Positions 1 through 64,000 of a DNA stretch of 64,000 nt are shown one piece after another. The position numbers and the translations under genes are program-made. The stretch spans positions 64,972-128,971 of the forward strand of contig JAKVBT010000006.1 in the NCBI GenBank assembly GCA_022446905.1, in the 5' to 3' direction. The notes under the pieces were generated by a model that made no database searches, was not told where the DNA came from, and saw nothing but the letters and a program-made list of their open reading frames with translations. The DNA is from Phycisphaerales bacterium. GTDB taxonomy: Bacteria > Planctomycetota > Phycisphaerae > Phycisphaerales > SM1A02. Each line of letters starts with the position of its first letter. The stretch's first letter is position 1.

Positions 1-555
1 GCGATGAAGGATCGACTGTATTGCGATCGGCCAGATTCTTCGCGGAGGAAGCGGGCGCAGGCAGTCATGCGGCATGTTGCAGAGCAGTTATGTCGACTGT
101 TGTCGCCCATACTTCCACATACGGCCGATGAGGCGTGGCGAACCATGAATGGAGATGAGGCCTGTGTACTGCTGGAGTCCATCAATGCCACAGATGTGCC
201 AACCATGGACGCTGGCTGGGCGGTCGCTATGGAACTGCGCGAACATGCCCTTCGTGCGCTTGAGACAGCCAAGGCTCAGGGCATTGAGAAGTCGCTTGAT
301 GCAGGGCTTGTTCTTCCAGATGCTGATGGTGTGCTTGCAGCGCTGACTGAGGATCTGCGAGATCTACTGGAAGTTTCACGCCTGACCTGCGACCCGTCAG
401 CGACGAAGATTGAGGTTGTCGATCTGCGTGATGAACCAGTGTGCGCACGATCATGGCGACGCGATGAGACCGTCACGGAACGCGCTAATGGAGCCTGTCT
501 ATCAGATCGCGACTGGGAAGCAGTGGAAGACTGGGAACCAGTCTTCGTTTCCTGA
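1..555 (+). CDS. ileS: Isoleucyl-tRNA synthetase, C-terminal part (cut by window edge)
   Basis: This is the carboxy end of a class I isoleucyl-tRNA synthetase, which charges tRNA-Ile with isoleucine in the cytoplasm. The frame is open from base 1, so the catalytic core lies outside the window. The first residues, KDRLYCD, and the following stretch with LSPILPHTADEAW are typical of the anticodon-binding helical domain of IleS. The usual C-terminal zinc ribbon is degenerate: where the family has Cys-x-x-Cys pairs, this protein has CARSW and later ACLSDRDWEAV, so only one Cys of each pair remains (about bases 442-525). The next gene is convergent. Identity is secure from the motifs; the loss of zinc binding is inferred. 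Confidence 0.92.
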   Translation, partial: AMKDRLYCDRPDSSRRKRAQAVMRHVAEQLCRLLSPILPHTADEAWRTMNGDEACVLLESINATDVPTMDAGWAVAMELREHALRALETAKAQGIEKSLDAGLVLPDADGVLAALTEDLRDLLEVSRLTCDPSATKIEVVDLRDEPVCARSWRRDETVTERANGACLSDRDWEAVEDWEPVFVS

Positions 556-577
556 ATTCGGTCGATGGAGTGCTGGA

Positions 578-943
578 TCAGCTGACTTTGCTACCGGGCG
601 GCACTGGCTGATCAATGCGAAGTACACACACGGTTTCTTTCTCGCCATCATCGCCGGTAGCTGAAGCTGCCATGATCATCCCTTGACTGACTTCGCCACG
701 AATGGTCCGGGGTTCCAGATTGGCAACGATCACGACTTGCGTTCCGATGAGGGATTCCGGATCGTACCAAGCCTTTATACCAGCGCACACCTGGCGTCCT
801 TCTTCGGTACCGTCGTCGAGTTGAATCTTGAGCAGTCGATCTGCATTCGGGTGGGGTTCGGCTGCCTTCACAGTTGCAACGCGCAGGTCAAGGTTGGTGA
901 ATTGCTCAAATGAAACGCTCGGGAGTGGTTCTGGGCCGCTCAT
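578..943 (-). CDS. tRNA-binding domain protein (MetG beta / CsaA-like)
   Basis: A 121-residue protein made almost entirely of one EMAP/Arc1p-type OB-fold tRNA-binding domain. The pattern FTNLDLRVATV, then HPNADRLLKIQLDDG, VCAGI, VVIVANLEPR and the late GMIMAAS matches the domain found as the C-terminal appendix of methionyl-tRNA synthetase, as a separate beta subunit, or as CsaA. It would bind tRNA in the cytoplasm. No metG catalytic domain is adjacent, so it is free-standing here. It lies just upstream, in transcription direction, of the convergent ileS end, and 27 bases downstream of the SurA-like gene. Whether it assists a synthetase or acts as a chaperone cannot be told from sequence. Confidence 0.85.
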   Translation of the reverse strand: MSGPEPLPSVSFEQFTNLDLRVATVKAAEPHPNADRLLKIQLDDGTEEGRQVCAGIKAWYDPESLIGTQVVIVANLEPRTIRGEVSQGMIMAASATGDDGEKETVCVLRIDQPVPPGSKVS

Positions 944-970
944 GGCATGATCTCCAGAGACTGGTGTGGG

Positions 971-2863
971 CTAGTTTGTGGTTTCAGCAGACACAGTGTC
1001 AATCGATGAAGCATCTGTTGATTCTTCATCGCTTCCAGAGAAGCGGAAGCTATGACGGCCACGGAGTGCTTCAGTGGTGAAAGCCGCTCGAAGTGGCTCC
1101 AATGTGGGGCCTCCAAAGTCGTCAGCGACGATGAGCGACGGCAACGATCCCAATTCGACATAGCGATCGTATTGCTCTTGTTCCAATGGATCACGTTGAT
1201 CCAACTCAGCAACGACCAGTGCCATATGCCGCTCTGATGGGATCACCATGATGCGTTCCCTCAGGTCAATTGAATCGAGTGGCTCGTGTCCCAAAGCGAT
1301 GGAGTGGGCCACGATGCTGTCAACGATGTCCTGATCAGAGCCCAGACCTGGAATACTGGGTGGTTTGGTAATGCCTGGGGCGAGATTGCGTTGCATCGCT
1401 AGGGGGCCACGCACTGGTGCCTTGGTCTCTACCGCCACTGCCTCGATGCCGCTTCCTGCCAACTTGCGCAGATGCTCCTGCATAGGTTGCATGTCATTCC
1501 AGTGGGCCTGACGTCGAAGATCTTCAACAACCTGAGTGCGAACTTCATTGAGGTCATGTGGCGCGCGGGCTGGGTCGGCATCAGTCATCCGCACAATCCA
1601 AAGGTTGCCGCTGATGTCCTCAAGAATTGGCATGGCAACACCGACCTGCACGGGGACCTCACCCTGACCACCGAATTCACGGGAGGACTGCACCATGTCG
1701 GCCAAACGTCGCTGGCGCGATCCATTTGCAGCTGGTCCAAAGCGGTCAGTTCCACTCCGTCCAATGCGTGGTAGCGCAGAGACTGCCTCCATATCCAGCA
1801 ATGCTTCGCTGTACTCAGGCAGCGGGAGGGCATTGTCGCCCTCAATCGCGAAGTTGAATTCTTCAGCGAGAGATCGTCGCAAGTCCTCTAGATCGATGCG
1901 ATTGTCGGCCCAGTCATCTGGGAGGACCAAAAAGTTGGCTTCTGTGCTGAATCCACGTCGTGGGGCACGCAGCATATCTCCTGCTGATCGTGCGATGGTT
2001 GGCATCATCTCATCTACACGACTCGTGACATAGGCATTCAGGACGTCGTCTGGGACGGCGGCGCCAGGATCAACTTCAGAGAAGCGAGCGGCATTCTTTC
2101 GCCAATACATTCGGGCTTCAATATCGTTTTGAGCCAAACTGTTGCGCACTGTTTGTTCAACAACATCTCGAGGAATCTCGATCCACTCAAGAGAAGCGCG
2201 GTCAGGCAGTCGATAGCCAAAGCCATGGTCGCCTTCTCCGGGCACTACATCTGCCCAAGTATCAAAGTGTGCCTGTTGATCGGCGGGCGTTGGGTCGTCA
2301 TTTGCCTCAGCAGCTTGTGCAGGGATGACCACCACCCGTGTGCGAACGCTGTCGAGCATCCGCCTGGAGTCACGCATCAGGCGGCGGTCAGAAAGCCGGC
2401 CCGATGATGCCACCATACTGAGATAGCGTCGAATACCTGAGAGGTTGATCAAGGTCTGGCGTACTGCAGCCGGTGGGAATCCAAGTTGTTGTGAGAGTCG
2501 AAGGACGGTGTCGAGGTTCAGTCCAGCAGATGCAGATCCGCCGATCATGCCAGCTTCTGCTGCTTCATGGACCAGCAGGAAGTAACGCTCCACATCATTG
2601 CCGATTGTGCCAATGATCGGAAGCGGTGTTGGCGCCACTGTCGACTGCTCGAGTCTTTGCAGGATCTGCATTTGCTGCTGCACGATTTGCCAATCTTGGC
2701 GAGTGACTTTGTGACCATCTTCACCCATGGTCGCCACTAAGGAACCAGTGCCACCAAATCGCTGCAGGAGTTCCGGCAACTGGGGCATAAGGAACACGAT
2801 CATCAGGCCGACACCAAATACGGCCAGCAGAATGCGGTTGTACTTGCGAAGCAGGCGATTCAT
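971..2863 (-). CDS. Membrane-anchored SurA/PpiD-like protein
   Basis: A 630-residue protein with a short basic start and one hydrophobic segment at about residues 10-28, then a large extracytoplasmic part. The piece after the anchor (SLVATMGEDGHKVTRQDW) resembles the N-terminal helical domain of SurA/PpiD chaperones, where a small beta element is followed by a domain-swapping helix. No clear parvulin (PPIC rotamase) domain is recognisable further on, although a segment near residues 400-480 could be a diverged one. Expected role: folding or quality control of exported proteins, anchored to the inner membrane. The C-terminal tail is rich in Ser, Asp and Glu. It lies about 90 bases downstream of rpsD on the same strand. 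Family assignment is moderate and function is inferred. Confidence 0.6.
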   Translation of the reverse strand: MNRLLRKYNRILLAVFGVGLMIVFLMPQLPELLQRFGGTGSLVATMGEDGHKVTRQDWQIVQQQMQILQRLEQSTVAPTPLPIIGTIGNDVERYFLLVHEAAEAGMIGGSASAGLNLDTVLRLSQQLGFPPAAVRQTLINLSGIRRYLSMVASSGRLSDRRLMRDSRRMLDSVRTRVVVIPAQAAEANDDPTPADQQAHFDTWADVVPGEGDHGFGYRLPDRASLEWIEIPRDVVEQTVRNSLAQNDIEARMYWRKNAARFSEVDPGAAVPDDVLNAYVTSRVDEMMPTIARSAGDMLRAPRRGFSTEANFLVLPDDWADNRIDLEDLRRSLAEEFNFAIEGDNALPLPEYSEALLDMEAVSALPRIGRSGTDRFGPAANGSRQRRLADMVQSSREFGGQGEVPVQVGVAMPILEDISGNLWIVRMTDADPARAPHDLNEVRTQVVEDLRRQAHWNDMQPMQEHLRKLAGSGIEAVAVETKAPVRGPLAMQRNLAPGITKPPSIPGLGSDQDIVDSIVAHSIALGHEPLDSIDLRERIMVIPSERHMALVVAELDQRDPLEQEQYDRYVELGSLPSLIVADDFGGPTLEPLRAAFTTEALRGRHSFRFSGSDEESTDASSIDTVSAETTN

Positions 2864-2956
2864 GCGGACACTCTCGCTTCCTGAAGCGCCGGTCGGGCGC
2901 AGGAGGGGCAGTGCGCTGATGGCCGGCTCTGGCCTGAGTTCATCAGGCCTTGGTGA

Positions 2957-3556
2957 TCAACGGTAGAACTCGACAATGAGGTTGGTGTTGACTTCGAAGG
3001 GGATTCGATCCGGATGCGGTTGCCCGGAGATAGTCGATGTGAGATCAGAGGGATTGACATCAATCCAGTCAGGCACAAGGTGCCCCGCAAGTGATTCCAT
3101 ATTCTCGCGAATGACCTTCTGGATGCCTTCCTTAAAGGTAATGACGTCGCCAGGCTTGATAGCAATGCCCGGCTTGTCGGCCTTCTTGCCGTTGACCAGC
3201 ACGTGACCGTGCACCACGGTCTGGCGGGCGGCCCAAATGGTGCGGACAAAGCCCGAACGACGCAAGACATTGTCAAGACGAGACTCAAGCAGTTGCAGGA
3301 GCACATCACCAGTGTTGCCTTTGCGACGGCTAGCCTCGACGATGTAGCGACGGAACTGCTTCTCAAGAATGCTGTAGTGATACCGAAGCTTCTGCTTCTC
3401 GGTCAGGCGAATGCCGTAGTCCTTGGGACGACGGTTGCGGTACCCGTGCATGCCCGGCGCGTTGAGTTGTCGGCGAGCAGTGTGCTTAGGGATGTCCTCA
3501 ATCGGGACACCGACACGACGGGACAGTTTGACCTTGGGACCGAGATAGCGAGCCAT
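2957..3556 (-). CDS. rpsD: 30S ribosomal protein S4
   Basis: Ribosomal protein S4, a primary 16S rRNA binder of the small subunit. The protein starts MARYLGPKVKLSRR, the canonical S4 start, preceded by GGAG about ten bases upstream, so the longer open frame reaching 3637 is not used. The KQKLRYHYSILEKQFRRY segment and the S4 RNA-binding domain (RLDNVLRRSGF, then HGHVLVNGKK) are clear, and the length of 199 residues is normal. No zinc-binding Cys cluster is present at the N-terminus, so it is the C-minus type. It stands alone, away from an alpha operon (rpsM-rpsK-rpoA). An upstream hairpin could take part in autoregulation. Confidence 0.97.
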   Translation of the reverse strand: MARYLGPKVKLSRRVGVPIEDIPKHTARRQLNAPGMHGYRNRRPKDYGIRLTEKQKLRYHYSILEKQFRRYIVEASRRKGNTGDVLLQLLESRLDNVLRRSGFVRTIWAARQTVVHGHVLVNGKKADKPGIAIKPGDVITFKEGIQKVIRENMESLAGHLVPDWIDVNPSDLTSTISGQPHPDRIPFEVNTNLIVEFYR

Positions 3557-3869
3557 CAGAAAATCATCTCCACGAGATTCATCGAACAGCCCTCCCGGAG
3601 CATCCGGGGGGGCATGTCGAGTCGCGTAGTGGACCACGAATGAGCCTTCGCGTCAAGGTCAAGCGGGTCCAGTTGGGCGGCCAATCAGCCTTCAAGGCCT
3701 CTCAAAGGCATTCAAAGGGGGTGGTCGTTGCGGTCAGCCAGCCAGTCAGATGGCCTACGGCGAGTACTGCCAATCATTGAGCAGGGGGCTCGGAGATCCA
3801 CCATGCCGATGCTGTCAGGCTTGCAGGCTTTGTGGTCATCTGCAGCACGGAGGGCGTTGAATAGTCTGA
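3557..3869. other. Intergenic region between purF and rpsD
   Basis: About 313 bases lie between the purF stop and the rpsD start, both read on the minus strand. The stretch carries no convincing gene. On the minus strand it contains two TTGAC-type elements near 3652-3662 that could be -35 boxes, and the strong hairpin at 3590-3612. A loose repeat of CTGATCA/ATCAG elements near 3865-3895 overlaps the purF end but has no T-run, so it is a poor terminator. Confidence 0.5.
3590..3612 (-). promoter_or_regulatory. Hairpin in the rpsD leader
   Basis: A GC-rich inverted repeat with ten-base arms (one mismatch) and a three-base loop ends 33 bases before the rpsD start codon. It is read on the minus strand within the expected 5' untranslated region and is not followed by a T-run, so it is not a standard terminator. 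S4 is known in several bacteria to repress its own mRNA through leader structure; a similar role here is inference only. Confidence 0.4.
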
Positions 3870-5786
3870 TCAGTATGCTCGATCTGATAAACCATCCCGC
3901 CAGTTAAGGAAAGCTCGATTCAGCACTTGCTGGCCCCCGGGTGTGGGGTAGTCGCCAGTGAAGTACCAATCGCCTCGATATCCGGGCATGGCGGCCTGTA
4001 GGTCCTCGACGGTTTGGTAGACCACCTTCAACTCACCTTTCCAGGGGAGCCCTTGAGGGCGGAGCAGGCGGGCGATTTCGTCAGAGAGTTCCTGCTGGCT
4101 AAATGGTTCATAGAGCCTACGGACATGGTTGGTCATGCGTGCCGGAGGCAGACTGGCTTGCTCGCGACAGGCACGCTCAATTTCCAAAAAGAGATCGTCC
4201 ATGTCTCGGGACTGGATCAGGCTGACGGCGGCCTTGAATGCAATGAATCGATCCAACTGGCTCATGTCGATGCCGTAGCAGTCCGGGTACATGATCGGTG
4301 GGGCCGAACTGGCAATCACGATGCATTTGGGGTCGAGTCGAGAGAGGATGGTAATGATCGACTCGCGGAGCGTTGTTCCACGCACAATTGAGTCATCCAA
4401 TACGACCAGCGTGTCTTTGGAACTCACGATGCCCCGGGTGATGTCATAAACATGGTTCACCAAACTGGTGCGGGCCTGGTCTGATGTGATGAAAGTACGG
4501 AGTCGCTGATCTTTGTGTGCGACTTTCTCGGCACGCACTTGTGGGATGCTCAGTTCAGAAAGTTCTTCATGGCTCAGTGTGCCGGCTTCGACTTTGCGCC
4601 ATATATCATCGATCTGTCGCTGGCGAACCAGATGTTGGGTCTCGGAAATCAGCCCGTAGTAGGCAGTCTCCGCCGTATTGGGAATGAAGCTGTAAACAGT
4701 TCGGTGCACATCCCAGTCCACTAGATCTAGAAGTGGCCTTGCCAACGCATTGCCAAGACGTTTGCGCTCCTCGTAGATGTCGGGGTCGTTGCCTCGACTG
4801 AAGTAGATGCGTTCGAAGGTGCATTGGTGAACGGGCCGCTCCGTGGCGACTCGATCAGTCCAGGTTGTGCCATCTTTTCGCACAAAGATCGCATGCCCGG
4901 GTTCAATGGCCGGGACAGCTTCTGGGGAGGTGTTGAAGATGCTTGCCAGGGGCGCCCTTTCCGAAGCGGCTGCAACGACGTGCTCATCTTCGTACCAGAA
5001 TCCGGGTCGGATACCACTTGGATCGCGGAAGACAAAGGAATCTCCGTTGCCAAGCAGCCCCGCGAAGAGCCATCCACCATCCCAGTCCTCGGCAGCGCGT
5101 CGGAGAACGCGAGCAAGATCAAGTTCGCGCGAAATCGACTCTGCCAACTCTCGCCCTTCCAGTCCAACAAATGTGCCTGGTCCCATCGAATTGCGCAGGT
5201 GACGATGCTCAAGGTCAAGGCAATAGCCGATCCGTTCCAAAACGACTTGCGTGTCGGAGTCTCCGACGGGGCTCAGGCCGTAGTCGACAAGCCGCTGAAA
5301 CAACTCGGGGGAGTTGGTCATGTTGAAGTTGCCAGCGATAGCGAGATTTCGGCTTGCCGTATTGTCTTTTCGGAGCAGTGGATGACAGTGCATCAGCGCG
5401 TGTCCGCTGTGCGTTCCATAACGCAGGTGGCCGATGTAAGCGTCACCAAGAAACTCATGCGCCGCTTTGCAGGTCACCTCATCGGCCTCGCTCATGGGCC
5501 TTCCGGCAAGTGAGCCAAGCCCCTTCTCAGCCGCAGCAAACACTCGTTCGATGGCGTTTGATTTTGCGCTCCGAATACGACGCATGAATGCCACGCCAGG
5601 AGGCATGTCAAATTTGACTACGGCGATGCCAGCGCCATCTTGTCCCCGATTGCGTTGTTTCTGCATCAGCAGATGGAGCCGTCGAAGGCCCCATGCGGGA
5701 TCTCCCATGTGCTGCGCATACCACCAAGTTGGCTTCTTGAGCCGGACGAAGGCCAAACCACATTCGTGGCCGATCGGGTCGCTCAT
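3870..5786 (-). CDS. purF: Amidophosphoribosyltransferase, long form
   Basis: Catalyses the first committed step of purine synthesis, converting PRPP and glutamine to phosphoribosylamine. The N-terminal class II glutaminase starts after a short propeptide: MSDPIGHE then Cys9, the expected nucleophile once the leader is removed. Glutaminase features RGQDGAG and LRYGTHSG follow. The phosphoribosyltransferase PRPP loop is VVLDDSIVRGTTL at about residues 465-477. At 638 residues it is much longer than the roughly 480-500 of common PurF and resembles, from memory, the long variant of Bacteroidetes and planctomycetes, with the WWYAQH insert after the Cys and a long C-terminal tail. It stands apart from other purine genes here. 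Catalytic identity is good; it could be a specialised paralogue. Confidence 0.88.
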   Translation of the reverse strand: MSDPIGHECGLAFVRLKKPTWWYAQHMGDPAWGLRRLHLLMQKQRNRGQDGAGIAVVKFDMPPGVAFMRRIRSAKSNAIERVFAAAEKGLGSLAGRPMSEADEVTCKAAHEFLGDAYIGHLRYGTHSGHALMHCHPLLRKDNTASRNLAIAGNFNMTNSPELFQRLVDYGLSPVGDSDTQVVLERIGYCLDLEHRHLRNSMGPGTFVGLEGRELAESISRELDLARVLRRAAEDWDGGWLFAGLLGNGDSFVFRDPSGIRPGFWYEDEHVVAAASERAPLASIFNTSPEAVPAIEPGHAIFVRKDGTTWTDRVATERPVHQCTFERIYFSRGNDPDIYEERKRLGNALARPLLDLVDWDVHRTVYSFIPNTAETAYYGLISETQHLVRQRQIDDIWRKVEAGTLSHEELSELSIPQVRAEKVAHKDQRLRTFITSDQARTSLVNHVYDITRGIVSSKDTLVVLDDSIVRGTTLRESIITILSRLDPKCIVIASSAPPIMYPDCYGIDMSQLDRFIAFKAAVSLIQSRDMDDLFLEIERACREQASLPPARMTNHVRRLYEPFSQQELSDEIARLLRPQGLPWKGELKVVYQTVEDLQAAMPGYRGDWYFTGDYPTPGGQQVLNRAFLNWRDGLSDRAY

Positions 5787-5939
5787 GCGGGGATGGTAGA
5801 GAACGTCGGCTTCCGCTGCCGCTGTGGTGCATGAGCGATTCTGCAGATGTCCAGCAAAGTCATGCGGTTGATGTCGCTGGCCCGGTCTGGCCGCAGGCTC
5901 AGATCGGCGCTGCGGCTGGACTTTGGGCCTGCCTTGGAA

Positions 5940-7436
<1,497 letters not shown>

Positions 7437-7483
7437 TGGTGGTTCCTTACAGTCGTTGTTGGGGCGTCTTGAGGCCTATCCAC

Positions 7484-7503
7484 GTATCCGGATAATTGGA
7501 TAC
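7484..7503. promoter_or_regulatory. Inverted repeat at the ahcY transcription start
   Basis: GTATCC and GGATAC arms, six bases each, are separated by eight bases and lie just downstream of the ahcY -10 box, about where transcription should begin. This is a typical position for a repressor operator. The protein that would bind is unknown. Confidence 0.4.
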
Positions 7504-7507
7504 ACCT

Positions 7508-7537
7508 ATGGTATGAGGCGCAAAACGGCCATGTCAA
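7508..7537 (-). promoter_or_regulatory. Predicted sigma-70 promoter of ahcY
   Basis: Read on the minus strand, TTGACA (7532-7537) is followed after 18 bases by TACCAT (7508-7513). The -35 box is a perfect consensus match, and the element sits about 70 bases ahead of the ahcY start codon with no intervening gene. Confidence 0.65.
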
Positions 7538-7609
7538 GCCTGTATTCGTATTCCAAGAGGTCATCCGACGCTATCATGCCCCGCTTCCCAGTCAGGAGCG
7601 ATCGGATTC

Positions 7610-7870
7610 ATGTCCACCCCGTTTCAATGCACCGTGATTACACCGTCCGGCTCAGCCTTTGAGGGTCAGGTGCGCTACGCATCATTTCCCGCGTGGGACG
7701 GCCAGTATGGAGTCGCCGCTGGTATGGCGCCGTTGCTTGGGAAACTTGGGCAGGGTGCTCTGCATCTGGACACGTCCCAGGGACGTCGCACCATGCAGAT
7801 TGAGGGTGGATTCGCCCATGTTCGGCAAGGTGTCTTGACACTGCTGACCGAGCATGTCCAGCAGGACTGA
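7610..7870 (+). CDS. atpC: ATP synthase epsilon subunit, short orphan copy
   Basis: Epsilon is part of the central stalk of F1Fo ATP synthase. The protein starts MSTPFQCTVITPSG and continues with the beta-sandwich pattern of the epsilon N-terminal domain (FPAWDGQYGVAAGMAPLL matches the family's 'xxxGxxGVLxxHxPLL'). It has only 86 residues, so the C-terminal helical hairpin that regulates ATP hydrolysis in longer forms (about 130-140 residues) is absent. No atpD or other ATP synthase gene is nearby, so it is separated from its operon; it lies 18 bases ahead of scpB. The identity is good; that it works as the main epsilon subunit is inferred. Confidence 0.8.
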   Translation: MSTPFQCTVITPSGSAFEGQVRYASFPAWDGQYGVAAGMAPLLGKLGQGALHLDTSQGRRTMQIEGGFAHVRQGVLTLLTEHVQQD

Positions 7871-7888
7871 TCCGTTCCTGCATATGCG

Positions 7889-8599
7889 GTGCGTCGATAC
7901 ACTGTCTCCGTGGTAGAAAATACGCACAAAAGTGAGATCACAACTGTAGACGCGTTGGATGCCGCCATCGCCGATATTGATCCCTCGGCACGCGTTGAGG
8001 CAGTGCTGCTCACCAGCGACCGTCCAGTTCGACTTGCAGCGCTCAAAGAGTCAACTGGCCTCGACAGCGGGGCAATTGATGCAGCGGTCGATGAACTCAA
8101 TGTGGCATATGAACGCAGCGGTCGTTGCTTTCGCATCATCCGACTCGCTGACGGCTGGCAGATGATGACCGAGCCTCGAATGGCCCCTGTACTTGCTCGC
8201 CTGTTGTCGCAGCGACAACATGCGCGTCTTTCGCAAGCAGCCATGGAGACGCTTGCCATCGTCGCCTATCGCCAGCCGATTCTGCGGGCGGAAGTCGAAG
8301 CAATTCGTGGGGTGGCCTGTGGCGAAGTCCTACGTGGTTTGATGGAACGGCGCTTGATTCGAATTTCTGGGCGTGCCGAAGAACTGGGCCGCCCGATTTT
8401 GTACGGGACGACCCGTGACTTCCTGAGGATCTTTGGGCTTTCGAGCATTGAAGATTTGCCAGATGTGGATGGTCTTGAGCGGGTTCCCTCGCATGTGCCA
8501 AAGACTTCGGAAACTCCGGATGAAAGCCAGCCAGTCGAGGACGTGCAAGAGGTTGTGGTTGCTGAGACGTCGCCTGAAGAGTCTGGCGATGACGATTGA
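7889..8599 (+). CDS. scpB: Segregation and condensation protein B
   Basis: ScpB partners with ScpA and SMC in the condensin complex that compacts and separates chromosomes. Two winged-helix domains are visible: the first around residues 30-100 (ARVEAVLLTSDRPV), the second with the signature QAAMETLAIVAYRQPILRAE, then IRGV and LIRISGRAEELGRPILYGTT, which is diagnostic of the family. The C-terminal 50 residues are acidic and low complexity. The start is a GTG at 7889; a second in-frame GTG at 7910 is possible. It leads the DUF58 operon, nine bases before the next gene. No scpA or smc gene lies in the window. Confidence 0.94.
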   Translation: MRRYTVSVVENTHKSEITTVDALDAAIADIDPSARVEAVLLTSDRPVRLAALKESTGLDSGAIDAAVDELNVAYERSGRCFRIIRLADGWQMMTEPRMAPVLARLLSQRQHARLSQAAMETLAIVAYRQPILRAEVEAIRGVACGEVLRGLMERRLIRISGRAEELGRPILYGTTRDFLRIFGLSSIEDLPDVDGLERVPSHVPKTSETPDESQPVEDVQEVVVAETSPEESGDDD

Positions 8600-8608
8600 T
8601 CTTGCGCG

Positions 8609-9760
8609 ATGAGTGTTGGATACGTTGATGCCTCTCCGGGCCGACGTAGTCGTCGGCGGATGCCAATCTTGCCTTCGCTTGGTTTGTTTCTTGCGATTGT
8701 GTTGGTCGGCGTTCCAGCTTTCTTCCAAGCAAACAACTTGCTGATGTTGTTACTTGGTGTGATCGTTTCTGTCAGTGTGGCGGCTGCCATCACGTCGCGT
8801 CTGATGTTGCGCGGTATATCGGCCCAACGCCTTTTGCCTGATCATGCAGAAGTAGGAGAGCCAGTTCGCCTGCGCTATCGTTTGGTCAATCGTTCACGCT
8901 GGATTCCATCTTTTTGCATTGGCATTCGGGACGAACTCTCCCAAAGTCTGATCGAAGGTCGCTCAGATGCCTGGGTCATGCACGTTGGTCCTGGAGATAC
9001 TGTGCATGGTGATGCGCAGATCACGCCACTACGGCGGGGTCGTTTGGAGTTGAGCCGAGTGACCCTGGAATCGAGTTTTCCCTATGGCATGCTGCGACGT
9101 CGTCGAATGATGATCCAGCGCCAAGAGTTGATGGTGTTTCCACGGAGATATCAACTCCGAAGTCGACTGATGCACCAGTTGACTACCGAGGCAACTGATG
9201 GACCACATGCATCCAAAGCGAGGGGATCCGGGCAGGAGTGGTTTGGCACACGGCTTGCGCGACCGGGTGATCCTTGGCGGGACATGGCCTGGAAAGCATC
9301 AGCGCATCGTGGCCAACTTGTCGCGCTGGATCGGGTGCGGCCAGGATTGCCACGGGCGATGGTGCTGCTCGATCTGTCTCGGCCAACTGAGGACCTGATT
9401 CTTCCTGATGGCATTGACGGTCGTCAGGAAGAGGAACGTGCGATCGAATTGGCGGCATCAATGCTGGCGATGCTGCACCGTCATGGACATGAGTTTGGGT
9501 TGACCGTGGTGCTTGATGATGTGGAGGCATTGGCTGTGAGTTCAGGTCATCGACATCTCACTCGCTTGCTTGGTGTCTTGGCTCGAATTGATTTGACGGG
9601 ACCTCGGGGGGGCAATCCAACTGCTGTGGCACCTCCGCGTGTAGCAGTTGTTGTGGTGCAGACCGATCGTGTGCGCCCTATTGGAACCTTTCATTCAGCG
9701 AGTTATCTCGTATCACGGCGTTTAGAGTCCTTGCGAGAGACGGTGGATGTGCCGACATGA
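8609..9760 (+). CDS. DUF58 domain membrane protein
   Basis: A 383-residue protein with two adjacent membrane segments near the N-terminus (about residues 20-60) and a DUF58 domain beyond. The conserved block GTRLARPGDPWRDMAWKASAHRG followed by a hydrophobic strand and Asp (MVLLDLS) marks the DUF58 / von Willebrand-like fold. Such proteins are usually encoded beside a MoxR AAA+ ATPase and a transglutaminase, and are thought to work in assembling envelope or exported complexes. Here the transglutaminase is present and overlaps by four bases, but no moxR is seen. Function is inferred from family context. Confidence 0.82.
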   Translation: MSVGYVDASPGRRSRRRMPILPSLGLFLAIVLVGVPAFFQANNLLMLLLGVIVSVSVAAAITSRLMLRGISAQRLLPDHAEVGEPVRLRYRLVNRSRWIPSFCIGIRDELSQSLIEGRSDAWVMHVGPGDTVHGDAQITPLRRGRLELSRVTLESSFPYGMLRRRRMMIQRQELMVFPRRYQLRSRLMHQLTTEATDGPHASKARGSGQEWFGTRLARPGDPWRDMAWKASAHRGQLVALDRVRPGLPRAMVLLDLSRPTEDLILPDGIDGRQEEERAIELAASMLAMLHRHGHEFGLTVVLDDVEALAVSSGHRHLTRLLGVLARIDLTGPRGGNPTAVAPPRVAVVVVQTDRVRPIGTFHSASYLVSRRLESLRETVDVPT

Positions 9761-11928
9761 GATTGTTCCCGAGTTTCAGTGTTTGTAGTCATGCCGTGGT
9801 GTTGCTGGCGATTCTTGGCGCAGCAATGGCGCAGGGAAGCCTGTGGCTCCTTCTCGTTGCTGGCACGCTTGGTGTGGCAGCTCGACTGGTTTCTGAAGGG
9901 CCAAATCCATGGTTGATCAGTCGTCGATGGTCACTTGGCTTTACATCGCTCGCCTTGATTGGTTCCATTATCTACATCGTCATTGATCCAATGATGGATC
10001 GTGTGGTGCAGGGTGTGCTGATGTTCTCGATCTGGATCACGATCATCAAACTCTATGAGCGGCATACCCTTGAAAATGAAGCAGAGCGACTAGTCCTCTC
10101 TGTGTTGCTGATGTCTTTGGCTGCAGTTCATGGCACAGATTTACTCTTTGGCGTTGTGTTGCTTTCTTGGATTGCACTGGGATTGGTCGTTCTGATCCTG
10201 TTGCCGTTCCAAGCGGGCTCAGATGAGTTCGAGGCTGCTGTGGGAGTGAATAGGTCGGCACGTCGAGAAGTGATTTCTGGACCACGTATGAGGCATCAGC
10301 GCCAAGGGGCTGTGCTGCTCGTGATTGTCATCACAGTGTTGTGCAGTGGCATGTTGTTCTTCATTTTGCCACGTCCGGAAGAGCGTGTATTGACTCCCGT
10401 CCGCCGGGCCCAAGTGCATGTCACAGGAAGCGGCATTCGGCCTGATGTCAATCTGCCACAGGAACTTCAGATCTTCAATCAAGGCGCAGCGGTTGCTGAC
10501 ATCGTGCAGACCGATGGAGACCCCATTCCAAGCGGTCCTTTGTATCTCCGCACGGGCACTTCAAGTCGCTATCTGGGTGATGGCAAATGGGTGCCTTCCG
10601 GGCATCGCCCTTCACGGATGCGTTGGTGTCCTGAAGATGAATGGATCACACTGCCACCGAAGAACCGATCTTCGCAGGTGACATTGAGTGTGCAACTGTT
10701 GCAGCAGTTGGTTTACATCCCGGTGCCGCGCGGTCCGACGCGTTTGCGTGCGATGCGCTCCGTCTGGGTTTCATGGGACCGAGTAGGCCAGATCATTGGC
10801 GTTGAATCAGCAGGGCAGTTGACGAGCTTTGAGTTGCAGGCTGATCTGCTTTCGCCTGCAGCCATGATGGAAGTTGACCGTGAGGCATGGAATGGACCAG
10901 TCCGCGAGCTTTCTGCTTCATTGTTGACTGCAGCGGGGCTGCCTATAGACCAGCCAGATGATCCGGCAGCAGCGCAAGAGTGGCGTCATCAAGCCGCGAT
11001 GACTTTCCGTGCCTATCTCGAAGGCGGCGCTTTCTTCTACACACTTGACTTGCGCTCGGTGGGTAGTACTGAGGCAACTCGTCGCATGGATCCAGTGGAA
11101 CGGTTCCTCCTCCATGAGCAGCGTGGACATTGTGAGTACTTCGCCTCAGGCTTTGTGGCGCTGTGTCAGGCATCGGGGATTCAGAGTCGGATTGTCACCG
11201 GGTTTCTTGCACAAGGTGCTGGACAAGGTCGTTGGCAGGCCTTTTCTGATGATGCGCATGCGTGGGCCGAAGCTCGGCTGAGTGGTGGTGTGTGGACGCG
11301 CGTTGATCCGTCGGGTGCTCGTGCAGCAGAAGATTCAGGTCGTGGCTTGATGGCAACGTTGCGTTCCTTCTACAGCGCTGCAGACATGTTCTGGCAACTC
11401 AATGTGGTTGGATTTACTGACTTAACCAAGCAACAGGCGGTATCGGCAATCTTGCCGCGTTGGCAAGCATTCATGGACTCCATTGTCACGGGCAGCAATA
11501 ATTTCTTAGCAGAAGTCGATCATCGTTTTGGTGCTGGTCGCGCAGGAACAATTTGGCTAATCAGTGTTGGGGGTATCGTCCTACTTGGTGTGGTGGTACT
11601 TGTGCGCTTCATTCGCAGGCGACGTCGAGCACGTGTGGTCAGTGGTCTTCCTAGCGGGTCTTCGATTCGAACATCTGATGTCCTTTTCTATGACGAGTTA
11701 TTGCAGCACATGGAAGCCGCTGGATTTGAAAAGCCGGCCTCGATGCCTCCGCTGACCTGGAGTCGCACAGCCATTTCTGCCTCTGCCGAGTTGGCCGGCT
11801 TGGTCGAGCAGATCGTTGAGCAGTTCTACCGTGTGCGTTACGCTCAGGAGCCTTTGACCGTTGAATCAAGACAACGTGTGCGGACTCAATTGCAGCAGGT
11901 GCAACGGCTGCTCGGGGCAAACAGATGA
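9757..11928 (+). CDS. TgpA-type transmembrane transglutaminase
   Basis: A 723-residue membrane protein. The first about 200 residues hold six or so membrane segments (DUF3488-like), then comes a large external domain, a transglutaminase-like core, another membrane segment near residue 610 and a short cytosolic tail (DUF4129-like position). The catalytic triad is visible: RGHCEYFASGFVALC (Cys), DDAHAWAEA (His) and TRVDPSGA (Asp). This resembles TgpA, whose transglutaminase domain faces the periplasm. It overlaps both its neighbours by four bases, so the DUF58 protein, this enzyme and the methyltransferase are translationally coupled. The substrate is unknown. Confidence 0.85.
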   Translation: MRLFPSFSVCSHAVVLLAILGAAMAQGSLWLLLVAGTLGVAARLVSEGPNPWLISRRWSLGFTSLALIGSIIYIVIDPMMDRVVQGVLMFSIWITIIKLYERHTLENEAERLVLSVLLMSLAAVHGTDLLFGVVLLSWIALGLVVLILLPFQAGSDEFEAAVGVNRSARREVISGPRMRHQRQGAVLLVIVITVLCSGMLFFILPRPEERVLTPVRRAQVHVTGSGIRPDVNLPQELQIFNQGAAVADIVQTDGDPIPSGPLYLRTGTSSRYLGDGKWVPSGHRPSRMRWCPEDEWITLPPKNRSSQVTLSVQLLQQLVYIPVPRGPTRLRAMRSVWVSWDRVGQIIGVESAGQLTSFELQADLLSPAAMMEVDREAWNGPVRELSASLLTAAGLPIDQPDDPAAAQEWRHQAAMTFRAYLEGGAFFYTLDLRSVGSTEATRRMDPVERFLLHEQRGHCEYFASGFVALCQASGIQSRIVTGFLAQGAGQGRWQAFSDDAHAWAEARLSGGVWTRVDPSGARAAEDSGRGLMATLRSFYSAADMFWQLNVVGFTDLTKQQAVSAILPRWQAFMDSIVTGSNNFLAEVDHRFGAGRAGTIWLISVGGIVLLGVVVLVRFIRRRRRARVVSGLPSGSSIRTSDVLFYDELLQHMEAAGFEKPASMPPLTWSRTAISASAELAGLVEQIVEQFYRVRYAQEPLTVESRQRVRTQLQQVQRLLGANR

Positions 11929-12617
11929 TGAATCCATTGTTTGACCCTGATTCCAGTGCCCCTTTTGACTCTGAAGACAGTGCTGCGCAGATCGATGCAG
12001 TGAAGCGATTGGTCGGCCCTACGCGCGTTTGTGACCTTGGATGTGGGCAGGGCCGTGTTGCAGTTCCATTGGCGATGCATGGTGCTGAAGTAGTTGCGTT
12101 GGATCGTTCGGCTGATGCACTCCATGTTTGTCAGCAGGCCAGCGCGTCGATGCAGACTGTCCGTGGCGATTTCACCGATCCTCCAAAAGAACTTGGGCAG
12201 TTTGACTGGTTGCTGTGTCTGGGGAACACATTCGCTCTGATCCATGACGTTGACAAGGCCGTTGCGGTTTTGGCAAGGTGGAAGCAGATGCTCAGAACAG
12301 GCGGGGCTGTCGTGCTCGATGATCTTCCAGGGATGCTGTGGCCCAATGTGGCAGTGGGTGATTGGTGTGATGGGGTTGATGCGCAAGAGCGCCAGCAATT
12401 GGTCTGGCAGACCCGGGACAGTGTGCTGACGATCCGAACTGGGGCTCAGGTTGATCCAGACTGCTGGACGGTGGGTGCGGATGAATTACTGATTCGTGTA
12501 TGGACGGATGCAGCGATTCATCTAGTCGCGCAGTTGGCTGGTTTTAGGGCACCGGAAGTCGATGCCGCCGCGGGCATTCTGGTATTGCGGCCTGTACCGA
12601 CTACATTGGCTGATTAG
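11925..12617 (+). CDS. SAM-dependent methyltransferase
   Basis: A 230-residue class I methyltransferase. The SAM-binding motif I is VCDLGCGQGRVAVPLA at about residues 35-50, followed by the acidic end of strand 2 in VVALDRS, and a later strand with WLLCLGNTFALI corresponding to motif IV. Small-molecule methylation is likely, but the substrate cannot be told. It overlaps the transglutaminase gene by four bases and is the last gene of that operon. The start codons ATG ATG are adjacent; the first fits the overlap. Confidence 0.82.
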   Translation: MMNPLFDPDSSAPFDSEDSAAQIDAVKRLVGPTRVCDLGCGQGRVAVPLAMHGAEVVALDRSADALHVCQQASASMQTVRGDFTDPPKELGQFDWLLCLGNTFALIHDVDKAVAVLARWKQMLRTGGAVVLDDLPGMLWPNVAVGDWCDGVDAQERQQLVWQTRDSVLTIRTGAQVDPDCWTVGADELLIRVWTDAAIHLVAQLAGFRAPEVDAAAGILVLRPVPTTLAD

Positions 12618-12721
12618 GCGCTCAGTAGGGGACTGGGACTTCAGGTGGCTAGAACTCCTGCCGATGGTCCACTCGACACTCGCATTTGGATGCGAGAAGA
12701 CGGAAGACCAAGGGGACCCCC

Positions 12722-13582
12722 ATGCCCGCAATACGCTCACGCACCGCCGGATGGCGTCAGTGCTTGAATCAAATCTGTACTCGTCGAGGCTCAATCGAAT
12801 TGGCGGTTCGCCGTGAAGGCGATCACGGCAGTTCTGACCTGCTATTTCGGGCGCGTGTCCTAGGCCTTGATGGTGGCGATTTACGGGTGGAGACACCAAT
12901 CACCCTTGGTCAGGCCGTCGAGTTCGAACCTGGTCTTGAGCTCATCGGCATCATGGCCATTGGACAAAATCGATGGATGTTCCATACGCGATGCCTTGAT
13001 CGTGATGCTTCGCGTGGTCCTGATGGCACCCAAGGTCTTCGACTGGCTGCTCCAGAGCAGGTGCAGCGGTGTCAGCGGCGCCGGGACTACCGAATTGAAA
13101 CCGCGGACCTATCTCTTCCTGCGGTGCAGATGTGGCCGCTCCTTGATCCAAATTCAGTCTTGCCGGCCGAGCGTCTCAGCGCCGTCGATTTTCAGCGAGA
13201 GGTCGAAGGCTTGGCTATGCCAGGCCCAGCTCCCGAAATTGAGGATGACCTGCTGCCTTCCCTGGGCCCAGCAATCGATGCGGAGTTGGTGAATCTTGGT
13301 GGTGGTGGCATTGGTATCCGAGTAGGTGTTGATGCAGCTGCAGTGGTTGGCCGACATGCATCCTGGTGGATGCGCTTTCAACTGACACCATGGGTGCGCA
13401 CGCCCATCTGTGTGTCAGCACGAATTGCGCACCGGCATCTCCGCAGTGATCGATCGGTCTATTGCGGTATGTGCTTTGAGTTCTCCGCGAACCCAGGTCA
13501 TCGCGCTGTGGTCTCTCGCCAAATCATGCAGGCGATTGCGAACATGCAACGTCATCAGTTGTCGTTACGCAAGGCGGGCTAG
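12722..13582 (+). CDS. PilZ/YcgR-like protein
   Basis: A 286-residue soluble protein that looks like a YcgR-type protein with an N-terminal beta domain (about residues 20-110) and a PilZ-like C-terminal domain. The sequence QRRRDYRIET has the RxxxR pattern used by PilZ domains to bind cyclic di-GMP, and VNLGGGGIGIRV matches the second PilZ motif (D/NxSxxGxx). An insert of about 60 residues separates the two motifs, which is unusual. The ATG at 12722 is chosen because AGGGG precedes it at a normal distance; an upstream in-frame ATG at 12686 has no such site. A short hairpin (12679-12696) precedes the gene. The 3' end overlaps convergent pabB by 59 bases. Confidence 0.6.
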   Translation: MPAIRSRTAGWRQCLNQICTRRGSIELAVRREGDHGSSDLLFRARVLGLDGGDLRVETPITLGQAVEFEPGLELIGIMAIGQNRWMFHTRCLDRDASRGPDGTQGLRLAAPEQVQRCQRRRDYRIETADLSLPAVQMWPLLDPNSVLPAERLSAVDFQREVEGLAMPGPAPEIEDDLLPSLGPAIDAELVNLGGGGIGIRVGVDAAAVVGRHASWWMRFQLTPWVRTPICVSARIAHRHLRSDRSVYCGMCFEFSANPGHRAVVSRQIMQAIANMQRHQLSLRKAG

Positions 13583-14957
13583 CGTCAGGATTGTGCAAAC
13601 TCATCAACAGGGCACGAGCCTTGTCATCTGACTCTTCAAGTTCCCGTATGGGGTCCGAGTCAGAGACGATGCCACAGCCCACGCCATAACGCAAGACACC
13701 TTCCCACTGTGTGCCGGCCACGGCCCCATGCAGGTGTGCTGTGCGTATGGCCACCGACAATGCCACAGCTTGGCCGGGTCCGAGCATGCCGATGGCACCG
13801 CAGTAAAGGCCTCGTGGCAGTGGTTCAAGTTCTTTGATCAGTTGCATTGCACGAATCTTAGGTGCACCGGTGATTGACCCAGCAGGGAATGTGGCGCGAA
13901 GCAAATCAATCAAAGTGATCTCAGGCCGCAACCGTCCTTGCACCTCGGCCACACCATGATGCACAGTGGGGTGTGACTCAATCGTCCGAGTGCAAGTCAC
14001 TGCCACTGTGCCAGGAGGGCAGACACGTCCAAGATCATTACGCATCAAGTCGACGATCATGTGTAGTTCAGCAGCATCCTTGGTTGAATCGCGGAGTTCC
14101 TCCCACGAGGCTTCAGTACTCAGGGTGCCTTTGATTGGTCGGGTGGTGATGCCACCTTGGTGATCCACGTGCAAAAACAGTTCTGGACTGATGCTGACAA
14201 TGATGCCTGATTCAGGAGCGTCTACTGGCGGTTCAATCAGACATCCAAAGACAGCCTGAGGTTCTTGCAGTGCGCGCATGGCAAACGCGCGGGGAGTGCC
14301 GCGAACCGGCACTTCCAACTGTCGCGTGAGATTGACTTGAAAGATGTCACCGCGGTGGATGGCTTCAATACCTGAGGCTACGTGTTCCGGCCAGACTTCT
14401 GCAGTCGGCGTGCTGCTGACTGGGCCGGTGGCATGAAGTGAAGTGGGGCTGTGTGGCTCCTCTTCTGGAATCGGGGGATCCCCACATTGCCACCATGCAT
14501 GATTGACTCGATCGTAGATCAAAGCGTCTGGACACCAGCAGGCGTCCACGAGGAGCGCATCGTGCTGCTCGGAGGCGACACCTGCTCGTACGGCGGGCTC
14601 GAGATATTCACCGAGTTCGTAGGCCATCGACACGATCCAACCAGTAAATGGCGGCATGTCTGTATGGGTGCTCTGGTGGCGGCGATGGGTGTCAATGGCA
14701 GCGAGGATGTCGACCGCGTTTCCCGTGGGAGTCAGTTCTGGCAGTTCTGGGAGTGTGCCAAAGGCAGTGTGGCCTCGAGCCGAGGCGCGAAGGCGTCCTG
14801 CTGCAGGTGCGATCAGCGACCAGCGGGCGACCTGATGGGAGGCAGCCTGTGAGTGCAGTACCACAACGGGCGTGTCGCTTGGCCACGACGCCAGCACATC
14901 GAGGGGGTCACGTGTGCCAAGTTCGGGACAACTTCGAAAACGCATGATCTTCATCAT
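13524..14957 (-). CDS. pabB: Aminodeoxychorismate synthase component I
   Basis: Chorismate-utilising enzyme giving 4-amino-4-deoxychorismate for folate. The catalytic half carries TRPIKGTLS, where Lys replaces the Ala of anthranilate synthase (PIAGT) and points to PabB. The conserved ELHMIVDLMRNDLGRVC, TFPAGSITGAPKIRAMQLI and GVGCGIVSDSDP motifs follow. The N-terminal half is shorter and more diverged. The start is uncertain: in-frame ATGs lie at 14957 and 14945, and the frame stays open to 15038. No glutaminase partner gene (pabA) or pabC is adjacent. It diverges from ppdK and its 3' end overlaps the PilZ-like gene. TrpE is the main alternative, judged less likely. Confidence 0.83.
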   Translation of the reverse strand: MMKIMRFRSCPELGTRDPLDVLASWPSDTPVVVLHSQAASHQVARWSLIAPAAGRLRASARGHTAFGTLPELPELTPTGNAVDILAAIDTHRRHQSTHTDMPPFTGWIVSMAYELGEYLEPAVRAGVASEQHDALLVDACWCPDALIYDRVNHAWWQCGDPPIPEEEPHSPTSLHATGPVSSTPTAEVWPEHVASGIEAIHRGDIFQVNLTRQLEVPVRGTPRAFAMRALQEPQAVFGCLIEPPVDAPESGIIVSISPELFLHVDHQGGITTRPIKGTLSTEASWEELRDSTKDAAELHMIVDLMRNDLGRVCPPGTVAVTCTRTIESHPTVHHGVAEVQGRLRPEITLIDLLRATFPAGSITGAPKIRAMQLIKELEPLPRGLYCGAIGMLGPGQAVALSVAIRTAHLHGAVAGTQWEGVLRYGVGCGIVSDSDPIRELEESDDKARALLMSLHNPDASPPCVTTTDDVACSQSPA

Positions 14958-15038
14958 ACGTGCCGGTCGCTGAGAAACCTCCACGGGTACACTGCCACGC
15001 TTCTGAGCGATTCCATTCTCGCATGCATGGAGACACAC

Positions 15039-17720
15039 ATGCCTACCGCTACTCGTCGGCGTTCCCGTACATCCACCGCTCGCGTTCCTCGCATGATTTA
15101 TGCCTTTGGCCGCACCAAGACCGATGGCAATGCGACCCAGAAGACCCTTCTGGGGGGCAAGGGTGCGAATTTGGCGGAAATGACCTCGATTGGTCTGCCG
15201 GTACCTCCTGGATTCACGATCACCACGGAGACCTGTCGGCAGTACAACGAACGTGGCAATCGCCTTCCCAATGGTTTGATGGACCAGGTCAAGGCAGCGG
15301 TGCGTCGCCTCGAACGGGAAACGGGCAAGAAGTTTGGATCCACGAAGGACCCACTGCTGGTAAGCGTGCGCAGTGGTGCGGCCGTATCCATGCCCGGCAT
15401 GATGGAGACAGTTCTTAACCTCGGACTCAATGATGCGTCGGTAAAAGGACTTGCTTCACAGACGGGCAATGCCCGCTTTGCATTTGATGCCTATCGCCGC
15501 TTGATCAATATGTTCGGGAGTGTGGTGTTTGAGATTGACCATCATCACTTTGAGGCTGAGTTTGATGCAGTCAAGAAGAAGTGTGGTGTGACTGAAGACA
15601 CTGATGTGCCTGAGTCGGGCCTTGAGGATCTTTGCGCTCGATACGAGAAAGTATTCCGTAAGTACGCCAAGATCGATTTTCCGCAGGATCCATTTGAGCA
15701 ACTGCAGCACTCTATTGAAGCCGTGTTCCGCTCATGGTCTTCGGGCAAAGCCATTGCCTATCGGCAGATCAATGAAATCACAGGGCTTGCAGGCACCGCG
15801 GTCAACGTGCAGACCATGGTCTTTGGCAATATGGGCGATGACTCAGGCACTGGTGTGGCTTTCACGCGCGACCCATCCACTGGCAAGAACGAGTTCTATG
15901 GTGAGTTTCTCATCAACGCGCAGGGCGAGGACGTTGTGGCTGGTATTCGCACGCCCCGTCCAGTCAAGCAGATGCCACGCTGGAATAAGGCGGTCTTTGA
16001 TCAACTAATGAAGGTTCGAGCAAAACTCGAGAAGCACTACCGTGATGTGCAGGACATCGAGTTCACCATTGAGCGTGGCCATCTGTGGATGTTGCAGACG
16101 CGCACGGGCAAGCGCACGGCCGCCGCCGCGGTCAGAATTGCAGTCGAAATGGTCGATGAGCGTTTGATCAAGCGTGATGAGGCGATCATGCGCGTGCCCG
16201 CTGGCGATCTCGTGCAATTGCTGTTGCCGAGTTACTCCGCTAAGGACAAGAAGGACGCTGAGATCATCGCGCGGGGTCTGCCTGCATCGCCAGGCGCTTC
16301 CTTTGGTCAACTTGCATTTACCGCCGAGGAAGCGACGAAGCGAACGCAGGCTGGCGAGGATGTCCTTCTGGTTCGTCGCGAGACTTCGCCCGAGGACGTT
16401 GAGGGCATGCACCATGCAGTTGGCATTCTTACTAGTACTGGTGGTATGACCTCGCACGCGGCTGTGGTGGCTCGTGGGTGGGGCAAGTGCTGTGTTGCAG
16501 GCGCCGGCGAGTTGGAAATTGACGAAAAGGGACAAAAGGTACGTATCGGCAAGCGGACATTTGGCCCTGGCGATGTCTTCTCGCTCGACGGCTCCACCGG
16601 TGAGGTCATGGTTGGAGCCATTCAGGGTTCAACGCCCAAGATGTCCCGACACTTCGCCACACTCATGAAGTGGGCAGACGCCAAGCGACGGATGAAAGTG
16701 CGCACGAATGCGGATACGCCAGCAGATGCCAAGCGTGCTCGAGATTTCGGTGCGGAGGGCATCGGTTTGACGCGGACCGAGCACATGTTCTTTGAGTCTG
16801 ATCGCATTACGAATATGCGGAAGATGATTTTGGCAACTGGTCGGGCAGCGCGTGAAAAGGCACTCAAAAAGTTGCTTCCATATCAGCGCAAGGATTTCAT
16901 TGGCATCTTTACAGCGATGAAGGGATTGCCGGTGACGGTCCGTCTGTTGGATCCGCCGTTGCACGAGTTTTTGCCCAATGAAGAAGCAGCAGTCAAAGAA
17001 GTTGCAGCATCCCTTGATGTAAAGCCCAAAGAAGTTCGACGACTTGTCGCTGCATTGCATGAGGCCAACCCGATGCTAGGCCATCGCGGATGTCGTTTGG
17101 CAGTGACCTACCCAGAGATTCTCCGCATGCAGGTGCGTGCCATCGTCGAAGCCATGATTGCGTGCAAGAAGAAGCGCATTGATGCCAAGCCCGAGATCAT
17201 GATTCCATTGGTCGGTACCAGGGCTGAACTTGAGATGCTTCGAACTGAGACGCTGGCCACCATTGCAGAAGTCAAAAAAGATAAGAAGTACACGGGCAAA
17301 CTCGATATTCCAGTCGGCACCATGATCGAGATTCCACGCGCTGCAGTGACGGCAGATGAGGTGGCGGAAGTTGCTGACTTCTTCAGTTTCGGCACCAATG
17401 ACCTCACGCAGCTCACCTTCGGATACAGCCGTGATGACATCAATGGATTCCTTCCTGACTATCTGCATCAGGGCATTCTTGAGCGTGATCCCTTCCAGTC
17501 CATTGATGTAGATGGCGTGGGGGCGCTTGTAGAGACAGGATGTCGCAAGGGTCGTATCACCAAGCCCAAACTCAAGCTTGGAGTGTGCGGTGAGCATGGT
17601 GGGGATCCAGCCAGCGTGAATTTCTTCGAATGCTGTGATCTTGATTATGTGAGTTGTTCACCATTCCGAGTGCCCACTGCACGGCTGGCCGCAGCGCAGG
17701 CTGTGATTCTTCGGAAATAG
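15039..17720 (+). CDS. ppdK: Pyruvate, phosphate dikinase
   Basis: Interconverts pyruvate, ATP and phosphate with phosphoenolpyruvate, AMP and pyrophosphate. The order of domains is complete: an N-terminal ATP-grasp domain with LLGGKGANLAEM and TRDPSTGKNEFYGE, the swivelling domain with GGMTSHAAVVARGWGKCCV holding the phosphorylated His, and the C-terminal TIM barrel with SFGTNDLTQLTFGYSRDD and the catalytic GVCGEHGGDP. With the ATG at 15039, preceded by GGAG, the protein has 893 residues, normal for the family. The open frame extends further upstream but lacks support; ATG at 15027 is an alternative. The gene is monocistronic. Confidence 0.96.
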   Translation: MPTATRRRSRTSTARVPRMIYAFGRTKTDGNATQKTLLGGKGANLAEMTSIGLPVPPGFTITTETCRQYNERGNRLPNGLMDQVKAAVRRLERETGKKFGSTKDPLLVSVRSGAAVSMPGMMETVLNLGLNDASVKGLASQTGNARFAFDAYRRLINMFGSVVFEIDHHHFEAEFDAVKKKCGVTEDTDVPESGLEDLCARYEKVFRKYAKIDFPQDPFEQLQHSIEAVFRSWSSGKAIAYRQINEITGLAGTAVNVQTMVFGNMGDDSGTGVAFTRDPSTGKNEFYGEFLINAQGEDVVAGIRTPRPVKQMPRWNKAVFDQLMKVRAKLEKHYRDVQDIEFTIERGHLWMLQTRTGKRTAAAAVRIAVEMVDERLIKRDEAIMRVPAGDLVQLLLPSYSAKDKKDAEIIARGLPASPGASFGQLAFTAEEATKRTQAGEDVLLVRRETSPEDVEGMHHAVGILTSTGGMTSHAAVVARGWGKCCVAGAGELEIDEKGQKVRIGKRTFGPGDVFSLDGSTGEVMVGAIQGSTPKMSRHFATLMKWADAKRRMKVRTNADTPADAKRARDFGAEGIGLTRTEHMFFESDRITNMRKMILATGRAAREKALKKLLPYQRKDFIGIFTAMKGLPVTVRLLDPPLHEFLPNEEAAVKEVAASLDVKPKEVRRLVAALHEANPMLGHRGCRLAVTYPEILRMQVRAIVEAMIACKKKRIDAKPEIMIPLVGTRAELEMLRTETLATIAEVKKDKKYTGKLDIPVGTMIEIPRAAVTADEVAEVADFFSFGTNDLTQLTFGYSRDDINGFLPDYLHQGILERDPFQSIDVDGVGALVETGCRKGRITKPKLKLGVCGEHGGDPASVNFFECCDLDYVSCSPFRVPTARLAAAQAVILRK

Positions 17721-17745
17721 GTCGGCAAGAAGACCGTCTTGTGAT

Positions 17746-20082
17746 CTACATCATCCGCTGTTCGCGGTTAGACAGCCACCCCGCCAGAATCATGATGCCG
17801 ATGCCAATGATTGGGACACCAATGATGATGCCAATGATGACGGTGTCGAAAGTGTCAGCCGCGAGTTGATCTTTGAGATCGCTGAGCATCAGCACAAAGG
17901 ACCACGCCAACCCAATTAGGCCTGAGACGACAAATGGCCGCCATTGCCGGCGCACGCTTGCCACGGTGAAGCACAGACTGGCAAGTGCAGTCACGCTGAT
18001 CCATACCCAGGCTGCAGCGACTGAATCTGTATCTGCTTCCAGTGCCAGTAGTCCGCCAAGAATGTGGGCGGGGATGATCCACCGCAGCAAATCTGAGAGT
18101 CGTTGACAAGCGGTCGTTTTTGCTGATCCAAGCAGCCAAGAGAGTCCAGTCAGCAGCAGGCCGTTGAGAATGAATGCAATCGAACGGGATTGAGGGTCCA
18201 CGACCATTTCGCTGCTGCCCTCATAGGCCGGCGATGCGCTTTCGAGCAACCCTGGTAGGTACCACTCAGGCACATTCCATGCGAGCAAGGTGAGCGCCGC
18301 AACCATCGTGATGACACCACCAGAGAGCAGGGCCCAGGCATCTAATAGATGCCCATGTCCGGGTGGCAGCATGCGCAGCGCCGCCTGTTGTCGACGATTC
18401 AAAGGAATCCCCGTCGCCAGCATCGCGATGCCAGACATCAAGAGCACCAGTCCAAGAGAGGCCCAGCCGGTTTGGCTGTCCGTCATCAGTCCAGTCGTAC
18501 TCCATCCAGCAGTAACGGAAATGATGCTGCCGATGACCGCAAGAATGGCAAATGCGCTCGAACACAATAGATGCCGGGATACCAGCGACAGCAGCGTGAG
18601 TGTCGCGGCAGAAATCAACAAATTGATGTTGCTGATGATTGGTGGGACATCCAGGATGACGCTGAGGCACTGTGTGTCGAGACTGTCTCTGGTTGCAGAA
18701 AACCAATGCATGTCTTCAAGAAAGATCGCCACGGCGATGGGCAGCAAGATGCAAGCGGTAAAGAGATAGGCCAAGGCTAGGCGTGGATGCTGTCGCTGCA
18801 GGAATGTCATGGCCACGGACAGAATGCCAAGGGCGATCCCGCCTGGGATTGCCCAGCGGAGCCACGTCGTCTCTTCAAGCGTCTGCCAGCCATAGCCAAG
18901 GCCAATGGTCATCGCGAGCAGTACGACCCAGCCACCGAGATAGAGTGTGACTTGCGAGATTGTGAGTCGTCGACTGTCAACAATCCAGTGTGACTCGGGT
19001 CGTTGAATCCGTTCGTAAATGCGTCCAAGTTGCGTAGCTTCACGTTGGGTGATCAGGCCCTGCCGATTCCACACCTCGGTCTCTTCTTGTCGCTGCCGAA
19101 CTTGCTCTGAAAACTGAGTGGTCAATTGCGATGGTCGGGCGGCGACCATTTCGCCACGTTGATAACGGAGCAAATCAAGTCGGATGTTGCGAGCATCGGG
19201 ATACCGGCGGGCAGGTGATCGTTCAAGGGCAGCCATGGCGATGCGCTGCAAGGGCCAGGGTGCGCCGGGTGCCAATTCCTCTGCAATGCGGGGTGGTTCC
19301 TGCATCGCTGCCTTGAGCAGGGCTGCAGTGGAGTCGCCAGCCCATGGAAGTTGATCGGTCATTGCTTGAAAGAGAAGGACGCCGATGGCATGGACGTCGG
19401 CTGCTGGGCCAGGTGTTGATTCGCCACTGAACTGCTCGGGAGCGGCATATCCGGGTGTGCCGCCCGAAGAGGTGCCTGGTGTGTTGGCGGCGGATCGAGC
19501 CAGGCCAAAGTCCACCAGGACGGGCGTATTGAAACGGTCTACCAAGATGTTGCAGGGTTTAATGTCCAGATGCACCAGGCCCACATCGTGTAGTTCAGAG
19601 ACCGCAGTGATGACTTGATCAACCATTTCAATGCGTTGATCAAGATTCATGCTCCGCCAAGCAACATCCATTTCAATGCCATCAATCCACCCCATGACTA
19701 GATAGGGGATGTCTACATCGCAGACGACTTCATGCACGGGGGCGATACCGGGATGTCGAATGCCAGCCATCGCACGGGCTTCCGACAACAAGCGTTCACG
19801 CGCGTCTGCTTGCAGTGGTCCTGTTAAGAACTTGATGGCAACGCGTCGATCAAGGCGTTGGTCGTGGGCCGTGAAGACTCGCCCCATGCCCCCTTGACCT
19901 GCAACAGATTCCATGCGGTATCGATTGCCCACTAACTCTTGGGCTTGGTCCAGATCGAGTTTTGGGGCTGAGCGGATCGTGGGTGGTGGCTCGGTGTGCT
20001 GCTCAACAGGCTGCGGTGCTGGCACCGTCGGTGTCGAGTCGTCGACCGGTTCATGCTCAGATGAAAAATCAGAGTCGCTCAT
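17746..20082 (-). CDS. Membrane Ser/Thr protein kinase
   Basis: A 778-residue protein with a Pro-rich leader, a eukaryotic-type kinase domain at about residues 55-310, and a C-terminal half with at least ten hydrophobic membrane segments. Kinase motifs are intact: glycine loop GQGGMGRVF, VAIKFL lysine, HLDIKPCNILVD catalytic loop (the family's HRD is replaced by HLD), DFGL magnesium loop, and GTPGYAAPEQF. A linker (residues 330-370, QEETEVWNRQGLITQREA) precedes the membrane region. Such kinases usually sense envelope or metabolic signals, but no ligand domain is recognisable. The start overlaps the HIT gene stop by four bases (ATGA), so the two are coupled. It is convergent with ppdK. Confidence 0.88.
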   Translation of the reverse strand: MSDSDFSSEHEPVDDSTPTVPAPQPVEQHTEPPPTIRSAPKLDLDQAQELVGNRYRMESVAGQGGMGRVFTAHDQRLDRRVAIKFLTGPLQADARERLLSEARAMAGIRHPGIAPVHEVVCDVDIPYLVMGWIDGIEMDVAWRSMNLDQRIEMVDQVITAVSELHDVGLVHLDIKPCNILVDRFNTPVLVDFGLARSAANTPGTSSGGTPGYAAPEQFSGESTPGPAADVHAIGVLLFQAMTDQLPWAGDSTAALLKAAMQEPPRIAEELAPGAPWPLQRIAMAALERSPARRYPDARNIRLDLLRYQRGEMVAARPSQLTTQFSEQVRQRQEETEVWNRQGLITQREATQLGRIYERIQRPESHWIVDSRRLTISQVTLYLGGWVVLLAMTIGLGYGWQTLEETTWLRWAIPGGIALGILSVAMTFLQRQHPRLALAYLFTACILLPIAVAIFLEDMHWFSATRDSLDTQCLSVILDVPPIISNINLLISAATLTLLSLVSRHLLCSSAFAILAVIGSIISVTAGWSTTGLMTDSQTGWASLGLVLLMSGIAMLATGIPLNRRQQAALRMLPPGHGHLLDAWALLSGGVITMVAALTLLAWNVPEWYLPGLLESASPAYEGSSEMVVDPQSRSIAFILNGLLLTGLSWLLGSAKTTACQRLSDLLRWIIPAHILGGLLALEADTDSVAAAWVWISVTALASLCFTVASVRRQWRPFVVSGLIGLAWSFVLMLSDLKDQLAADTFDTVIIGIIIGVPIIGIGIMILAGWLSNREQRMM

Positions 20083-20492
20083 ATGGCCTCTGCAAGGGCT
20101 GCGGCGAGTGTTTCGCCCTGCACCAATTCACCAGCGGGCCACACCAGACCCAGTCCACTGCCATCGGCATGCTTGGGAATGATGTGAAAATGCACATGGA
20201 ACACCGCTTGATGTGCGTCAGCGCCATTGTTCTGCAGCACGTTGTAGTCGGCGCAGCCAGTGACCTCCATAACTGCTCGAGCAATTCGCGGGAGAACGCG
20301 GCCAAGCGCGGCCGCGGCCTCATCAGAGAGTTCGTGGAGGAATGCCACCCGCTCTTTGGGAATCACCAGGACATGGCCAAGGCTCAGCGGGCCAACATCG
20401 AGGAAGGCCAGCACGTCTTGATCCTCATACACCCGATGGCAGGGGATGTCCCCATCAAGAATGCGTCCAAAGATGGTTGGTTCGTCACCCAT
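20079..20492 (-). CDS. HIT family nucleotide hydrolase
   Basis: A 137-residue histidine-triad protein, normal length for Hint/Fhit-like enzymes that hydrolyse nucleoside phosphoramidates or dinucleoside polyphosphates. The catalytic block is AVFHVHFHIIPK (HxHxHxx) at about residues 95-106, and the N-terminal FGRILDGDIPCHRVYEDQDVLAF is the usual HIT opening. It is upstream of, and coupled by a four-base overlap to, the membrane kinase gene, and diverges from nadC with about 50 bases between. A link between kinase signalling and nucleotide hydrolysis is possible but untested. Confidence 0.93.
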   Translation of the reverse strand: MGDEPTIFGRILDGDIPCHRVYEDQDVLAFLDVGPLSLGHVLVIPKERVAFLHELSDEAAAALGRVLPRIARAVMEVTGCADYNVLQNNGADAHQAVFHVHFHIIPKHADGSGLGLVWPAGELVQGETLAAALAEAI

Positions 20493-20531
20493 GCGGACAG
20501 ACTACTGCACAGGACCGAGGCTGCATGGATC

Positions 20532-20537
20532 TATACT
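20532..20537 (+). promoter_or_regulatory. Possible -10 element of nadC
   Basis: TATACT lies seven bases ahead of the nadC ATG. If it is a -10 box, transcription would begin at or within a base or two of the start codon, giving a leaderless mRNA. No good -35 element is visible at 16-18 bases upstream, so support is modest. Confidence 0.35.
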
Positions 20538-20544
20538 TTGTCGC

Positions 20545-21420
20545 ATGGACGCTGCGGCATTACTCCCAACTGGCATGGTGGCCGAAGATCTCGACCACTG
20601 GTTGCGTGAAGATGGCCTGGAAACAGGCGATGTCACCAGTGAGGCGTTGCTTGGCGATGACTCCGCGGATTCTTGGCATCTGGTGGCCCGCTCACCGATG
20701 GTGGTGTGTGGTCTTGAACCACTGGCGCGTGGCTTGGTTGCGCTGCAGTGTGATGTCACACTGATGCCGAAAGCTCAAGAAGGCGATGCGCTCGAAGCCG
20801 GTGGTGTACTCGGAGTGCTGGCAGGTGATCGGCACAGTGCGCTGGCTCTTGAGCGGACCATTCTGAACATACTCGGCCGCGCCTGTGGCGTGGCGACGTT
20901 GACCAGGGCCTATGTCAATGCAGTAAGTCATCAGCACGCCGTAATGACTGATACACGCAAGACCATGCCGGGCCTTCGCTGCTGGGATAAGTATGCAGTG
21001 ATGTGTGGTGGTGGCACATCACACCGCATGGGTCTGCATGATGCGATGCTCATCAAGGACAATCATCTCGCAGCGCACAGAGATGATGATCTTGGCCCAT
21101 GGTTGGAACAAGCGGTGCGTCAGGCGCGTGCAGACCACGCGTTGTCCTTTGTCGAAGTTGAGGTCGACACCATGGCCCAATTAGACATCGTGCTTGGTGT
21201 GTCCGGTGTGGACATCATTTTGCTAGACAACATGCCGCCAGACATGATGCGTCAAGCAGTCGCCAAGCGTGACGCTATAGCGCCCAATGTGCTACTGGAG
21301 GCATCTGGTGGGATCACCTTAGAGAGCGTGCGCGATGTTGCTGAAAGTGGTGTCGATCGTATTGCGGTGGGAGCGTTGACTCGTGATGCGGTGATGTTGG
21401 ACATTGGTCTGGACGCGTGA
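20545..21420 (+). CDS. nadC: Nicotinate-nucleotide pyrophosphorylase (QPRTase)
   Basis: Makes nicotinate mononucleotide from quinolinate and PRPP in NAD synthesis. Landmarks are LETGDVTSE near the start, LALERTILNILGRACGVATLT, TDTRKTMPGLRCWDKYAV, HRMGLHDAMLIKDNH, FVEVEVDTMAQ, IILLDNMPPD and LEASGGI, in the order typical of NadC. The ATG at 20545 gives 291 residues, normal for the family; the open frame upstream overlaps the divergent HIT gene and is unlikely. It overlaps birA by four bases (GTGA), so the two cofactor genes form an operon. Confidence 0.96.
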   Translation: MDAAALLPTGMVAEDLDHWLREDGLETGDVTSEALLGDDSADSWHLVARSPMVVCGLEPLARGLVALQCDVTLMPKAQEGDALEAGGVLGVLAGDRHSALALERTILNILGRACGVATLTRAYVNAVSHQHAVMTDTRKTMPGLRCWDKYAVMCGGGTSHRMGLHDAMLIKDNHLAAHRDDDLGPWLEQAVRQARADHALSFVEVEVDTMAQLDIVLGVSGVDIILLDNMPPDMMRQAVAKRDAIAPNVLLEASGGITLESVRDVAESGVDRIAVGALTRDAVMLDIGLDA

Positions 21421-21977
21421 CAACTGCCATGTCCATCACGCATTGGCCGGATCGGGTGGAGTCCTTAGTCGAGCAGATCGGGGCACCTTTGATCCAGTCT
21501 CGAGTGATGTCATCATGCGAAAGCACCCAAGATCAGGCTCGGGCGATGGGCCTGGGTTCGGTTGTTGTGACCGGTCAGCAGACTGCCGGTCGTGGCCAAC
21601 GCGGGCATGCGTGGTTTGGTGGTGGCGATGCCGGACTAGCCTTCAGTGTGGTGTTGCCTGCGACACGTAGGCCCGAACGATCACGGGCCGTGGCTTCGGC
21701 GATGGTGGTGTCGTTGGGCGATTTGCTGCCACGGCGGCTTCGCGTGAAAGCGCCAAATGATGTACTGCTGGACGGTCGCAAACTGGCTGGTGTGCTGATC
21801 GAGCAGACAGATGACATCGCCGTCATTGGTGTTGGCATCAATGTTGGTGCCATGGCCTGGCCACCTGAATTGGAAGGACAGGCTGTGAGTTTGTATGAAG
21901 CAGGCGTCGACATTGAACGTATTGCTGTGCTTGAACTGTTGCTTCCACCGCTGGTAGCGGCCTGGTCGTCGAACTAG
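21417..21977 (+). CDS. birA: Biotin--protein ligase, catalytic domain only
   Basis: Attaches biotin to carboxylase carrier proteins. Motifs include SCESTQDQA, TAGRGQRGHAWFGGG (biotinyl-AMP loop, with Gln in place of Arg) and VKAPNDVLLDGRKLAGVLIE, where the family usually has KWPND. At 186 residues it has neither the N-terminal DNA-binding domain nor a full C-terminal SH3-like domain, so it is the monofunctional short type that does not regulate transcription. The start is a GTG overlapping the nadC stop. The frame ends just before the shared terminator region. Identity is good; the shortened C-terminus is unusual. Confidence 0.88.
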   Translation: MTTAMSITHWPDRVESLVEQIGAPLIQSRVMSSCESTQDQARAMGLGSVVVTGQQTAGRGQRGHAWFGGGDAGLAFSVVLPATRRPERSRAVASAMVVSLGDLLPRRLRVKAPNDVLLDGRKLAGVLIEQTDDIAVIGVGINVGAMAWPPELEGQAVSLYEAGVDIERIAVLELLLPPLVAAWSSN

Positions 21978-21978
21978 T

Positions 21979-22018
21979 CAAAAAAGCCGCGTGAAGATCC
22001 GGAGATCTCCACGCGGCT
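21979..22018 (-). terminator. Rho-independent terminator of the dockerin gene
   Basis: A nine-base perfect stem (AGCCGCGTG / CACGCGGCT) with an inner partly self-complementary loop is followed, on the minus strand, by a run of Ts at 21979-21985. It sits in the short gap between convergent birA and the dockerin gene and would stop minus-strand transcripts; the stem may also slow the birA transcript. Confidence 0.85.
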
Positions 22019-22038
22019 CCAATGATGTGCCTGATGGA

Positions 22039-24525
22039 TCAGGCTGTCCAGTTGGCGATGACCATGAGCAGGTCGCCCATGTCGATCTGGCCACTCTCAT
22101 CCAGATCTGCACCCTGACAATTGTCATTGGCGTCATCACACTGCTCGCCCCATCGGCTGATGATGATCATGAGGTCGTCGATTGCGACGACACCGTCGAG
22201 ATCAATATCACCGGGGAGCACGATCACGCAGTAGGGCAGGTCAATGCACATGGTCTCTGTGCAGGTGGACCCGTCGTGGAAGCCGATCTCCAGATCGATG
22301 CACACGGTGGAACCTTGGGCGGCGCCTTCCAGGACGGTGTCAAAGGCCCAGGAGTGCAGCGGGGGCAGGGCCATGCTGACGTGATCTGGCGTCAGTGTGG
22401 TGCCAGCTGGCGGGAACAAGGAAACACTGGTAATGGTTGTGCTTGGGTCCATATTGCTGACACCGAAGGTGAGTTCGAAGTCATATGGAGCCCAGACGCC
22501 GATGCAATCCACATCGAGCACTTGGATAGTTGGGCAGTCCACCTGTGGAACTGCGCTGCTAGCCACAACGACGTCACCAAGCATGGTCTTGTCGCCCCAG
22601 GTGAGGTTGTCTTGATAATCGATCAACACGCTGTCGATGACGGAGCCACCGGTGGTGGGAAGGCCTTGAATGCCGTACATGCGCGTTCCCGCAGTCAGTT
22701 TCATGGCGTCAGCGCCGCACCAGGTGTGCTCGGGTGTTGCATCGCAGCCGCCGGTCGAGCTGTAGATGTAACCAGAGCCACCGACTTCATAGCTGTTCAC
22801 GGAAGGTGTCCAACCACTGGTCGTGCACTCATACTCGAGCAGGCGTGACTGATGTGCGCCCAAGCTGCTGTTGCCCTGCATAGAACGTTCTGCAAGAAGC
22901 AGGCTGCCACTTTGGGTGAATCGCATATCTGCGATTGGTGCAGATCGACCTTGGCCGGCATAGAGGTCGGTGGTAGTGATTTCCAGCATGGTCGTACCAG
23001 GAATGAAGCCGCCAGCAGGGTCAAGTTTGATCGACCAAACTTCGTTTGCGCTGGTGCTGGTGTAGTTGACGAGGTCTTCATTCCACAGGCTGTAGTAGAG
23101 ACGTCCATCGTGCGCTTCTACTGCCCAAGGTCGATCGCCCAGAGCTGTCCAGCCACCGTTACCGTTCCATGGTGTTCCATGGTCGTAGAAGTCGATGATC
23201 GCGCCGCTCATGTCAAGGCGATAGATGCGACCGTCACCAAAGTTGGACACGAAGAACTGTTCATGATCACAGTCATAGGTAATCGAGCCAAGGCTGCCAT
23301 CCTGTGCGTTGGGCAGTAAGGCAAAGGTGCTAATGGCGCCACTGTAGGTGTCGATCTTGTAGACAGCGCCCCAGCCAGCGGGTCCCATGTCATCGGTATT
23401 CCACGTCTTGGTGGCAGTGACATAGATGTTGCCATCGCCGTCAAGGGCCAATCCAAAGATGCTGCCGAGGTTGTCACGGGTCCAGGTCGGGTGGGCATAG
23501 CGGTTCAGGGCAAACCAACTATCTAGTGGTGCCGTGGCCACGCCAGAGAGATCAAACACGGTGACGACAAAGTCGCCCAGGATGCTTGGTGATGCAGTTT
23601 GAACTGCAATGTCACCACCACCGAAGGCGGCATAATTGGGGTCCTGATAGCGTGGTCTGCCAGCGCAGTCAGCGCCCGGGGTGCTGCTGCACGCGGGCTC
23701 GCAGTTGATGCCTGGATCAGAGCAGAGTGTGCCAGGGCCGTACCAAACGCCAAGAGCATCCTCGCAAAGTTGGAAGCTGATTTCGACACAGAACCAGTAG
23801 CCCGATCCTGGGTCACCTTCTTCGATGCAGCAAGCGCCATCTTCTTCAAAGACGTCACATTCAACCATGGGGTCAGAGCAGGTTGTGCCTGCGCCATAGA
23901 AGACTCCGCCAGCGGCGTCGCAGTCCATCCATGAGATGACGCTGCACCAGTAGATGCCGTCGCCATCCTCATCGATGCAGCATGCGCCGGGCTCATCGCT
24001 GGGGCCGCATTCATCGGCAATGTCGAGGCAGCTAAGCCCTGGATACCACGTGCCACCGACGTCTTCACACTTGTAGTCCTCCATTTCCATGCAGTTCCAA
24101 GCGCCATCAGCATCTTCCCAGCAGCACGCACCGAGATCTTCCAGCGGTTCGCAATTGACACCGGGGTCGCCGCAGAGCACACCCGCGCCGTACCAGATGC
24201 CGGAGTACTCAGCACACAAGTGCCATGGAGCGTTGATGCAGTACCAGCCAAGGTCTGCATCTTCAATGCAGCACGCGGCCGGGGTGTCGTAGTGTGGGCA
24301 TTCGACCATGGGGTCGCTGCAATCTGTGCCGTTGCCGTAGAAGTAACCTCCGTAGATATCACACACATCGGGTGTGACAACATCACAAAGCATGACATTG
24401 GCGGAGACTTCATAACAACAAGCACCCTCCTGATTTGCATTGGCAGCGATGGCTGATCCAGTCAGGAGGATGGTGGACAGGCTGATTGCCATCCGTGTGG
24501 CGATGTGGTGGGTGGTGGAACGCAT
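22039..24525 (-). CDS. Secreted Cys-rich repeat protein with dockerin
   Basis: An 828-residue exported protein. A signal peptide (residues 1 to about 28, ending in SAIAANA) is followed by five tandem repeats of about 45-50 residues (about 33-280), each opening with (G/A)ACC and closing with a YGxGTxCSDPxxxC-like block, six Cys per unit. A central domain (about 290-690) has repeated WT/GDG/YDC elements that look like a beta-propeller, then a beta-rich domain, and finally a type I dockerin with two calcium loops, DIDLDGVVAIDDL and DLDESGQIDMGDL. Dockerins dock on cohesins; no cohesin gene is in the window. The terminal dockerin may instead act in surface attachment or sorting, as is often suggested for planctomycetes. 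Function unknown. Confidence 0.85.
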   Translation of the reverse strand: MRSTTHHIATRMAISLSTILLTGSAIAANANQEGACCYEVSANVMLCDVVTPDVCDIYGGYFYGNGTDCSDPMVECPHYDTPAACCIEDADLGWYCINAPWHLCAEYSGIWYGAGVLCGDPGVNCEPLEDLGACCWEDADGAWNCMEMEDYKCEDVGGTWYPGLSCLDIADECGPSDEPGACCIDEDGDGIYWCSVISWMDCDAAGGVFYGAGTTCSDPMVECDVFEEDGACCIEEGDPGSGYWFCVEISFQLCEDALGVWYGPGTLCSDPGINCEPACSSTPGADCAGRPRYQDPNYAAFGGGDIAVQTASPSILGDFVVTVFDLSGVATAPLDSWFALNRYAHPTWTRDNLGSIFGLALDGDGNIYVTATKTWNTDDMGPAGWGAVYKIDTYSGAISTFALLPNAQDGSLGSITYDCDHEQFFVSNFGDGRIYRLDMSGAIIDFYDHGTPWNGNGGWTALGDRPWAVEAHDGRLYYSLWNEDLVNYTSTSANEVWSIKLDPAGGFIPGTTMLEITTTDLYAGQGRSAPIADMRFTQSGSLLLAERSMQGNSSLGAHQSRLLEYECTTSGWTPSVNSYEVGGSGYIYSSTGGCDATPEHTWCGADAMKLTAGTRMYGIQGLPTTGGSVIDSVLIDYQDNLTWGDKTMLGDVVVASSAVPQVDCPTIQVLDVDCIGVWAPYDFELTFGVSNMDPSTTITSVSLFPPAGTTLTPDHVSMALPPLHSWAFDTVLEGAAQGSTVCIDLEIGFHDGSTCTETMCIDLPYCVIVLPGDIDLDGVVAIDDLMIIISRWGEQCDDANDNCQGADLDESGQIDMGDLLMVIANWTA

Positions 24526-24676
24526 GGTCTTTCCCTCGAGTGGTATGGGTGTCGTATGGCGGCTCGATGCCGCTGCTCACCATGTGTCCGAGGTCGGACC
24601 TCAAATCTGTCAGGAAGTGATCCAATTTCTGGATTTCAGGCACATAGGGCCCATATGAGGCCACGGATGGTTGGAT

Positions 24677-25678
24677 TTAGGCGGAGGTGTCTGTCTTCCA
24701 GCCCTCAGCAAGCCGCCAGCAGCGATGAATGGTCTTGTGGCGGAAATCATCGGGAACGGTGCGGTTGGTGATCTCGCGACAGCCAAAGCCAGCGGGGATC
24801 GTGGCGTCCTCAAGAGAAAATCCACGGGCATTGGTGGAGAAGAACAGCTCGCCCTTCGGGGCCACAAAGCGCGCCGCGCACGTCAGTAGATTCGTGGCAT
24901 CGCGATCAATGCTGAATGAGCTCGTAAGCATGCGTTTGGAATTTGAGAAGGTGGGTGGGTCGAGCACCACTATGTCATAGCGCTCCCGTTCGGGCGGGTG
25001 CTGGTCGAGCCACTGCACACAATCAGTGTGCAGTGACAGATGCTGGTCATTGGTATCGAAACCATTGAGTTGGAGATTCCGCCGGTACCAGTCGAGATAT
25101 GTTCCTGAGAGATCGACAGTGGTGGTGATTTTGGCGCCGCCGGCGCGGGCGCACACGCTGAATGCACCTGTATATCCAAAGAGATTGAGCACGCGTTTGC
25201 CGGCACTCCGCTCGCGCAGCATCTGTCGAAGCGGTCGATGGTCCAGAAACAAACCCACATCGAGGTAGTCGGAGAGATTGACTTCGTACCGAAGGTCATG
25301 TTCCTGCACAATCTTTGTGGTGTGTTGTGAGGATGTGCGCTCGTACTGTGCACGACCACCAGTCTCAGCCCGCTGGCGACTACGTCGCTTGATGTGCACG
25401 CGTGTGCGGTCAATGCCAAGGCCATCGAGGACTTGCACGCACAGATCACGCTCATGGGCATCGCGGGCTTCAGGCGTTTCATCTTTGGTGCGATCAAAAA
25501 TCCACACGATGGCATCGCCATCACGAGCCAAGTCGGTCGCGTGCTCATCGCCATACCAGTCGATAATCGCGGGATAGTCGGGGATGTCGCGGTGATACAG
25601 GCGAAAGCAGGAGATGCCTTGGCGGCGGCCCCATTTAGCAAGGTGGCGCATTCGATTTCGGAGTCGAGCAGCAAGCAC
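24677..25678 (-). CDS. RlmK-like 23S rRNA methyltransferase
   Basis: A 333-residue class I SAM methyltransferase similar to the C-terminal half of RlmKL, which methylates N7 of a guanine in 23S rRNA. Motif I is VLNLFGYTGAFSVCARAGG, then TTTVDLSGTYLDWYRRNLQLNG and the catalytic VVLDPPTFSNSKRM, all typical of RlmK. The N-terminal about 100 residues (FRLYHRDIPDYPAIIDWYGD) match the family's pre-catalytic domain, and there is no RlmL/THUMP half, so it is a stand-alone RlmK. It ends near the dockerin gene with a 150-base gap and starts near the TauE-like gene. Precise target is inferred. Confidence 0.85.
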   Translation of the reverse strand: MLAARLRNRMRHLAKWGRRQGISCFRLYHRDIPDYPAIIDWYGDEHATDLARDGDAIVWIFDRTKDETPEARDAHERDLCVQVLDGLGIDRTRVHIKRRSRQRAETGGRAQYERTSSQHTTKIVQEHDLRYEVNLSDYLDVGLFLDHRPLRQMLRERSAGKRVLNLFGYTGAFSVCARAGGAKITTTVDLSGTYLDWYRRNLQLNGFDTNDQHLSLHTDCVQWLDQHPPERERYDIVVLDPPTFSNSKRMLTSSFSIDRDATNLLTCAARFVAPKGELFFSTNARGFSLEDATIPAGFGCREITNRTVPDDFRHKTIHRCWRLAEGWKTDTSA

Positions 25679-25708
25679 CCACCAAAGATACCCATGTTGG
25701 CATTGGTG

Positions 25709-26467
25709 TCACACTGCTGTGGTGATGAACATCTTGACCGCAGCGATCATCAGGACGATGGACAGCAGCAGCCGGATGCCATGCCCAGGTAGCACGCGCG
25801 CACCCAAATTGGATCCAATCAATCCACCAGCGAGCGCCGCTAAGACGTAGATGGGAAGCGTTGCAGGCAAGCTGGGCTGCTCTGCAATGACACCACCGAG
25901 TCCTGCCAGGGAGTTGACCAACACAAAAACAATGGTCACAGCAGCCGTGCGTTGTGGGCTTGCCCAGTGGGCAATCAGTAGCAGTGGGGAGAGAAAGATT
26001 CCACCGCCGGTGCCAGTTAGGCCAGCTAGGAGACCTAGGACCACACCACAGCTCATGGCCATAGGCAATGGTGGCATGGTGGTGTGCACGGGTGGGTGCG
26101 GTCGCGTTAAGGCGCGGGCTTTGAGTGCAAGGACCACAGCTGCGTACAACAGCACAACCCCAATGAGCGGATTGAACACACTGGTGGGCAGCGTCCAGAG
26201 ACCGCCAACAAAGGCCATTGGGACCGCGGCAGTTGCAAAGGGCCAGAACGTTCGCCAGTGAAAATGACCAGCGCGGACAAAGTGATAGGTGCCAATGCCA
26301 CCAACGAAGATATTGAGCGTCAGGGCGACCGCCTTCATTTCCTCTTGGGGCATTGTGCTGACGATGGCCATGGCAGCGAGGTAACCCGAAGCGCCCGCAT
26401 GTCCGACTGCGGAGTACAGCATGGCGATCATCAAAATGGCAATGGTGAGCACGAGAACCGTGAACAT
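25709..26467 (-). CDS. TauE/SafE-type anion permease
   Basis: A 252-residue integral membrane protein with about eight hydrophobic segments. The paired motifs GHAGASGYLAAMAI near the N-terminus and GLLAGLTGTGGGIFLSPLLL at about residues 140-158 are the family's hallmark repeats. Members move sulfite, sulfonates or related anions across the inner membrane; the substrate here is unknown because no sulfur genes are nearby. It starts 14 bases from the beginning of the open frame of the divergent lipoprotein gene region. Confidence 0.9.
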   Translation of the reverse strand: MFTVLVLTIAILMIAMLYSAVGHAGASGYLAAMAIVSTMPQEEMKAVALTLNIFVGGIGTYHFVRAGHFHWRTFWPFATAAVPMAFVGGLWTLPTSVFNPLIGVVLLYAAVVLALKARALTRPHPPVHTTMPPLPMAMSCGVVLGLLAGLTGTGGGIFLSPLLLIAHWASPQRTAAVTIVFVLVNSLAGLGGVIAEQPSLPATLPIYVLAALAGGLIGSNLGARVLPGHGIRLLLSIVLMIAAVKMFITTAV

Positions 26468-26544
26468 GGTTCAGATCCTACGTGGAACTCGGAGGACATT
26501 CGTTAGATGGATGCCTATGCGCTTCTGGTATTCTCAATTACATC

Positions 26545-27951
26545 ATGATGCGAAGTGCGCGAGCCAATATGTGGGTCTTGGTTTTTAGTTTGGGATTGAT
26601 GCTTGCTGGCTGCTCATCGCGTTCGATCGTGTTCGATCAGCATGTCCGTGAGTCAACATTCGAGGTGTACCTGAAGGCCCTCGGAGAGTGCTACCCAGAT
26701 GCGGAGGCATGTGGTCTGCATGCGCAAGAGTTTGAGGACAGGTGGCGGGCCGAAGTTGTAGATTCAGAGACAGTCACCGAGTACTACCACGCACTAGCAC
26801 GCATGTGCAGTGAAGTTGGAGATCCCCATCTTGTGTTCAAGCCAAACTTTGAACTTTGGGAGCAACTCGACGGCCCACTCGGTGCCAGTGACCTTGCTGT
26901 AATCAACTTGAATGGTCGCGCTGGACTTTGGTTCCTCAGTGCTGAAGCGGTCGATGACATGCCTTTGCAGCGTCAAATCCGTGATTTTAATGGATGGACA
27001 GTCCATTCACTTCATGGAGCAAAGTTGCAACGCTCAATGCTCACTCACCCGCTGAATATTGGTCCTCAAGGGTCCACCTTTGTGATCGAGTTGCAATCGC
27101 CCGATGGCACAAAGACCGCAGAGTTGATTCGGCGGCGGGGGCTCAGCCTGCATGTGCAGCATCGACATGGAGCACGAGTCAATTTAGGTACGCAGTTGTA
27201 TGCCAAGGCCAGACATGCCAATCGTTCATTTTTGGAATCAGTTTCAACAAGCGATTCCGCGGTCCATCATGGCACCTATATCTCAGTGTGGAATATCGAT
27301 GGTGTTGGGGTTCTGGTTTGGGAGCCAGGAAAGCATTTTCCTGGAGATGACGAGCAACTCAGGTTATTGCGTGCGGATTTGGACGCTGCAGGAGAGGTGT
27401 TGCGTGGCGTGGAATGTGCGGTGATTGACTTGCGCTATCAGTCAGGTGGTTCTTATCCGGGCTTTGCTGCGGTGATGGAGTCTCTGATGTCTGAAAGTCT
27501 GACTTTCAAATCTGCGCGTGCAAGGTCAGAGCTCTTTGGTCTGCTGAGTGTGACCCATGCTTCTGATGTGACCGAGAGCCCTTCCATCATTGGCAGTGCA
27601 AAACACACAGTCATTTTGGTCAATGAGCGCACTGCAAGTTATGGAGAGTGGATGGCTTCTCTATTGCGTCGAAATCATGCTGGAACCACCATAGGAGCTC
27701 GCACGAGCGGAAGTGAATATTGTGTGGTTGATGTCGCCGGGCCGGATGGTTCCTTACTCCGCTTTGGTGGAGATCCTTTCGAGCGATTTGATGATGTTCC
27801 GGTATTTCAAACCGTTGGTCTGACGCCAGACCGACTGGTAGCTGTGAATCTGTCAGACTTTCCAAGTCGATCCATCGAAGACGTGTTAATGCAGGCACAT
27901 GCTCGTCAGTGGGAAGAGGCGTGGTCAGTTGTGGGATCTTGTCCCCCGTAG
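26545..27951 (+). CDS. S41-like lipoprotein peptidase
   Basis: A 468-residue lipoprotein: the signal peptide ends in LMLAGC, a lipobox with Cys as the lipidation site (residue about 23). The C-terminal part resembles the S41 (tail-specific) protease fold: YISVWNIDGVGVLVW, VECAVIDLRYQSGGSYPGF and ILVNERTASYGEWMASLLRR, where the Ser in TAS aligns with the catalytic Ser of the family, then GARTSGSEY. No PDZ domain is obvious, although residues 125-200 may be a diverged one. Adjacent ATGs at 26545 and 26548 give the same signal peptide, and the open frame upstream is not needed. Substrate unknown. Confidence 0.68.
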   Translation: MMRSARANMWVLVFSLGLMLAGCSSRSIVFDQHVRESTFEVYLKALGECYPDAEACGLHAQEFEDRWRAEVVDSETVTEYYHALARMCSEVGDPHLVFKPNFELWEQLDGPLGASDLAVINLNGRAGLWFLSAEAVDDMPLQRQIRDFNGWTVHSLHGAKLQRSMLTHPLNIGPQGSTFVIELQSPDGTKTAELIRRRGLSLHVQHRHGARVNLGTQLYAKARHANRSFLESVSTSDSAVHHGTYISVWNIDGVGVLVWEPGKHFPGDDEQLRLLRADLDAAGEVLRGVECAVIDLRYQSGGSYPGFAAVMESLMSESLTFKSARARSELFGLLSVTHASDVTESPSIIGSAKHTVILVNERTASYGEWMASLLRRNHAGTTIGARTSGSEYCVVDVAGPDGSLLRFGGDPFERFDDVPVFQTVGLTPDRLVAVNLSDFPSRSIEDVLMQAHARQWEEAWSVVGSCPP

Positions 27952-28052
27952 ATGGTGATGCGTGCTGGGGGGATCAATCATGTGCTCTTGCAGGCATCTC
28001 TGGAACGCAGTGCAGATCTCCGTGGTGTCACTGCCCACATTCTGTACTTACC

Positions 28053-28532
28053 ATGCTGAGCACGATGCATGATGCGATGGAACAGATCGAGTTGCCCCAT
28101 GAGTGGACGGTGCATCCGATTCGGAATCATCCCATCAAGGGACTATGGACCTCCCTGCTGGTGCTCGTCTGTGGGCTCTTGGTGGCGCTGGCCGTTGGTC
28201 AGGGGCAGGCTGGGCCGCTGGCTGGTGGTGGGGCGATTCTTTTTCAACTGCTGATACTCAATCGCTTCTACCTTCCAAGTCGCTATCGCATCGACGTTCA
28301 CGGAATGGCCGTCAGGTATCCGATTGGTGCCCGGTCAATGCGATGGAGCGAAATTGCACGCTTTCGGCACGATGCCAGGGGTGGGTATGCCTCACCTCGC
28401 CCAAGGGGTGGAGCCTTCGACTCGCGTGGCATCAGTCTGCTCTTTAATGACCAAGGCCCGGCCATTGTGGCTGTCATCACAGCCCATCTGCAGACAAGCC
28501 AATCACATGAAGACACCTCAGCATCTTCTTGA
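28053..28532 (+). CDS. Small membrane protein with PH-like domain
   Basis: A 159-residue protein with two membrane segments (about residues 28-66) followed by a cytosolic region that could form a small PH-like domain: YRIDVHGMAVRYP, then MRWSEIARFRHDARGG. This pattern is seen in short bacterial bPH-type membrane proteins. The ATG at 28053 is chosen because upstream sequence is low quality and overlaps the lipoprotein gene; ATG at 28065 is also possible. No function can be named. It lies upstream of the GlmL cluster but is separated from it by about 55 bases, so it may not belong to that operon. Confidence 0.55.
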   Translation: MLSTMHDAMEQIELPHEWTVHPIRNHPIKGLWTSLLVLVCGLLVALAVGQGQAGPLAGGGAILFQLLILNRFYLPSRYRIDVHGMAVRYPIGARSMRWSEIARFRHDARGGYASPRPRGGAFDSRGISLLFNDQGPAIVAVITAHLQTSQSHEDTSASS

Positions 28533-28588
28533 TCGGTCTGCTTGGGAAACCACCAATGCTTCGCGGATTCGGCTACCATCGCCTGCGT

Positions 28589-28786
28589 ATGTGTCTTCAA
28601 GGTCAAATCGACGTAGTTCCTTGTCAGAGAACTATTTATGTTCTCAGGACAGCGTCAGTTGACCAGCAAGGATGTGGGCGTATAGGTGTGTGGTTGGGCC
28701 ACTTATCAGCGCAGATGATTCGAGCGCAACCTATTGTCAATATTGAAGATGTGCATCACCTACTTGGCTGCGAGGTGAGCCTGTGA
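28589..28786 (+). CDS. Small protein coupled to the GlmL cluster
   Basis: A 65-residue frame (start could also be the ATG at 28556 or 28529) that ends in GTGA, sharing bases with the GTG start of the next gene. That kind of stop-start overlap is repeated throughout the cluster and is the main reason to believe it. The sequence has a beta-strand-like run (RTIYVLRTASVDQQG) and ends VNIEDVHHLLGCEVSL. No family is recognised. Without the overlap it would have been dismissed as chance. Confidence 0.45.
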   Translation: MCLQGQIDVVPCQRTIYVLRTASVDQQGCGRIGVWLGHLSAQMIRAQPIVNIEDVHHLLGCEVSL

Positions 28787-29205
28787 GTTGGCAGGACAAC
28801 TGGCGTCATGCCTTTGCAGTGGAACGGGAAGAGGATCTTGCTCCGACACCGCGACAGATGGAGTTGGTGGACACCCTTTGTCGGGCCGTGGTTCGTCGCA
28901 AGATGATCACTCCAGCGATTCTGACACTGCAGATGTGCAGGCCACTGAACTTCGTGGCTGCCCAAGCCATGCATTTCTTCCGCCCCATTGCCTCGGTGGT
29001 GCTCGATGGTCAGGCCATCAAGGAGTTGGCGACCTTTCTTGAGCAGCGGGGTTCGGTCGAGTACCTTTGCCGCCGTTTGGAGCATTGGGACCGCTTGGGT
29101 CCTGATGCGGAAGATGCCACAGCAACCGTTGTGGATGATCCAGAAGGAGCCTCACAAGCCCCGCCCGGACCCTCGGGCGTTGGCAACGGACCATCCGATG
29201 TCTGA
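28783..29205 (+). CDS. Conserved-looking helical protein of the GlmL cluster
   Basis: A 140-residue protein with a helical middle: MITPAILTLQMCRPLNFVAAQAMHFF followed by a segment ending in LEQRGSVEYLCRRLEHWDRL. From memory, small proteins with a similar 'TPAILxLExxxPLxFxxxQ' core are common in planctomycetes and other groups, but no function is known to me. The C-terminal 40 residues are Pro/Ala rich. GTG start overlaps the upstream small gene, and the stop overlaps the GlmL start by eight bases, which supports membership in the operon. Confidence 0.6.
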   Translation: MSWQDNWRHAFAVEREEDLAPTPRQMELVDTLCRAVVRRKMITPAILTLQMCRPLNFVAAQAMHFFRPIASVVLDGQAIKELATFLEQRGSVEYLCRRLEHWDRLGPDAEDATATVVDDPEGASQAPPGPSGVGNGPSDV

Positions 29206-31033
29206 TACGCCCGCAATCGATCCTGAACAGATCAAGGTCATTCTTGCCACCGACTGTGGCAGTACGACGACCAAGGCCATCCTTATTCAATACGTCGACG
29301 GTGCCTACCGTCAGACGCATCGTGGTGAAGCGCCCACAACGGTGGAGAAGCCATTTGCCGATGTCACGATGGGTGTGGTCAACAGTGTGACTGAAATCGG
29401 CGAACTCGCTGGACGCCGCCTCGTTGGTGATGATGGTCGAATCATCTCACCCGCAACAGAGACTGAAGGGTGCGACATCTATATCTCGACATCGTCGGCT
29501 GGCGGTGGTCTGCAGATGATGGTCGCTGGGGTTATTGCGGAAATGACCGCAGCGAGTGCGAAACGCGCAGCGCTTGGTGCAGGTTCCATCGTGATGGATG
29601 TCATCGCTGCCAATGACGGTCGCCGGCCGCACGACCAGATTCAGCGCATCCGCGATCTGCGTCCGGACATGATTCTCATCTCTGGTGGCACTGATGGTGG
29701 GACAACGGACAAAGTCGTGCAGATTGCCGAACTGGTTGCGCCAGCCAAGCCGCAACCTCGATTTGGTAGTGACTACTCCATGCCGATCATCTATGCGGGC
29801 AATCAGGATGCGCGCGATGCAGTCTCCAATGTGTTTGACGAGGGTGGTTTTGATCTCCAGATCGTTGACAATCTTCGCCCCGTATTGGAGCGAGAGAACC
29901 TCGGGCCAGCCCGAGACAAGATTCATGACATCTTTCTTGAGCACGTGATGGCCCAGGCCCCCGGGTATGACAAGTTGATGGGCTGGACGGGGGCGCCGAT
30001 CATGCCCACCCCTGGCGCTGTGGGCGACATTCTCCAGACGGTGGCTCGCCTGCAAGGCATCAATGTTGTCGGTGTCGATATTGGTGGGGCAACCACTGAT
30101 GTGTTCAGTGTGTTTGATGAGACGTTCAACAGGACTGTCAGTGCCAACCTAGGCATGTCGTACTCCATCTCCAATGTGTGCGCTGAAGCGACCATGCCCA
30201 ATGTGCTGCGTTGGGTCCCGTTCGATATGGACGAACGCGAATTGCGGAACCACGTCAAGAACAAGATGATTCGCCCAACGACCATTCCGCAAACGCGGGA
30301 GGCGCTCATGTTTGAGCAAGCAGTTGCGCGTGAGGCGCTGCGACTGGCTTATAAGCAGCACAAAGAGTTTGCGACCACCCTGAAGGGTGTGCAGCAACAG
30401 CGCACCGTGGGCGACACCTTCAGTCAAGAAACCGGTGGCATGACCATCGTGAACAACATGAAACTCGACCTATTGGTGGCATCAGGCGGCGTGCTCAGTC
30501 ACGCGCCACGCATGCACCAGACGGCGATGATGCTCATTGATGCCTTCGAGCCTGAAGGTGTGACCATGCTCGCCAAGGACTCGATTTTCATGATGCCGCA
30601 CCTTGGTGTGCTTGCCAGTGTTCTCCCGAAGGCGGCCGAGCAGGTCTTTGACCGTGATTGTCTGGTCTATCTTGGGACATGTGTCTGCGCTGCGGGCACG
30701 CCAAAGCCTGGCAAGACATGTTTCAAGTACGAACTATCCGGCAGTGTCAACGAGTCTGGCGAGATCGCCGGTGGGGAACTGAAACTCATTGACATGGGCA
30801 TGGATGATCGGGCGACCATTGCGCTGACACCGGCCCGGGGCATTGATCTGGGTGCTGGCCCAGGCAAGAAGGTTGAACAGGAAGTGCGTGGTGGCACGGT
30901 GGGCCTCATTCTTGATGGGCGTGGCAGGTCTCTGTCGCTGCCTGAAGATCGAGCAACTTGTCAGAAGACCGTACAAGGCTGGCTTGACTCACTGGATGTC
31001 TATGCCCAAGAGAAGGAGGCCGTCGCCGTCTGA
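29198..31033 (+). CDS. GlmL/MutL-family ATPase without a partner mutase
   Basis: A 611-residue member of the ASKHA (actin/Hsp70/hexokinase) superfamily, closest in look to GlmL/MutL, the protein that reactivates coenzyme B12-dependent glutamate mutase. The phosphate-1 loop is ATDCGSTTTKAILIQ near the start, the phosphate-2 loop is VVGVDIGGATTDVFSVFD at about residues 290-308, and the adenosine region lies around residue 430 (LLVASGGVLSHAP). In the textbook setting it sits between glmS and glmE; here no B12-binding or mutase gene occurs, and it is followed by a soluble protein and four membrane proteins in a coupled operon. The upstream open frame to 28988 is a shadow of the preceding gene. 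Family is firm; the real client is unknown. Confidence 0.85.
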   Translation: MSDTPAIDPEQIKVILATDCGSTTTKAILIQYVDGAYRQTHRGEAPTTVEKPFADVTMGVVNSVTEIGELAGRRLVGDDGRIISPATETEGCDIYISTSSAGGGLQMMVAGVIAEMTAASAKRAALGAGSIVMDVIAANDGRRPHDQIQRIRDLRPDMILISGGTDGGTTDKVVQIAELVAPAKPQPRFGSDYSMPIIYAGNQDARDAVSNVFDEGGFDLQIVDNLRPVLERENLGPARDKIHDIFLEHVMAQAPGYDKLMGWTGAPIMPTPGAVGDILQTVARLQGINVVGVDIGGATTDVFSVFDETFNRTVSANLGMSYSISNVCAEATMPNVLRWVPFDMDERELRNHVKNKMIRPTTIPQTREALMFEQAVAREALRLAYKQHKEFATTLKGVQQQRTVGDTFSQETGGMTIVNNMKLDLLVASGGVLSHAPRMHQTAMMLIDAFEPEGVTMLAKDSIFMMPHLGVLASVLPKAAEQVFDRDCLVYLGTCVCAAGTPKPGKTCFKYELSGSVNESGEIAGGELKLIDMGMDDRATIALTPARGIDLGAGPGKKVEQEVRGGTVGLILDGRGRSLSLPEDRATCQKTVQGWLDSLDVYAQEKEAVAV

Positions 31034-31044
31034 GGCGAGGTTGC

Positions 31045-32172
31045 ATGATGGCCAAGGCTTACACACCAGGACTGCTTGTCACTCGTCACAAGACCCATCG
31101 CGTCATGCGACGTCTGCCGATCAGCGGCGATGTGAAGGTGTCTCTCGGTGATGTCGTCACCGCTGACAACATCGTGGCCGAGACAGCGCTGCCAGGCGAT
31201 GTGAACCCAGTCAATCTGTCAAACCAGATGTCCCTTCCGCCCAAAGACGTTGTCGACTGCATGCTGAAAAAGGAAGGCGATCCGATCACAAAGGACGAAC
31301 CCTTGGCGCAGACCAAGGGCCTGTTCGGGATGTTCAAGACCACTGTCAACAGTCGGTATGCAGGCACGGTTGAGACGGTCTCTCCGGTGACCGGGCAAGT
31401 CATCATCCGCGGTGCGCCACTTCCGGTTCAGGTTCGAGCCTACATGGGTGGTACGGTCGTGTCGGTGCGTGAAGGGGAGGGTTGTGAGATTGAAGCCGAG
31501 GTGGCTTATGTTCAAGGTATTTTCGGTGTCGGCGGTGAGACCAATGGCCACATCATGATGGCCTGTGAAGCGCACGATCAGGAAGTGACCGCGGGGCTGA
31601 TCACTGATGACATGCGTGGTGCAGTGGTGATTGGCGGAGCCCGAATGACTGCGGAGTCCATTGAGAAGGCGCGCAATGTGGGTGCTGCGGGCATTATTTC
31701 CGGTGGCATCGATGATCAAGATCTCAAGAACATTCTTGGGTATGACCTCGGCGTGGCAATCACTGGTCGTGAGGAGTTGGGCATTACTGTCATCGTCACC
31801 GAAGGCTTTGGTGAAATCGGCATGGCTGAACGCACGTTTGAGATGCTCCAAAATCATGTTGGTGATCAGGCCTCGGTCAATGGTGCGACACAGATTCGGG
31901 CGGGTGTCATGCGCCCAGAGATCATTATTCCGCTGGCCAGTGCGCCAGCGGATCAAGCCGATCAAGACTTTGAAGAAGGACAATTGGAGATTGGCCGGAC
32001 CCTGCGAGTCATTCGTGACCCGTGGTTTGGCATGATCGGCGAGGTGTCCGGGTTGCCGGCAGAACCCGCCGTTCTTGGTTCAGGATCAAAAGCTCGCGTT
32101 CTGGAGGTGAAGTTCCCCTCCGGAGAGACGGCCATTGTGCCTCGCGCCAACGTGGAACTGATTGAGGAGTGA
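31045..32172 (+). CDS. Soluble barrel-sandwich / KOW-like protein
   Basis: A 375-residue cytosolic protein. The N-terminal half holds repeated beta-hairpin elements typical of barrel-sandwich hybrids (GDVKVSLGDVVTADNIVAE, then TVETVSPVTGQVIIRG and GGTVVSVREGEGCEIE). The middle (about 180-290) looks like an alpha/beta Rossmann-type unit (AVVIGGARMTAESIEKARN, VAITGREELG). The C-terminal about 60 residues read like a KOW element (RVIRDPWFGMIGEVSGLP, then VEFP-type strands and IVPRANVELIE). No catalytic residues are recognised. It follows the ATPase by 11 bases with a GAGG-type ribosome site and overlaps the next gene by four, so it is probably a partner of the ATPase and the membrane proteins. 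Confidence 0.65.
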   Translation: MMAKAYTPGLLVTRHKTHRVMRRLPISGDVKVSLGDVVTADNIVAETALPGDVNPVNLSNQMSLPPKDVVDCMLKKEGDPITKDEPLAQTKGLFGMFKTTVNSRYAGTVETVSPVTGQVIIRGAPLPVQVRAYMGGTVVSVREGEGCEIEAEVAYVQGIFGVGGETNGHIMMACEAHDQEVTAGLITDDMRGAVVIGGARMTAESIEKARNVGAAGIISGGIDDQDLKNILGYDLGVAITGREELGITVIVTEGFGEIGMAERTFEMLQNHVGDQASVNGATQIRAGVMRPEIIIPLASAPADQADQDFEEGQLEIGRTLRVIRDPWFGMIGEVSGLPAEPAVLGSGSKARVLEVKFPSGETAIVPRANVELIEE

Positions 32173-33545
32173 GCGGCATGATCAAGGCCGTAGTCCTCCT
32201 GCTCGCGGCGATCGCTGCGCCGATGTCATCCTTGGCAGCGGTGATAGATCTAGCTCCGCCGACTGATGTCATGGCATCTGATATGCCAAATGACGTCGGT
32301 ACGCAGATGAAGGTGATTTGGGATCTTTCGCCGGACGATGTGACACCGCGGGGTGATGCTCCGCGTCGTGTGACTGGTTACGCCATCTTCCGTAAGGTCG
32401 TGCCAACGCCGTTGGGCTTGGAGAGCACCGCGGAGGCCGCAGCTGATGCCAGTGAAGTTGGCTTCCCCGCCAATTTTGACTTCGAATACGTGCAACCGGT
32501 TGGTTCAGTTGCCTATGGCAACAGCGAATTTGTTGACGAGAATGTCGAGCGGGAGATGACGTACCTCTATGCCGTGATCGCTACAGGGCCGAGGGGCTCG
32601 GTTTCGCCCTTGGCTCAGGCAGAAACGCCGGTCACGGCGCAAATGGAGTATTTCAATGGAGGCAAGTTCTGGTTCCTGATCATTACGCTTGCCATCAGTC
32701 TGGTCATTGTCCTCTTTGTGTTGATTGCGAAGCGAGGCGGGACTGTCAAAGTGCGTCCTATTGCAGGCCTTGAAGCTGTGACGGAAGCAGTTGGCCGCGC
32801 CACTGAAATGGGCAAGCCAGTGTTGTTTGTGCCAGGCATTCTTGACATCAATGACATTCAGACGGTGGCCGGTATCACGGTGCTGAGTAATGTGGCTAAG
32901 ACATCAGCAGAGTACGACGCGCTGCTGAAGGTTCCGACAGCCCGCTCATTGGTGATGACCACTGCACGCGAGACTGTTGAAGCGGCCTATCTTGGGGCAG
33001 GACGCCCGGATGCCTACAACGAAGACAACATCTACTACCTCACTGATGAACAGTTTGGCTATACGGCTGGTGTTCAGGGTGTCATGGTTCGAGAGAAGCC
33101 AGCAGCCTGTTTCTACATGGGCGCCTTCTATGCAGAATCGCTGATTCTTGCAGAGACTGCCAACTCCATTGGTGCTATTCAGATTGCTGGCACGGCCATG
33201 CCTTCGCAGCTTCCGTTCTTTGTCGCAGCGTGTGACTACACGCTTATTGGCGAAGAGTTCTTCGCTGCTTCTGCCTATCTCTCGAATGATCCTGAACAAC
33301 TTGGATCCTTAAAGGGGCAAGACATTGGCAAGGTGATTGCCGGGGCGTTGCTGATCATTGGTTGTCTGACAGCAACCTTGGCGACAGTCACCCCCACGAA
33401 GGTCTTCAAGGTGACAACGCTCTACATCAAGGACAATATTCTTGGAAAAGACGGCATCTCTTTAGATCAGGAGAAAGTCACCAAGATTGATATCGAGTTG
33501 GAAGAATTGACTGCCGACCCGAATCCCCGAGGAGGTGATTCGTGA
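32169..33545 (+). CDS. FN3-like/DUF6754-like membrane protein
   Basis: A 458-residue protein with a signal-like first segment (residues about 5-22), an external domain resembling a fibronectin type III fold (about 28-155; PPTDVMASDMPNDVG opening, YAVIATGPRG strand, SPLAQAETPV end), a membrane segment (about 168-188), a large cytosolic alpha/beta domain (about 195-385; GLEAVTEAVGRATEMGKPVLF, TARETVEAAYLGAGRPD, MGAFYAESLILAETANSIGA) and a second membrane segment (about 390-410). From memory the cytosolic part matches the family labelled DUF6754, of unknown function. The GTG at 32169 overlaps the upstream stop; ATG at 32178 is the alternative. The topology suggests a scaffold joining an external and an internal partner. 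Confidence 0.65.
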   Translation: MSGMIKAVVLLLAAIAAPMSSLAAVIDLAPPTDVMASDMPNDVGTQMKVIWDLSPDDVTPRGDAPRRVTGYAIFRKVVPTPLGLESTAEAAADASEVGFPANFDFEYVQPVGSVAYGNSEFVDENVEREMTYLYAVIATGPRGSVSPLAQAETPVTAQMEYFNGGKFWFLIITLAISLVIVLFVLIAKRGGTVKVRPIAGLEAVTEAVGRATEMGKPVLFVPGILDINDIQTVAGITVLSNVAKTSAEYDALLKVPTARSLVMTTARETVEAAYLGAGRPDAYNEDNIYYLTDEQFGYTAGVQGVMVREKPAACFYMGAFYAESLILAETANSIGAIQIAGTAMPSQLPFFVAACDYTLIGEEFFAASAYLSNDPEQLGSLKGQDIGKVIAGALLIIGCLTATLATVTPTKVFKVTTLYIKDNILGKDGISLDQEKVTKIDIELEELTADPNPRGGDS

Positions 33546-34438
33546 TTGCCAAGAGAACCATCCCGCTCTTTATCGCGGCGATCGTTGGTCTGCTGCTGAT
33601 TGCGACGTACTTCGTTCCCTACACCGAGCAGTGGGGTGCCGATGCGATGGAGATGTTCATCATCCTCGCGGCAGCAGCCATGGCACTTGGTGCGGGCAAT
33701 CTGATTCTGCTCAACATGTCCAAAGTCTCATCGCAACGCCCGGGCTGGGCATATGCGGTTATCACACTGCTGGCTTTCTTTGTCATGTTCATTGTGGGCA
33801 TGTTCAAGATTGGCGCTCTGCCTACAGCAGGGGCACCAGATAACACTTGGACTGCTCCGATCATTCAAGAGGGCGCTCCATTCTGGTGGATGTATCAGTA
33901 TGGCCTAGTGCCGCTGACCGCCACCATGTTCGGCATGCTCGCCTTCTATATTGCGTCGGCGGCTTTTCGGGCGTTTCGAGCAAAGAATCTGGAAGCCACA
34001 TTATTGCTTGGCACCGCTTTCATCGTCTTGCTTGGGCAAGTCTATGCAGGCGTCCTGCTGACGAGTTGGTTGCCGGATTTGGAGAGTTATGTGGCTTCAT
34101 TCCCAGTTGCGGATCAAGACCTGGTCACGGCAGTGGGTATGCAGTTAAGTGCCACGCCTACAATCGATTTGAAAGATGTGACGTTCCGCGGCGTCCCACT
34201 TGCCGCATTGGCAATGGATCAGCAGGCTGTGATTACAACGGCCTACGACCACCTTGGCGGTTGGTGGTATCAACTGCTCAATGGCTTGCGTCTGGAGAAC
34301 CTCACGCAGATGATTCTTGATGTGCCGCAGAAGGCGGGCAATAGGGCAATCATGATTGGTATTGCTCTGGGCATCGTCTCTACTTCGCTCAAGGTCATTC
34401 TTGGTGTAGATCGTTCCTATCTCGGATCGGGAGACTGA
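33542..34438 (+). CDS. Polytopic membrane protein of the GlmL cluster
   Basis: A 298-residue integral membrane protein with about six hydrophobic segments, near residues 7-25, 38-57, 68-90, 112-140, 150-175 and 268-288. A long external loop (about 178-265) separates the last two. No transporter family or conserved charged cluster is recognised. The GTG start overlaps the previous stop (GTGA), and the next gene follows after three bases, so the operon is tightly packed. A channel or a membrane platform for the cytosolic ATPase are possibilities, not findings. Confidence 0.6.
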   Translation: MIAKRTIPLFIAAIVGLLLIATYFVPYTEQWGADAMEMFIILAAAAMALGAGNLILLNMSKVSSQRPGWAYAVITLLAFFVMFIVGMFKIGALPTAGAPDNTWTAPIIQEGAPFWWMYQYGLVPLTATMFGMLAFYIASAAFRAFRAKNLEATLLLGTAFIVLLGQVYAGVLLTSWLPDLESYVASFPVADQDLVTAVGMQLSATPTIDLKDVTFRGVPLAALAMDQQAVITTAYDHLGGWWYQLLNGLRLENLTQMILDVPQKAGNRAIMIGIALGIVSTSLKVILGVDRSYLGSGD

Positions 34439-34441
34439 CTC

Positions 34442-35311
34442 ATGATGAACCTGCTGAGAAATCTCGATCGTCGAATCATCTTTCTTGTCATGGGTTTGGC
34501 TGTGGCAATCCCGATCCTGTTGCGGTTTACGCCTCCAACGGAAGTGACCAATATGGATCGCAGCGTCTTCAATGCCATTGAGGAGTTGCCTGATGGCTCA
34601 CGGATCCTGTTGAGTTTCGACTTTGACCCTGGAAGCCAGGGGGAGTTGTTGCCGATGGCCATGGCATTCACAAGGCACATGGCGGAAAAGCGGCACAAGA
34701 TCTACTTCATGTGCTTGTGGCCGCTCGGGGAACCATTCGTGGAAGACGCCATGGTCATTCTGCGTGAGGAGTACCCAGACTTGAAGTATGGGACTGATTA
34801 TGTCTCGTTTGGGTATAAGCCTGGCAACGAGGCGGTAATCAAGAACATCATCGTGGATTGGAAGCAATTGTTTGTCACGGACTCGCGCCGTGAGGACCTC
34901 AACAATGTGCCAATGACGGCGAACATTAAATCTGCTAAGTCGATGGATTTGATCGTCAATGTGAGCGCAGGTGATCCAGGCACCAAACAGTGGGTGCAGT
35001 ATGCGGCGACGCCCGCAGACATTCCGATGGTTGCCGGCTGTACTGGTGTGCAGGCTCCCTTGCTGTATCCCTACGTCCCATACCCCCTCGAGGGTCTACT
35101 GGCGGCCATTAAGGGCGCAGCAGGCTATGAAAAACTTGTTGTTGATGCGTACCCCAAGTTGAAGGAAGAGCAGTTTGTCAAAGCTCGTTATTCCTCAACT
35201 TCTGCGCTTCAGTACATGGGACCACAACTTGTGGCTCACTTGCTCATGGTGCTGTTGGTCATCATTGGCAACATCATCTTCTTTGTAGATCGGAATCGAG
35301 GTGCGGCATGA
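34442..35311 (+). CDS. Double-anchored protein of the GlmL cluster
   Basis: A 289-residue protein with one membrane segment at each end (about residues 12-30 and 263-282) and a globular alpha/beta domain between. The domain has a strand-rich opening (RILLSFDFDPGSQGELLP), a helix-strand pair (HMAEKRHKIYFMCLWP) and GYKPGNEAVIKNI. It reads like a Rossmann-type unit without a known catalytic motif. With both ends in the membrane and inside-positive residues at the two ends, the domain would sit outside the cytoplasm, but this topology is inferred. It overlaps the next gene by four bases. Confidence 0.6.
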   Translation: MMNLLRNLDRRIIFLVMGLAVAIPILLRFTPPTEVTNMDRSVFNAIEELPDGSRILLSFDFDPGSQGELLPMAMAFTRHMAEKRHKIYFMCLWPLGEPFVEDAMVILREEYPDLKYGTDYVSFGYKPGNEAVIKNIIVDWKQLFVTDSRREDLNNVPMTANIKSAKSMDLIVNVSAGDPGTKQWVQYAATPADIPMVAGCTGVQAPLLYPYVPYPLEGLLAAIKGAAGYEKLVVDAYPKLKEEQFVKARYSSTSALQYMGPQLVAHLLMVLLVIIGNIIFFVDRNRGAA

Positions 35312-36495
35312 GCACTGAGTCAACACCAGTACCTTCTGGCAGTGGCGGTGTGATCGGTTGGACGATCGGTGTGCTCATCATTGTGGTGGGCATGGTCGTC
35401 GCGGGGTTCATGCTCGATGCTGGACAGGTTTATGTTGTTCCAACCCAGAACACATACTCCGAGTTCACCAAGACCACCCCAGTAGACACGTGGCTTCCAG
35501 TTGGCTCAGCGCCAGCACGAAAGTTGCAGTGGAATGGCGCCGAGATTTCTGAGGTCAAGAATCAGAATATGACAAAGGCCGATGCGTTTGCGCTTGGAAT
35601 GTCTGAAGCGAAGTGGCTTCACGCTGAGCAAGAAGGCAAGACGGTTGATGTTGCACATTTAACTGGATCGGAAGTAGTCACCAAATGGTTCCCGAAGGGT
35701 GACCAGGCGGGCACTGGCTGGACCGGGACTGGTCAAACCGTGTCTTGGGAAACCTATACAGCTTTGCCGGCAACGATGGCGGCTGACAAGCGGCCAGAGA
35801 ACGCTCAGTTGTCAATGAGTCGCACATTTGGTATCTGGCTCGCGGCCATCTTCACGCTCTGCATTATGTCGTTCTTGATTGGCGATAACCCGTTCTACAA
35901 AACGGCTGAGGCCGTGGTGGTGGGTGCGTCAGCGGGCTACTACGTGGCTTTGAACTTTTATACCGGCATCGTGGACAAGCTGCTGATTAATGTGTTCCCA
36001 GGCTTAGTGCGGGCATGGACCACACCTGGACTTTCATTCGAGCAGGAGTTTGACTGGATCTATCTCATTCCAGCCATCCTGTCCGTCATGCTGCTGTGCC
36101 GCTTGCTTCCGTCTGGAGGTTGGATCGCCCGCTGGCCGCTGGCCTTCATCATTGGTGCGACTGCTGGGTTCCGACTGACGTCCTATATCGAGTCGGACTT
36201 CTTGGAGCAGATCAAGGCAACAATCACATCACTCTGGGTTGTCAACGCTGGTGACCAGTTCATGTTCTGGCCGTCAGTAGGGGCTGTGGTCATCTTGCTG
36301 GGCGTCTTGTGCTGCCTGGTTTACTTCTTCTTCTCCATGGAACACAAGGGTGTTGTGGGCAAGACGGCACGTATGGGCATCTTCATGCTGATGATTACCT
36401 TCGGTGCGGCATTTGGCTTAACTGTGATGGGGCGGATCACGCTGCTCTCTGACCGGTTCATGTTCTTGTTCAAGGACTGGCTGCACCTGATGTAG
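35308..36495 (+). CDS. Terminal membrane protein of the GlmL cluster
   Basis: A 395-residue membrane protein: one N-terminal hydrophobic segment (about 13-35), an external region of about 130 residues (40-170), then five or six further membrane segments to the C-terminus. Distinct stretches include RTFGIWLAAIFTLCIMSF, GDNPFYKTAEAVVVGASAGYY and WVVNAGDQFMFWPSVG. No family is recognised. Start ATG overlaps the preceding stop (ATGA). It is the last gene of the operon, followed by a weak hairpin and then the promoter of the rpmF operon. Confidence 0.6.
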   Translation: MSTESTPVPSGSGGVIGWTIGVLIIVVGMVVAGFMLDAGQVYVVPTQNTYSEFTKTTPVDTWLPVGSAPARKLQWNGAEISEVKNQNMTKADAFALGMSEAKWLHAEQEGKTVDVAHLTGSEVVTKWFPKGDQAGTGWTGTGQTVSWETYTALPATMAADKRPENAQLSMSRTFGIWLAAIFTLCIMSFLIGDNPFYKTAEAVVVGASAGYYVALNFYTGIVDKLLINVFPGLVRAWTTPGLSFEQEFDWIYLIPAILSVMLLCRLLPSGGWIARWPLAFIIGATAGFRLTSYIESDFLEQIKATITSLWVVNAGDQFMFWPSVGAVVILLGVLCCLVYFFFSMEHKGVVGKTARMGIFMLMITFGAAFGLTVMGRITLLSDRFMFLFKDWLHLM

Positions 36496-36520
36496 TGTTC
36501 TGGGCTCATATGGGTCTGAG

Positions 36521-36540
36521 GGGCCATAAAATGGGCCTTT
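36521..36540 (+). terminator. Weak hairpin after the GlmL cluster
   Basis: GGCCAT, an AAA loop and ATGGGCC form a short stem with one bulge, followed by only three Ts. It lies 26 bases past the last gene and may end the transcript, but it is too weak to be confident; Rho could also act here. Confidence 0.3.
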
Positions 36541-36553
36541 GAGGGCCTTGTGA

Positions 36554-36601
36554 TTGACAAGAAGTGGCTCTAGGGATACCCTGCGCGGCTCGCTGGGTAT
36601 C
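36554..36601 (+). promoter_or_regulatory. Promoter and inverted repeat ahead of rpmF-plsX-fab
   Basis: TTGACA (36554-36559) and TACCCT (36577-36582) are spaced by 17 bases, a good sigma-70 promoter. A perfect seven-base inverted repeat, GATACCC (36575-36581) and GGGTATC (36595-36601), overlaps the -10 box and the expected start of transcription. That position suits a repressor of fatty-acid genes or a leader hairpin. No known regulator can be named. Confidence 0.6.
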
Positions 36602-36632
36602 GTTCCCGGCCCGTTTTCAGGAGTTCCCGATC

Positions 36633-36818
36633 ATGGCCGTTCCAGCCTTTCGGACATCCCCAGCCCGCAAACGCAAGCGGCGCAGCCACCATGCTCTGTC
36701 GAGGACCAACCTCGTTGAGTGCCCCTCGTGTGGTGCTACCAAGCATCCCCATCAAGCTTGCCGTGATTGCGGCTTCGTGCGGCCTGGGCTGACCCTGAAG
36801 ACTTCGGGTACTGTCTGA
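36633..36818 (+). CDS. rpmF: 50S ribosomal protein L32
   Basis: A 61-residue ribosomal protein of the large subunit, often the first gene of fatty-acid operons. It opens MAVPAFRTSPARKRKRRSHH, the classical L32 start, and contains a zinc ribbon with CPSCGATKHPHQACRDCGF (four Cys), so it is the zinc-binding C-plus form. AGGAG lies at a normal distance before the ATG, so the upstream open frame is not used. It is followed six bases later by plsX. Confidence 0.95.
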   Translation: MAVPAFRTSPARKRKRRSHHALSRTNLVECPSCGATKHPHQACRDCGFVRPGLTLKTSGTV

Positions 36819-36823
36819 CTCCG

Positions 36824-37837
36824 ATGCGTATCGGTGTTGATGTTATGGGAGGCGATCTGGCGCCGGGCCCGATCTTGTCGGGTGCTTTAGCTGCTGCATC
36901 AACCTTCAACCCAGATGACCAAATGGTGCTCTTTGGTCAGCGGGATGTCATTGAAGACGCGCTGGCTGAGGCCTCGCCTGCGTCTGGCATGATTGAAATC
37001 GTTGCCACTGAAGATGACATTTCCATGGAAGAGTCACCTGTTGAAGCGGTTCGCAACAAGGCGAACTCATCGCTTGTGCAGATAGCTCAGATGGCCGGTC
37101 CTAAGGCCGATCCTCGATTAGACATGGCGATCAGCGCTGGTAATACAGGCGCATTTGTGGCCGCGGCTCAGATGTACATGCGTCGTCTTCCAGGTGTGAT
37201 TCGTCCGGGCATTGCAGCGGTCGTACCGACTTTCGCGGGGCCTGTGACCTTCATTGATGTCGGGGCCAATATTGATCCCAAGCCGCATCATCTGCATCAA
37301 TATGGAATTATGGGCACGATCTACTCGCGTCGTGTACTTGGCATTGAAAAACCTCGTGTGGGATTGCTCAACGTCGGAGGCGAAGAGCAGAAGGGCACCG
37401 AGGACATGAAAAAGGCCCGTGACCTGCTTCGTGAAGACTCCTTTGTCGACTTCGTTGGTTATGTCGAGGGTAGAGCAGTCTTTGACGGGGCCTGTGATGT
37501 GGTGATCTCCGATGGTGTTACAGGCAACGTCACCATCAAACTTGCCGAAGGGCTCAGCAAGGGCATCTTCAAGCGATTGCAACGCGAACTGCAGGAGCAA
37601 GACGCTTCATTCGTCAAACAGTTCGCGCCAATTGTAGAGAAGCTCTACGCTGAGTATGACTATCACGAGTATGGCGGGGCGCCGCTGCTGGGCGTGAACG
37701 GTGGCTGCCTGATCTGTCATGGATCGAGTAAGGAACGTACCATCGTCAATGCTGTTGCGGCGGCGAGGCGATTTGTTGATCTTGGTGTCAATGACATGAT
37801 TACTCGAACTGTTTCTGCACAAGAGGTTGGCGTCTGA
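36824..37837 (+). CDS. plsX: Phosphate acyltransferase PlsX
   Basis: Turns acyl-ACP into acyl-phosphate, the first step of phospholipid synthesis by the PlsX/Y route. The signature MRIGVDVMGGDLAPGPILSG at the start, and VISDGVTGNVTIKLAEGLSKG and HEYGGAPLLGVNGGCLICHG later, are diagnostic. The length of 337 residues is normal. The ATG at 36824 is chosen from alignment with the family; the open frame upstream covers rpmF. Its stop overlaps the fabH start. Confidence 0.97.
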   Translation: MRIGVDVMGGDLAPGPILSGALAAASTFNPDDQMVLFGQRDVIEDALAEASPASGMIEIVATEDDISMEESPVEAVRNKANSSLVQIAQMAGPKADPRLDMAISAGNTGAFVAAAQMYMRRLPGVIRPGIAAVVPTFAGPVTFIDVGANIDPKPHHLHQYGIMGTIYSRRVLGIEKPRVGLLNVGGEEQKGTEDMKKARDLLREDSFVDFVGYVEGRAVFDGACDVVISDGVTGNVTIKLAEGLSKGIFKRLQRELQEQDASFVKQFAPIVEKLYAEYDYHEYGGAPLLGVNGGCLICHGSSKERTIVNAVAAARRFVDLGVNDMITRTVSAQEVGV

Positions 37838-38841
37838 TGACCATGAGCAAGCCCTGCGGTGTGCGAATCGCAGGGGTCGGCTCTGCAGTTCCTGACAAGC
37901 GGCTCACCAATGCCGACTTGGCTTCGATGGTTGACACGTCGGATGAGTGGATTGTCCAGCGCACCGGCATCAAAGAACGTCGAATTATTGATCGTGATGC
38001 AGGCGAATCGCAGTGCTGGCTGGCCACTGAATCATTGCGTCGCGCACTTGATGATGCGAGTATGGATGCCAAGGATCTCGATCTGATCATTCATGCATCG
38101 GTTAGTTCTGAGATGACTTGCCCGTCCAATGCCTGCCGCGTTGCTGACAATCTTGATGCTGGAACCACGGGGGCTTTCGATTTGATTGCGGCCTGTTGTG
38201 GATACGTCTATTCAATGAATGTTGCGGATTCACTGATCCGCTCTGGTCGGCATCAGGCCATCGGGGTGATCGGTTGCGATGCGATGAGCACTCTGATTGA
38301 CTACACCGATCGGGGTGTTTCAATTCTGTTTGGTGACGCTGCCGGAGCGGCTGTGCTCACGCGAGATGAGGATCCCAACCGCGGCTGTGTTTATCAGGTC
38401 ATGGAGGGTGATGGTCGTGGCTGGCCATCGTTGTTTATTCCGCGTAATGAGCGTGATGTGCCTAGCGGGGTGTCCGCGCCGCCGACCCAACTCGGCTGTT
38501 TGCGCATGGATGGTCGTGAGGTATACAAGTTCGCCGTCAATAAGTTCAGGGAAGTGATTGAGGATGCGCTCTCTGCTACAGGCTTGTCGGTCGACGATGT
38601 TGCTCAATTTGTCTGTCATCAATCCAACATGCGAATCATTGAATCAGCCAAGGCGAAGATTGGTCTCCCTGATGAGAAGGTCTATGTCAACATCGATCGC
38701 TATGGCAATAGTTCTTCCGGTTCCGTGGGTCTCTGCGTTGACCAGCTCTGGAAGGCTGGCAAGATCAACAGCGGGGACACGATCATTATGGTCGCATTCG
38801 GCGGCGGGATGACGTGGTCATCATCCGTATGGAACGTCTGA
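37837..38841 (+). CDS. fabH: 3-oxoacyl-ACP synthase III
   Basis: Starts fatty-acid synthesis by condensing acetyl-CoA with malonyl-ACP. The catalytic Cys is in DLIAACCGYVYSMN (third residue of AACC), the His in VCHQSNMRI, and the Asn in RYGNSSSGSV, giving the full Cys-His-Asn triad. The length of 334 residues is normal. TGATGA fuses the plsX stop with this start, so translation is coupled. Confidence 0.97.
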   Translation: MTMSKPCGVRIAGVGSAVPDKRLTNADLASMVDTSDEWIVQRTGIKERRIIDRDAGESQCWLATESLRRALDDASMDAKDLDLIIHASVSSEMTCPSNACRVADNLDAGTTGAFDLIAACCGYVYSMNVADSLIRSGRHQAIGVIGCDAMSTLIDYTDRGVSILFGDAAGAAVLTRDEDPNRGCVYQVMEGDGRGWPSLFIPRNERDVPSGVSAPPTQLGCLRMDGREVYKFAVNKFREVIEDALSATGLSVDDVAQFVCHQSNMRIIESAKAKIGLPDEKVYVNIDRYGNSSSGSVGLCVDQLWKAGKINSGDTIIMVAFGGGMTWSSSVWNV

Positions 38842-38875
38842 TCGTTTTTACAGCAGTCTTGGGAGACGCTGTACT

Positions 38876-39826
38876 ATGCACACGATGAGCATTTTTGATG
38901 GCACCGTTTTGTGTCCTGGCCAAGGAGCCCAGGTTGTGGGGATGGGGCTGGCCTGGAATGACACCTCGCAGGCTGCCAAGGCAGTCTTTGCCGAGGCGGA
39001 TGAGGTGCTTGGCGATTCACTGGGCGCCCCGCTGAGCACACTGTGCTTCTCTGGTCCCGCAGAGGAACTCAACAAGACCAATGTCAGTCAGCCAGCAATC
39101 TATACGTGTTCGGTGGCCTGTTGGAGAGCGCTGCATGGGGATGCTCGTCCTGCAGTTGCAGCAGGCCTGTCTCTTGGTGAATGGACGGCGCTGCACTTGG
39201 CAGGGGCTTTCTCATTTGCTGATGGTTTGAAGTTGGTAGCCACGCGGGGATCATTGATGCAATCGGCTGCAGAAGCGTGCAACGGAGGCATGGTGGCCCT
39301 CATGGGGCCTGATGAATCCGAGGCTGAAGCCATGTGTCGCGAGATTGTGGATGCCCAGGGTGGTGTGTTGGTGCCGGCAAACCTCAACGCGCCCGGACAA
39401 GTGGTCATCAGTGGTGATGTCACAGCTTGTGACCGGGCAGTGGAGTTGTCTGCGGAACGGGGCTGGCGTGCCACGCCACTGACGGTAGCAGGTGCCTTTC
39501 ATTCGGCGCACATGACACCTGCAGCGGAATCGATGGCTGAAGTGCTTGCCGGTACGCATATCACTTCCCCAATGACTGAGGTTTGGTCAAACGTTACGGC
39601 AGCGGCCTATCCTGTGGATGACGTTGACGCCTTGCGGGAGTTGTTGGTGGCTCAGATCACCAGCCCAGTACGCTGGTCAGCCCAAATGGCGGCTATGGTG
39701 GCTGCGGGGAAGACCGGTTGGACTGAATTGGCCCCAGGCAAGGTACTTCGAGGACTCATGCGCCGTATTGATCGCGGCGCTAAGGTGGTGAATCATGATC
39801 AACCTGATACGACAACGACGGCCTGA
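38876..39826 (+). CDS. fabD: Malonyl-CoA:ACP transacylase
   Basis: Loads malonyl groups onto acyl carrier protein. The N-terminal LCPGQGAQVVGMG and the catalytic Ser in GLSLGEWTALHLAG are typical (most species have GHSxGE; Leu replaces His here). A later His sits in AGAFHSAHM, completing the Ser-His pair. The length of 316 residues is normal. The 3' end overlaps the start of the following lipoprotein gene by 32 bases. Confidence 0.95.
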   Translation: MHTMSIFDGTVLCPGQGAQVVGMGLAWNDTSQAAKAVFAEADEVLGDSLGAPLSTLCFSGPAEELNKTNVSQPAIYTCSVACWRALHGDARPAVAAGLSLGEWTALHLAGAFSFADGLKLVATRGSLMQSAAEACNGGMVALMGPDESEAEAMCREIVDAQGGVLVPANLNAPGQVVISGDVTACDRAVELSAERGWRATPLTVAGAFHSAHMTPAAESMAEVLAGTHITSPMTEVWSNVTAAAYPVDDVDALRELLVAQITSPVRWSAQMAAMVAAGKTGWTELAPGKVLRGLMRRIDRGAKVVNHDQPDTTTTA

Positions 39827-40475
39827 GTGTTGGGTCCTGATGGCCGGGCTCCTGCTCGGTCTCACTGGGATGCCCGGTTGTGGGGAAGATCCACCACCGC
39901 CCGCACCCAAGAAGCGCGTCCGGGCAGAGACGAAGCCACCACCGCCAATGGTGACGTCCATTGAAGAACTCATGGCGCAACATGGCATTGATCCTCGCGT
40001 CTATCTCGAAGAAGATCAGGCGCCTGGAACTGACGCGGCCCGCGTCGGCCTTTTGACCTTCTTTGATGGCTTCGCCACTGGTCGTCCGGAGGGCATCACT
40101 CCCATGCTAAAGCCGGTGGAAAAGGAAGAGTTAGATCGGATGGTGCAGGATGGCACACTTGCTGCAATGTCCTCTTTGATTGAGGAGATCGAAATTCTCT
40201 CAGGAACGACCCCCGAGGGGCAGCGCGCTTATCTGGCGATGTATTGGTTGCCGGATGAAATGGGAGCTCAGATGTGGATCATGGATGACTCGATGGGAGC
40301 TATGCAGTTTGAGGCGGCTCCGTCTGTTCCTGGAATGGTCGAGTACCTTGGCGAGGATCCCTTCGAAGAATGGTTCGCGGTCATTGCTGATGAGAAGCAG
40401 CAACTCTCAGAACCCGATCTTGGACTGTTGGAGATTGAGGCATCTCGGATGATGAAAGAAGCAGAGGAAGATTGA
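39795..40475 (+). CDS. Lipoprotein inside the fatty-acid operon
   Basis: A 226-residue predicted lipoprotein. The hydrophobic leader ends in GMPGC with Cys29 as the lipidation residue, followed by a Pro/Lys-rich linker (EDPPPPAPKKRVR). The mature part is acidic, begins with a helix (TSIEELMAQHGIDPRVYLEE) and ends in a strongly acidic tail (MMKEAEED). No family is recognised. It overlaps fabD by 32 bases and lies 60 bases before fabG, so it is transcribed with lipid-synthesis genes, although its place in the envelope is different from theirs. Confidence 0.75.
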   Translation: MINLIRQRRPECWVLMAGLLLGLTGMPGCGEDPPPPAPKKRVRAETKPPPPMVTSIEELMAQHGIDPRVYLEEDQAPGTDAARVGLLTFFDGFATGRPEGITPMLKPVEKEELDRMVQDGTLAAMSSLIEEIEILSGTTPEGQRAYLAMYWLPDEMGAQMWIMDDSMGAMQFEAAPSVPGMVEYLGEDPFEEWFAVIADEKQQLSEPDLGLLEIEASRMMKEAEED

Positions 40476-40535
40476 CTTCCATCAGTTATGCGCTCAGGCG
40501 CGGCAGGATCGCCAAATGCAATTCAGGAGCATGAG

Positions 40536-41276
40536 ATGAGTGAGGACCGACGAGTCGCCATAGTCACCGGTGCCAGTCGCGGTATTGGCCGGTCGATTGC
40601 CAAACAGCTGGCAACTGACGGCTTTCTGGTCGTGGCAGTGGCGCGAAATGCGGACGCGCTGAACGAGTTGGTGTCCGAGGTGCAGTCTGCAGGAGGCCAC
40701 GCTGAGGGTCGACCATGTGACCTCATGGATGATGCAGCAGTCGATGGCCTCATTGAAGGTGTTGTAGAGGGGCATGGGCGACTTGATGTGCTCGTGAACA
40801 ACGCTGGCGTGACCCGGGATGGTCTGGTCCTCCGCATGAGTGATGATGACTTCGATACGGTCATTGCTACCAACCTCCGCGCCGTCTTTAGGCTCTGTAG
40901 GGCTGTTGCTCGGCCAATGATGCGTCAGCGGTGGGGCCGCATCATCAATATTGGCTCAGTGGTGGGCATGATGGGGAATCCAGGTCAGGCGAACTATGCC
41001 GCTGCTAAGGCAGGTCTGATTGGGATGACCCGGTCAATCGGCAAGGAACTCGGGGGCAAGGGCATTACTGCCAATGTGGTTGCTCCAGGCTGGATCGATA
41101 CCGACATGACCGCAGCATTGCCGGAAGCCATGCTCAAGGAGGCTACCGCTCGGCTTCCGCTCCGTCGGCTGGGACAGTCTCAGGACATTGCCGATGGGGT
41201 GTCCTTTCTCGCCTCAGATCGGGCCAGCTATATCACAGGCCACGTATTGACCATTGACGGGGGCATGCTCAGTTGA
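40536..41276 (+). CDS. fabG: 3-oxoacyl-ACP reductase
   Basis: NADPH-dependent short-chain dehydrogenase that reduces beta-keto acyl-ACP. VTGASRGIGRSIA binds the cofactor, NNAGVTRDGL follows, and the catalytic Ser-Tyr-Lys set is seen in INIGSVVGMMGNPGQANYAAAKAGL. The C-terminal VAPGWIDTDM and YITGHVLTIDGGM are typical. AGGAG lies six bases before the ATG at 40536, so the upstream open frame is rejected. The length of 246 residues is normal. Confidence 0.97.
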   Translation: MSEDRRVAIVTGASRGIGRSIAKQLATDGFLVVAVARNADALNELVSEVQSAGGHAEGRPCDLMDDAAVDGLIEGVVEGHGRLDVLVNNAGVTRDGLVLRMSDDDFDTVIATNLRAVFRLCRAVARPMMRQRWGRIINIGSVVGMMGNPGQANYAAAKAGLIGMTRSIGKELGGKGITANVVAPGWIDTDMTAALPEAMLKEATARLPLRRLGQSQDIADGVSFLASDRASYITGHVLTIDGGMLS

Positions 41277-41357
41277 GCCTGTTTGCAGCCCCGGGCATGC
41301 CCTCATACAATCCCACATACGAATCGCAGGAATTCCCTGCCAGCAGGAGATAGTCCA

Positions 41358-41603
41358 GTGACTGAAGCAGAGGTCGAAGCCAAGGTCATCCAAATCGTGG
41401 CCGATCAAATGGGTGTGGATAAGGCAGAGGTGTCTCGCGACACCAGTTTCGCCAATGATCTCAATGCCGACAGCCTCGACACGGTCGAGTTGGTGATGGA
41501 GTTCGAGGATGAGTTTGAAACTTCGATTCCAGACGATCAGGCGGAGTCGATTCAGACCGTTGGTCAAGCCATCGACTACATCCTTGAGGCGTCCAAGTCC
41601 TGA
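41358..41603 (+). CDS. acpP: Acyl carrier protein
   Basis: An 81-residue carrier that holds growing fatty acids on a phosphopantetheine arm. The attachment Ser is in [18 protein letters not shown]. The GTG at 41358 is preceded by AGGAGA at seven bases and gives the usual length; the longer open frame has no support. It lies between fabG and fabF as in many bacteria. Confidence 0.96.
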
Positions 41604-41624
41604 CCGCACTTTCGCGGATCAGGC

Positions 41625-42893
41625 ATGTCGCCTGTCGTCATGAGTAACGACCGTCGTCGTGTTGTCATTACCGGTTTGGGTGCAATCACCGATCTAGGTG
41701 TTGGTGCTCCCGCGCTGTGGTCTGGACTGTCTGAAGCACGATCCGGCATTAGCGCGATTACGGCCTTTGAACAGGATGAGCAATGGACGACCACCATCGC
41801 GGGCGAAGCCAGCGACTTTGATCCATTGAGTTGTCTTGAGATCAAGGAAGCACGAAAGGTCGATCGCGTATGCCAAATGGGTTTGGCTGCTGCAGTAGAA
41901 GCAGCTGAAGATTCAGGGATCGATTTCACGCAGGGCGATCCCTATCGGCGTGGCGTGGCGATTGGATCGGGCATCGGTGGCATCCTCACCATCGAGGAGT
42001 ACTACGTCAAACTATTGGAGAAGGGCCCGAAGCGGCTGAGCCCATTTGTGGTGCCGCGTTTGATGGTCAATGCAACCGCTGGGCAGGTGTCGATCCGTTT
42101 GAATCTCCGTGGGACCAACATGTCCCCAGCTACTGCCTGCGCCACTGGCGGACATGCATTGGCTGATGCGATGGCGATGATTCAGCGTGGAGCTGCTGAT
42201 GTGATGCTTGCTGGTGGTTCAGAGGCTGCAGTGTCCAAACTTTGTATTGCAGCCTTCAGCGCTATGCGTGCATTGTCAGTTCGAAACGATGAGCCGACCA
42301 AGGCCTCTCGGCCATTTGATCGTGACCGTGATGGATTCGTCCTCTCAGAGGGTGCCTCTGTGCTTGTGCTTGAGGAACTCGAGCACGCCCGAGCGCGTGG
42401 GGCAGACATCTACGCGGAGATCATTGGATTTGGGATTACCGGTGACGCGCATCACATTGCAGCTCCGGATCCTGAGGGAACAGGTGCCGGCGAAGCCATG
42501 CGACTGTCGCTGGTGGACGCTCAAGTTGATCCGAACGACGTTGGATATATCAACGCTCATGGCACATCGACGCCGCTTGGAGATTCTGCTGAGGTTGCCG
42601 CCGTGAAGCGTGTCTTTGGTCAACACGCGCAATCACTAGCGATATCTTCGACCAAATCGATGACTGGTCATGCCTTGGGCGCCGCTGGGGGAATTGAATC
42701 CGTAGCCACTGTCCTGGCGCTGCATCACGGGGTGATTCCCCCGACGATCAACTTAGACAATCCAGATGAGGGCATGGATCTGGACTTTGTCCCCAACGAG
42801 GCTCGAGTCTCGCAAGTAGACGTCGCAGTCAACAACACGTTTGGCTTTGGTGGCCACAACGTGTCATTGGTATTCCGACGCTGGGATGGCTAA
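41625..42893 (+). CDS. fabF: 3-oxoacyl-ACP synthase II
   Basis: Elongating condensing enzyme of fatty-acid synthesis. The start VVITGLGAITDLG is typical, the catalytic Cys is in SPATACATGGHALADA, and the two His in YINAHGTSTPLGDSAE and KSMTGHALGAAGG complete the triad. The C-terminal NNTFGFGGHNVSLVF closes the domain. Start is ATG at 41625 or 41640; the second has a slightly better spacing. It ends the fab operon, eight bases before a convergent gene. Confidence 0.97.
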   Translation: MSPVVMSNDRRRVVITGLGAITDLGVGAPALWSGLSEARSGISAITAFEQDEQWTTTIAGEASDFDPLSCLEIKEARKVDRVCQMGLAAAVEAAEDSGIDFTQGDPYRRGVAIGSGIGGILTIEEYYVKLLEKGPKRLSPFVVPRLMVNATAGQVSIRLNLRGTNMSPATACATGGHALADAMAMIQRGAADVMLAGGSEAAVSKLCIAAFSAMRALSVRNDEPTKASRPFDRDRDGFVLSEGASVLVLEELEHARARGADIYAEIIGFGITGDAHHIAAPDPEGTGAGEAMRLSLVDAQVDPNDVGYINAHGTSTPLGDSAEVAAVKRVFGQHAQSLAISSTKSMTGHALGAAGGIESVATVLALHHGVIPPTINLDNPDEGMDLDFVPNEARVSQVDVAVNNTFGFGGHNVSLVFRRWDG

Positions 42894-42901
42894 ACGCCCA
42901 C

Positions 42902-43618
42902 TCAGAACGGGAAACTGAGTCCTGTATAGACCATGATGCTGTCGCGGCCAGGGTTGTTGGCATACAGCGAGGCATTGGAAATGTGATGCCATCGCACGCC
43001 AAGGATCCACCGTCGATCTTGGCCCACATCAAAGGTCGCGCCAAGGCCCGCCTGCGGTGTGAAATTGAACTGTGACCCATCGAAGGGAACCGGCTCATTG
43101 GTTCCCAGCAGGCCACAGCCAAAGTCGACATACATCGACCATGTTTCTCGGCTGATGAAGTGCCACTCAAACATCAGATCAAGCCCGCCACCGAATGCAT
43201 TCTCGCCTTCTTGCGAAAATCCCCAGAGGTTCAGTGCAGGTGCAAAGGCAAAATCGTCTACCAGAAACCACTTCAGGCCAAGTGCAATGCCATATTCGTT
43301 GTTTGAGGTGTCACTGATTTGTACGCCCCAGCGACCATTGATCATCCATCGCTGTGATCCAGCAGCGCCGTAGGCGGCCATGGTGGTCTTCTGGTCGTTG
43401 CCATCTTGGAGAGAAAGGCTGCGGTCCAGATCAGTCAGTGGTGGAAGGTCACGCCAAGGGCGTGCATTGATGGTGTTGGCCGAATCATCCTGAGGTGTAT
43501 CCAGTCCAGTGACTTCTGAGAGGGCTGCTCGCATGGCGGGGGAAGCCGGGGGGGGTGGCAATGTCGTGACACCTTGGGCGGTGGAAAGAGCCATTGCGGT
43601 CAGAGTCAGCATGGGCAT
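42902..43618 (-). CDS. PagL-like outer-membrane lipid A deacylase
   Basis: A 238-residue exported protein with a short signal segment and a C-terminal beta-barrel (about residues 95-238) of alternating hydrophobic strands ending in Phe (VYTGLSFPF), the mark of an outer-membrane protein. LGVRWHHISNASLYANNPGRDS matches the PagL signature with its catalytic His and Ser (HxS). PagL removes the 3-O acyl chain from lipid A. The first about 90 residues are a low-complexity linker. This is consistent with a cell that makes LPS. It is convergent with fabF. Function is inferred from the motif. Confidence 0.7.
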   Translation of the reverse strand: MPMLTLTAMALSTAQGVTTLPPPPASPAMRAALSEVTGLDTPQDDSANTINARPWRDLPPLTDLDRSLSLQDGNDQKTTMAAYGAAGSQRWMINGRWGVQISDTSNNEYGIALGLKWFLVDDFAFAPALNLWGFSQEGENAFGGGLDLMFEWHFISRETWSMYVDFGCGLLGTNEPVPFDGSQFNFTPQAGLGATFDVGQDRRWILGVRWHHISNASLYANNPGRDSIMVYTGLSFPF

Positions 43619-43655
43619 GGATCGTGTCTCCTATTTCGGAAGGGGCCAATATAGC

Positions 43656-44270
43656 CTAATCCTGGACAGCCTCTTGGATGGTGGCAGCGTGTTGTGCAGT
43701 GAGCTTTGCCACGGCGTGCATGGCGTGCCTGGTTCGCCGTGCAAACTGCAGGATATGGAGGAGATCAGCGGGGTTTTTCACCAGGTCCAACGCTGCTCGG
43801 AGGGGCCTGATGCCCCCTTGGGCATCAAACCACTGATCGCATCCTGGGGGGAGCGAGTGCTCGATGCCATCGCTCACGCCTCGAAAGATCGCCCAAGGTC
43901 GTCCACTAGCCTCTGCGGCGATGGCAAATGCTGTGGATTCCATATCCACGATGTCGGCGCCAGTCAGTTCAGCCAGGGCCGCCTTGTCCTCGGGAGTTGC
44001 GACGATCCCATCGGCCTGCGTGACACGAATGCCCTCATCCAACAGTGGGCTGGTCAGCACACTGTTGGCGGTGACAACTTCTCGCACCTTCCAGGCAGAA
44101 CCGGACGTAAACGGTGCGCCCCGGAGAGCGCCAGCAACGCCGGCCAAAATGACTGGGGCATTGGGTGTGGCTGCATTGACTGCAGCCGTGACTGCCTTGC
44201 CACCGATGCCGGTGACTTGCAAGGACCACCCGTGCCGACGCGCCATCGTTCGCATGCCAGCAGCCTCCAT
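43656..44270 (-). CDS. HpnG-like nucleoside phosphorylase (5' end uncertain)
   Basis: A nucleoside phosphorylase/hydrolase-fold protein of about 204 residues. GIGGKAVTAAVNA, ILAGVAGALRGA, VVTANSVLT and ADIVDMESTAFAIAAE are the landmarks, and the C-terminal NPADLLHILQFARRTRHA resembles hopanoid-associated HpnG. No hopanoid genes are nearby. The frame continues upstream of 44270 as FIFCPLR, which looks like the first beta-strand of the fold, but no ATG, GTG, TTG or CTG lies between there and the tRNA. An ATT at 44286-44288 would suit the fold but is a rare start. The alternatives are a truncated start or a real ATG at 44270. MTA nucleosidase or futalosine hydrolase are less likely identities. 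Confidence 0.68.
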   Translation of the reverse strand: MEAAGMRTMARRHGWSLQVTGIGGKAVTAAVNAATPNAPVILAGVAGALRGAPFTSGSAWKVREVVTANSVLTSPLLDEGIRVTQADGIVATPEDKAALAELTGADIVDMESTAFAIAAEASGRPWAIFRGVSDGIEHSLPPGCDQWFDAQGGIRPLRAALDLVKNPADLLHILQFARRTRHAMHAVAKLTAQHAATIQEAVQD

Positions 44271-44357
44271 ACGAAGTGGGCAGAAAATGAAAGGTGCTTG
44301 ATGGTTGATAGTTGGTTCCTGTGGATGGCGAGCAGTTCGATTATCATCCTCGGATCC

Positions 44358-44431
44358 GACCCCATCGTCTAGTCAGGTCAGGACGTCAGGTTTTCATCCT
44401 GAAAACAGGGGTTCGAATCCCCTTGGGGTCG
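44358..44431 (+). tRNA. tRNA-Glu (TTC anticodon)
   Basis: A complete cloverleaf: seven-base acceptor stem GACCCCA / TGGGGTC, a D arm with CGTCTAG, anticodon stem TCAGG / CCTGA with loop TTTTCAT giving anticodon TTC at 44393-44395, and a T arm with GGTTCGAATCC. The discriminator base is G and CCA is not encoded, so it must be added after transcription. The overall sequence is close to other bacterial tRNA-Glu. Confidence 0.97.
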
Positions 44432-44455
44432 CTTTATCTTCGGCGACGGCGGATT

Positions 44456-45049
44456 ATGCATCCGCCCGCTTGGATCAACCGAGGTCGGAGGGGGCATTCT
44501 GGCTGGTATGGGTGGTTCCATCGTGCCGTGCCGCTACTGGTGATTAGCTTGGCAACCGCTGTGGGGGCGGCTCCGCTTTATCAGTTACAAGGTCGAGTTG
44601 ATCAGACGGATCCCTTGGATCATGGCGGCACGCATGTCTGGATTCGACCGGCTGATGCGCCGCCAGTTCGGGTCCTGTTGGATTCGTCGCTTGGCGTGCC
44701 ACAACTTGGAGACCACATCACCGTCCAGGTGCAGTGGGATGATCCAGTGGCGGATCGGGCTCGAGATGGAGTTGTTCGGACCTGGCGAGCTGCCACTGGG
44801 ACGGGGTGGCGCACCGTTCGAGCAATGGCTCAGACAAGCAACGTGGCAACTCTGGGAGCCTTGATCGTCATCCTTGCCCTCACCTTTGGTGGGGTCCTGC
44901 TGCTGAGTCGCCGGCATCAGAGGCGTACCCGCTCGATGGGGTCAAAGCCTCCAAAGCCTGATTGGCCTATGAAGCCAGCGGATTTGCCAGAGGATCCTGC
45001 AGAGGCCTTGGCTGAATTGGCTCGGCGTGCCGATGAAGAAGACAGGTGA
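44456..45049 (+). CDS. Single-span membrane protein before aroB
   Basis: A 197-residue protein with a signal-like segment (about 23-42), an external beta-rich domain (about 43-125; LYQLQGRVDQTDP, VWIRPADAPPVRVLLDS, GDHITVQVQWDDP), a membrane segment (about 132-152) and a short Arg-rich then Pro/Asp/Glu-rich cytosolic tail. No family is recognised. ATG at 44456 is chosen since the open frame upstream runs through the tRNA. It overlaps aroB by four bases (GTGA). Confidence 0.65.
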   Translation: MHPPAWINRGRRGHSGWYGWFHRAVPLLVISLATAVGAAPLYQLQGRVDQTDPLDHGGTHVWIRPADAPPVRVLLDSSLGVPQLGDHITVQVQWDDPVADRARDGVVRTWRAATGTGWRTVRAMAQTSNVATLGALIVILALTFGGVLLLSRRHQRRTRSMGSKPPKPDWPMKPADLPEDPAEALAELARRADEEDR

Positions 45050-46155
45050 CTACCAGATTGACCGTTCATGCAGCTTCTGGAGCCTATGACGTTGTCATTG
45101 GCGTTGGGGCGCTATCGCTGCATACGGCTGGATGGCCGGATATGCAGGGGCGTCGGGTGCTGGTCGTCGCGGACCAGAATGTGATGGAGCACCATGTATC
45201 GCCCGTGGTGGCTGTCTTGGAAACCAGCGGTGCAACGGTGCAGACTGTGGCGTTGGTAGCGACAGAGCAAGACAAACGGATGTCAGCTGTAGAGTCCATC
45301 TGGGATGCTGCACTGCGTGCTGGCCTTGATCGGCACAGTCTGATGGTGGCGATCGGTGGTGGCTTGACTGGTGATGTCGTTGGCTTTGCGGCTGCAACCT
45401 ATCTGCGTGGAATCGACGTAGTGCAAGTGCCCACCACATTGCTGGCAATGGCAGATGCCTCGGTGGGGGGGAAGACGGGCATCAACGTGCCCTTGCCCGA
45501 GCGTTCCACGTTGGGGAAGAACCTTGCGGGGGCATTCTGGCCGCCTCGCCTTGTGCTTATTGATCCGATGACATTGGCAACGCTGCCCCGTCGCGATGTG
45601 GCGTGCGGCCTTGCCGAGTGCATCAAACACGGCATTTTGGCGGATCGGTCTTTGCTCGAGGTCATCCGTGCGTCAACGCCACTCTTGCTTGAAGCAGATC
45701 CTGAGGCGGTTGAGCGGGTCGTGACGAAGGCTGTGGCCGTCAAAATCAATGTGGTTGACCGTGACGAACGAGAAACGGGGGAGCGGATGCTCCTCAATCT
45801 TGGGCATACCTTCGCTCATGCCATTGAGCCGCTTTCTGAACTCGACCTGCGGCATGGGGAAGCGGTCTCGGTGGGCTTGATGGCCGCCTACCACTGCAGT
45901 GTGGAGTTGGGCTTGGTAGCGCAGTCTGAGGCAGCATCGATTGCCTCGTTGTTGGAGACGGTTACTCTGCCAATAGCCCTTTCCAAGCCCGTTTCCATCG
46001 ATGCACTCATTGATGCCATGCGCTTCGACAAGAAGGCCACAGCCGGCGTATTGCGGCTGATTCTGCCCACCGAAGCGAGTGCTGTGGTTCGTGATGACAT
46101 ACCGGAGGGGTTAGTACGCTCCGCCTGGGAGAGTGTGATGCCTGCCATGGGGTGA
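45046..46155 (+). CDS. aroB: 3-dehydroquinate synthase
   Basis: Second step of the shikimate pathway, forming 3-dehydroquinate from DAHP. The NAD and metal site region is clear: IGGGLTGDVVGFAAATYLRG, PTTLLAMADASVGGKTGIN, LNLGHTFAHAIE and LRHGEAVSVGLM, with the zinc-binding Glu and two His. Start is GTG, sharing bases with the previous gene. The length of 369 residues is normal. No other aro gene is in the window. Confidence 0.96.
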   Translation: MTTRLTVHAASGAYDVVIGVGALSLHTAGWPDMQGRRVLVVADQNVMEHHVSPVVAVLETSGATVQTVALVATEQDKRMSAVESIWDAALRAGLDRHSLMVAIGGGLTGDVVGFAAATYLRGIDVVQVPTTLLAMADASVGGKTGINVPLPERSTLGKNLAGAFWPPRLVLIDPMTLATLPRRDVACGLAECIKHGILADRSLLEVIRASTPLLLEADPEAVERVVTKAVAVKINVVDRDERETGERMLLNLGHTFAHAIEPLSELDLRHGEAVSVGLMAAYHCSVELGLVAQSEAASIASLLETVTLPIALSKPVSIDALIDAMRFDKKATAGVLRLILPTEASAVVRDDIPEGLVRSAWESVMPAMG

Positions 46156-46242
46156 CTCCGACCGCTCGTTTCAAGCGTTCGACCGGGTGCGGCCGATAAG
46201 GATGGCACCGGCACCATCCCGACGCCGATTTGAGAGACCCAA

Positions 46243-47499
46243 GTGCGCATCATCGCAATCGTGAATCAAAAGGGCGGATGTGGTAAGACCACAACTGCAA
46301 TCAATCTGGCGGCTCTGGCTGCTCGCCGTGGCCGCAGAACATTGCTGGTTGATATGGACCCGCAGTCGCATTGCGCAGCAGGTCTTGGTATTCCCGAGGA
46401 TGCCATCGAGGGTGGAACTACCGCAGTCATGCGGGGTGAATGTGATGGTGTCGAGCCAGAGGATGTTTGCTGGGAGGTTGGTCACCGCTTCCAGGTGCTC
46501 CCCAGCACCATCATGCTCTCCGCTGTAGAAGCCACAGCGCATGATGCATCGACAGACATTCAATGCCGACTAGAGCAATTTCTCGGTCGAGCACATGGGT
46601 CATTCGACTGTGTGTACATCGACTGCCCGCCAGCACTGGGGATCTTGACCTTTAGTGCCCTCCGGGCTGCGACTGAGGCCTTGATTCCCGTAGAAACGGG
46701 GTACTTCTCGTTGCGTGGGGCGCAGCGGCAATGGGACACGATCGAGGCATTGGTCCGCCGACTCGGGCGGACGCTGCCTCGATGGATTGTCCCGACCATT
46801 CACGATCCAGCATCACGTCTGGCTGCCCGAATTCTTGAGACACTGACCCAGCAGTTCGATCCTTGGCTGGCACCAGTGGTCATTCGAGCTCATGATTCTT
46901 TGCGTGAGGCAGCAAGCCTCGGCCAGCCCATTTGTGAGTATGAAACTGATGGGGCTGCAGAGCAGGACTTTGCAGCCCTACTTGACTGGCTCGATGCACT
47001 TCCGGCGCCAGCGGCCTCTTCAGCGCCTCCAGCTGAGGAGCAGCCAACTTCTCGGGCTGGAGAGATTCTCCGTCGAATTCAACCCGAACAAACAGGTGTT
47101 CCGGCTCCGGCGATTGGCTTATCGCCACTGTCGGGGGGTCAGGTAGTACCTGCCAGTCGGTCACTGGATCCCAGTGTGCACACTGAGGAGGGCCAGTCCA
47201 CCTTTGGGGCAGTCATCACGCGCCAAGGGATTCAGTTTCGTCAGCCTGGTCGGCCGGAACAGACCATGGCTGTGTCGGGTGATTTCAATGGCTGGTCAAC
47301 GTCGGCGACACCGCTTCGTTGGAATCCAACAAGTGGCGCATTTGAGGCGATTGTCCCACTGCCTCCTGGAACCTACCACTACCAAGTTGTAGTGGATGGT
47401 CGGGCTGGCCCCGACCCACACAATCAGGTCGCACCCGGAACAACCGAGGATGCGTCGATCAGTGTGGTCGAGGTGGAAGCCGCGACGACGGAAGGATGA
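46243..47499 (+). CDS. ParA-type ATPase fused to a CBM48-like domain
   Basis: A 418-residue protein with two clearly different parts. Residues 1 to about 250 are a ParA/Soj ATPase: deviant Walker A with QKGGCGKTTTAINLAA (signature Lys present in KGGCGKTT), a switch region VDMDPQSH, and FDCVYIDCPPALG. A Pro/Ala/Glu-rich linker (about 250-325) leads to a C-terminal domain of about 85 residues with VSGDFNGWS, PLRWNPTSGAFEA and PLPPGTYHYQVVVDG, the pattern of AMPK-beta/CBM48 glycogen-binding domains. ParA ATPases position cargo such as plasmids or flagellar and chemotaxis complexes on surfaces; a sugar-binding partner domain is unusual. GTG start. It overlaps its neighbour by four bases. Confidence 0.82.
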   Translation: MRIIAIVNQKGGCGKTTTAINLAALAARRGRRTLLVDMDPQSHCAAGLGIPEDAIEGGTTAVMRGECDGVEPEDVCWEVGHRFQVLPSTIMLSAVEATAHDASTDIQCRLEQFLGRAHGSFDCVYIDCPPALGILTFSALRAATEALIPVETGYFSLRGAQRQWDTIEALVRRLGRTLPRWIVPTIHDPASRLAARILETLTQQFDPWLAPVVIRAHDSLREAASLGQPICEYETDGAAEQDFAALLDWLDALPAPAASSAPPAEEQPTSRAGEILRRIQPEQTGVPAPAIGLSPLSGGQVVPASRSLDPSVHTEEGQSTFGAVITRQGIQFRQPGRPEQTMAVSGDFNGWSTSATPLRWNPTSGAFEAIVPLPPGTYHYQVVVDGRAGPDPHNQVAPGTTEDASISVVEVEAATTEG

Positions 47500-48683
47500 G
47501 CCGCACGCGGCGGGAGATCGAAGCGTTGGCGGACCTGTTCGTCGGTATTCCGGCGACACCGGTGCCAGCCAGCGAGGATCGTGTCATTCGCTTGATAGAA
47601 GGCCATCTGCCGGTTCGCGCCACATTGTGGCGACGGCCCGCACTCAGTGTCATCGTCGATCATGCACAGGCGACATTGCTTGAAATCGATGACCGCCAAG
47701 TACACATTACGCGTCACAAAGATCCTCATGCAAACAAGCCATCAGATCTTGAGCACGCTATTGGGCAACCAGCAGCAGGGCACACATGGATCATTGCCAG
47801 TTCAATCGTCATGGAAGCAGGAAATGACTGGTCGAACTATGACGAAGTGGTGTTGCTGACAGGCGCAGATCAGGCTGCAAGCGTCGCGGCCTATCGGCAC
47901 ATCAAGTCAGTCGTGACATCATCCACAACACCGCCCAAGGTGTCCTTCATCATGGCTGGATCCCCAGAACCAACAGCCCTTGCGGCTGCCGATCGCCTGA
48001 TCACAACTGCGTCAAGTCATTTGTCGATGTCACCTGTCTGTCGTGGTGTCATCTCGCAGATGGACACGGGTGATATTTCAGCCAGTCACACGGTATCTGC
48101 GGGATCTGCATTGGTTGGCGATGTGGTGGCGTCTATCCGAGCGCGGGTGTCCGCATCATCTGCACCAAGGACGTCGGAGGCGGCCGCATCGCCGGTAGCG
48201 GATGAAGCCACTGAATCAAAGATTGCCCCCGAAGTCCATGCATCTAGAGAATTGCCTCCAGTCTCTGCATCCCTTCCTCCAAGTGCGCACACGGTTCCGT
48301 TGGAAATGGAGGATGGTGACGCTCGGCGATCAGTCAGTCAGGCCCCCGCTGCGGCAGCCATGTCCACACTGCCGCTGGCCAATCTTCAACCGGTTGAAAT
48401 TGCAGAATTGCCATCGGGCATTGTGGCTGGTCTAGATGCCCATGGCTGTCTTCATGTGATGTCCGAGGGTGATACCGGGCTTCTCGAAATTGCCAGAGGT
48501 TGGGCAATGCGGCACCGATCACTTCTGGCCGCATCCATTCCGACTTTGGATATTGCAGCAGCCGTCGTCGCTGACTTGATTGTGTTTGACGTCCACCAGG
48601 CATCGGATCTTGCCGATGGGCCGTGGCAGGTGCACCTCAAGATTGGAGATCATGTGACCAAAGTGCTGCCACGTCAGAACTGA
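47496..48683 (+). CDS. MinD/FlhG-like protein without P-loop
   Basis: A 395-residue protein coupled to the ParA-CBM48 gene (ATGA overlap). Residues about 50-190 resemble the second half of MinD/FlhG ATPases: YDEVVLLTGADQAASVAAYRHIKSV matches the region that in that family reads 'aDeviiVttPe..ai.daY.lik', followed by a strand VSFIMAGSPEPTALAAADRL. No Walker A lysine motif is seen, so it would not hydrolyse ATP in the standard way. A Pro/Ala/Ser-rich linker (about 220-295) precedes a C-terminal domain of about 100 residues of unknown type. It may be a pseudo-ATPase partner of the ParA protein. This reading rests on weak similarity. Confidence 0.5.
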   Translation: MSRTRREIEALADLFVGIPATPVPASEDRVIRLIEGHLPVRATLWRRPALSVIVDHAQATLLEIDDRQVHITRHKDPHANKPSDLEHAIGQPAAGHTWIIASSIVMEAGNDWSNYDEVVLLTGADQAASVAAYRHIKSVVTSSTTPPKVSFIMAGSPEPTALAAADRLITTASSHLSMSPVCRGVISQMDTGDISASHTVSAGSALVGDVVASIRARVSASSAPRTSEAAASPVADEATESKIAPEVHASRELPPVSASLPPSAHTVPLEMEDGDARRSVSQAPAAAAMSTLPLANLQPVEIAELPSGIVAGLDAHGCLHVMSEGDTGLLEIARGWAMRHRSLLAASIPTLDIAAAVVADLIVFDVHQASDLADGPWQVHLKIGDHVTKVLPRQN

Positions 48684-48777
48684 TGCAGCAATCGGTCTTC
48701 AGGCTTTATGGTCGCTCTGGGCGGATCCTCATGGCTGAGTTTGCCGGTCGATGAGCCGCTCGGGTACCCTCAGCGGA

Positions 48778-49227
48778 ATGGCGGCCTCCCGTTCATCTCA
48801 ACTCACGGCAACTGGTCGCTGGATCGCAGTGGTGGTCATGATCTTGGCGGCCTCACCGCTTGTGGCGGCAATGATGATGCAGCCTGCAGCAGAAGGTCAT
48901 GGCACCCACCGGCAGCTTGGGCTTCCAGCCTGTGGCTGGCAGGTATCGATGGGGATCCCTTGTCCGACATGTGGAATGACCACTTCATTTTCTCATGTGG
49001 CTCGTGGTGACTATCTGACTGCGGCGATTGTGCAGCCGGCAGGCATGATGCTGAGCATCTTGGTGGCGATGACTGTGGTTGCAAGTCTGTGGGCAGCGGT
49101 CACTGGTGCTCCGATGCAGCGATTTCTCGCCGGCGCGCTCCGGCCCGGTATCGTGTGGTTCGGTGTGGGGATATTGATGCTGGCTTGGGTGTGGACGCTG
49201 CTGCGTGCTGGAGGTCTGGCGACATGA
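48778..49227 (+). CDS. DUF2752 membrane protein
   Basis: A 149-residue protein with three hydrophobic segments (about 15-33, 78-103, 118-140). GIPCPTCGMTTSFSH carries the CPxCGxT motif that marks DUF2752, a family of small membrane proteins of unknown function common in planctomycetes and cyanobacteria. ATG at 48778 is used; an in-frame ATG at 48751 is possible. It overlaps the next gene by four bases. Confidence 0.8.
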   Translation: MAASRSSQLTATGRWIAVVVMILAASPLVAAMMMQPAAEGHGTHRQLGLPACGWQVSMGIPCPTCGMTTSFSHVARGDYLTAAIVQPAGMMLSILVAMTVVASLWAAVTGAPMQRFLAGALRPGIVWFGVGILMLAWVWTLLRAGGLAT

Positions 49228-49952
49228 AGTGGGTGATGGCATCGTTGCTTGGATTGCTGGTGGCATGGTCGGGAGGATGTCATGCCATCCTCCCAGCGGC
49301 CAGCGCCGCACTTGGTGCAAGTCAGGCTGGTGTGGTTGCTGCTGCCGGAGCGAGTAGGAACTTTGAGTATCAAAAACTCAAGGAAGTACATGCACGATAC
49401 GAAGGTCTGCAACACAAGTCAGTTGCCATTCTTGTTGATGCCACCCTGGAACTGCAGTATGAACATCCCGATGTCATCGACATGGTTGCGGGTGGTGTTA
49501 CTGCCAGAATTGGTGAGCACGTTGAAGGCGTCAAGATTCTGCACCCAATGACCGTTCGTGATTGGCAGTATCGAACTGCTCAGTGGAGTTCGATGCCATG
49601 GGGTGAGGTCGCAGATCAACTGCAGGTAGATCGCATCGTCCTGATTGACATTCAGGATTTTCGACTTCATCCACCTGGTAACCGTTGGTTGTGGGATGGA
49701 GTGTGTCGGGCCATAGTCTCTGTTGCTGAGCGTGACGGGTATGACCCGGACGAATTTATCGATGTCTGGGAGGTCGAAACTCGGTTCCCAGAGTTAGAGG
49801 GACTCGATCGAGACTCGGCAAGTGAGGAGGAGATCAAGACCGGTCTGCTTGCCGAGTTCACCAAACAGACGGCTTGGATCTTCTATATGCACCTCGAGCC
49901 GAAGTACCCAGACAAGTACAACCCACAACTTGATCCGGAACTTAATCTGTGA
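49224..49952 (+). CDS. Lipoprotein A of an envelope pair
   Basis: A 242-residue predicted lipoprotein (lipobox SGGC, Cys20). After an Ala-rich linker the mature domain opens with KSVAILVDATLELQYEHPDV, continues VDRIVLIDIQDFRLHPPG, and ends in a Lys/Tyr/Pro-rich tail (HLEPKYPDKYNPQ). The alpha/beta pattern and its relation to the next gene suggest a family of planctomycete lipoproteins with a strand-helix-strand core of about 100 residues. Function unknown. ATGA overlaps at both ends tie it to DUF2752 and its twin. Confidence 0.7.
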   Translation: MKWVMASLLGLLVAWSGGCHAILPAASAALGASQAGVVAAAGASRNFEYQKLKEVHARYEGLQHKSVAILVDATLELQYEHPDVIDMVAGGVTARIGEHVEGVKILHPMTVRDWQYRTAQWSSMPWGEVADQLQVDRIVLIDIQDFRLHPPGNRWLWDGVCRAIVSVAERDGYDPDEFIDVWEVETRFPELEGLDRDSASEEEIKTGLLAEFTKQTAWIFYMHLEPKYPDKYNPQLDPELNL

Positions 49953-50617
49953 ACCTTTATTTCTTGGCGCGGTGTTTCTGCTTATTGTTGCTGCTTCTAA
50001 CTGCAGGCAGTTGCAACATTGCGCAAGCAGTGGATGCCGTCACGCGTCCAGATCCTGAAATCAAAGCCAAGTATGAAATTTCAGATCGCACGACGGTCGT
50101 CATCGTTGATGATCCTGGCTCTCACGTGAACCCTGTGAGACTGCGGCGCGAGATTGCGTCTTCGGCAACCGAGAAGTTGTTGCAGCGGCGAGCGATCTCC
50201 GACATGATCGACCCACGTGATGCATTTCAGGTAGCTCGAAAACTTGATAAGCCGGGCGATCCAGTGAGTCTCGATGACATCGGCCGAGCCGTTGGCGCAT
50301 CTCAGCTGATCTATATCGAGGTCATTGGTTTTGGTATTCAACAGGGGCCACGTGGTCTGCAGCCACGAGCAGATCTTCGAGTCAAGTTGATCGATGTCGA
50401 TGGCAGACGTCGGCTTTTTCCCGCAGATGACGGTAGCGGCGGTAGCTTTGGGGCCTCAGTCAGCGTGTCAGTTACTCAGCAGGAACTGCAGAGCATTGGC
50501 GTTGATCGACTCAATGAAGCGCAGATGGAACTCGCCAAGCGAAGTGGTGTGGCAGTTGCTCGTCTGTTTGTTAATACCAAGTACACGCCCTCTGGCGATC
50601 CGTTGTTGGGGCAGTGA
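49949..50617 (+). CDS. Lipoprotein B of an envelope pair
   Basis: A 222-residue predicted lipoprotein (lipobox AGSC, Cys22). The mature part, RTTVVIVDDPGSH then LRREIASSATEKLLQRRA and SQLIYIEVIGFGIQ, has the same order of elements as the preceding lipoprotein (VAILVDA, helix, DRIVLIDIQDF), so the two look like diverged copies. It reads like a TolB-N/LpoB-type small alpha/beta domain, but this is a loose likeness. GTG start overlaps the previous gene and its stop overlaps the next start. Confidence 0.7.
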   Translation: MNLYFLARCFCLLLLLLTAGSCNIAQAVDAVTRPDPEIKAKYEISDRTTVVIVDDPGSHVNPVRLRREIASSATEKLLQRRAISDMIDPRDAFQVARKLDKPGDPVSLDDIGRAVGASQLIYIEVIGFGIQQGPRGLQPRADLRVKLIDVDGRRRLFPADDGSGGSFGASVSVSVTQQELQSIGVDRLNEAQMELAKRSGVAVARLFVNTKYTPSGDPLLGQ

Positions 50618-51576
50618 TGGCCGACGTGCCCTTCATTCATCTTGTCGATGGACCAACCATGCAGAGCCGCCCTTGCCTTGCGTCCATGGTGCAGGCAGGC
50701 ATGGATACGGTTGGTGGTGAGGTGGTGTGCCTCAAGACGGGGATAACTGGCTCATCTGTGGTCATCAGCCAGCATGGCAGACCTGTGGTGACAGATGCGG
50801 CGCGAACGCTTGGCAGTTTGATGGATCATCATCAGGCCAAGGCCTGTGTGGCTTGGGATATCGATGCCATGGCTGTATTGGTGGCATCCGGGCGACGTGG
50901 ATTGGCTGTCTTGGATGACGCTTTGGCAGGGCTTACTTTGCCTCCCGATGGTGTGCTGAGGGCTGGCGCAGCAGACTGCAATGGCATGATCAAGTCGTTA
51001 CCGCCATGGGTATCTCTTCCAGAAATCAGGACCGATGGTGAATCAATCCTTGCCATCATCGCCGAGCCATTTCAACAGGGAACGGTCTCGTGGTGTGAGC
51101 ATCTTTTGGGGCGCTGGCATTTGTTAGGTTCGGTGCCACCCGTGGTGCTGGGTGGGCGCACATCTGATCAACAGCGTTTGACCAAAGTACTTCATCGTGT
51201 TGGTTTGACATCGGTGCGTCTGGCAACATTGGACAACCTCTGGCCTCGTCTCTCCGCAGAGTCAGTGGTTCTGGCAGCGACTGAGATGAGTGGTGGTGTT
51301 GCGCCGGCGGTGCGGGCATGGGCTAGTGGGGCAACAGTCGTGTTGCCATCGGGGCACGCTGCGGCCGCGCTGCTCGCTGGACATGAGGGGGTTCTGATCG
51401 AATCAGAACGGGACTTGGATGTGACGGTGGGGGCGTTGCGGAATCCATCCAAGCCTCATGTGCAATCACGTCAAGACATTGTGGCGCAGTGGAATGATGA
51501 TTGGTGTGCAGTGTTGCTTACGGCATGCCAAGCGATTGAGCGAATTGAGCAGCAGCCTGTGCATACAGCGGTCTGA
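50614..51576 (+). CDS. GT-B-like glycosyltransferase-fold protein
   Basis: A 320-residue soluble protein whose layout suggests a glycosyltransferase of GT-B fold: an N-terminal half with short strands (PFIHLVDGPTMQ, VVISQHGRPVVTDAA), and a C-terminal half with VVLGGRTSDQQRLTKVLHRVGL, then MSGGVAPAVRAWASGATVVLPSG and a GVLIE end, the pattern of a nucleotide-sugar-binding domain. The EX7E motif of the common GT4 family is not clear, so activity is uncertain. GTG at 50614 or ATG at 50617. It is the last gene of the run starting at 44456 and ends in a 59-base convergent overlap with the amidohydrolase. Confidence 0.5.
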   Translation: MMADVPFIHLVDGPTMQSRPCLASMVQAGMDTVGGEVVCLKTGITGSSVVISQHGRPVVTDAARTLGSLMDHHQAKACVAWDIDAMAVLVASGRRGLAVLDDALAGLTLPPDGVLRAGAADCNGMIKSLPPWVSLPEIRTDGESILAIIAEPFQQGTVSWCEHLLGRWHLLGSVPPVVLGGRTSDQQRLTKVLHRVGLTSVRLATLDNLWPRLSAESVVLAATEMSGGVAPAVRAWASGATVVLPSGHAAAALLAGHEGVLIESERDLDVTVGALRNPSKPHVQSRQDIVAQWNDDWCAVLLTACQAIERIEQQPVHTAV

Positions 51577-52645
51577 GAACCTCATCGGTCAGTGCCCGTC
51601 CGACAAGGGTGGGCGCGTCCAGGGGTGTGAACTGATCTGGATCAATTCGATGCAGATCGGGATCTGCGATCGGCGAGGGGCCAGTCCAATCCCGCTCAAA
51701 CATGGTTCGCAATGCCCAGTAGCGACTCGCATACAGGTCAAATGCTTCGGCTGAGGTGCCTGCTTGGTCGGCTCTGGCTCCTTCGCCTCCGATGACGAGG
51801 TGCTCGCCAACGGCCACAATGTCGGATCCAAAGAGGATGCGGTGTTTCCATCGTGTGAAGAAGGTCTCGATCTGCTGCTGATCATGAGCAGAGAGTGCCC
51901 GCACCATCCATTTGGTTGCGCTGGTATCAAGATGCAAGTAGTCGTATCGCTCAAGCAATGTGTCCAAGAAGTTGAGGTCTTCAGGCCATCCGCCCATATG
52001 GGCAGCGAGCCAAGGAACCGGGAATGCTTCAAGCGCCCGTTCAAACTGCTCGTACTGTGCTGCTTTGGTGCCGTATCGGTCCTGGTCGCTGTAGACGGTT
52101 TCGAACCAAGTATCAGGATCGGCAACGTGGGTCATGATGCCCATCCCAAGTGAGGCTGCGTGTTCCATCTGGCGTCGACGCCATGGCCCGGTGAGGTCCA
52201 TTAGGTCTGGGTGCCCAGTTTCGATACTGAGATCCCGTGCCCTTGGGGCGGCCCAGAACTTCACCAGACGCGAGCCTTCTGAATGAAATGCGCTGATTGC
52301 ATCGAGGAAGCCCTGTCCCATCGTATGGAGTGGATCAGGGTTTCCCCAATCGGGGACCGCAATGAACCTGACATCGGTATCACCCAATGCCTGCCGGATG
52401 AGATCCACTTGTGAAAGTGGCGACATCGTCCAGCAGCATCGGATTCCATACGATCGGGCGACCTGGCCATACACTTCCACGGCTGGTGCATCTCGAAGAT
52501 GCACGTGCACATCGATCATGGGCGTTGGTGGCGGCCCCAGCACGCAACACTCATCTCGGTAGTTCAGGCCAAGACGGTTCGCAGGGTGACATATTGGTTG
52601 ATGTGGTTCCGCCACAGCGGGGCAGATGATACTCGCGCAGTTCAA
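51518..52645 (-). CDS. Amidohydrolase-related protein
   Basis: A 375-residue TIM-barrel metal hydrolase of the amidohydrolase_2 type. IDVHVHLRD carries the HxH metal site, VPWLAAHMGGWPED provides a His, and HRILFGSDIVAVG a late Asp. Members decarboxylate or hydrolyse small aromatic or lactone substrates; the substrate is unknown. A TTG at 52645 overlaps the flavin reductase stop (TTGA), so it is used as start; an ATG at 52519 directly before IDVHVH is the alternative. The 3' end overlaps the upstream convergent gene by 59 bases. Confidence 0.75.
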   Translation of the reverse strand: MNCASIICPAVAEPHQPICHPANRLGLNYRDECCVLGPPPTPMIDVHVHLRDAPAVEVYGQVARSYGIRCCWTMSPLSQVDLIRQALGDTDVRFIAVPDWGNPDPLHTMGQGFLDAISAFHSEGSRLVKFWAAPRARDLSIETGHPDLMDLTGPWRRRQMEHAASLGMGIMTHVADPDTWFETVYSDQDRYGTKAAQYEQFERALEAFPVPWLAAHMGGWPEDLNFLDTLLERYDYLHLDTSATKWMVRALSAHDQQQIETFFTRWKHRILFGSDIVAVGEHLVIGGEGARADQAGTSAEAFDLYASRYWALRTMFERDWTGPSPIADPDLHRIDPDQFTPLDAPTLVGRALTDEVLRPLYAQAAAQFAQSLGMP

Positions 52646-53199
52646 GCTTCGGCATGCGCCTTGTCAGCAGTGGCCGCTTTGTCGCTGGCTTCATCCGTTT
52701 CTTCTACATTGAAGAACCCCGAGGCCAAAATGTGACCGATGTACAGCCGGTGTGAGCCTTCAGGTGCGAGGTGACCAACCAGTTCGCAGTCCAACCAATA
52801 CTCGCCGCGCAGCAAGAGCGGGCAACCTGTTTTGGCTGTCATCAAACGCATGCCAACGAATGGATCCTCACCACGTGCTGGCGCGGGATCAAACCGCCTT
52901 GAGATGAGCCGATCACTCTGCCGCAGTGCGGTGAGGCCGAAAGACCGGCAATCTCGAATAATGGTCTCAATCACGCTGCCGCGGGGAATGGCCACGCTGA
53001 TCATGGGTGGCAGATCACTGCACTGCTGCGCCCATGGCGTCACCAAACCCGTCCGGCGGTCGTCCACCGAGGCCGAGATCAAGAAGGGATGCGCAGGGAG
53101 CATCTTCGGAATACGCGGATGAATGGCAGGCCCATCCATGGTGCCAGCTCCAGAACGTAGGGCTCGAGACCGATTCCCGAACACATCAGTGTGAAGCAC
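52642..53199 (-). CDS. Flavin reductase-like domain protein
   Basis: A 185-residue protein with a split-barrel FMN-binding fold of the flavin reductase family: PFLISASVDDRRTGLVTPWAQQ, then PPMISVAIPRGSVIETIIRD and LDCELVGHLAPEGSHRLYIGHI match the family. The first about 20 residues may be extra; ATG at 53139 is possible. It may supply reduced flavin or act on its own. It is coupled to the amidohydrolase gene, so the two could form a small degradative pathway. It lies divergent from the mraZ region. Confidence 0.75.
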   Translation of the reverse strand: MLHTDVFGNRSRALRSGAGTMDGPAIHPRIPKMLPAHPFLISASVDDRRTGLVTPWAQQCSDLPPMISVAIPRGSVIETIIRDCRSFGLTALRQSDRLISRRFDPAPARGEDPFVGMRLMTAKTGCPLLLRGEYWLDCELVGHLAPEGSHRLYIGHILASGFFNVEETDEASDKAATADKAHAEA

Positions 53200-53333
53200 A
53201 ATCTGCTTCTGACGAGGAAAAAGCCTTGGAATTGAAGGGGAAGGCTAGGAAACATTATGTTTGCGTTTTGTTTGGGTTGGACTATGGGGGTTAGAGGGGC
53301 CAAGGGGTGAAAAAGTGCCTTTTGTGCTCAGGA

Positions 53334-53359
53334 GTGTTGCGGTGTGGGGTAAAGTGGGG
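53334..53359 (+). promoter_or_regulatory. MraZ-box repeats ahead of mraZ
   Basis: GTGGGG at 53344-53349 and again at 53354-53359 are exactly ten bases apart, with a weaker GTGTTG at 53334 in the same phase. MraZ is known to bind arrays of TGGGN repeats spaced one helical turn apart and repress its own promoter, so this is a strong candidate operator about 80 bases before the mraZ start. Confidence 0.75.
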
Positions 53360-53435
53360 TAGTTTCCCAGCCGAGGAGAAGGAGGTCGCTGGTACGGGCC
53401 AGCGCATACCACAGGGATGCAACGAGGTTTGATGC

Positions 53436-53915
53436 GTGCTGTTTACAGGCGAATTCGAGCACACCATCGATGCGAAATCGCGACTGGCTATCCCAGCGGA
53501 TATTCGCAATCGGCTCGACGACAACCTTCACGGAACTGGCTTCTATGTCGCTCCTGGCATGGCCAACACACTGTGGCTGTGGCCTCAACTGACCTTCGAG
53601 CACATGGCGATGGCCACCGAAGCGTCTTTGCTCCCAGACGAAGATCTACAGGGTTTCGACGAGTTTCTCTACTCGCAGGCGGCCTTTGTCGAGATGGACA
53701 AGACCGGGAGAATCCGTATCCCAGAACGCCTCTTGCAACTGGCGAACCTTGGTACACAGGTGACCCTTTTAGGGGTCAAAGATCACCTCGAACTGCGCGA
53801 CCCCGATCGATGGGCGCAGCAGCGACAGGACAAGCTTGCTTCACAGAACGAAATCATGATGCGGGCACGTCGCGCGATGGTGCGGTCGCGGCTTGCATCT
53901 ACGGAGGATTCATAG
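53436..53915 (+). CDS. mraZ: Transcriptional regulator MraZ
   Basis: DNA-binding regulator that normally heads the division and cell-wall cluster. The start LFTGEFEHTIDAKSRLAIPADIR is typical, and the second AbrB-like half carries FVEMDKTGRIRIPERLL. The length of 159 residues is normal. GTG start with AACGAGG upstream. Here it is not followed by rsmH (mraW), ftsL or mur genes: the next 350 bases are noncoding and hairpin-rich, and the next gene is on the other strand. The operator repeats upstream imply it still regulates itself. Confidence 0.95.
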   Translation: MLFTGEFEHTIDAKSRLAIPADIRNRLDDNLHGTGFYVAPGMANTLWLWPQLTFEHMAMATEASLLPDEDLQGFDEFLYSQAAFVEMDKTGRIRIPERLLQLANLGTQVTLLGVKDHLELRDPDRWAQQRQDKLASQNEIMMRARRAMVRSRLASTEDS

Positions 53916-54247
53916 AACACGCTCGCTGGCGTCGGGTTTGTCCGGCGGGCGAATTGATGCAGTGGCAGTAGCAGCAGGGACGCTCCTCTGCTCCAAGCAT
54001 GGCCATGGACGGCACGCTTGACGGGGTGCGTCCGACCCGCCGACCGGAATCCGGCGGGCCGGACGACCCCCAATGCATCCTGCGAGTCAAGGATGACTCG
54101 CTTGGCTCAGGGCACGCACCACGCGGCACGGATTGCCGCGTGCCCGAGGCCTCCCACGATGGCTTGTACGTCGTGGATCGTGCTTGCTTCGGCAGGCCCC
54201 CTTCCCGGTTCGTGACGCGTCTCACCAACGCGTCACGAACTTTTTTT
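53916..54247 (+). ncRNA. Candidate structured noncoding RNA
   Basis: A GC-rich stretch without a credible gene holds at least six consecutive hairpins: 54007-54033 (bulged), 54036-54058 (7-bp stem), 54082-54101 (perfect 8-bp stem, 4-base loop), 54120-54142 (perfect 9-bp stem, 5-base loop), 54154-54176 (6-bp stem) and the terminator at 54208-54247. This density is unlike the neighbours and suits either a stand-alone RNA or a structured 3' region of the mraZ transcript. It does not match the RNase P, tmRNA, 6S or SRP landmarks that I know. No promoter between mraZ and the first hairpin is obvious. Confidence 0.5.
54208..54247 (+). terminator. Strong Rho-independent terminator
   Basis: A perfect 13-base stem (54208-54220 with 54228-54240), a seven-base loop and seven Ts at 54241-54247 form a textbook terminator. 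It ends the mraZ/hairpin transcript and stands 22 bases before the convergent sulfotransferase stop. Confidence 0.95.
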
Positions 54248-54269
54248 AGGCAGTCCGAAATGTGTTCAC

Positions 54270-55730
54270 TCAATCAGGCCTTGTTTGTCCCAACGATGCC
54301 CGCAAAGGGTTGAGTAATGCTCCCCAAGCCTTGTGTCGACCGACCGCAGATCCATAGATAGGTTGACGCACTTGATCATTGCTTAGGGTGAGGACAGTTC
54401 GTCCCGATTCCCAAAACCGCAAGCAGTCATCCTCAAAAGGCAATTCGCAGAAGTCGAGGATGCGTCGGGCCCAGAGATCTAAATCTCCGACCAAGGCTTC
54501 ATATGGAACCTCAAGCAGATTGAGATTCAGTGTCTGCTTCCAATGGGTCATTAATGCATCAGTCCGACGAATCATCTGACCCAGTGAGGTCAGGTTGTTG
54601 GCCCAAGTGTTTGTGCCGGGTGCAAACTTTTGCATCCAACAGGAGAGGCCCATGTCCATTGGATCACGGGTGCAATGGATGATGCGGGCTTTGGGAAAGA
54701 GCAGGTTGATCAGGCCAATGTGGATGATGTTTCCAAGTTGCTTGTCGATCACACGAGTGGCTGAGCCTGCGGCGGCATCAATATCGGCGAGGTAGGTCTT
54801 GGCCAAGGAAGCCATCGAAGGTTCATTGACCTCATTGAGAAGGTCAGGCCAAGGCAGACGTGCGCCCAGATGCTCGGGCATGTCCAAGACAAGGCGACCC
54901 AGTGTTTCAATCTCACCAAGACCAATGGCTTGCGAATGGGCGTCAATGATCTGTTCGGTCAGCGTTGACCCGCATCTCGGGATGCCAACAATGAAGATCA
55001 GGCGTTCATCGTCGCTATTGACTCTTGGCAGTCGTGCCACTTGATCACTACTGAAGATCCGCATGAGGGTTTCATTGCGTGTTTGAGCAGCCTCATCTGA
55101 CCAGCCGCCAGCGGAGAGGGCGTTGCCTTGTGTGGCGGCTTCAAAAGCATCTTCAAAGCGTTCGGCCCGTTCACAGGCTGTCGCCAATGCGAACCACAGT
55201 CCACGCTGCACATCGAGAGGAATCGATGTGGTATTGGCGTGTTGCTGGGCAATGGCGATGGCGTCGTCGTACTGCTTCAGGCGAATGAGCGCCCGTGCGT
55301 GAGGCACTGCAGTCAAGGGTGAATCTGGACAGGAGCGGGCTGTTTCCAAGGCCTTTTCGGTGCGTCCCATGCGAAGCCAGGTTTCAGCCTTGCCGGCATA
55401 AGCAGCTTCATAGCCAGCATGACACTTGATGGCTTGTTCAAAACGGGCAATTGCTTCTTTGTGTCGTCCCGCAGTAGTCAGGATCTCAGCAAGCATGGCG
55501 TGGTAATCCGCTCGACGGCGGTCGCCACGCAGCGCTCGCATGGCCATCGACTCGGCTAAAGGAAGATCACGTTCAATCATCGCGATTTGCCCAAGCATCG
55601 CAATCGCTTCATGGTCATTGCGTCGTCGTGCAGTGTGATCCGCGAGCAGTTGACGTGCGTCCTCGAATCGGCCAGTTTGCATCAATGCCCTGGCCCGATC
55701 TCTTAGCTGAGCATCGTCCTTTGCCGCCAC
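54270..55730 (-). CDS. TPR-sulfotransferase
   Basis: A 486-residue protein with TPR-like helical repeats in the first about 230 residues (TGRFEDARQLLADH, AMLAEILTTAGRHKEAIARFEQA) followed by a sulfotransferase domain. IFIVGIPRCGSTLTEQI is the 5'-phosphosulfate-binding loop of PAPS-dependent sulfotransferases, and later ARIIHCTRDPMDMGLSCW fits the 3'-phosphate motif. It would transfer sulfate to an unknown acceptor. The pairing of TPRs and sulfotransferase is common in marine bacteria. Its start is two bases downstream of the rho stop, so it forms an operon with rho. Confidence 0.88.
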   Translation of the reverse strand: MAAKDDAQLRDRARALMQTGRFEDARQLLADHTARRRNDHEAIAMLGQIAMIERDLPLAESMAMRALRGDRRRADYHAMLAEILTTAGRHKEAIARFEQAIKCHAGYEAAYAGKAETWLRMGRTEKALETARSCPDSPLTAVPHARALIRLKQYDDAIAIAQQHANTTSIPLDVQRGLWFALATACERAERFEDAFEAATQGNALSAGGWSDEAAQTRNETLMRIFSSDQVARLPRVNSDDERLIFIVGIPRCGSTLTEQIIDAHSQAIGLGEIETLGRLVLDMPEHLGARLPWPDLLNEVNEPSMASLAKTYLADIDAAAGSATRVIDKQLGNIIHIGLINLLFPKARIIHCTRDPMDMGLSCWMQKFAPGTNTWANNLTSLGQMIRRTDALMTHWKQTLNLNLLEVPYEALVGDLDLWARRILDFCELPFEDDCLRFWESGRTVLTLSNDQVRQPIYGSAVGRHKAWGALLNPLRASLGQTRPD

Positions 55731-55732
55731 AA

Positions 55733-56863
55733 TCAGCCTCGAACCAAATCTTCGTTGGTAGGAAAGCGTTCCATCGCCTTAAGCAGTTGTTCAATTTGAT
55801 GTGGCGGCTTCATGTTCAACAGACGCCGCCTCAATGCCGTAATGGTTTTGAACTCAGTCTCAGTTAAAAGCAGATCTTCTTTGCGGGTTCCAGATGCGGC
55901 AAGATTGATGGCCGGAAAGAGCCTCTGTTCGGCGATGGATCGATCGAGGATGAGTTCCATGTTCCCCGTGCCTTTGAATTCCTCGAAGATGACCTGATCA
56001 GCTCGTGAGCCTGTGTCGACAAGGCAGGTGGCGATGATGGTCAGAGAGCCACCCTCTTCAACCTTGCGGGCTGAACCAAACATCTGCTTAGGAACTTCAA
56101 GTGCTTTGGAATCAAGTCCACCAGACATCGTGCGGCCGCTCTTGCCGTATTTCGGATGGTTGTTGAATGCGCGACCCACACGGGTCAGCGAATCAAGCAG
56201 GACCACGACATCCCGTCCTGCTTCGAGTATTCGTCGGGCCCGATCGATAGCAGTCCTCGCTAGGCTGATGTGTCGATCCAAATCTTCATCGTTGGATGAG
56301 GCAAGTACTTCTGCGGGGACGTTTCGTCGAAAATCAGTGACCTCCTCAGGTCGTTCATCGATCAACAACGCGATGACGTCGACATCCGGGTGGTTGGTCT
56401 TGATGCCTTTGGCGATGTTCTGTAGCAGAATCGTTTTGCCTGCCTTTGGCGGCGCTACGATCAAGCCACGAGACCCGTACCCAATGGGGCAGAATAGATC
56501 GATCAGGCGACAGGCCTGTGGACACCCATCAAATTCAAGCGTCAAGCGTGGCTGCGGATCAATCGGCGTGAGCTCTTCAAAGGGCTTGCGAGCTGCCCAG
56601 TCATCAGGTGAAAGTCCTTCGATTTCCATGACTTCATTGACAACGAGACGCGGTCCACTGCGGCCTCGTCCACCACGCCTTCGCGACTTTTTTGAAATCA
56701 CTTCAGCAGTGATTCGGTGTCCTGGGCGAAGCTCCAATTCAGCTACTAGATCGCTTGGAACCAGCGGATCACGCTGGCCAACCACGATGCCGTTGTCGAA
56801 CTGACGCAGTCGACATTCAGTTGGCGAGTGCCAATCGAGAATACCAGTACAAGTCTCTGACAT
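55733..56863 (-). CDS. rho: Transcription termination factor Rho
   Basis: Hexameric RNA helicase that ends transcription. The N-terminal OB domain (GILDWHSPTECRLRQFDNG, then ISKKSRRRGGRGRSGPRL) is present but there is no long N-terminal insertion. LIVAPPKAGKTILLQNIA is Walker A, VVVLLDSLTRVGRAFN Walker B, SGRTMSGGLDSKAL the Q-loop, and EEGGSLTIIATCLVDTGS and EEFKGTGNMELILDRSIAE follow. With ATG at 56863 it has 376 residues, slightly short for Rho; a GTG at 56881 is possible. It heads the rho-sulfotransferase operon. Confidence 0.96.
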   Translation of the reverse strand: MSETCTGILDWHSPTECRLRQFDNGIVVGQRDPLVPSDLVAELELRPGHRITAEVISKKSRRRGGRGRSGPRLVVNEVMEIEGLSPDDWAARKPFEELTPIDPQPRLTLEFDGCPQACRLIDLFCPIGYGSRGLIVAPPKAGKTILLQNIAKGIKTNHPDVDVIALLIDERPEEVTDFRRNVPAEVLASSNDEDLDRHISLARTAIDRARRILEAGRDVVVLLDSLTRVGRAFNNHPKYGKSGRTMSGGLDSKALEVPKQMFGSARKVEEGGSLTIIATCLVDTGSRADQVIFEEFKGTGNMELILDRSIAEQRLFPAINLAASGTRKEDLLLTETEFKTITALRRRLLNMKPPHQIEQLLKAMERFPTNEDLVRG

Positions 56864-57005
56864 GGTTGAATCTAGTTGCACCGCTCACCAAGGTGCGACA
56901 AAACAAAATCCTGCTTGATGAACCCGTCGAATCCGCCCGCATGAACATGGGACGCCGTCGGGTGAGAAGGAAACCCTGCACGGGTTTCGTCGACGCCCCA
57001 GTATA

Positions 57006-57959
57006 TCAACACAGTGCCAAAGCCAAGTCGGCAGCCGTTGACGCATTGGACTCAAGCAAGGCGATGTTGACCCGTAGGCTGGCACCCGAGGTTGACTCTG
57101 CCATGGCCTGCAAGAGCGCAGGAGTGCGTTCCTGCCCAGTTGCGCAGACGCTCGATTCTGCCATCTGGACTGCTTGTTCGACGTCCTGAAGGGACATGGC
57201 TACCGCTGAAGGCGGTGCTTGCATCAGTAGCACGCCAGCACCACCAGGGAGCGACCAGTGTGCGGTTGCAATGCTGGCGGCTTGGTGTACTGACTCCACT
57301 TGTGAAATCCTAGGGCACTGGAGGTCACCTGCGGCCTGAAAGCGGGGGAGTCGGTCTGTTTTGAGTCCAAGCACTGGGATGCCCAGCGTCTCTAGTGTCT
57401 CCATGGTTGCCACCGGATCAATGATTGACTTCGCGCCAGCACACACCACGCAAATCTCATGCCGTGTCATCTCACCGAGATCTGCAGAAATGTCAGGTGT
57501 GTTATTCCAGCCAAAGTGCACTCCGCCAATCCCCCCAGTCGCAAAGACTCGTGGCACTGGACCATCGGTGATCGCAGCTGCAATACGCAGCGTCCCTGAG
57601 ACGGTCGTTCCCGCATATGCATGGCTGGCGATGGCCTGGCCAAGTGTCGATGCAGATGCCTTCTGCGTAGTGGCGTTTTCAGCAAGTGCTTCGAGTTCTG
57701 ATGGGCTGATTCCAAGGTGTGGCACACCGGCGATCACTGCGGTGATGGCCGGGACAGCGCCACGACCACGAACGGCTTGCTCCATGCACTGCATGGTGGC
57801 AAGATGAACTGGTAGCGCGGAGTCAATCCCGTTCGGAGCATCACCAAATGCGGTTTGCCAAGGGAGTCGTGGCAAGCCGTGGGTGAGCACAGCGGTTTCC
57901 AGCAACACGACCGGCTTTTGGTCCTGCAGCGCCTCAGCAACTTCAGGGTGAACGTGCAT
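57006..57959 (-). CDS. psuG: Pseudouridine-5'-phosphate glycosidase
   Basis: Splits pseudouridine phosphate into uracil and ribose phosphate (or the reverse). VVLLETAVLTHGLP, TAVIAGVPHLGIS, KASASTLGQAIASHAYAGTTVSGTL, FATGGIGGVHFG and CAGAKSIIDPVATMETLETLGIPVLG are family landmarks. The length of 317 residues is normal. The kinase partner psuK is not in the window. It is 5 bases downstream of the helicase gene stop, so probably cotranscribed with it. Confidence 0.92.
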   Translation of the reverse strand: MHVHPEVAEALQDQKPVVLLETAVLTHGLPRLPWQTAFGDAPNGIDSALPVHLATMQCMEQAVRGRGAVPAITAVIAGVPHLGISPSELEALAENATTQKASASTLGQAIASHAYAGTTVSGTLRIAAAITDGPVPRVFATGGIGGVHFGWNNTPDISADLGEMTRHEICVVCAGAKSIIDPVATMETLETLGIPVLGLKTDRLPRFQAAGDLQCPRISQVESVHQAASIATAHWSLPGGAGVLLMQAPPSAVAMSLQDVEQAVQMAESSVCATGQERTPALLQAMAESTSGASLRVNIALLESNASTAADLALALC

Positions 57960-57964
57960 GGTGC

Positions 57965-59308
57965 TCAGCGCCGACGACCCTTGAGTCGGCCACCCATGCG
58001 GCGATTGGGCATGGCAGCTGGAACGACGCCGCCAGGAAACTTACTGGCATCCTGGGCGGACTGTTGGTCTGGAGGTGTTTCGACGGTACGCCCAGTGGCT
58101 TTGCGATGCGCCTCACGAACCTGGTCGAGTTCCACTTGTTTCTCTTTGATCTTCTTCGGTACAGGTCCCGGCTTGAAGTCTGGATAGGGTTGTTGCTTGA
58201 CTTCAACGCCAGTTAGTCGTTCGACGCCGGTGAGCAGGCTGCCTTGTTCGGGATCGACAAAGACAATGGCCCGTCCACTCCGACCAGTTCGTGCAGTTCG
58301 ACCGATGCGATGCACGTAGACCTCTGGATCCTCCGGAATGTCGTAGTTAATGACGTGCGTAATGCCGTCAACATCAATGCCACGAGCAGCGACATCGGAG
58401 GCGACCACTACATGGACATTGCCTTCGCGAAGTTGGTCCATCACACGATTTCGCTTGGACTGGTGCATGTCAGCGTGCAGCGGCTGCGAGTCAATATTGT
58501 GGTCTCGGAGGTCCCTAGCCACTTTGTCAACAGTAGCTTTGGTTCGGCAGAAGACCAGCGCAAGTTCAGGCTTCTCGTGGTCAAGCACATGTCGAAGCAG
58601 CCGGCGTTTGTCCCAGGGCTGGACCGCGACATAGGACTGTTCGACCTGCGCAACGGTGAGGCTTTTTGCCTCAACGGTGGAGAGGTCCAGCGGCTTGTGC
58701 ATGTAGCGTCGCGAGAGACTTCGGATTTCATCAGAGATCGTTGCGGAGACAAAGATCGTCTGGTGTTTGTGCTTGATCGCACCCAGAATTTTCCGGATGT
58801 CCTCGCGGAATCCGATATCGAGCATCCGGTCAACTTCATCAAGCACGGCAAGCCGGATGCGATCGTAGGGAAGCATGCCCCGGCGATTCATGTCCATCAC
58901 CCGGCCAGGTGTGCCCACAATGATCTCCGGTCTTCGTTGGAGTCGCTTCGCTTGGATATCGATTCGCTGGCCACCATAGACCGCCAGTTCGTGCAGCCCG
59001 GTGTTCTTTCCCAGCACATCAAGTTCGCGTGCCACCTGAATAGCCAGTTCGCGAGTCGGCACCAAGCACAGTGCGCCAAATGCATCACCACGCTCAAGTA
59101 GATGCAAAATGGGTAGTCCGAAAGCAGCAGTCTTTCCAGTGCCAGTTTTCGACTGGCCCATGATGTCTCGGCCAGTGAGGGCTTTGGGGATCAGCGCGGC
59201 CTGCACCTGCGTCGGATGTTCAAATCCAGCTTCGGCAATGCCAGAGACGACCTCCGGCCGGAGGCCCAAGTCCGCAAAGGACTGTTTGGTATCGAAGATG
59301 TCACTCAT
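57965..59308 (-). CDS. DEAD-box RNA helicase (DEVD variant)
   Basis: A 447-residue ATP-dependent RNA helicase of the RhlE type. Motifs in order: Q motif region SFADLGL, Walker A GQSKTGTGKTAAFG, PTRELAIQVA (Ia), TPGRVMDM (Ib), VLDEVDRMLD where Val replaces the Ala of DEAD, SATISDE (III), VVASDVAARGIDVDGI (V) and HRIGRTARTGR (VI). A basic C-terminal tail of about 70 residues likely binds RNA. ATG at 59308 is used (MSDIFDTKQSF). It likely works in ribosome assembly or RNA turnover. It diverges from alr by about 110 bases. Confidence 0.93.
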   Translation of the reverse strand: MSDIFDTKQSFADLGLRPEVVSGIAEAGFEHPTQVQAALIPKALTGRDIMGQSKTGTGKTAAFGLPILHLLERGDAFGALCLVPTRELAIQVARELDVLGKNTGLHELAVYGGQRIDIQAKRLQRRPEIIVGTPGRVMDMNRRGMLPYDRIRLAVLDEVDRMLDIGFREDIRKILGAIKHKHQTIFVSATISDEIRSLSRRYMHKPLDLSTVEAKSLTVAQVEQSYVAVQPWDKRRLLRHVLDHEKPELALVFCRTKATVDKVARDLRDHNIDSQPLHADMHQSKRNRVMDQLREGNVHVVVASDVAARGIDVDGITHVINYDIPEDPEVYVHRIGRTARTGRSGRAIVFVDPEQGSLLTGVERLTGVEVKQQPYPDFKPGPVPKKIKEKQVELDQVREAHRKATGRTVETPPDQQSAQDASKFPGGVVPAAMPNRRMGGRLKGRRR

Positions 59309-59418
59309 GAGGGTGGCACACACCTGGTGTGGGGGGATCTTTGGGTCTGAACCGGATCCCGTGGGTGCTCATGGTAGGATCACCGAGCGGTCGATACAAC
59401 CCAAGGACGTTGGCACGG

Positions 59419-60651
59419 ATGCATAACGACAGCACACTGCAGGTTGATCTCGGGGCTATTGGACACAATGTGGGTGTCTTTTCGACACTGATCGGTCCCC
59501 GATCGTCAATTTGTGGCGTGATTAAGGCAAATGCTTACGGGCTTGGTGCGGCGTCCTTGGCGCCTGTGCTCCGCGATGCCGGGTGCAGCATGTTGGCGGT
59601 GTTCCGAGTGGAAGAGGCCATCGAGGTGCTTCAGTCAGCAGGGCCTGTCTCAGTACTCATTCTCGGTCCCACGCGTGATTTGCATGCCCTCCATCCGCTG
59701 GTCGATCCATTGCGGCAGGGACTGGTACATCTGGTAGTCCATGATCTCAGCCATGCCCGCGCCCTTTCAAGAATGGCCAGAGAGCAGGGCGTGACTTGGA
59801 AGGTTCATCTGGAAGTGGACACGGGCCTGAGCCGCGGTGGCTGTTCAGTTCACGATACGGCCGAACTGATACACACCATCATGTCAGATGAATCACTTGA
59901 GCTTGCTGGAATCATGACGCACTACGCATCCGCCGGCACCAATCCATCTGACACCAAGATGCAGTTTCAACGCTTCGGTGATGCGATATTGTCAGTGAAG
60001 TCCCTGCCGTCCACATGCACGCTGCATGTAGCGGCAACGGCCGGTGCCTTGCAAGTACCTGAAAGCCATATGGACATGATCCGGATCGGTCTTGGGTGGT
60101 GTGGGGTGGTTCCAGGAGATCCATCACTGCAAGGGCATCTGCCGAGCCCGTTGCGCCCTGCGATTCGTTGGAGTAGCCATATTGCGCAGATCAAGGTCGT
60201 AGCAGCCGGTCAACCTGTGGGGTATGGGGGATTGTGGACGCCGGGTCGTCAGAGCACACTGGCCATTGTGCCAGTTGGATATGCCGATGGGGTGCCTATT
60301 CAAGCTGGACGACAGACGGGCGATATTGCTGATCGAGCTGTGGTGGCAGTCTTATCTGGGGATGGCAATCGCTCCGGTGAACCGATCTGTTTTGCCCCGG
60401 TTGTTGGGGCGGTCAGTATGGACCAGATGATGATTGATTTGACAGACGCATCCGGGCTTGAGCGTCTTCGCCTTGGTCACGAGGTTGAGTTGGTATCTGC
60501 CAACAACCATCAACCAACATCCCTTTGGCATGTGGCACAGCGATGCGGTCTGACCCCACATCAGCTCTTGACCGGCATTGGGGCTGGTGTGCGTCGACAG
60601 TTTGTGCAACGACCGGAAACAGTAGCTTCACCTATGACCATGGCCGTGTAG
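59419..60651 (+). CDS. alr: Alanine racemase
   Basis: PLP enzyme making D-alanine for peptidoglycan. The PLP lysine is in GVIKANAYGLGA, close to the start, and the second catalytic Tyr is expected in VGAVSMDQMMIDLT-region and GYADGVP (IVPVGYADGVPIQAG). The length of 410 residues is slightly above usual. ATG at 59419 is chosen from the alignment of LQVDLGAIGHN with the family start; the longer frame overlaps the divergent helicase promoter. A peptidoglycan role supports a walled planctomycete. Confidence 0.93.
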   Translation: MHNDSTLQVDLGAIGHNVGVFSTLIGPRSSICGVIKANAYGLGAASLAPVLRDAGCSMLAVFRVEEAIEVLQSAGPVSVLILGPTRDLHALHPLVDPLRQGLVHLVVHDLSHARALSRMAREQGVTWKVHLEVDTGLSRGGCSVHDTAELIHTIMSDESLELAGIMTHYASAGTNPSDTKMQFQRFGDAILSVKSLPSTCTLHVAATAGALQVPESHMDMIRIGLGWCGVVPGDPSLQGHLPSPLRPAIRWSSHIAQIKVVAAGQPVGYGGLWTPGRQSTLAIVPVGYADGVPIQAGRQTGDIADRAVVAVLSGDGNRSGEPICFAPVVGAVSMDQMMIDLTDASGLERLRLGHEVELVSANNHQPTSLWHVAQRCGLTPHQLLTGIGAGVRRQFVQRPETVASPMTMAV

Positions 60652-60660
60652 GCTGTGGGG

Positions 60661-61509
60661 ATGAGTGTGTTGACCCCAGCACAGGCAACCGCCGCTCCGA
60701 CGGTGTCACAGACGACTGCCCCGATACTGCGGGCGGGCGTGGTTTCATATCTCAACACACTGCCACTGATTTCGGGTTTAGAGCGTTTGCATGGCTTGCA
60801 TATGCAGCCAGCGCCGCCAAGTGAACTGGTGCAAATGCTTGAGCGTGATCAGGTCGATGTCGCGTTGTGTTCTTCAGTGGATCTCTTTAAGGCCCCATTT
60901 GATCCTGCATGGATTGCCTCAACGCCATTGGCCTGCGATGGCGAGACGCACACCGTACGCCTCTTTTCGAGAGTGCCCCTTGGCCAGATCAGCACTATTG
61001 CAGGCGACACGGAATCACATACATCAATGGCACTCTTGCAGGTGCTGCTGCGCTGCCATTGGCACAATCAGGCGACCTTGGTGGCAGATGCAGAGCCTGA
61101 CACCTGTGATGCAGTTTTGCGCATTGGAGACAAGGTGGTTGATCCTGCGTATTCAACCGAACAGTGGCCGGTTCAGGTAGATTTGGGGGCTGAATGGAAG
61201 GTTTATACAGGGTTGCCATTCGTCTTTGCAGTGTGGATGAGTCGTGCTGACCGCGTTGGGCAATTGGTTTCAGCGGGTCGGATTATCGATCGCCAATATC
61301 GGCTCAATCGCACCCGCATTGAACACATGATGTCGCGTCAGGCGCCTAGGCACGGATGGAAGCCAGGCGAGGCGCAAATCTATGTTCGAGATCACATTCA
61401 ATACGAATTCACCACCGATCTGTTGAACGGCCTCAAGCGGTTCGCAGATGCGTGTCGACAGTTAGGGCTGGTTCCTGATCGACCGTTGCCGGCGCCGGTC
61501 TCCATCTGA
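60661..61509 (+). CDS. mqnA: Chorismate dehydratase (futalosine pathway)
   Basis: MqnA opens the futalosine route to menaquinone by dehydrating chorismate. LRAGVVSYLNTLPLISGL, VDVALCSSVDLFKA, DPAYSTEQW and VYTGLPFVFAVWMSRAD are typical of the periplasmic-binding-protein-like fold. The length of 282 residues is normal. The ATG at 60661 is used; a GTG at 60655 is possible. It follows alr by nine bases and precedes the regulator gene by one, so it lies in an operon. It implies menaquinone by the alternative pathway. Confidence 0.92.
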   Translation: MSVLTPAQATAAPTVSQTTAPILRAGVVSYLNTLPLISGLERLHGLHMQPAPPSELVQMLERDQVDVALCSSVDLFKAPFDPAWIASTPLACDGETHTVRLFSRVPLGQISTIAGDTESHTSMALLQVLLRCHWHNQATLVADAEPDTCDAVLRIGDKVVDPAYSTEQWPVQVDLGAEWKVYTGLPFVFAVWMSRADRVGQLVSAGRIIDRQYRLNRTRIEHMMSRQAPRHGWKPGEAQIYVRDHIQYEFTTDLLNGLKRFADACRQLGLVPDRPLPAPVSI

Positions 61510-61510
61510 C

Positions 61511-63064
61511 GTGGCCCGCTGGCCTCGATTTCGTTGTGCCATTATTGAGGACCTCCATCGCCAATTGGCATGGTCAGGCGATCAGGCTCGTCATCGCATG
61601 TTGGAAGAAGCGATGGTGTTGGTGCGTGAAGTCGACGACGACCGCGCGTATCCCGTGGATTTTGTCATCTGGCGATTGACCCGTTGGCGCCCAGAGGCCA
61701 CAGATTCCATGGAGGGGCTGCCAGGTGATGCGCTGCGTGCAGATCTCATCACCTTGGTGCAGCGGGTCAGTCATCGTATTCCTGGTGATGGATTGCAGAA
61801 CAATGTGCTGTCTCTGGATGATGTTGCCCAGTCGCTTGGTATCTCGCGGCGGAGCGTAGAACGACTGCGTGGAGAAGGTCTCGTCATGACCTATTGGAAG
61901 TGCGATGACGGCCAACGCCGGTTGGGTTGCCTTCGCGATGATCTTGACTGGTTTATTGAGCAGTCCCAGTATCAACGGCCCGCCATTCGGAGCGCCCCTC
62001 CAGTAGAGCGCATTCAAGCCATGGCGATGGCGCATGGTGTGACGGATTCAAGAGAAGATGCGGCGCGAGCGATTGTCACGCGCGACCCAACACTTAGCAT
62101 TGCCACGATTCGTGGTGTCTTGCGTCGTCTAGAAAAAAGTGGTGCCATTCACACTTCGGCGCGAAGTCGATTGAATTTGCGTCAGCAGGAGGTTGGCATG
62201 CGGGCCTGGTGGCGTGGTATGCCCGTCAAGGCCATGGCTGATCGGTTTGAGATCGGGCGGCCCTCCATGCATCGTGCTTTGTTGCGCATGAGGGCCTCTG
62301 TACTCAGCGATATGGCTGCTGCGTGGTCCATAGATGGCGATGCAAAGAGCCACAGTGATATCGACACAGTGCCTTGGGATGGGCAGGCGACTTTTAGTGA
62401 TGACTTTGCAGCGGATCAGTTGCAGCGCGCCATGGACACCTACCGGCAAGCTGTGTGTTGGTTTGTTGACCAAGCAACATCGCTGATTGGTCAGCCTGCT
62501 GCATCTGATGTTGATCATGTAGAAGTGTCGATGCGTGTAGCGGTGCGATGGCGATGGACAGCCACCATGTGCATGATGCCCTTGCTGACACGAGTGGTGG
62601 CAATGTGGGCTAACCGTGCACCTGAGGAGTTGCCGCCCTCGGTGCGCCGCAAGGCGCTGGTTAGTGGAACCCGTCTATTGCATGAGCAGATGCCACACTG
62701 GTGCGGCTTGGCGAAGGATCGCCTGGAATCGCGTGTCATACAGGCGCTGGGTGCCATGATCTCACGCTTGCCAGCCCTCCGACATGATTTGGCGCATTCA
62801 CGGATCGCCAACGATGAAGGTGTTTTGCTTCGTTCCTTACTGCCGGCAACGGTCTTAGTGCCTGATCCACGTTGGGAGTTGGCGATCAACAAACTGGATG
62901 ACACCGCCCGATCAGTGGTCGTGAGTCGCTGGGGCTTGGCAGGTCAACCATCACGCACCCTTGAGCAGGTGGCAGCGGTATACAACACAACGCCTCAAGG
63001 GATGGCTCGCCGATGGGCGAGCGCGCAGCGACAGCTCATTGTTTGTTCAAGATTGTCTACATGA
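61511..63064 (+). CDS. Sigma-70 region 4-like DNA-binding protein
   Basis: A 517-residue protein with several putative DNA-binding parts. LSLDDVAQSLGISRRSVERLRGEGL (about 120-145) is a helix-turn-helix, followed by a winged or MerR-like extension. A second, weaker HTH (MAHGVTDSREDAARAIVT) and a third near residue 245 (MPVKAMADRFEIGRPSMHRALL) follow. The last 70 residues, INKLDDTARSVVVSRWGL then RTLEQVAAVYNTTPQGMARRWASAQRQL, copy the layout of sigma-70 region 4, where the helix-turn-helix recognises the -35 box. No region 2 is evident, so it is not an ordinary sigma factor. GTG start, directly after mqnA. Confidence 0.6.
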   Translation: MARWPRFRCAIIEDLHRQLAWSGDQARHRMLEEAMVLVREVDDDRAYPVDFVIWRLTRWRPEATDSMEGLPGDALRADLITLVQRVSHRIPGDGLQNNVLSLDDVAQSLGISRRSVERLRGEGLVMTYWKCDDGQRRLGCLRDDLDWFIEQSQYQRPAIRSAPPVERIQAMAMAHGVTDSREDAARAIVTRDPTLSIATIRGVLRRLEKSGAIHTSARSRLNLRQQEVGMRAWWRGMPVKAMADRFEIGRPSMHRALLRMRASVLSDMAAAWSIDGDAKSHSDIDTVPWDGQATFSDDFAADQLQRAMDTYRQAVCWFVDQATSLIGQPAASDVDHVEVSMRVAVRWRWTATMCMMPLLTRVVAMWANRAPEELPPSVRRKALVSGTRLLHEQMPHWCGLAKDRLESRVIQALGAMISRLPALRHDLAHSRIANDEGVLLRSLLPATVLVPDPRWELAINKLDDTARSVVVSRWGLAGQPSRTLEQVAAVYNTTPQGMARRWASAQRQLIVCSRLST

Positions 63065-63598
63065 TCAACGCTTGGAGAACTGGAAGCTCTTACGGGCACC
63101 AGGTTGGCCGGGCTTCTTGCGTTCCACACGACGTGGGTCACGAGACAGCAGCCCACTATCACGAAGGGTCTGCTCAAGTGATCCGTCGTAGCGCAGCAGC
63201 GCGCGGGCCAGTCCAAGCACGATGGCTCCGGACTGTCCCGTGTAACCGCCGCCATGAGCATTCACCTGTACCTCAAGGCTGTCGCCGGTTCCGGCGACAC
63301 TGAGCACATGCTGAATGTCCTTGTGATCCCGTTCTTCGGTCAGATAGACCTTGAGGTCCTTGCCATTGATCTGGAACTCGCCCTTTCCTGGACGAACACG
63401 AACGCGAGCGACGGAAGCCTTTCGTCGTCCGGTGCCCCAAAACCAACCGCCGGATGAAGGGGTGTAGGTCTTGTCAACCTGCGTCTCCGGGGTCAGTGAT
63501 TCACTGGGGAGTTCCGGAGTATCCACGGCGGGCGGGGCGGCAACGGCCGCAGTGTCCTCTGTGGTTGGCAGGTCAGTGTTGGTGGCATCCTCGGTCAT
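63065..63598 (-). CDS. rpsI: 30S ribosomal protein S9 with N-terminal extension
   Basis: The C-terminal about 130 residues are typical S9: TGRRKASVARVRVRPGKGEF, HVLSVAGTGDSLEVQVNAHGGG, GQSGAIVLGLARALLRYD and the basic end KKPGQPGARKSFQFSKR, which reaches the decoding site. The first about 45 residues are an acidic Thr/Pro/Ala-rich extension not found in most bacteria. It lies 37 bases downstream of rplM, the usual rplM-rpsI pair. Confidence 0.95.
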   Translation of the reverse strand: MTEDATNTDLPTTEDTAAVAAPPAVDTPELPSESLTPETQVDKTYTPSSGGWFWGTGRRKASVARVRVRPGKGEFQINGKDLKVYLTEERDHKDIQHVLSVAGTGDSLEVQVNAHGGGYTGQSGAIVLGLARALLRYDGSLEQTLRDSGLLSRDPRRVERKKPGQPGARKSFQFSKR

Positions 63599-63635
63599 CG
63601 GGTCGTATCTCTGCTGGTTTCTGCTTCAGCCCATC

Positions 63636-64000
63636 TCAGACGGACATGGTCGCGGGGGCCTGCGCTGTGTGCGGATGTTCGCTGCCAGCGTAGACCTTGA
63701 GTTTGTTAAACATTTGTCGACCAAGACGTGTTTTGGGAAGCATGCGTCGGACCGCACGTTCAATAACACGCTCGGGGTGTTTGGCGAGCACTGAACCAAC
63801 GCTGCGCTGACGCAGTCCGCCGGGGTAGCCGCTGTATGACTGGACCATGCGTTGCTCCGCCTTGCGGCCAGTGAGCACGATCTTCTCTGCGTTGGTGACG
63901 ACGACATAGTCACCACAGTCAACGTGTGGTGTCCAATCAGGGCGATGCTTGCCCATCAGCACACGAGCGATCTCAGTGGCCATGCGCCCAAGTACTTTGC
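63636..64000 (-). CDS. rplM: 50S ribosomal protein L13 (5' end outside window)
   Basis: Large-subunit protein L13. The visible part starts [18 protein letters not shown], then [20 protein letters not shown] and [21 protein letters not shown], the family's signature. The frame runs off the window edge at 64000, so about 20 residues of the N-terminus are missing. It heads the rplM-rpsI operon. Confidence 0.95.

Follow-up and report, generated by a model that had tools for sequence, protein, structure and literature searches.

A stretch of 64,000 nucleotides from a Phycisphaerales bacterium (the window) carries, at positions 27909-36495, eight genes coding in order for a PH-like protein, p0, a long MutL/GlmL-type ATPase, BSH, an FN3-DUF6754 protein and the membrane proteins M5, M6 and M7 (Table 1). 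That their products make up one predicted machine is well supported by conservation, although no contact between them has been shown: a soluble pair consisting of the long ATPase and BSH is inherited together with a fixed DUF6754-M5-M6-M7 unit, often along with p0 and the PH-like protein. Our best explanation as a whole, held tentatively and somewhat short of probable, is one ATP-driven envelope machine which would move or gate a solute.

Extent and conservation of the operon

Table 1. Genes of the operon, with their positions in the window
Gene product	Position	Strand	Basis
up207, membrane protein with bacterial PH-like domain, first conserved gene	27909..28532	+	PF10756, 22 bits (cut-off 22)
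p0, small protein, perhaps membrane-associated	28783..29205	+	conserved segment LEM.KPL.FL.SQ...F..P (family alignment A8)
Long MutL/GlmL-type ASKHA ATPase, C-terminal extension of ~120 residues	29198..31033	+	PF13941, 421 bits
BSH, soluble barrel-sandwich hybrid, uncharacterised central domain, KOW-like end	31045..32172	+	relatives; alignments A2, A5
DUF6754 protein: signal/TM, FN3 outside, TM, alpha/beta DUF6754 domain predicted cytoplasmic, TM	32169..33545	+	PF20539, 402 bits
M5, membrane protein, ~6 TM, N-in/C-in predicted	33542..34438	+	hydrophobic segments
M6, TM, Rossmann-like domain predicted outside, TM	34442..35311	+	AlphaFold, VIA, K/R bias
M7, membrane protein, C-terminal part conserved from ~residue 165	35308..36495	+	hydrophobic segments

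Genes were called with a simple longest-ORF caller. Antisense ORFs mask some genes in GC-rich loci, and the order counts were therefore made on all six-frame ORFs. A sequence-only reading of this DNA had described up to eight coupled genes and named a GlmL/MutL ATPase, a BSH/KOW protein, an FN3/DUF6754 protein and three membrane proteins. All of these components were present and the operon proved to be real, but the gene counted first, at 28589-28786, was not conserved (no significant relative of this ORF was found among 20 related loci, best E 0.056), and the conserved upstream gene, up207, lies outside the interval that had been proposed. The description of most junctions as overlaps of a few bases held for four of the six junctions from p0 to M7. 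As calculated from the coordinates, the overlap amounted to 8 bases for p0/ATPase and to 4 bases each for BSH/DUF6754, DUF6754/M5 and M6/M7, whereas short gaps of 11 and 3 bases separate ATPase from BSH and M5 from M6, respectively.

The run from the ATPase to M7 was complete in 17 of the 20 related loci, p0 was present in 18 and up207 relatives in 14. The latter also adjoin p0 in other groups. Two hydrophobic segments were seen in 12 of 14 aligned rows of the up207 family, and the true start of up207 is probably downstream of the first GTG. No Pfam match was obtained for p0; its family has one hydrophobic segment in 15/21 rows, with p0 of the window falling below the threshold. In five of the 20 related loci, plsX follows M7.

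The order DUF6754-M5-M6-M7 was found in 17/20 phylum-wide loci. Across phyla, 67 of the 76 DUF6754 genes with room were followed by M5, M6 and M7 in this order; the count includes one duplicate, as locus L167, really one unit, was entered twice through a nested ORF. At its family cut-off, GlmE was absent from 39 of 41 genomes, and the expectation of a conserved order across phyla without glmE was borne out for the groups covered, Chloroflexota not being among them. In two genomes (loci L225 and L226) ATPase and BSH are fused into one polypeptide. One locus counts against the best explanation: in G063 (L078), BSH and DUF6754 occur without adjoining M5-M7.

The same genes also occur together on the scale of genomes. 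Among 392 Planctomycetota genomes, DUF6754 and BSH were found together in 102 and alone in nine and four, respectively, with phi values of 0.918 (DUF6754-BSH), 0.926 (BSH-MutL) and 0.883 (DUF6754-MutL). In 40 DUF6754 genomes from other groups, BSH and a MutL ATPase were each present in 38, in many of them at a different locus. Recurrent order and co-occurrence are far beyond chance, ruling out chance clustering. DUF6754 was found in at least 15 phylum-level lineages, as titled in the records, and in 103 of 121 genomes of the phylum of an Armatimonadota genome. A phage or defence origin was rejected: PADLOC gave no match for eight proteins, PHROGs gave only two weak matches (best E 8e-4), and DUF6754 had no match at E 1e-5 in 72,556 plasmids.

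The long ATPase and BSH

GlmL/MutL proteins serve glutamate mutase, ornithine aminomutase and similar B12 mutases. The ATPase of the window, with its start set at an ATG upstream of the MutL match, covered the full length of PF13941 (positions 1-450 of 450; 421 bits, cut-off 27). It thus belongs to the same ASKHA ATPase family as GlmL/MutL (PF13941; NF040745, NF040744), with matching phosphate and adenosine motifs. In contrast to those proteins, it is about 600 residues long, falls into a separate clade, has BSH and not a mutase as its partner and is tied to membrane proteins. Both motifs and the C-terminal extension were conserved in 32 long members; the extension was missing from 11 short MutL members. 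A phylogenetic tree split 39 long or paralogous rows from 11 short rows with a support of 100/100, the short clade comprising mostly mutase-linked proteins. Some rows sit on long branches, and the tree lacks two of the 13 loci retrieved for short MutL members (L239 and L243), for which no gene was called. A single-sequence search revealed no significant relative of the ATPase among solved structures (best E 0.48).

Against the curated GlmL equivalog the ATPase scored 224.5 bits, far from the cut-off of 475. GlmE stayed below its family cut-off in the 39 genomes mentioned above, that of the window included, and in each of the other two its neighbour was a short GlmL distinct from the long ATPase. 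The window ATPase likewise has no glmS/glmE-type company, its genome having no GlmE match and its neighbours being BSH and membrane proteins. The absence of a mutase or B12 gene nearby, as previously noted, could be upheld genome-wide for GlmE only and otherwise by eye for the ORFs of 24-41 kb. Homologues located mainly beside glmS/glmE, which would have refuted the sequence-only reading, were not what we observed as far as GlmE shows. Its proposal that the ATPase is part of a membrane machine and not a mutase reactivator is supported by the recurrent gene order, the rarity of GlmE and the separate clade, without physical contact having been shown.

The barrel-sandwich and KOW labels of BSH are owed to its relatives, which matched RnfC_N (10 of 19 members), Biotin_lipoyl (8/19) and KOW (3/19) in Pfam. 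BSH of the window itself had no Pfam match at E 0.01, Biotin_lipoyl appearing at E 0.014, and the BSH profile found nothing significant among solved structures (best E 0.03). RnfC is part of a redox membrane complex. As in Rnf and Na+-NQR, a soluble barrel-sandwich protein, here one whose relatives match the RnfC domain, is paired with membrane subunits, but a Pfam scan of nine proteins detected no other Rnf/Nqr subunits in the window operon, and an ASKHA ATPase is present here.

The membrane unit, its copy number and its neighbours

Pfam lists DUF6754 (PF20539) as a domain of unknown function; we describe here how it is tied to the long ATPase, BSH and M5-M7. The member encoded in the window, fourth in the core when p0 is not counted, matched the profile over its full length (402 bits, cut-off 27; positions 2-256 of 257). 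On its AlphaFold model (pLDDT 85) the FN3 label held (best VIA Z 13.4 over 96 residues, 2.1 A); FN3 matches filled the structure search, which did not resolve the fold of the DUF6754 domain itself. M6 was modelled with a pLDDT of 93.9 and gave generic Rossmann-like matches only, among them 1kjn (VIA Z 10.0, 140 residues, 3.4 A). The K/R value for DUF6754 was 4.03 after the TM preceding the domain versus 1.32 before it (n=71), and the topology of M6 was likewise inferred from K/R bias (n=65). On this basis, the alpha/beta domains of the two proteins are predicted to lie on opposite faces of the membrane. Both carry conserved polar residues. Homology between them is not claimed: the order of strands and helices is similar, but a profile comparison lent no support, and neither did it for M5 and M7. 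Six hydrophobic segments were seen in 32/56 rows of M5. No recurrent Pfam family emerged among 56 members of M5 or 53 of M7, and a classical transport family was found by Pfam neither in the window operon nor in M5 or M7 members.

In some genomes the membrane unit is multiplied. Two to three units stand in tandem beside one ATPase and/or BSH at L113, L149 and L080, and as many as ten copies of the unit occur in one Bacillota-type lineage, with up to ten DUF6754 matches within 2-Mb genomes. DUF6754 matches versus BSH places numbered 10 and 4 in G430, 10 (one a fragment) and 3 in G678, and 5 (one a fragment) and 2 in G588. As membrane units outnumber motors in several genomes, one motor may serve several units. 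The opposite, an excess of BSH places over units, was observed in G633 and G714 and counts against the best explanation.

In the Bacillota-type lineage, a peptidase/amidohydrolase-like gene lay within 600 bases of the unit at 15 of 36 loci; in the control, 33 of 310 gene boundaries had one (nominal p 1.6e-6). Grouping orthologous loci by eye left 30, of which about 12 had such a gene (p 3e-5), and within 2.5 kb it was 15 of 30 versus 24% in the control (p 0.002). Among 20 loci that were annotated only once the idea had been formed, the figures were 10 within 2.5 kb (p 0.01) and seven within 600 bases (p 0.003). Near the units, 115 genes included Amidohydro_3 (8), Amidohydro_1 (6), TldD/PmbA (4), C26 (4), M20 (4), DUF885 (3) and S9 (2), and also the two-component families HisKA (3) and Response_reg (3). 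None of these hydrolase families was among the 25 families shown for 115 control genes, but a wider scripted search found 21 control genes resembling reference hydrolases.

The association concerns one lineage, and the choice of hydrolases was made largely post hoc; we compiled the reference list from unit, control and other loci. Control and unit measures differ somewhat, and orthologous loci are not independent. The control comprised 20 loci from six genomes, one of which, L291, carries an ATPase-BSH operon; without it the control rate was 23% instead of 24%. L267 and L268, with one DUF6754 match each, were excluded from the neighbour test, as were genes with ambiguous bases, genes overlapping the unit and those below 150 residues (100 in the scripted count). 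Neighbour counts were scripted and gene names assigned partly by eye; the 15 loci and the grouped counts were scored by eye. Inspection by eye of the 25 largest clusters of neighbours from 80 named loci revealed no constant third-party neighbour crossing phyla, no peptidase-like cluster and no signalling family. One cluster, from six loci, resembles an oligopeptide-type ABC ATPase. The excess of peptidase/amidohydrolase-like genes over controls suggests that a peptide- or amino-acid-like cargo is the likeliest in the Bacillota-type lineage; transport has not been measured.

A putative ATP-driven envelope machine and its alternatives

This anatomy is best read as a new envelope complex, though no physical contact has been shown. 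That it is a transporter is an inference, as contact, ATPase activity and transport are all unmeasured. The lack of a classical transport family, the absence of peptidase-like clusters at the named loci and the two-component genes close to units also count against our best explanation. In the scheme that we infer, ATP would make the long ATPase open and close, BSH would dock it onto the alpha/beta domain that the DUF6754 protein exposes to the cytoplasm, M5 and M7 would relay the motion to the alpha/beta domain of M6 on the outside, and with each cycle a solute would be moved or gated across the membrane. In ABC and ECF-type transporters a cytosolic ATPase is shared by several exchangeable membrane units. 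By analogy only, and if this is what the copy numbers mean, the same may apply here; a Pfam scan of nine proteins, however, gave no ABC_tran match and no ABC membrane family in the window operon, and the ATPase is an ASKHA protein. We regard as doubtful the further step of a new class of primary active transporter, widespread in under-studied phyla, powered by a GlmL/MutL-type ASKHA ATPase and neither ABC nor rotary, which would handle peptide- or amino-acid-like solutes through exchangeable four-protein units with alpha/beta domains on both faces.

ATPase and BSH might instead act as a chaperone or reactivase for a membrane enzyme made up of DUF6754, M5, M6 and M7, loading, repairing or re-activating it without powering transport. 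MutL relatives are known as reactivators of B12 mutases, and the resemblance of BSH relatives to a redox-complex domain, the conserved polar residues of both alpha/beta domains and the Rossmann-like fold of M6, frequent among enzymes, all agree with this possibility. We nevertheless consider it unlikely, since the membrane unit contains no recognised enzyme family and its multiplication beside diverse hydrolases is better explained by cargo specificity.

Ten DUF6754 matches in a 2-Mb genome would be odd for a housekeeping scaffold, and this, together with the lack of a signalling family in the neighbour clusters, renders rather improbable a structural or signalling envelope complex that would serve as a scaffold or as a stress or surface sensor, with the MutL-like protein acting as a switch when it binds ATP. 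Such a complex would suit the external FN3 domain, the PH-like protein, the alpha/beta domains on both faces, the frequency of DUF6754 in the Armatimonadota phylum and the HisKA and Response_reg genes near some expanded units. An ordinary GlmL which reactivates a B12 mutase beside incidental membrane neighbours has only its MutL family membership in its favor and is hardly tenable, being already contradicted by the sub-cut-off GlmL score, the rarity of GlmE and its pairing with short GlmL proteins, the split in the tree and the tight co-occurrence with BSH and DUF6754.

No paper was found that describes this system, and none for DUF6754/PF20539, PF13941 or TIGR01319; passages of PMC5167688 and PMC3443676 contained nothing on it. 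A conserved ATPase-membrane machine common to many little-studied bacterial lineages has thus remained without an assigned function. If the reading of the ATPase as a motor is true, a family with a role in B12 enzyme repair would have come to drive a membrane machine, and the ASKHA fold would have gained a new use. The operon offers a concrete target for knock-out in Armatimonadota or Planctomycetota, groups whose envelope and uptake of nutrients are still poorly known.

Gene order in the window operon and its relatives

Contig C56, which carries the window, belongs to a genome of 2.58 Mb (96% complete; a planctomycete, judged from the genomes it groups with) that has one MutL match only. Its operon combines a small conserved protein (p0), a long MutL-type ATPase, a barrel-sandwich/KOW protein (BSH) and the four-protein membrane unit DUF6754-M5-M6-M7. 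Between p0 and M7 there are six junctions, four of them overlaps of 4 to 8 bases each, and fatty-acid genes (plsX, fabH, fabD; named by eye) follow downstream of M7. Between the PH-like gene and p0 lies an ORF (28529-28786) with 4-base overlaps at either side; several relatives have a shorter spacing here than the window. The sequence-only reading had placed the first gene at 28589-28786, which could not be upheld, as significant relatives were found in none of 20 related loci. Elsewhere in the window, 22039-24525 (minus strand) encodes a large secreted protein with cysteine-rich repeats and a C-terminus resembling dockerin (by eye).

Genes of the operon and the upstream PH-like gene
Gene	Coordinates	Strand
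PH-like membrane protein	27909-28532	plus
p0	28783-29205	plus
MutL-type ATPase	29198-31033	plus
BSH	31045-32172	plus
FN3-DUF6754 protein	32169-33545	plus
M5	33542-34438	plus
M6	34442-35311	plus
M7	35308-36495	plus

The order ATPase-BSH-DUF6754-M5-M6-M7 was complete in 17 of 20 loci from the same taxonomic order; p0 was detected in 18 of the 20, the PH-like gene in 14. Among the exceptions to the gene order, L026 ends with its contig, L032 is truncated, with p0 encoded on the opposite strand, and in genome G017 the ATPase (L027) is far away from the DUF6754 locus. The distance to this BSH-DUF6754 locus (L248) is ~0.9 Mb on a 3.84-Mb contig; thus, the system tolerates splitting. Among 41 relatives, DUF6754 was present in 27 and MutL in 23, all within the 27.

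Phylum-wide, DUF6754-M5-M6-M7 was kept in 17 of 20 loci, the others being cut (L094), odd (L091) or BSH-DUF6754 without adjoining M5-M7 (L078, genome G063). The ATPase-BSH pair stood upstream of the unit, downstream (L090, L093) or at another locus (L079 with L250), and units were repeated in tandem in L075, L080, L085 and L088. A scan of named genomes gave at least 561 relatives, from which 80 loci were kept. Their records are labeled Armatimonadota, Neomarinimicrobiota, WOR-3, Eisenbacteria, Zixibacteria, Bacillota, Riflebacteria, Cloacimonadota, Stahlbacteria, Poribacteria, Sumerlaeota, Latescibacterota, Edwardsbacteria, CSSED10-310, Mcinerneyibacteriota and others; labels of metagenome bins may be in error. 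In six-frame ORFs of the named loci, M5, M6 and M7 followed in order after 67 of the 76 DUF6754 genes with 3.3 kb of room, and BSH lay within 900 bases downstream of 22 of 24 ATPase genes. Two or three units occurred in 10 of the 80 loci (L167 excluded).

Co-inheritance and separation from mutase reactivators

Co-occurrence was analyzed in 392 Planctomycetota genomes (three draws, assumed to be the identical set, their handles agreeing). DUF6754 was found in 111 genomes and BSH in 106, and MutL exceeded its cut-off in 116. Counts for both, first only, second only and neither were 102/9/4/277 for DUF6754/BSH (phi 0.918), 104/7/12/269 for DUF6754/MutL (phi 0.883) and 105/1/11/275 for BSH/MutL (phi 0.926). 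Among the 12 genomes that have MutL and no DUF6754, some carry short MutL adjoining other enzymes (L244, L245, L246). L244 and L246, from family f40, have a PrpF-like gene among their metabolic neighbors (by eye), which may represent an additional B12 mutase context. Among 40 DUF6754 genomes outside the group, BSH was present in 38 (missing from G423 and G455) and MutL in 38 (missing from G423 and G437; a fragment only in G440). In G455 the ATPase frame continues, at the end of the contig, into a weak match to BSH (E 3e-4); this genome also carries three tandem paralogous genes of ~185 residues (L234:129-1871) directly upstream of its complete DUF6754 unit and long ATPase frame. Of 121 genomes in the G421 phylum (labeled Armatimonadota), 103 carried DUF6754, compared with 12 of 149 in the Bacillota-type phylum of G430; all 14 control genomes lacked it. 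In the G430 phylum, BSH was found in 10 of the 12 DUF6754 genomes versus 1 of 20 without DUF6754 (G579). The soluble ATPase-BSH pair and the membrane unit are one co-inherited, ordered system.

This system is distinct from mutase reactivators. The window ATPase scored 224.5 bits, below the GlmL cut-off of 475. GlmE exceeded its cut-off in 2 of 41 genomes, each time adjoining a short MutL (L235, L236), with sub-cut-off matches in two more. A tree of 50 rows, some with long branches, separated 11 short MutL from 39 long or paralogous proteins with split support 100/100. The neighbors of the 11 were glmS/glmE, ornithine-aminomutase-like or other enzymes (by eye). A C-terminal extension (GG.vG...D.RgRp) was kept in long members and absent from the 11. 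The ATP-binding motifs TDcGSTTTKA, VDIGGATTD and SGGVLSHAP were intact in 32 long members. A mutase-reactivator role of the long ATPase was rejected on the GlmL score, the rarity of GlmE in the 41 genomes and the separate tree position.

Protein anatomy and unit multiplication

RnfC-type barrel-sandwich, Biotin_lipoyl and KOW matches were obtained for 10, 8 and 3 of 19 BSH relatives, respectively; the window BSH gave none of them at E 0.01. The central part of BSH is highly conserved, without a family match. ATPase and BSH are fused in L226 (G436; 965 residues, stopping inside the only BSH match of this genome) and in L225 (G448; 906 residues, running off its contig), G448 also having both proteins separately.

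AlphaFold predicted FN3, a transmembrane segment (TM), a six-strand alpha/beta domain and a second TM for the DUF6754 protein (pLDDT 85), and a six-strand Rossmann-like domain between two TMs for M6 (pLDDT 93.9). The top VIA match of M6 was 1kjn (Z 10.0, 140 residues, 3.4 A), alongside many generic Rossmann folds. A sequence relationship between the two domains was undetectable, and no Pfam family recurring among members was found for M5 or M7. K/R counts were 4.03 after versus 1.32 before the TM preceding the DUF6754 domain (71 rows) and 3.15 before versus 1.31 after TM1 of M6 (65 rows). Under the positive-inside rule, these counts predict a cytoplasmic DUF6754 domain and an outside M6 domain; we infer that they occupy opposite membrane faces.

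In the G430 phylum, DUF6754 matches and BSH places numbered 10 and 4 in G430, 10 (one a fragment) and 3 in G678, 5 (one a fragment) and 2 in G588, 4 and 3 in G600, and 4 and 4 in G642. G633 and G714 had 3 BSH places each versus 1 and 2 DUF6754 matches. BSH places were obtained by grouping the listed matches by eye, excluding those with E above 1e-5. Paralogous ATPase-BSH pairs of G430 (L228, L231) adjoin MacB/LolD-like ABC transporter genes (by eye).

Neighboring hydrolases and possible function

Unit neighbors in the G430 phylum resemble C26, S9, M3, M20, M42 and TldD/E-type peptidases; others look like D-aminoacylase-like amidohydrolases, amidase, nitrilase and gamma-glutamyltransferase (many names by eye). 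A hydrolase-type gene lay within 2.5 kb of 19 of 36 unit loci versus 24% of random control points from six of these genomes (nominal p 2e-4), and within 600 bases of 15 of 36 versus 33 of 310 gene boundaries in the control (nominal p 1.6e-6). With orthologous loci grouped by eye, the signal was weaker: 15 of 30 (p 0.002) and ~12 of 30 (p 3e-5). The idea arose from the first locus set (9 of 16 at 2.5 kb, 8 of 16 at 600 bases), before the second was annotated (10 of 20, p 0.01; 7 of 20, p 0.003, at these distances). Part of the enzyme list was drawn up post hoc, and it takes in families first met in the second set. An ATPase-BSH operon in L214 and L215 adjoins C26-like and P1-like peptidase and D-cysteine-desulfhydrase-like genes (by eye). 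The 25 largest neighbor clusters of the 80 named loci contained no peptidase (by eye).

No paper naming DUF6754, PF20539, PF13941, TIGR01319 or 'glmL family' was found in the literature searched. All bioRxiv preprints and the majority of subscription journals lay outside it; description elsewhere is therefore possible. We consider it very likely that ATPase-BSH and the membrane unit form one machine; their physical assembly, the action of the ATPase as a motor and the service of several units by a single motor are inferred. Powered transport is a tentative reading of its role, held at somewhat less than even confidence. That ATPase-BSH is a chaperone or reactivase for a membrane enzyme appears unlikely. 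A structural or signaling complex seems slightly less probable still; two-component genes also occur near units (HisKA and Response_reg, 3 of 115 near genes each). If the system is a powered transporter, its cargo might, speculatively, be peptide- or amino-acid-like compounds, and the neighbors of L228 and L231 hint that the ATPase-BSH motor could pair with other membrane machines as well.
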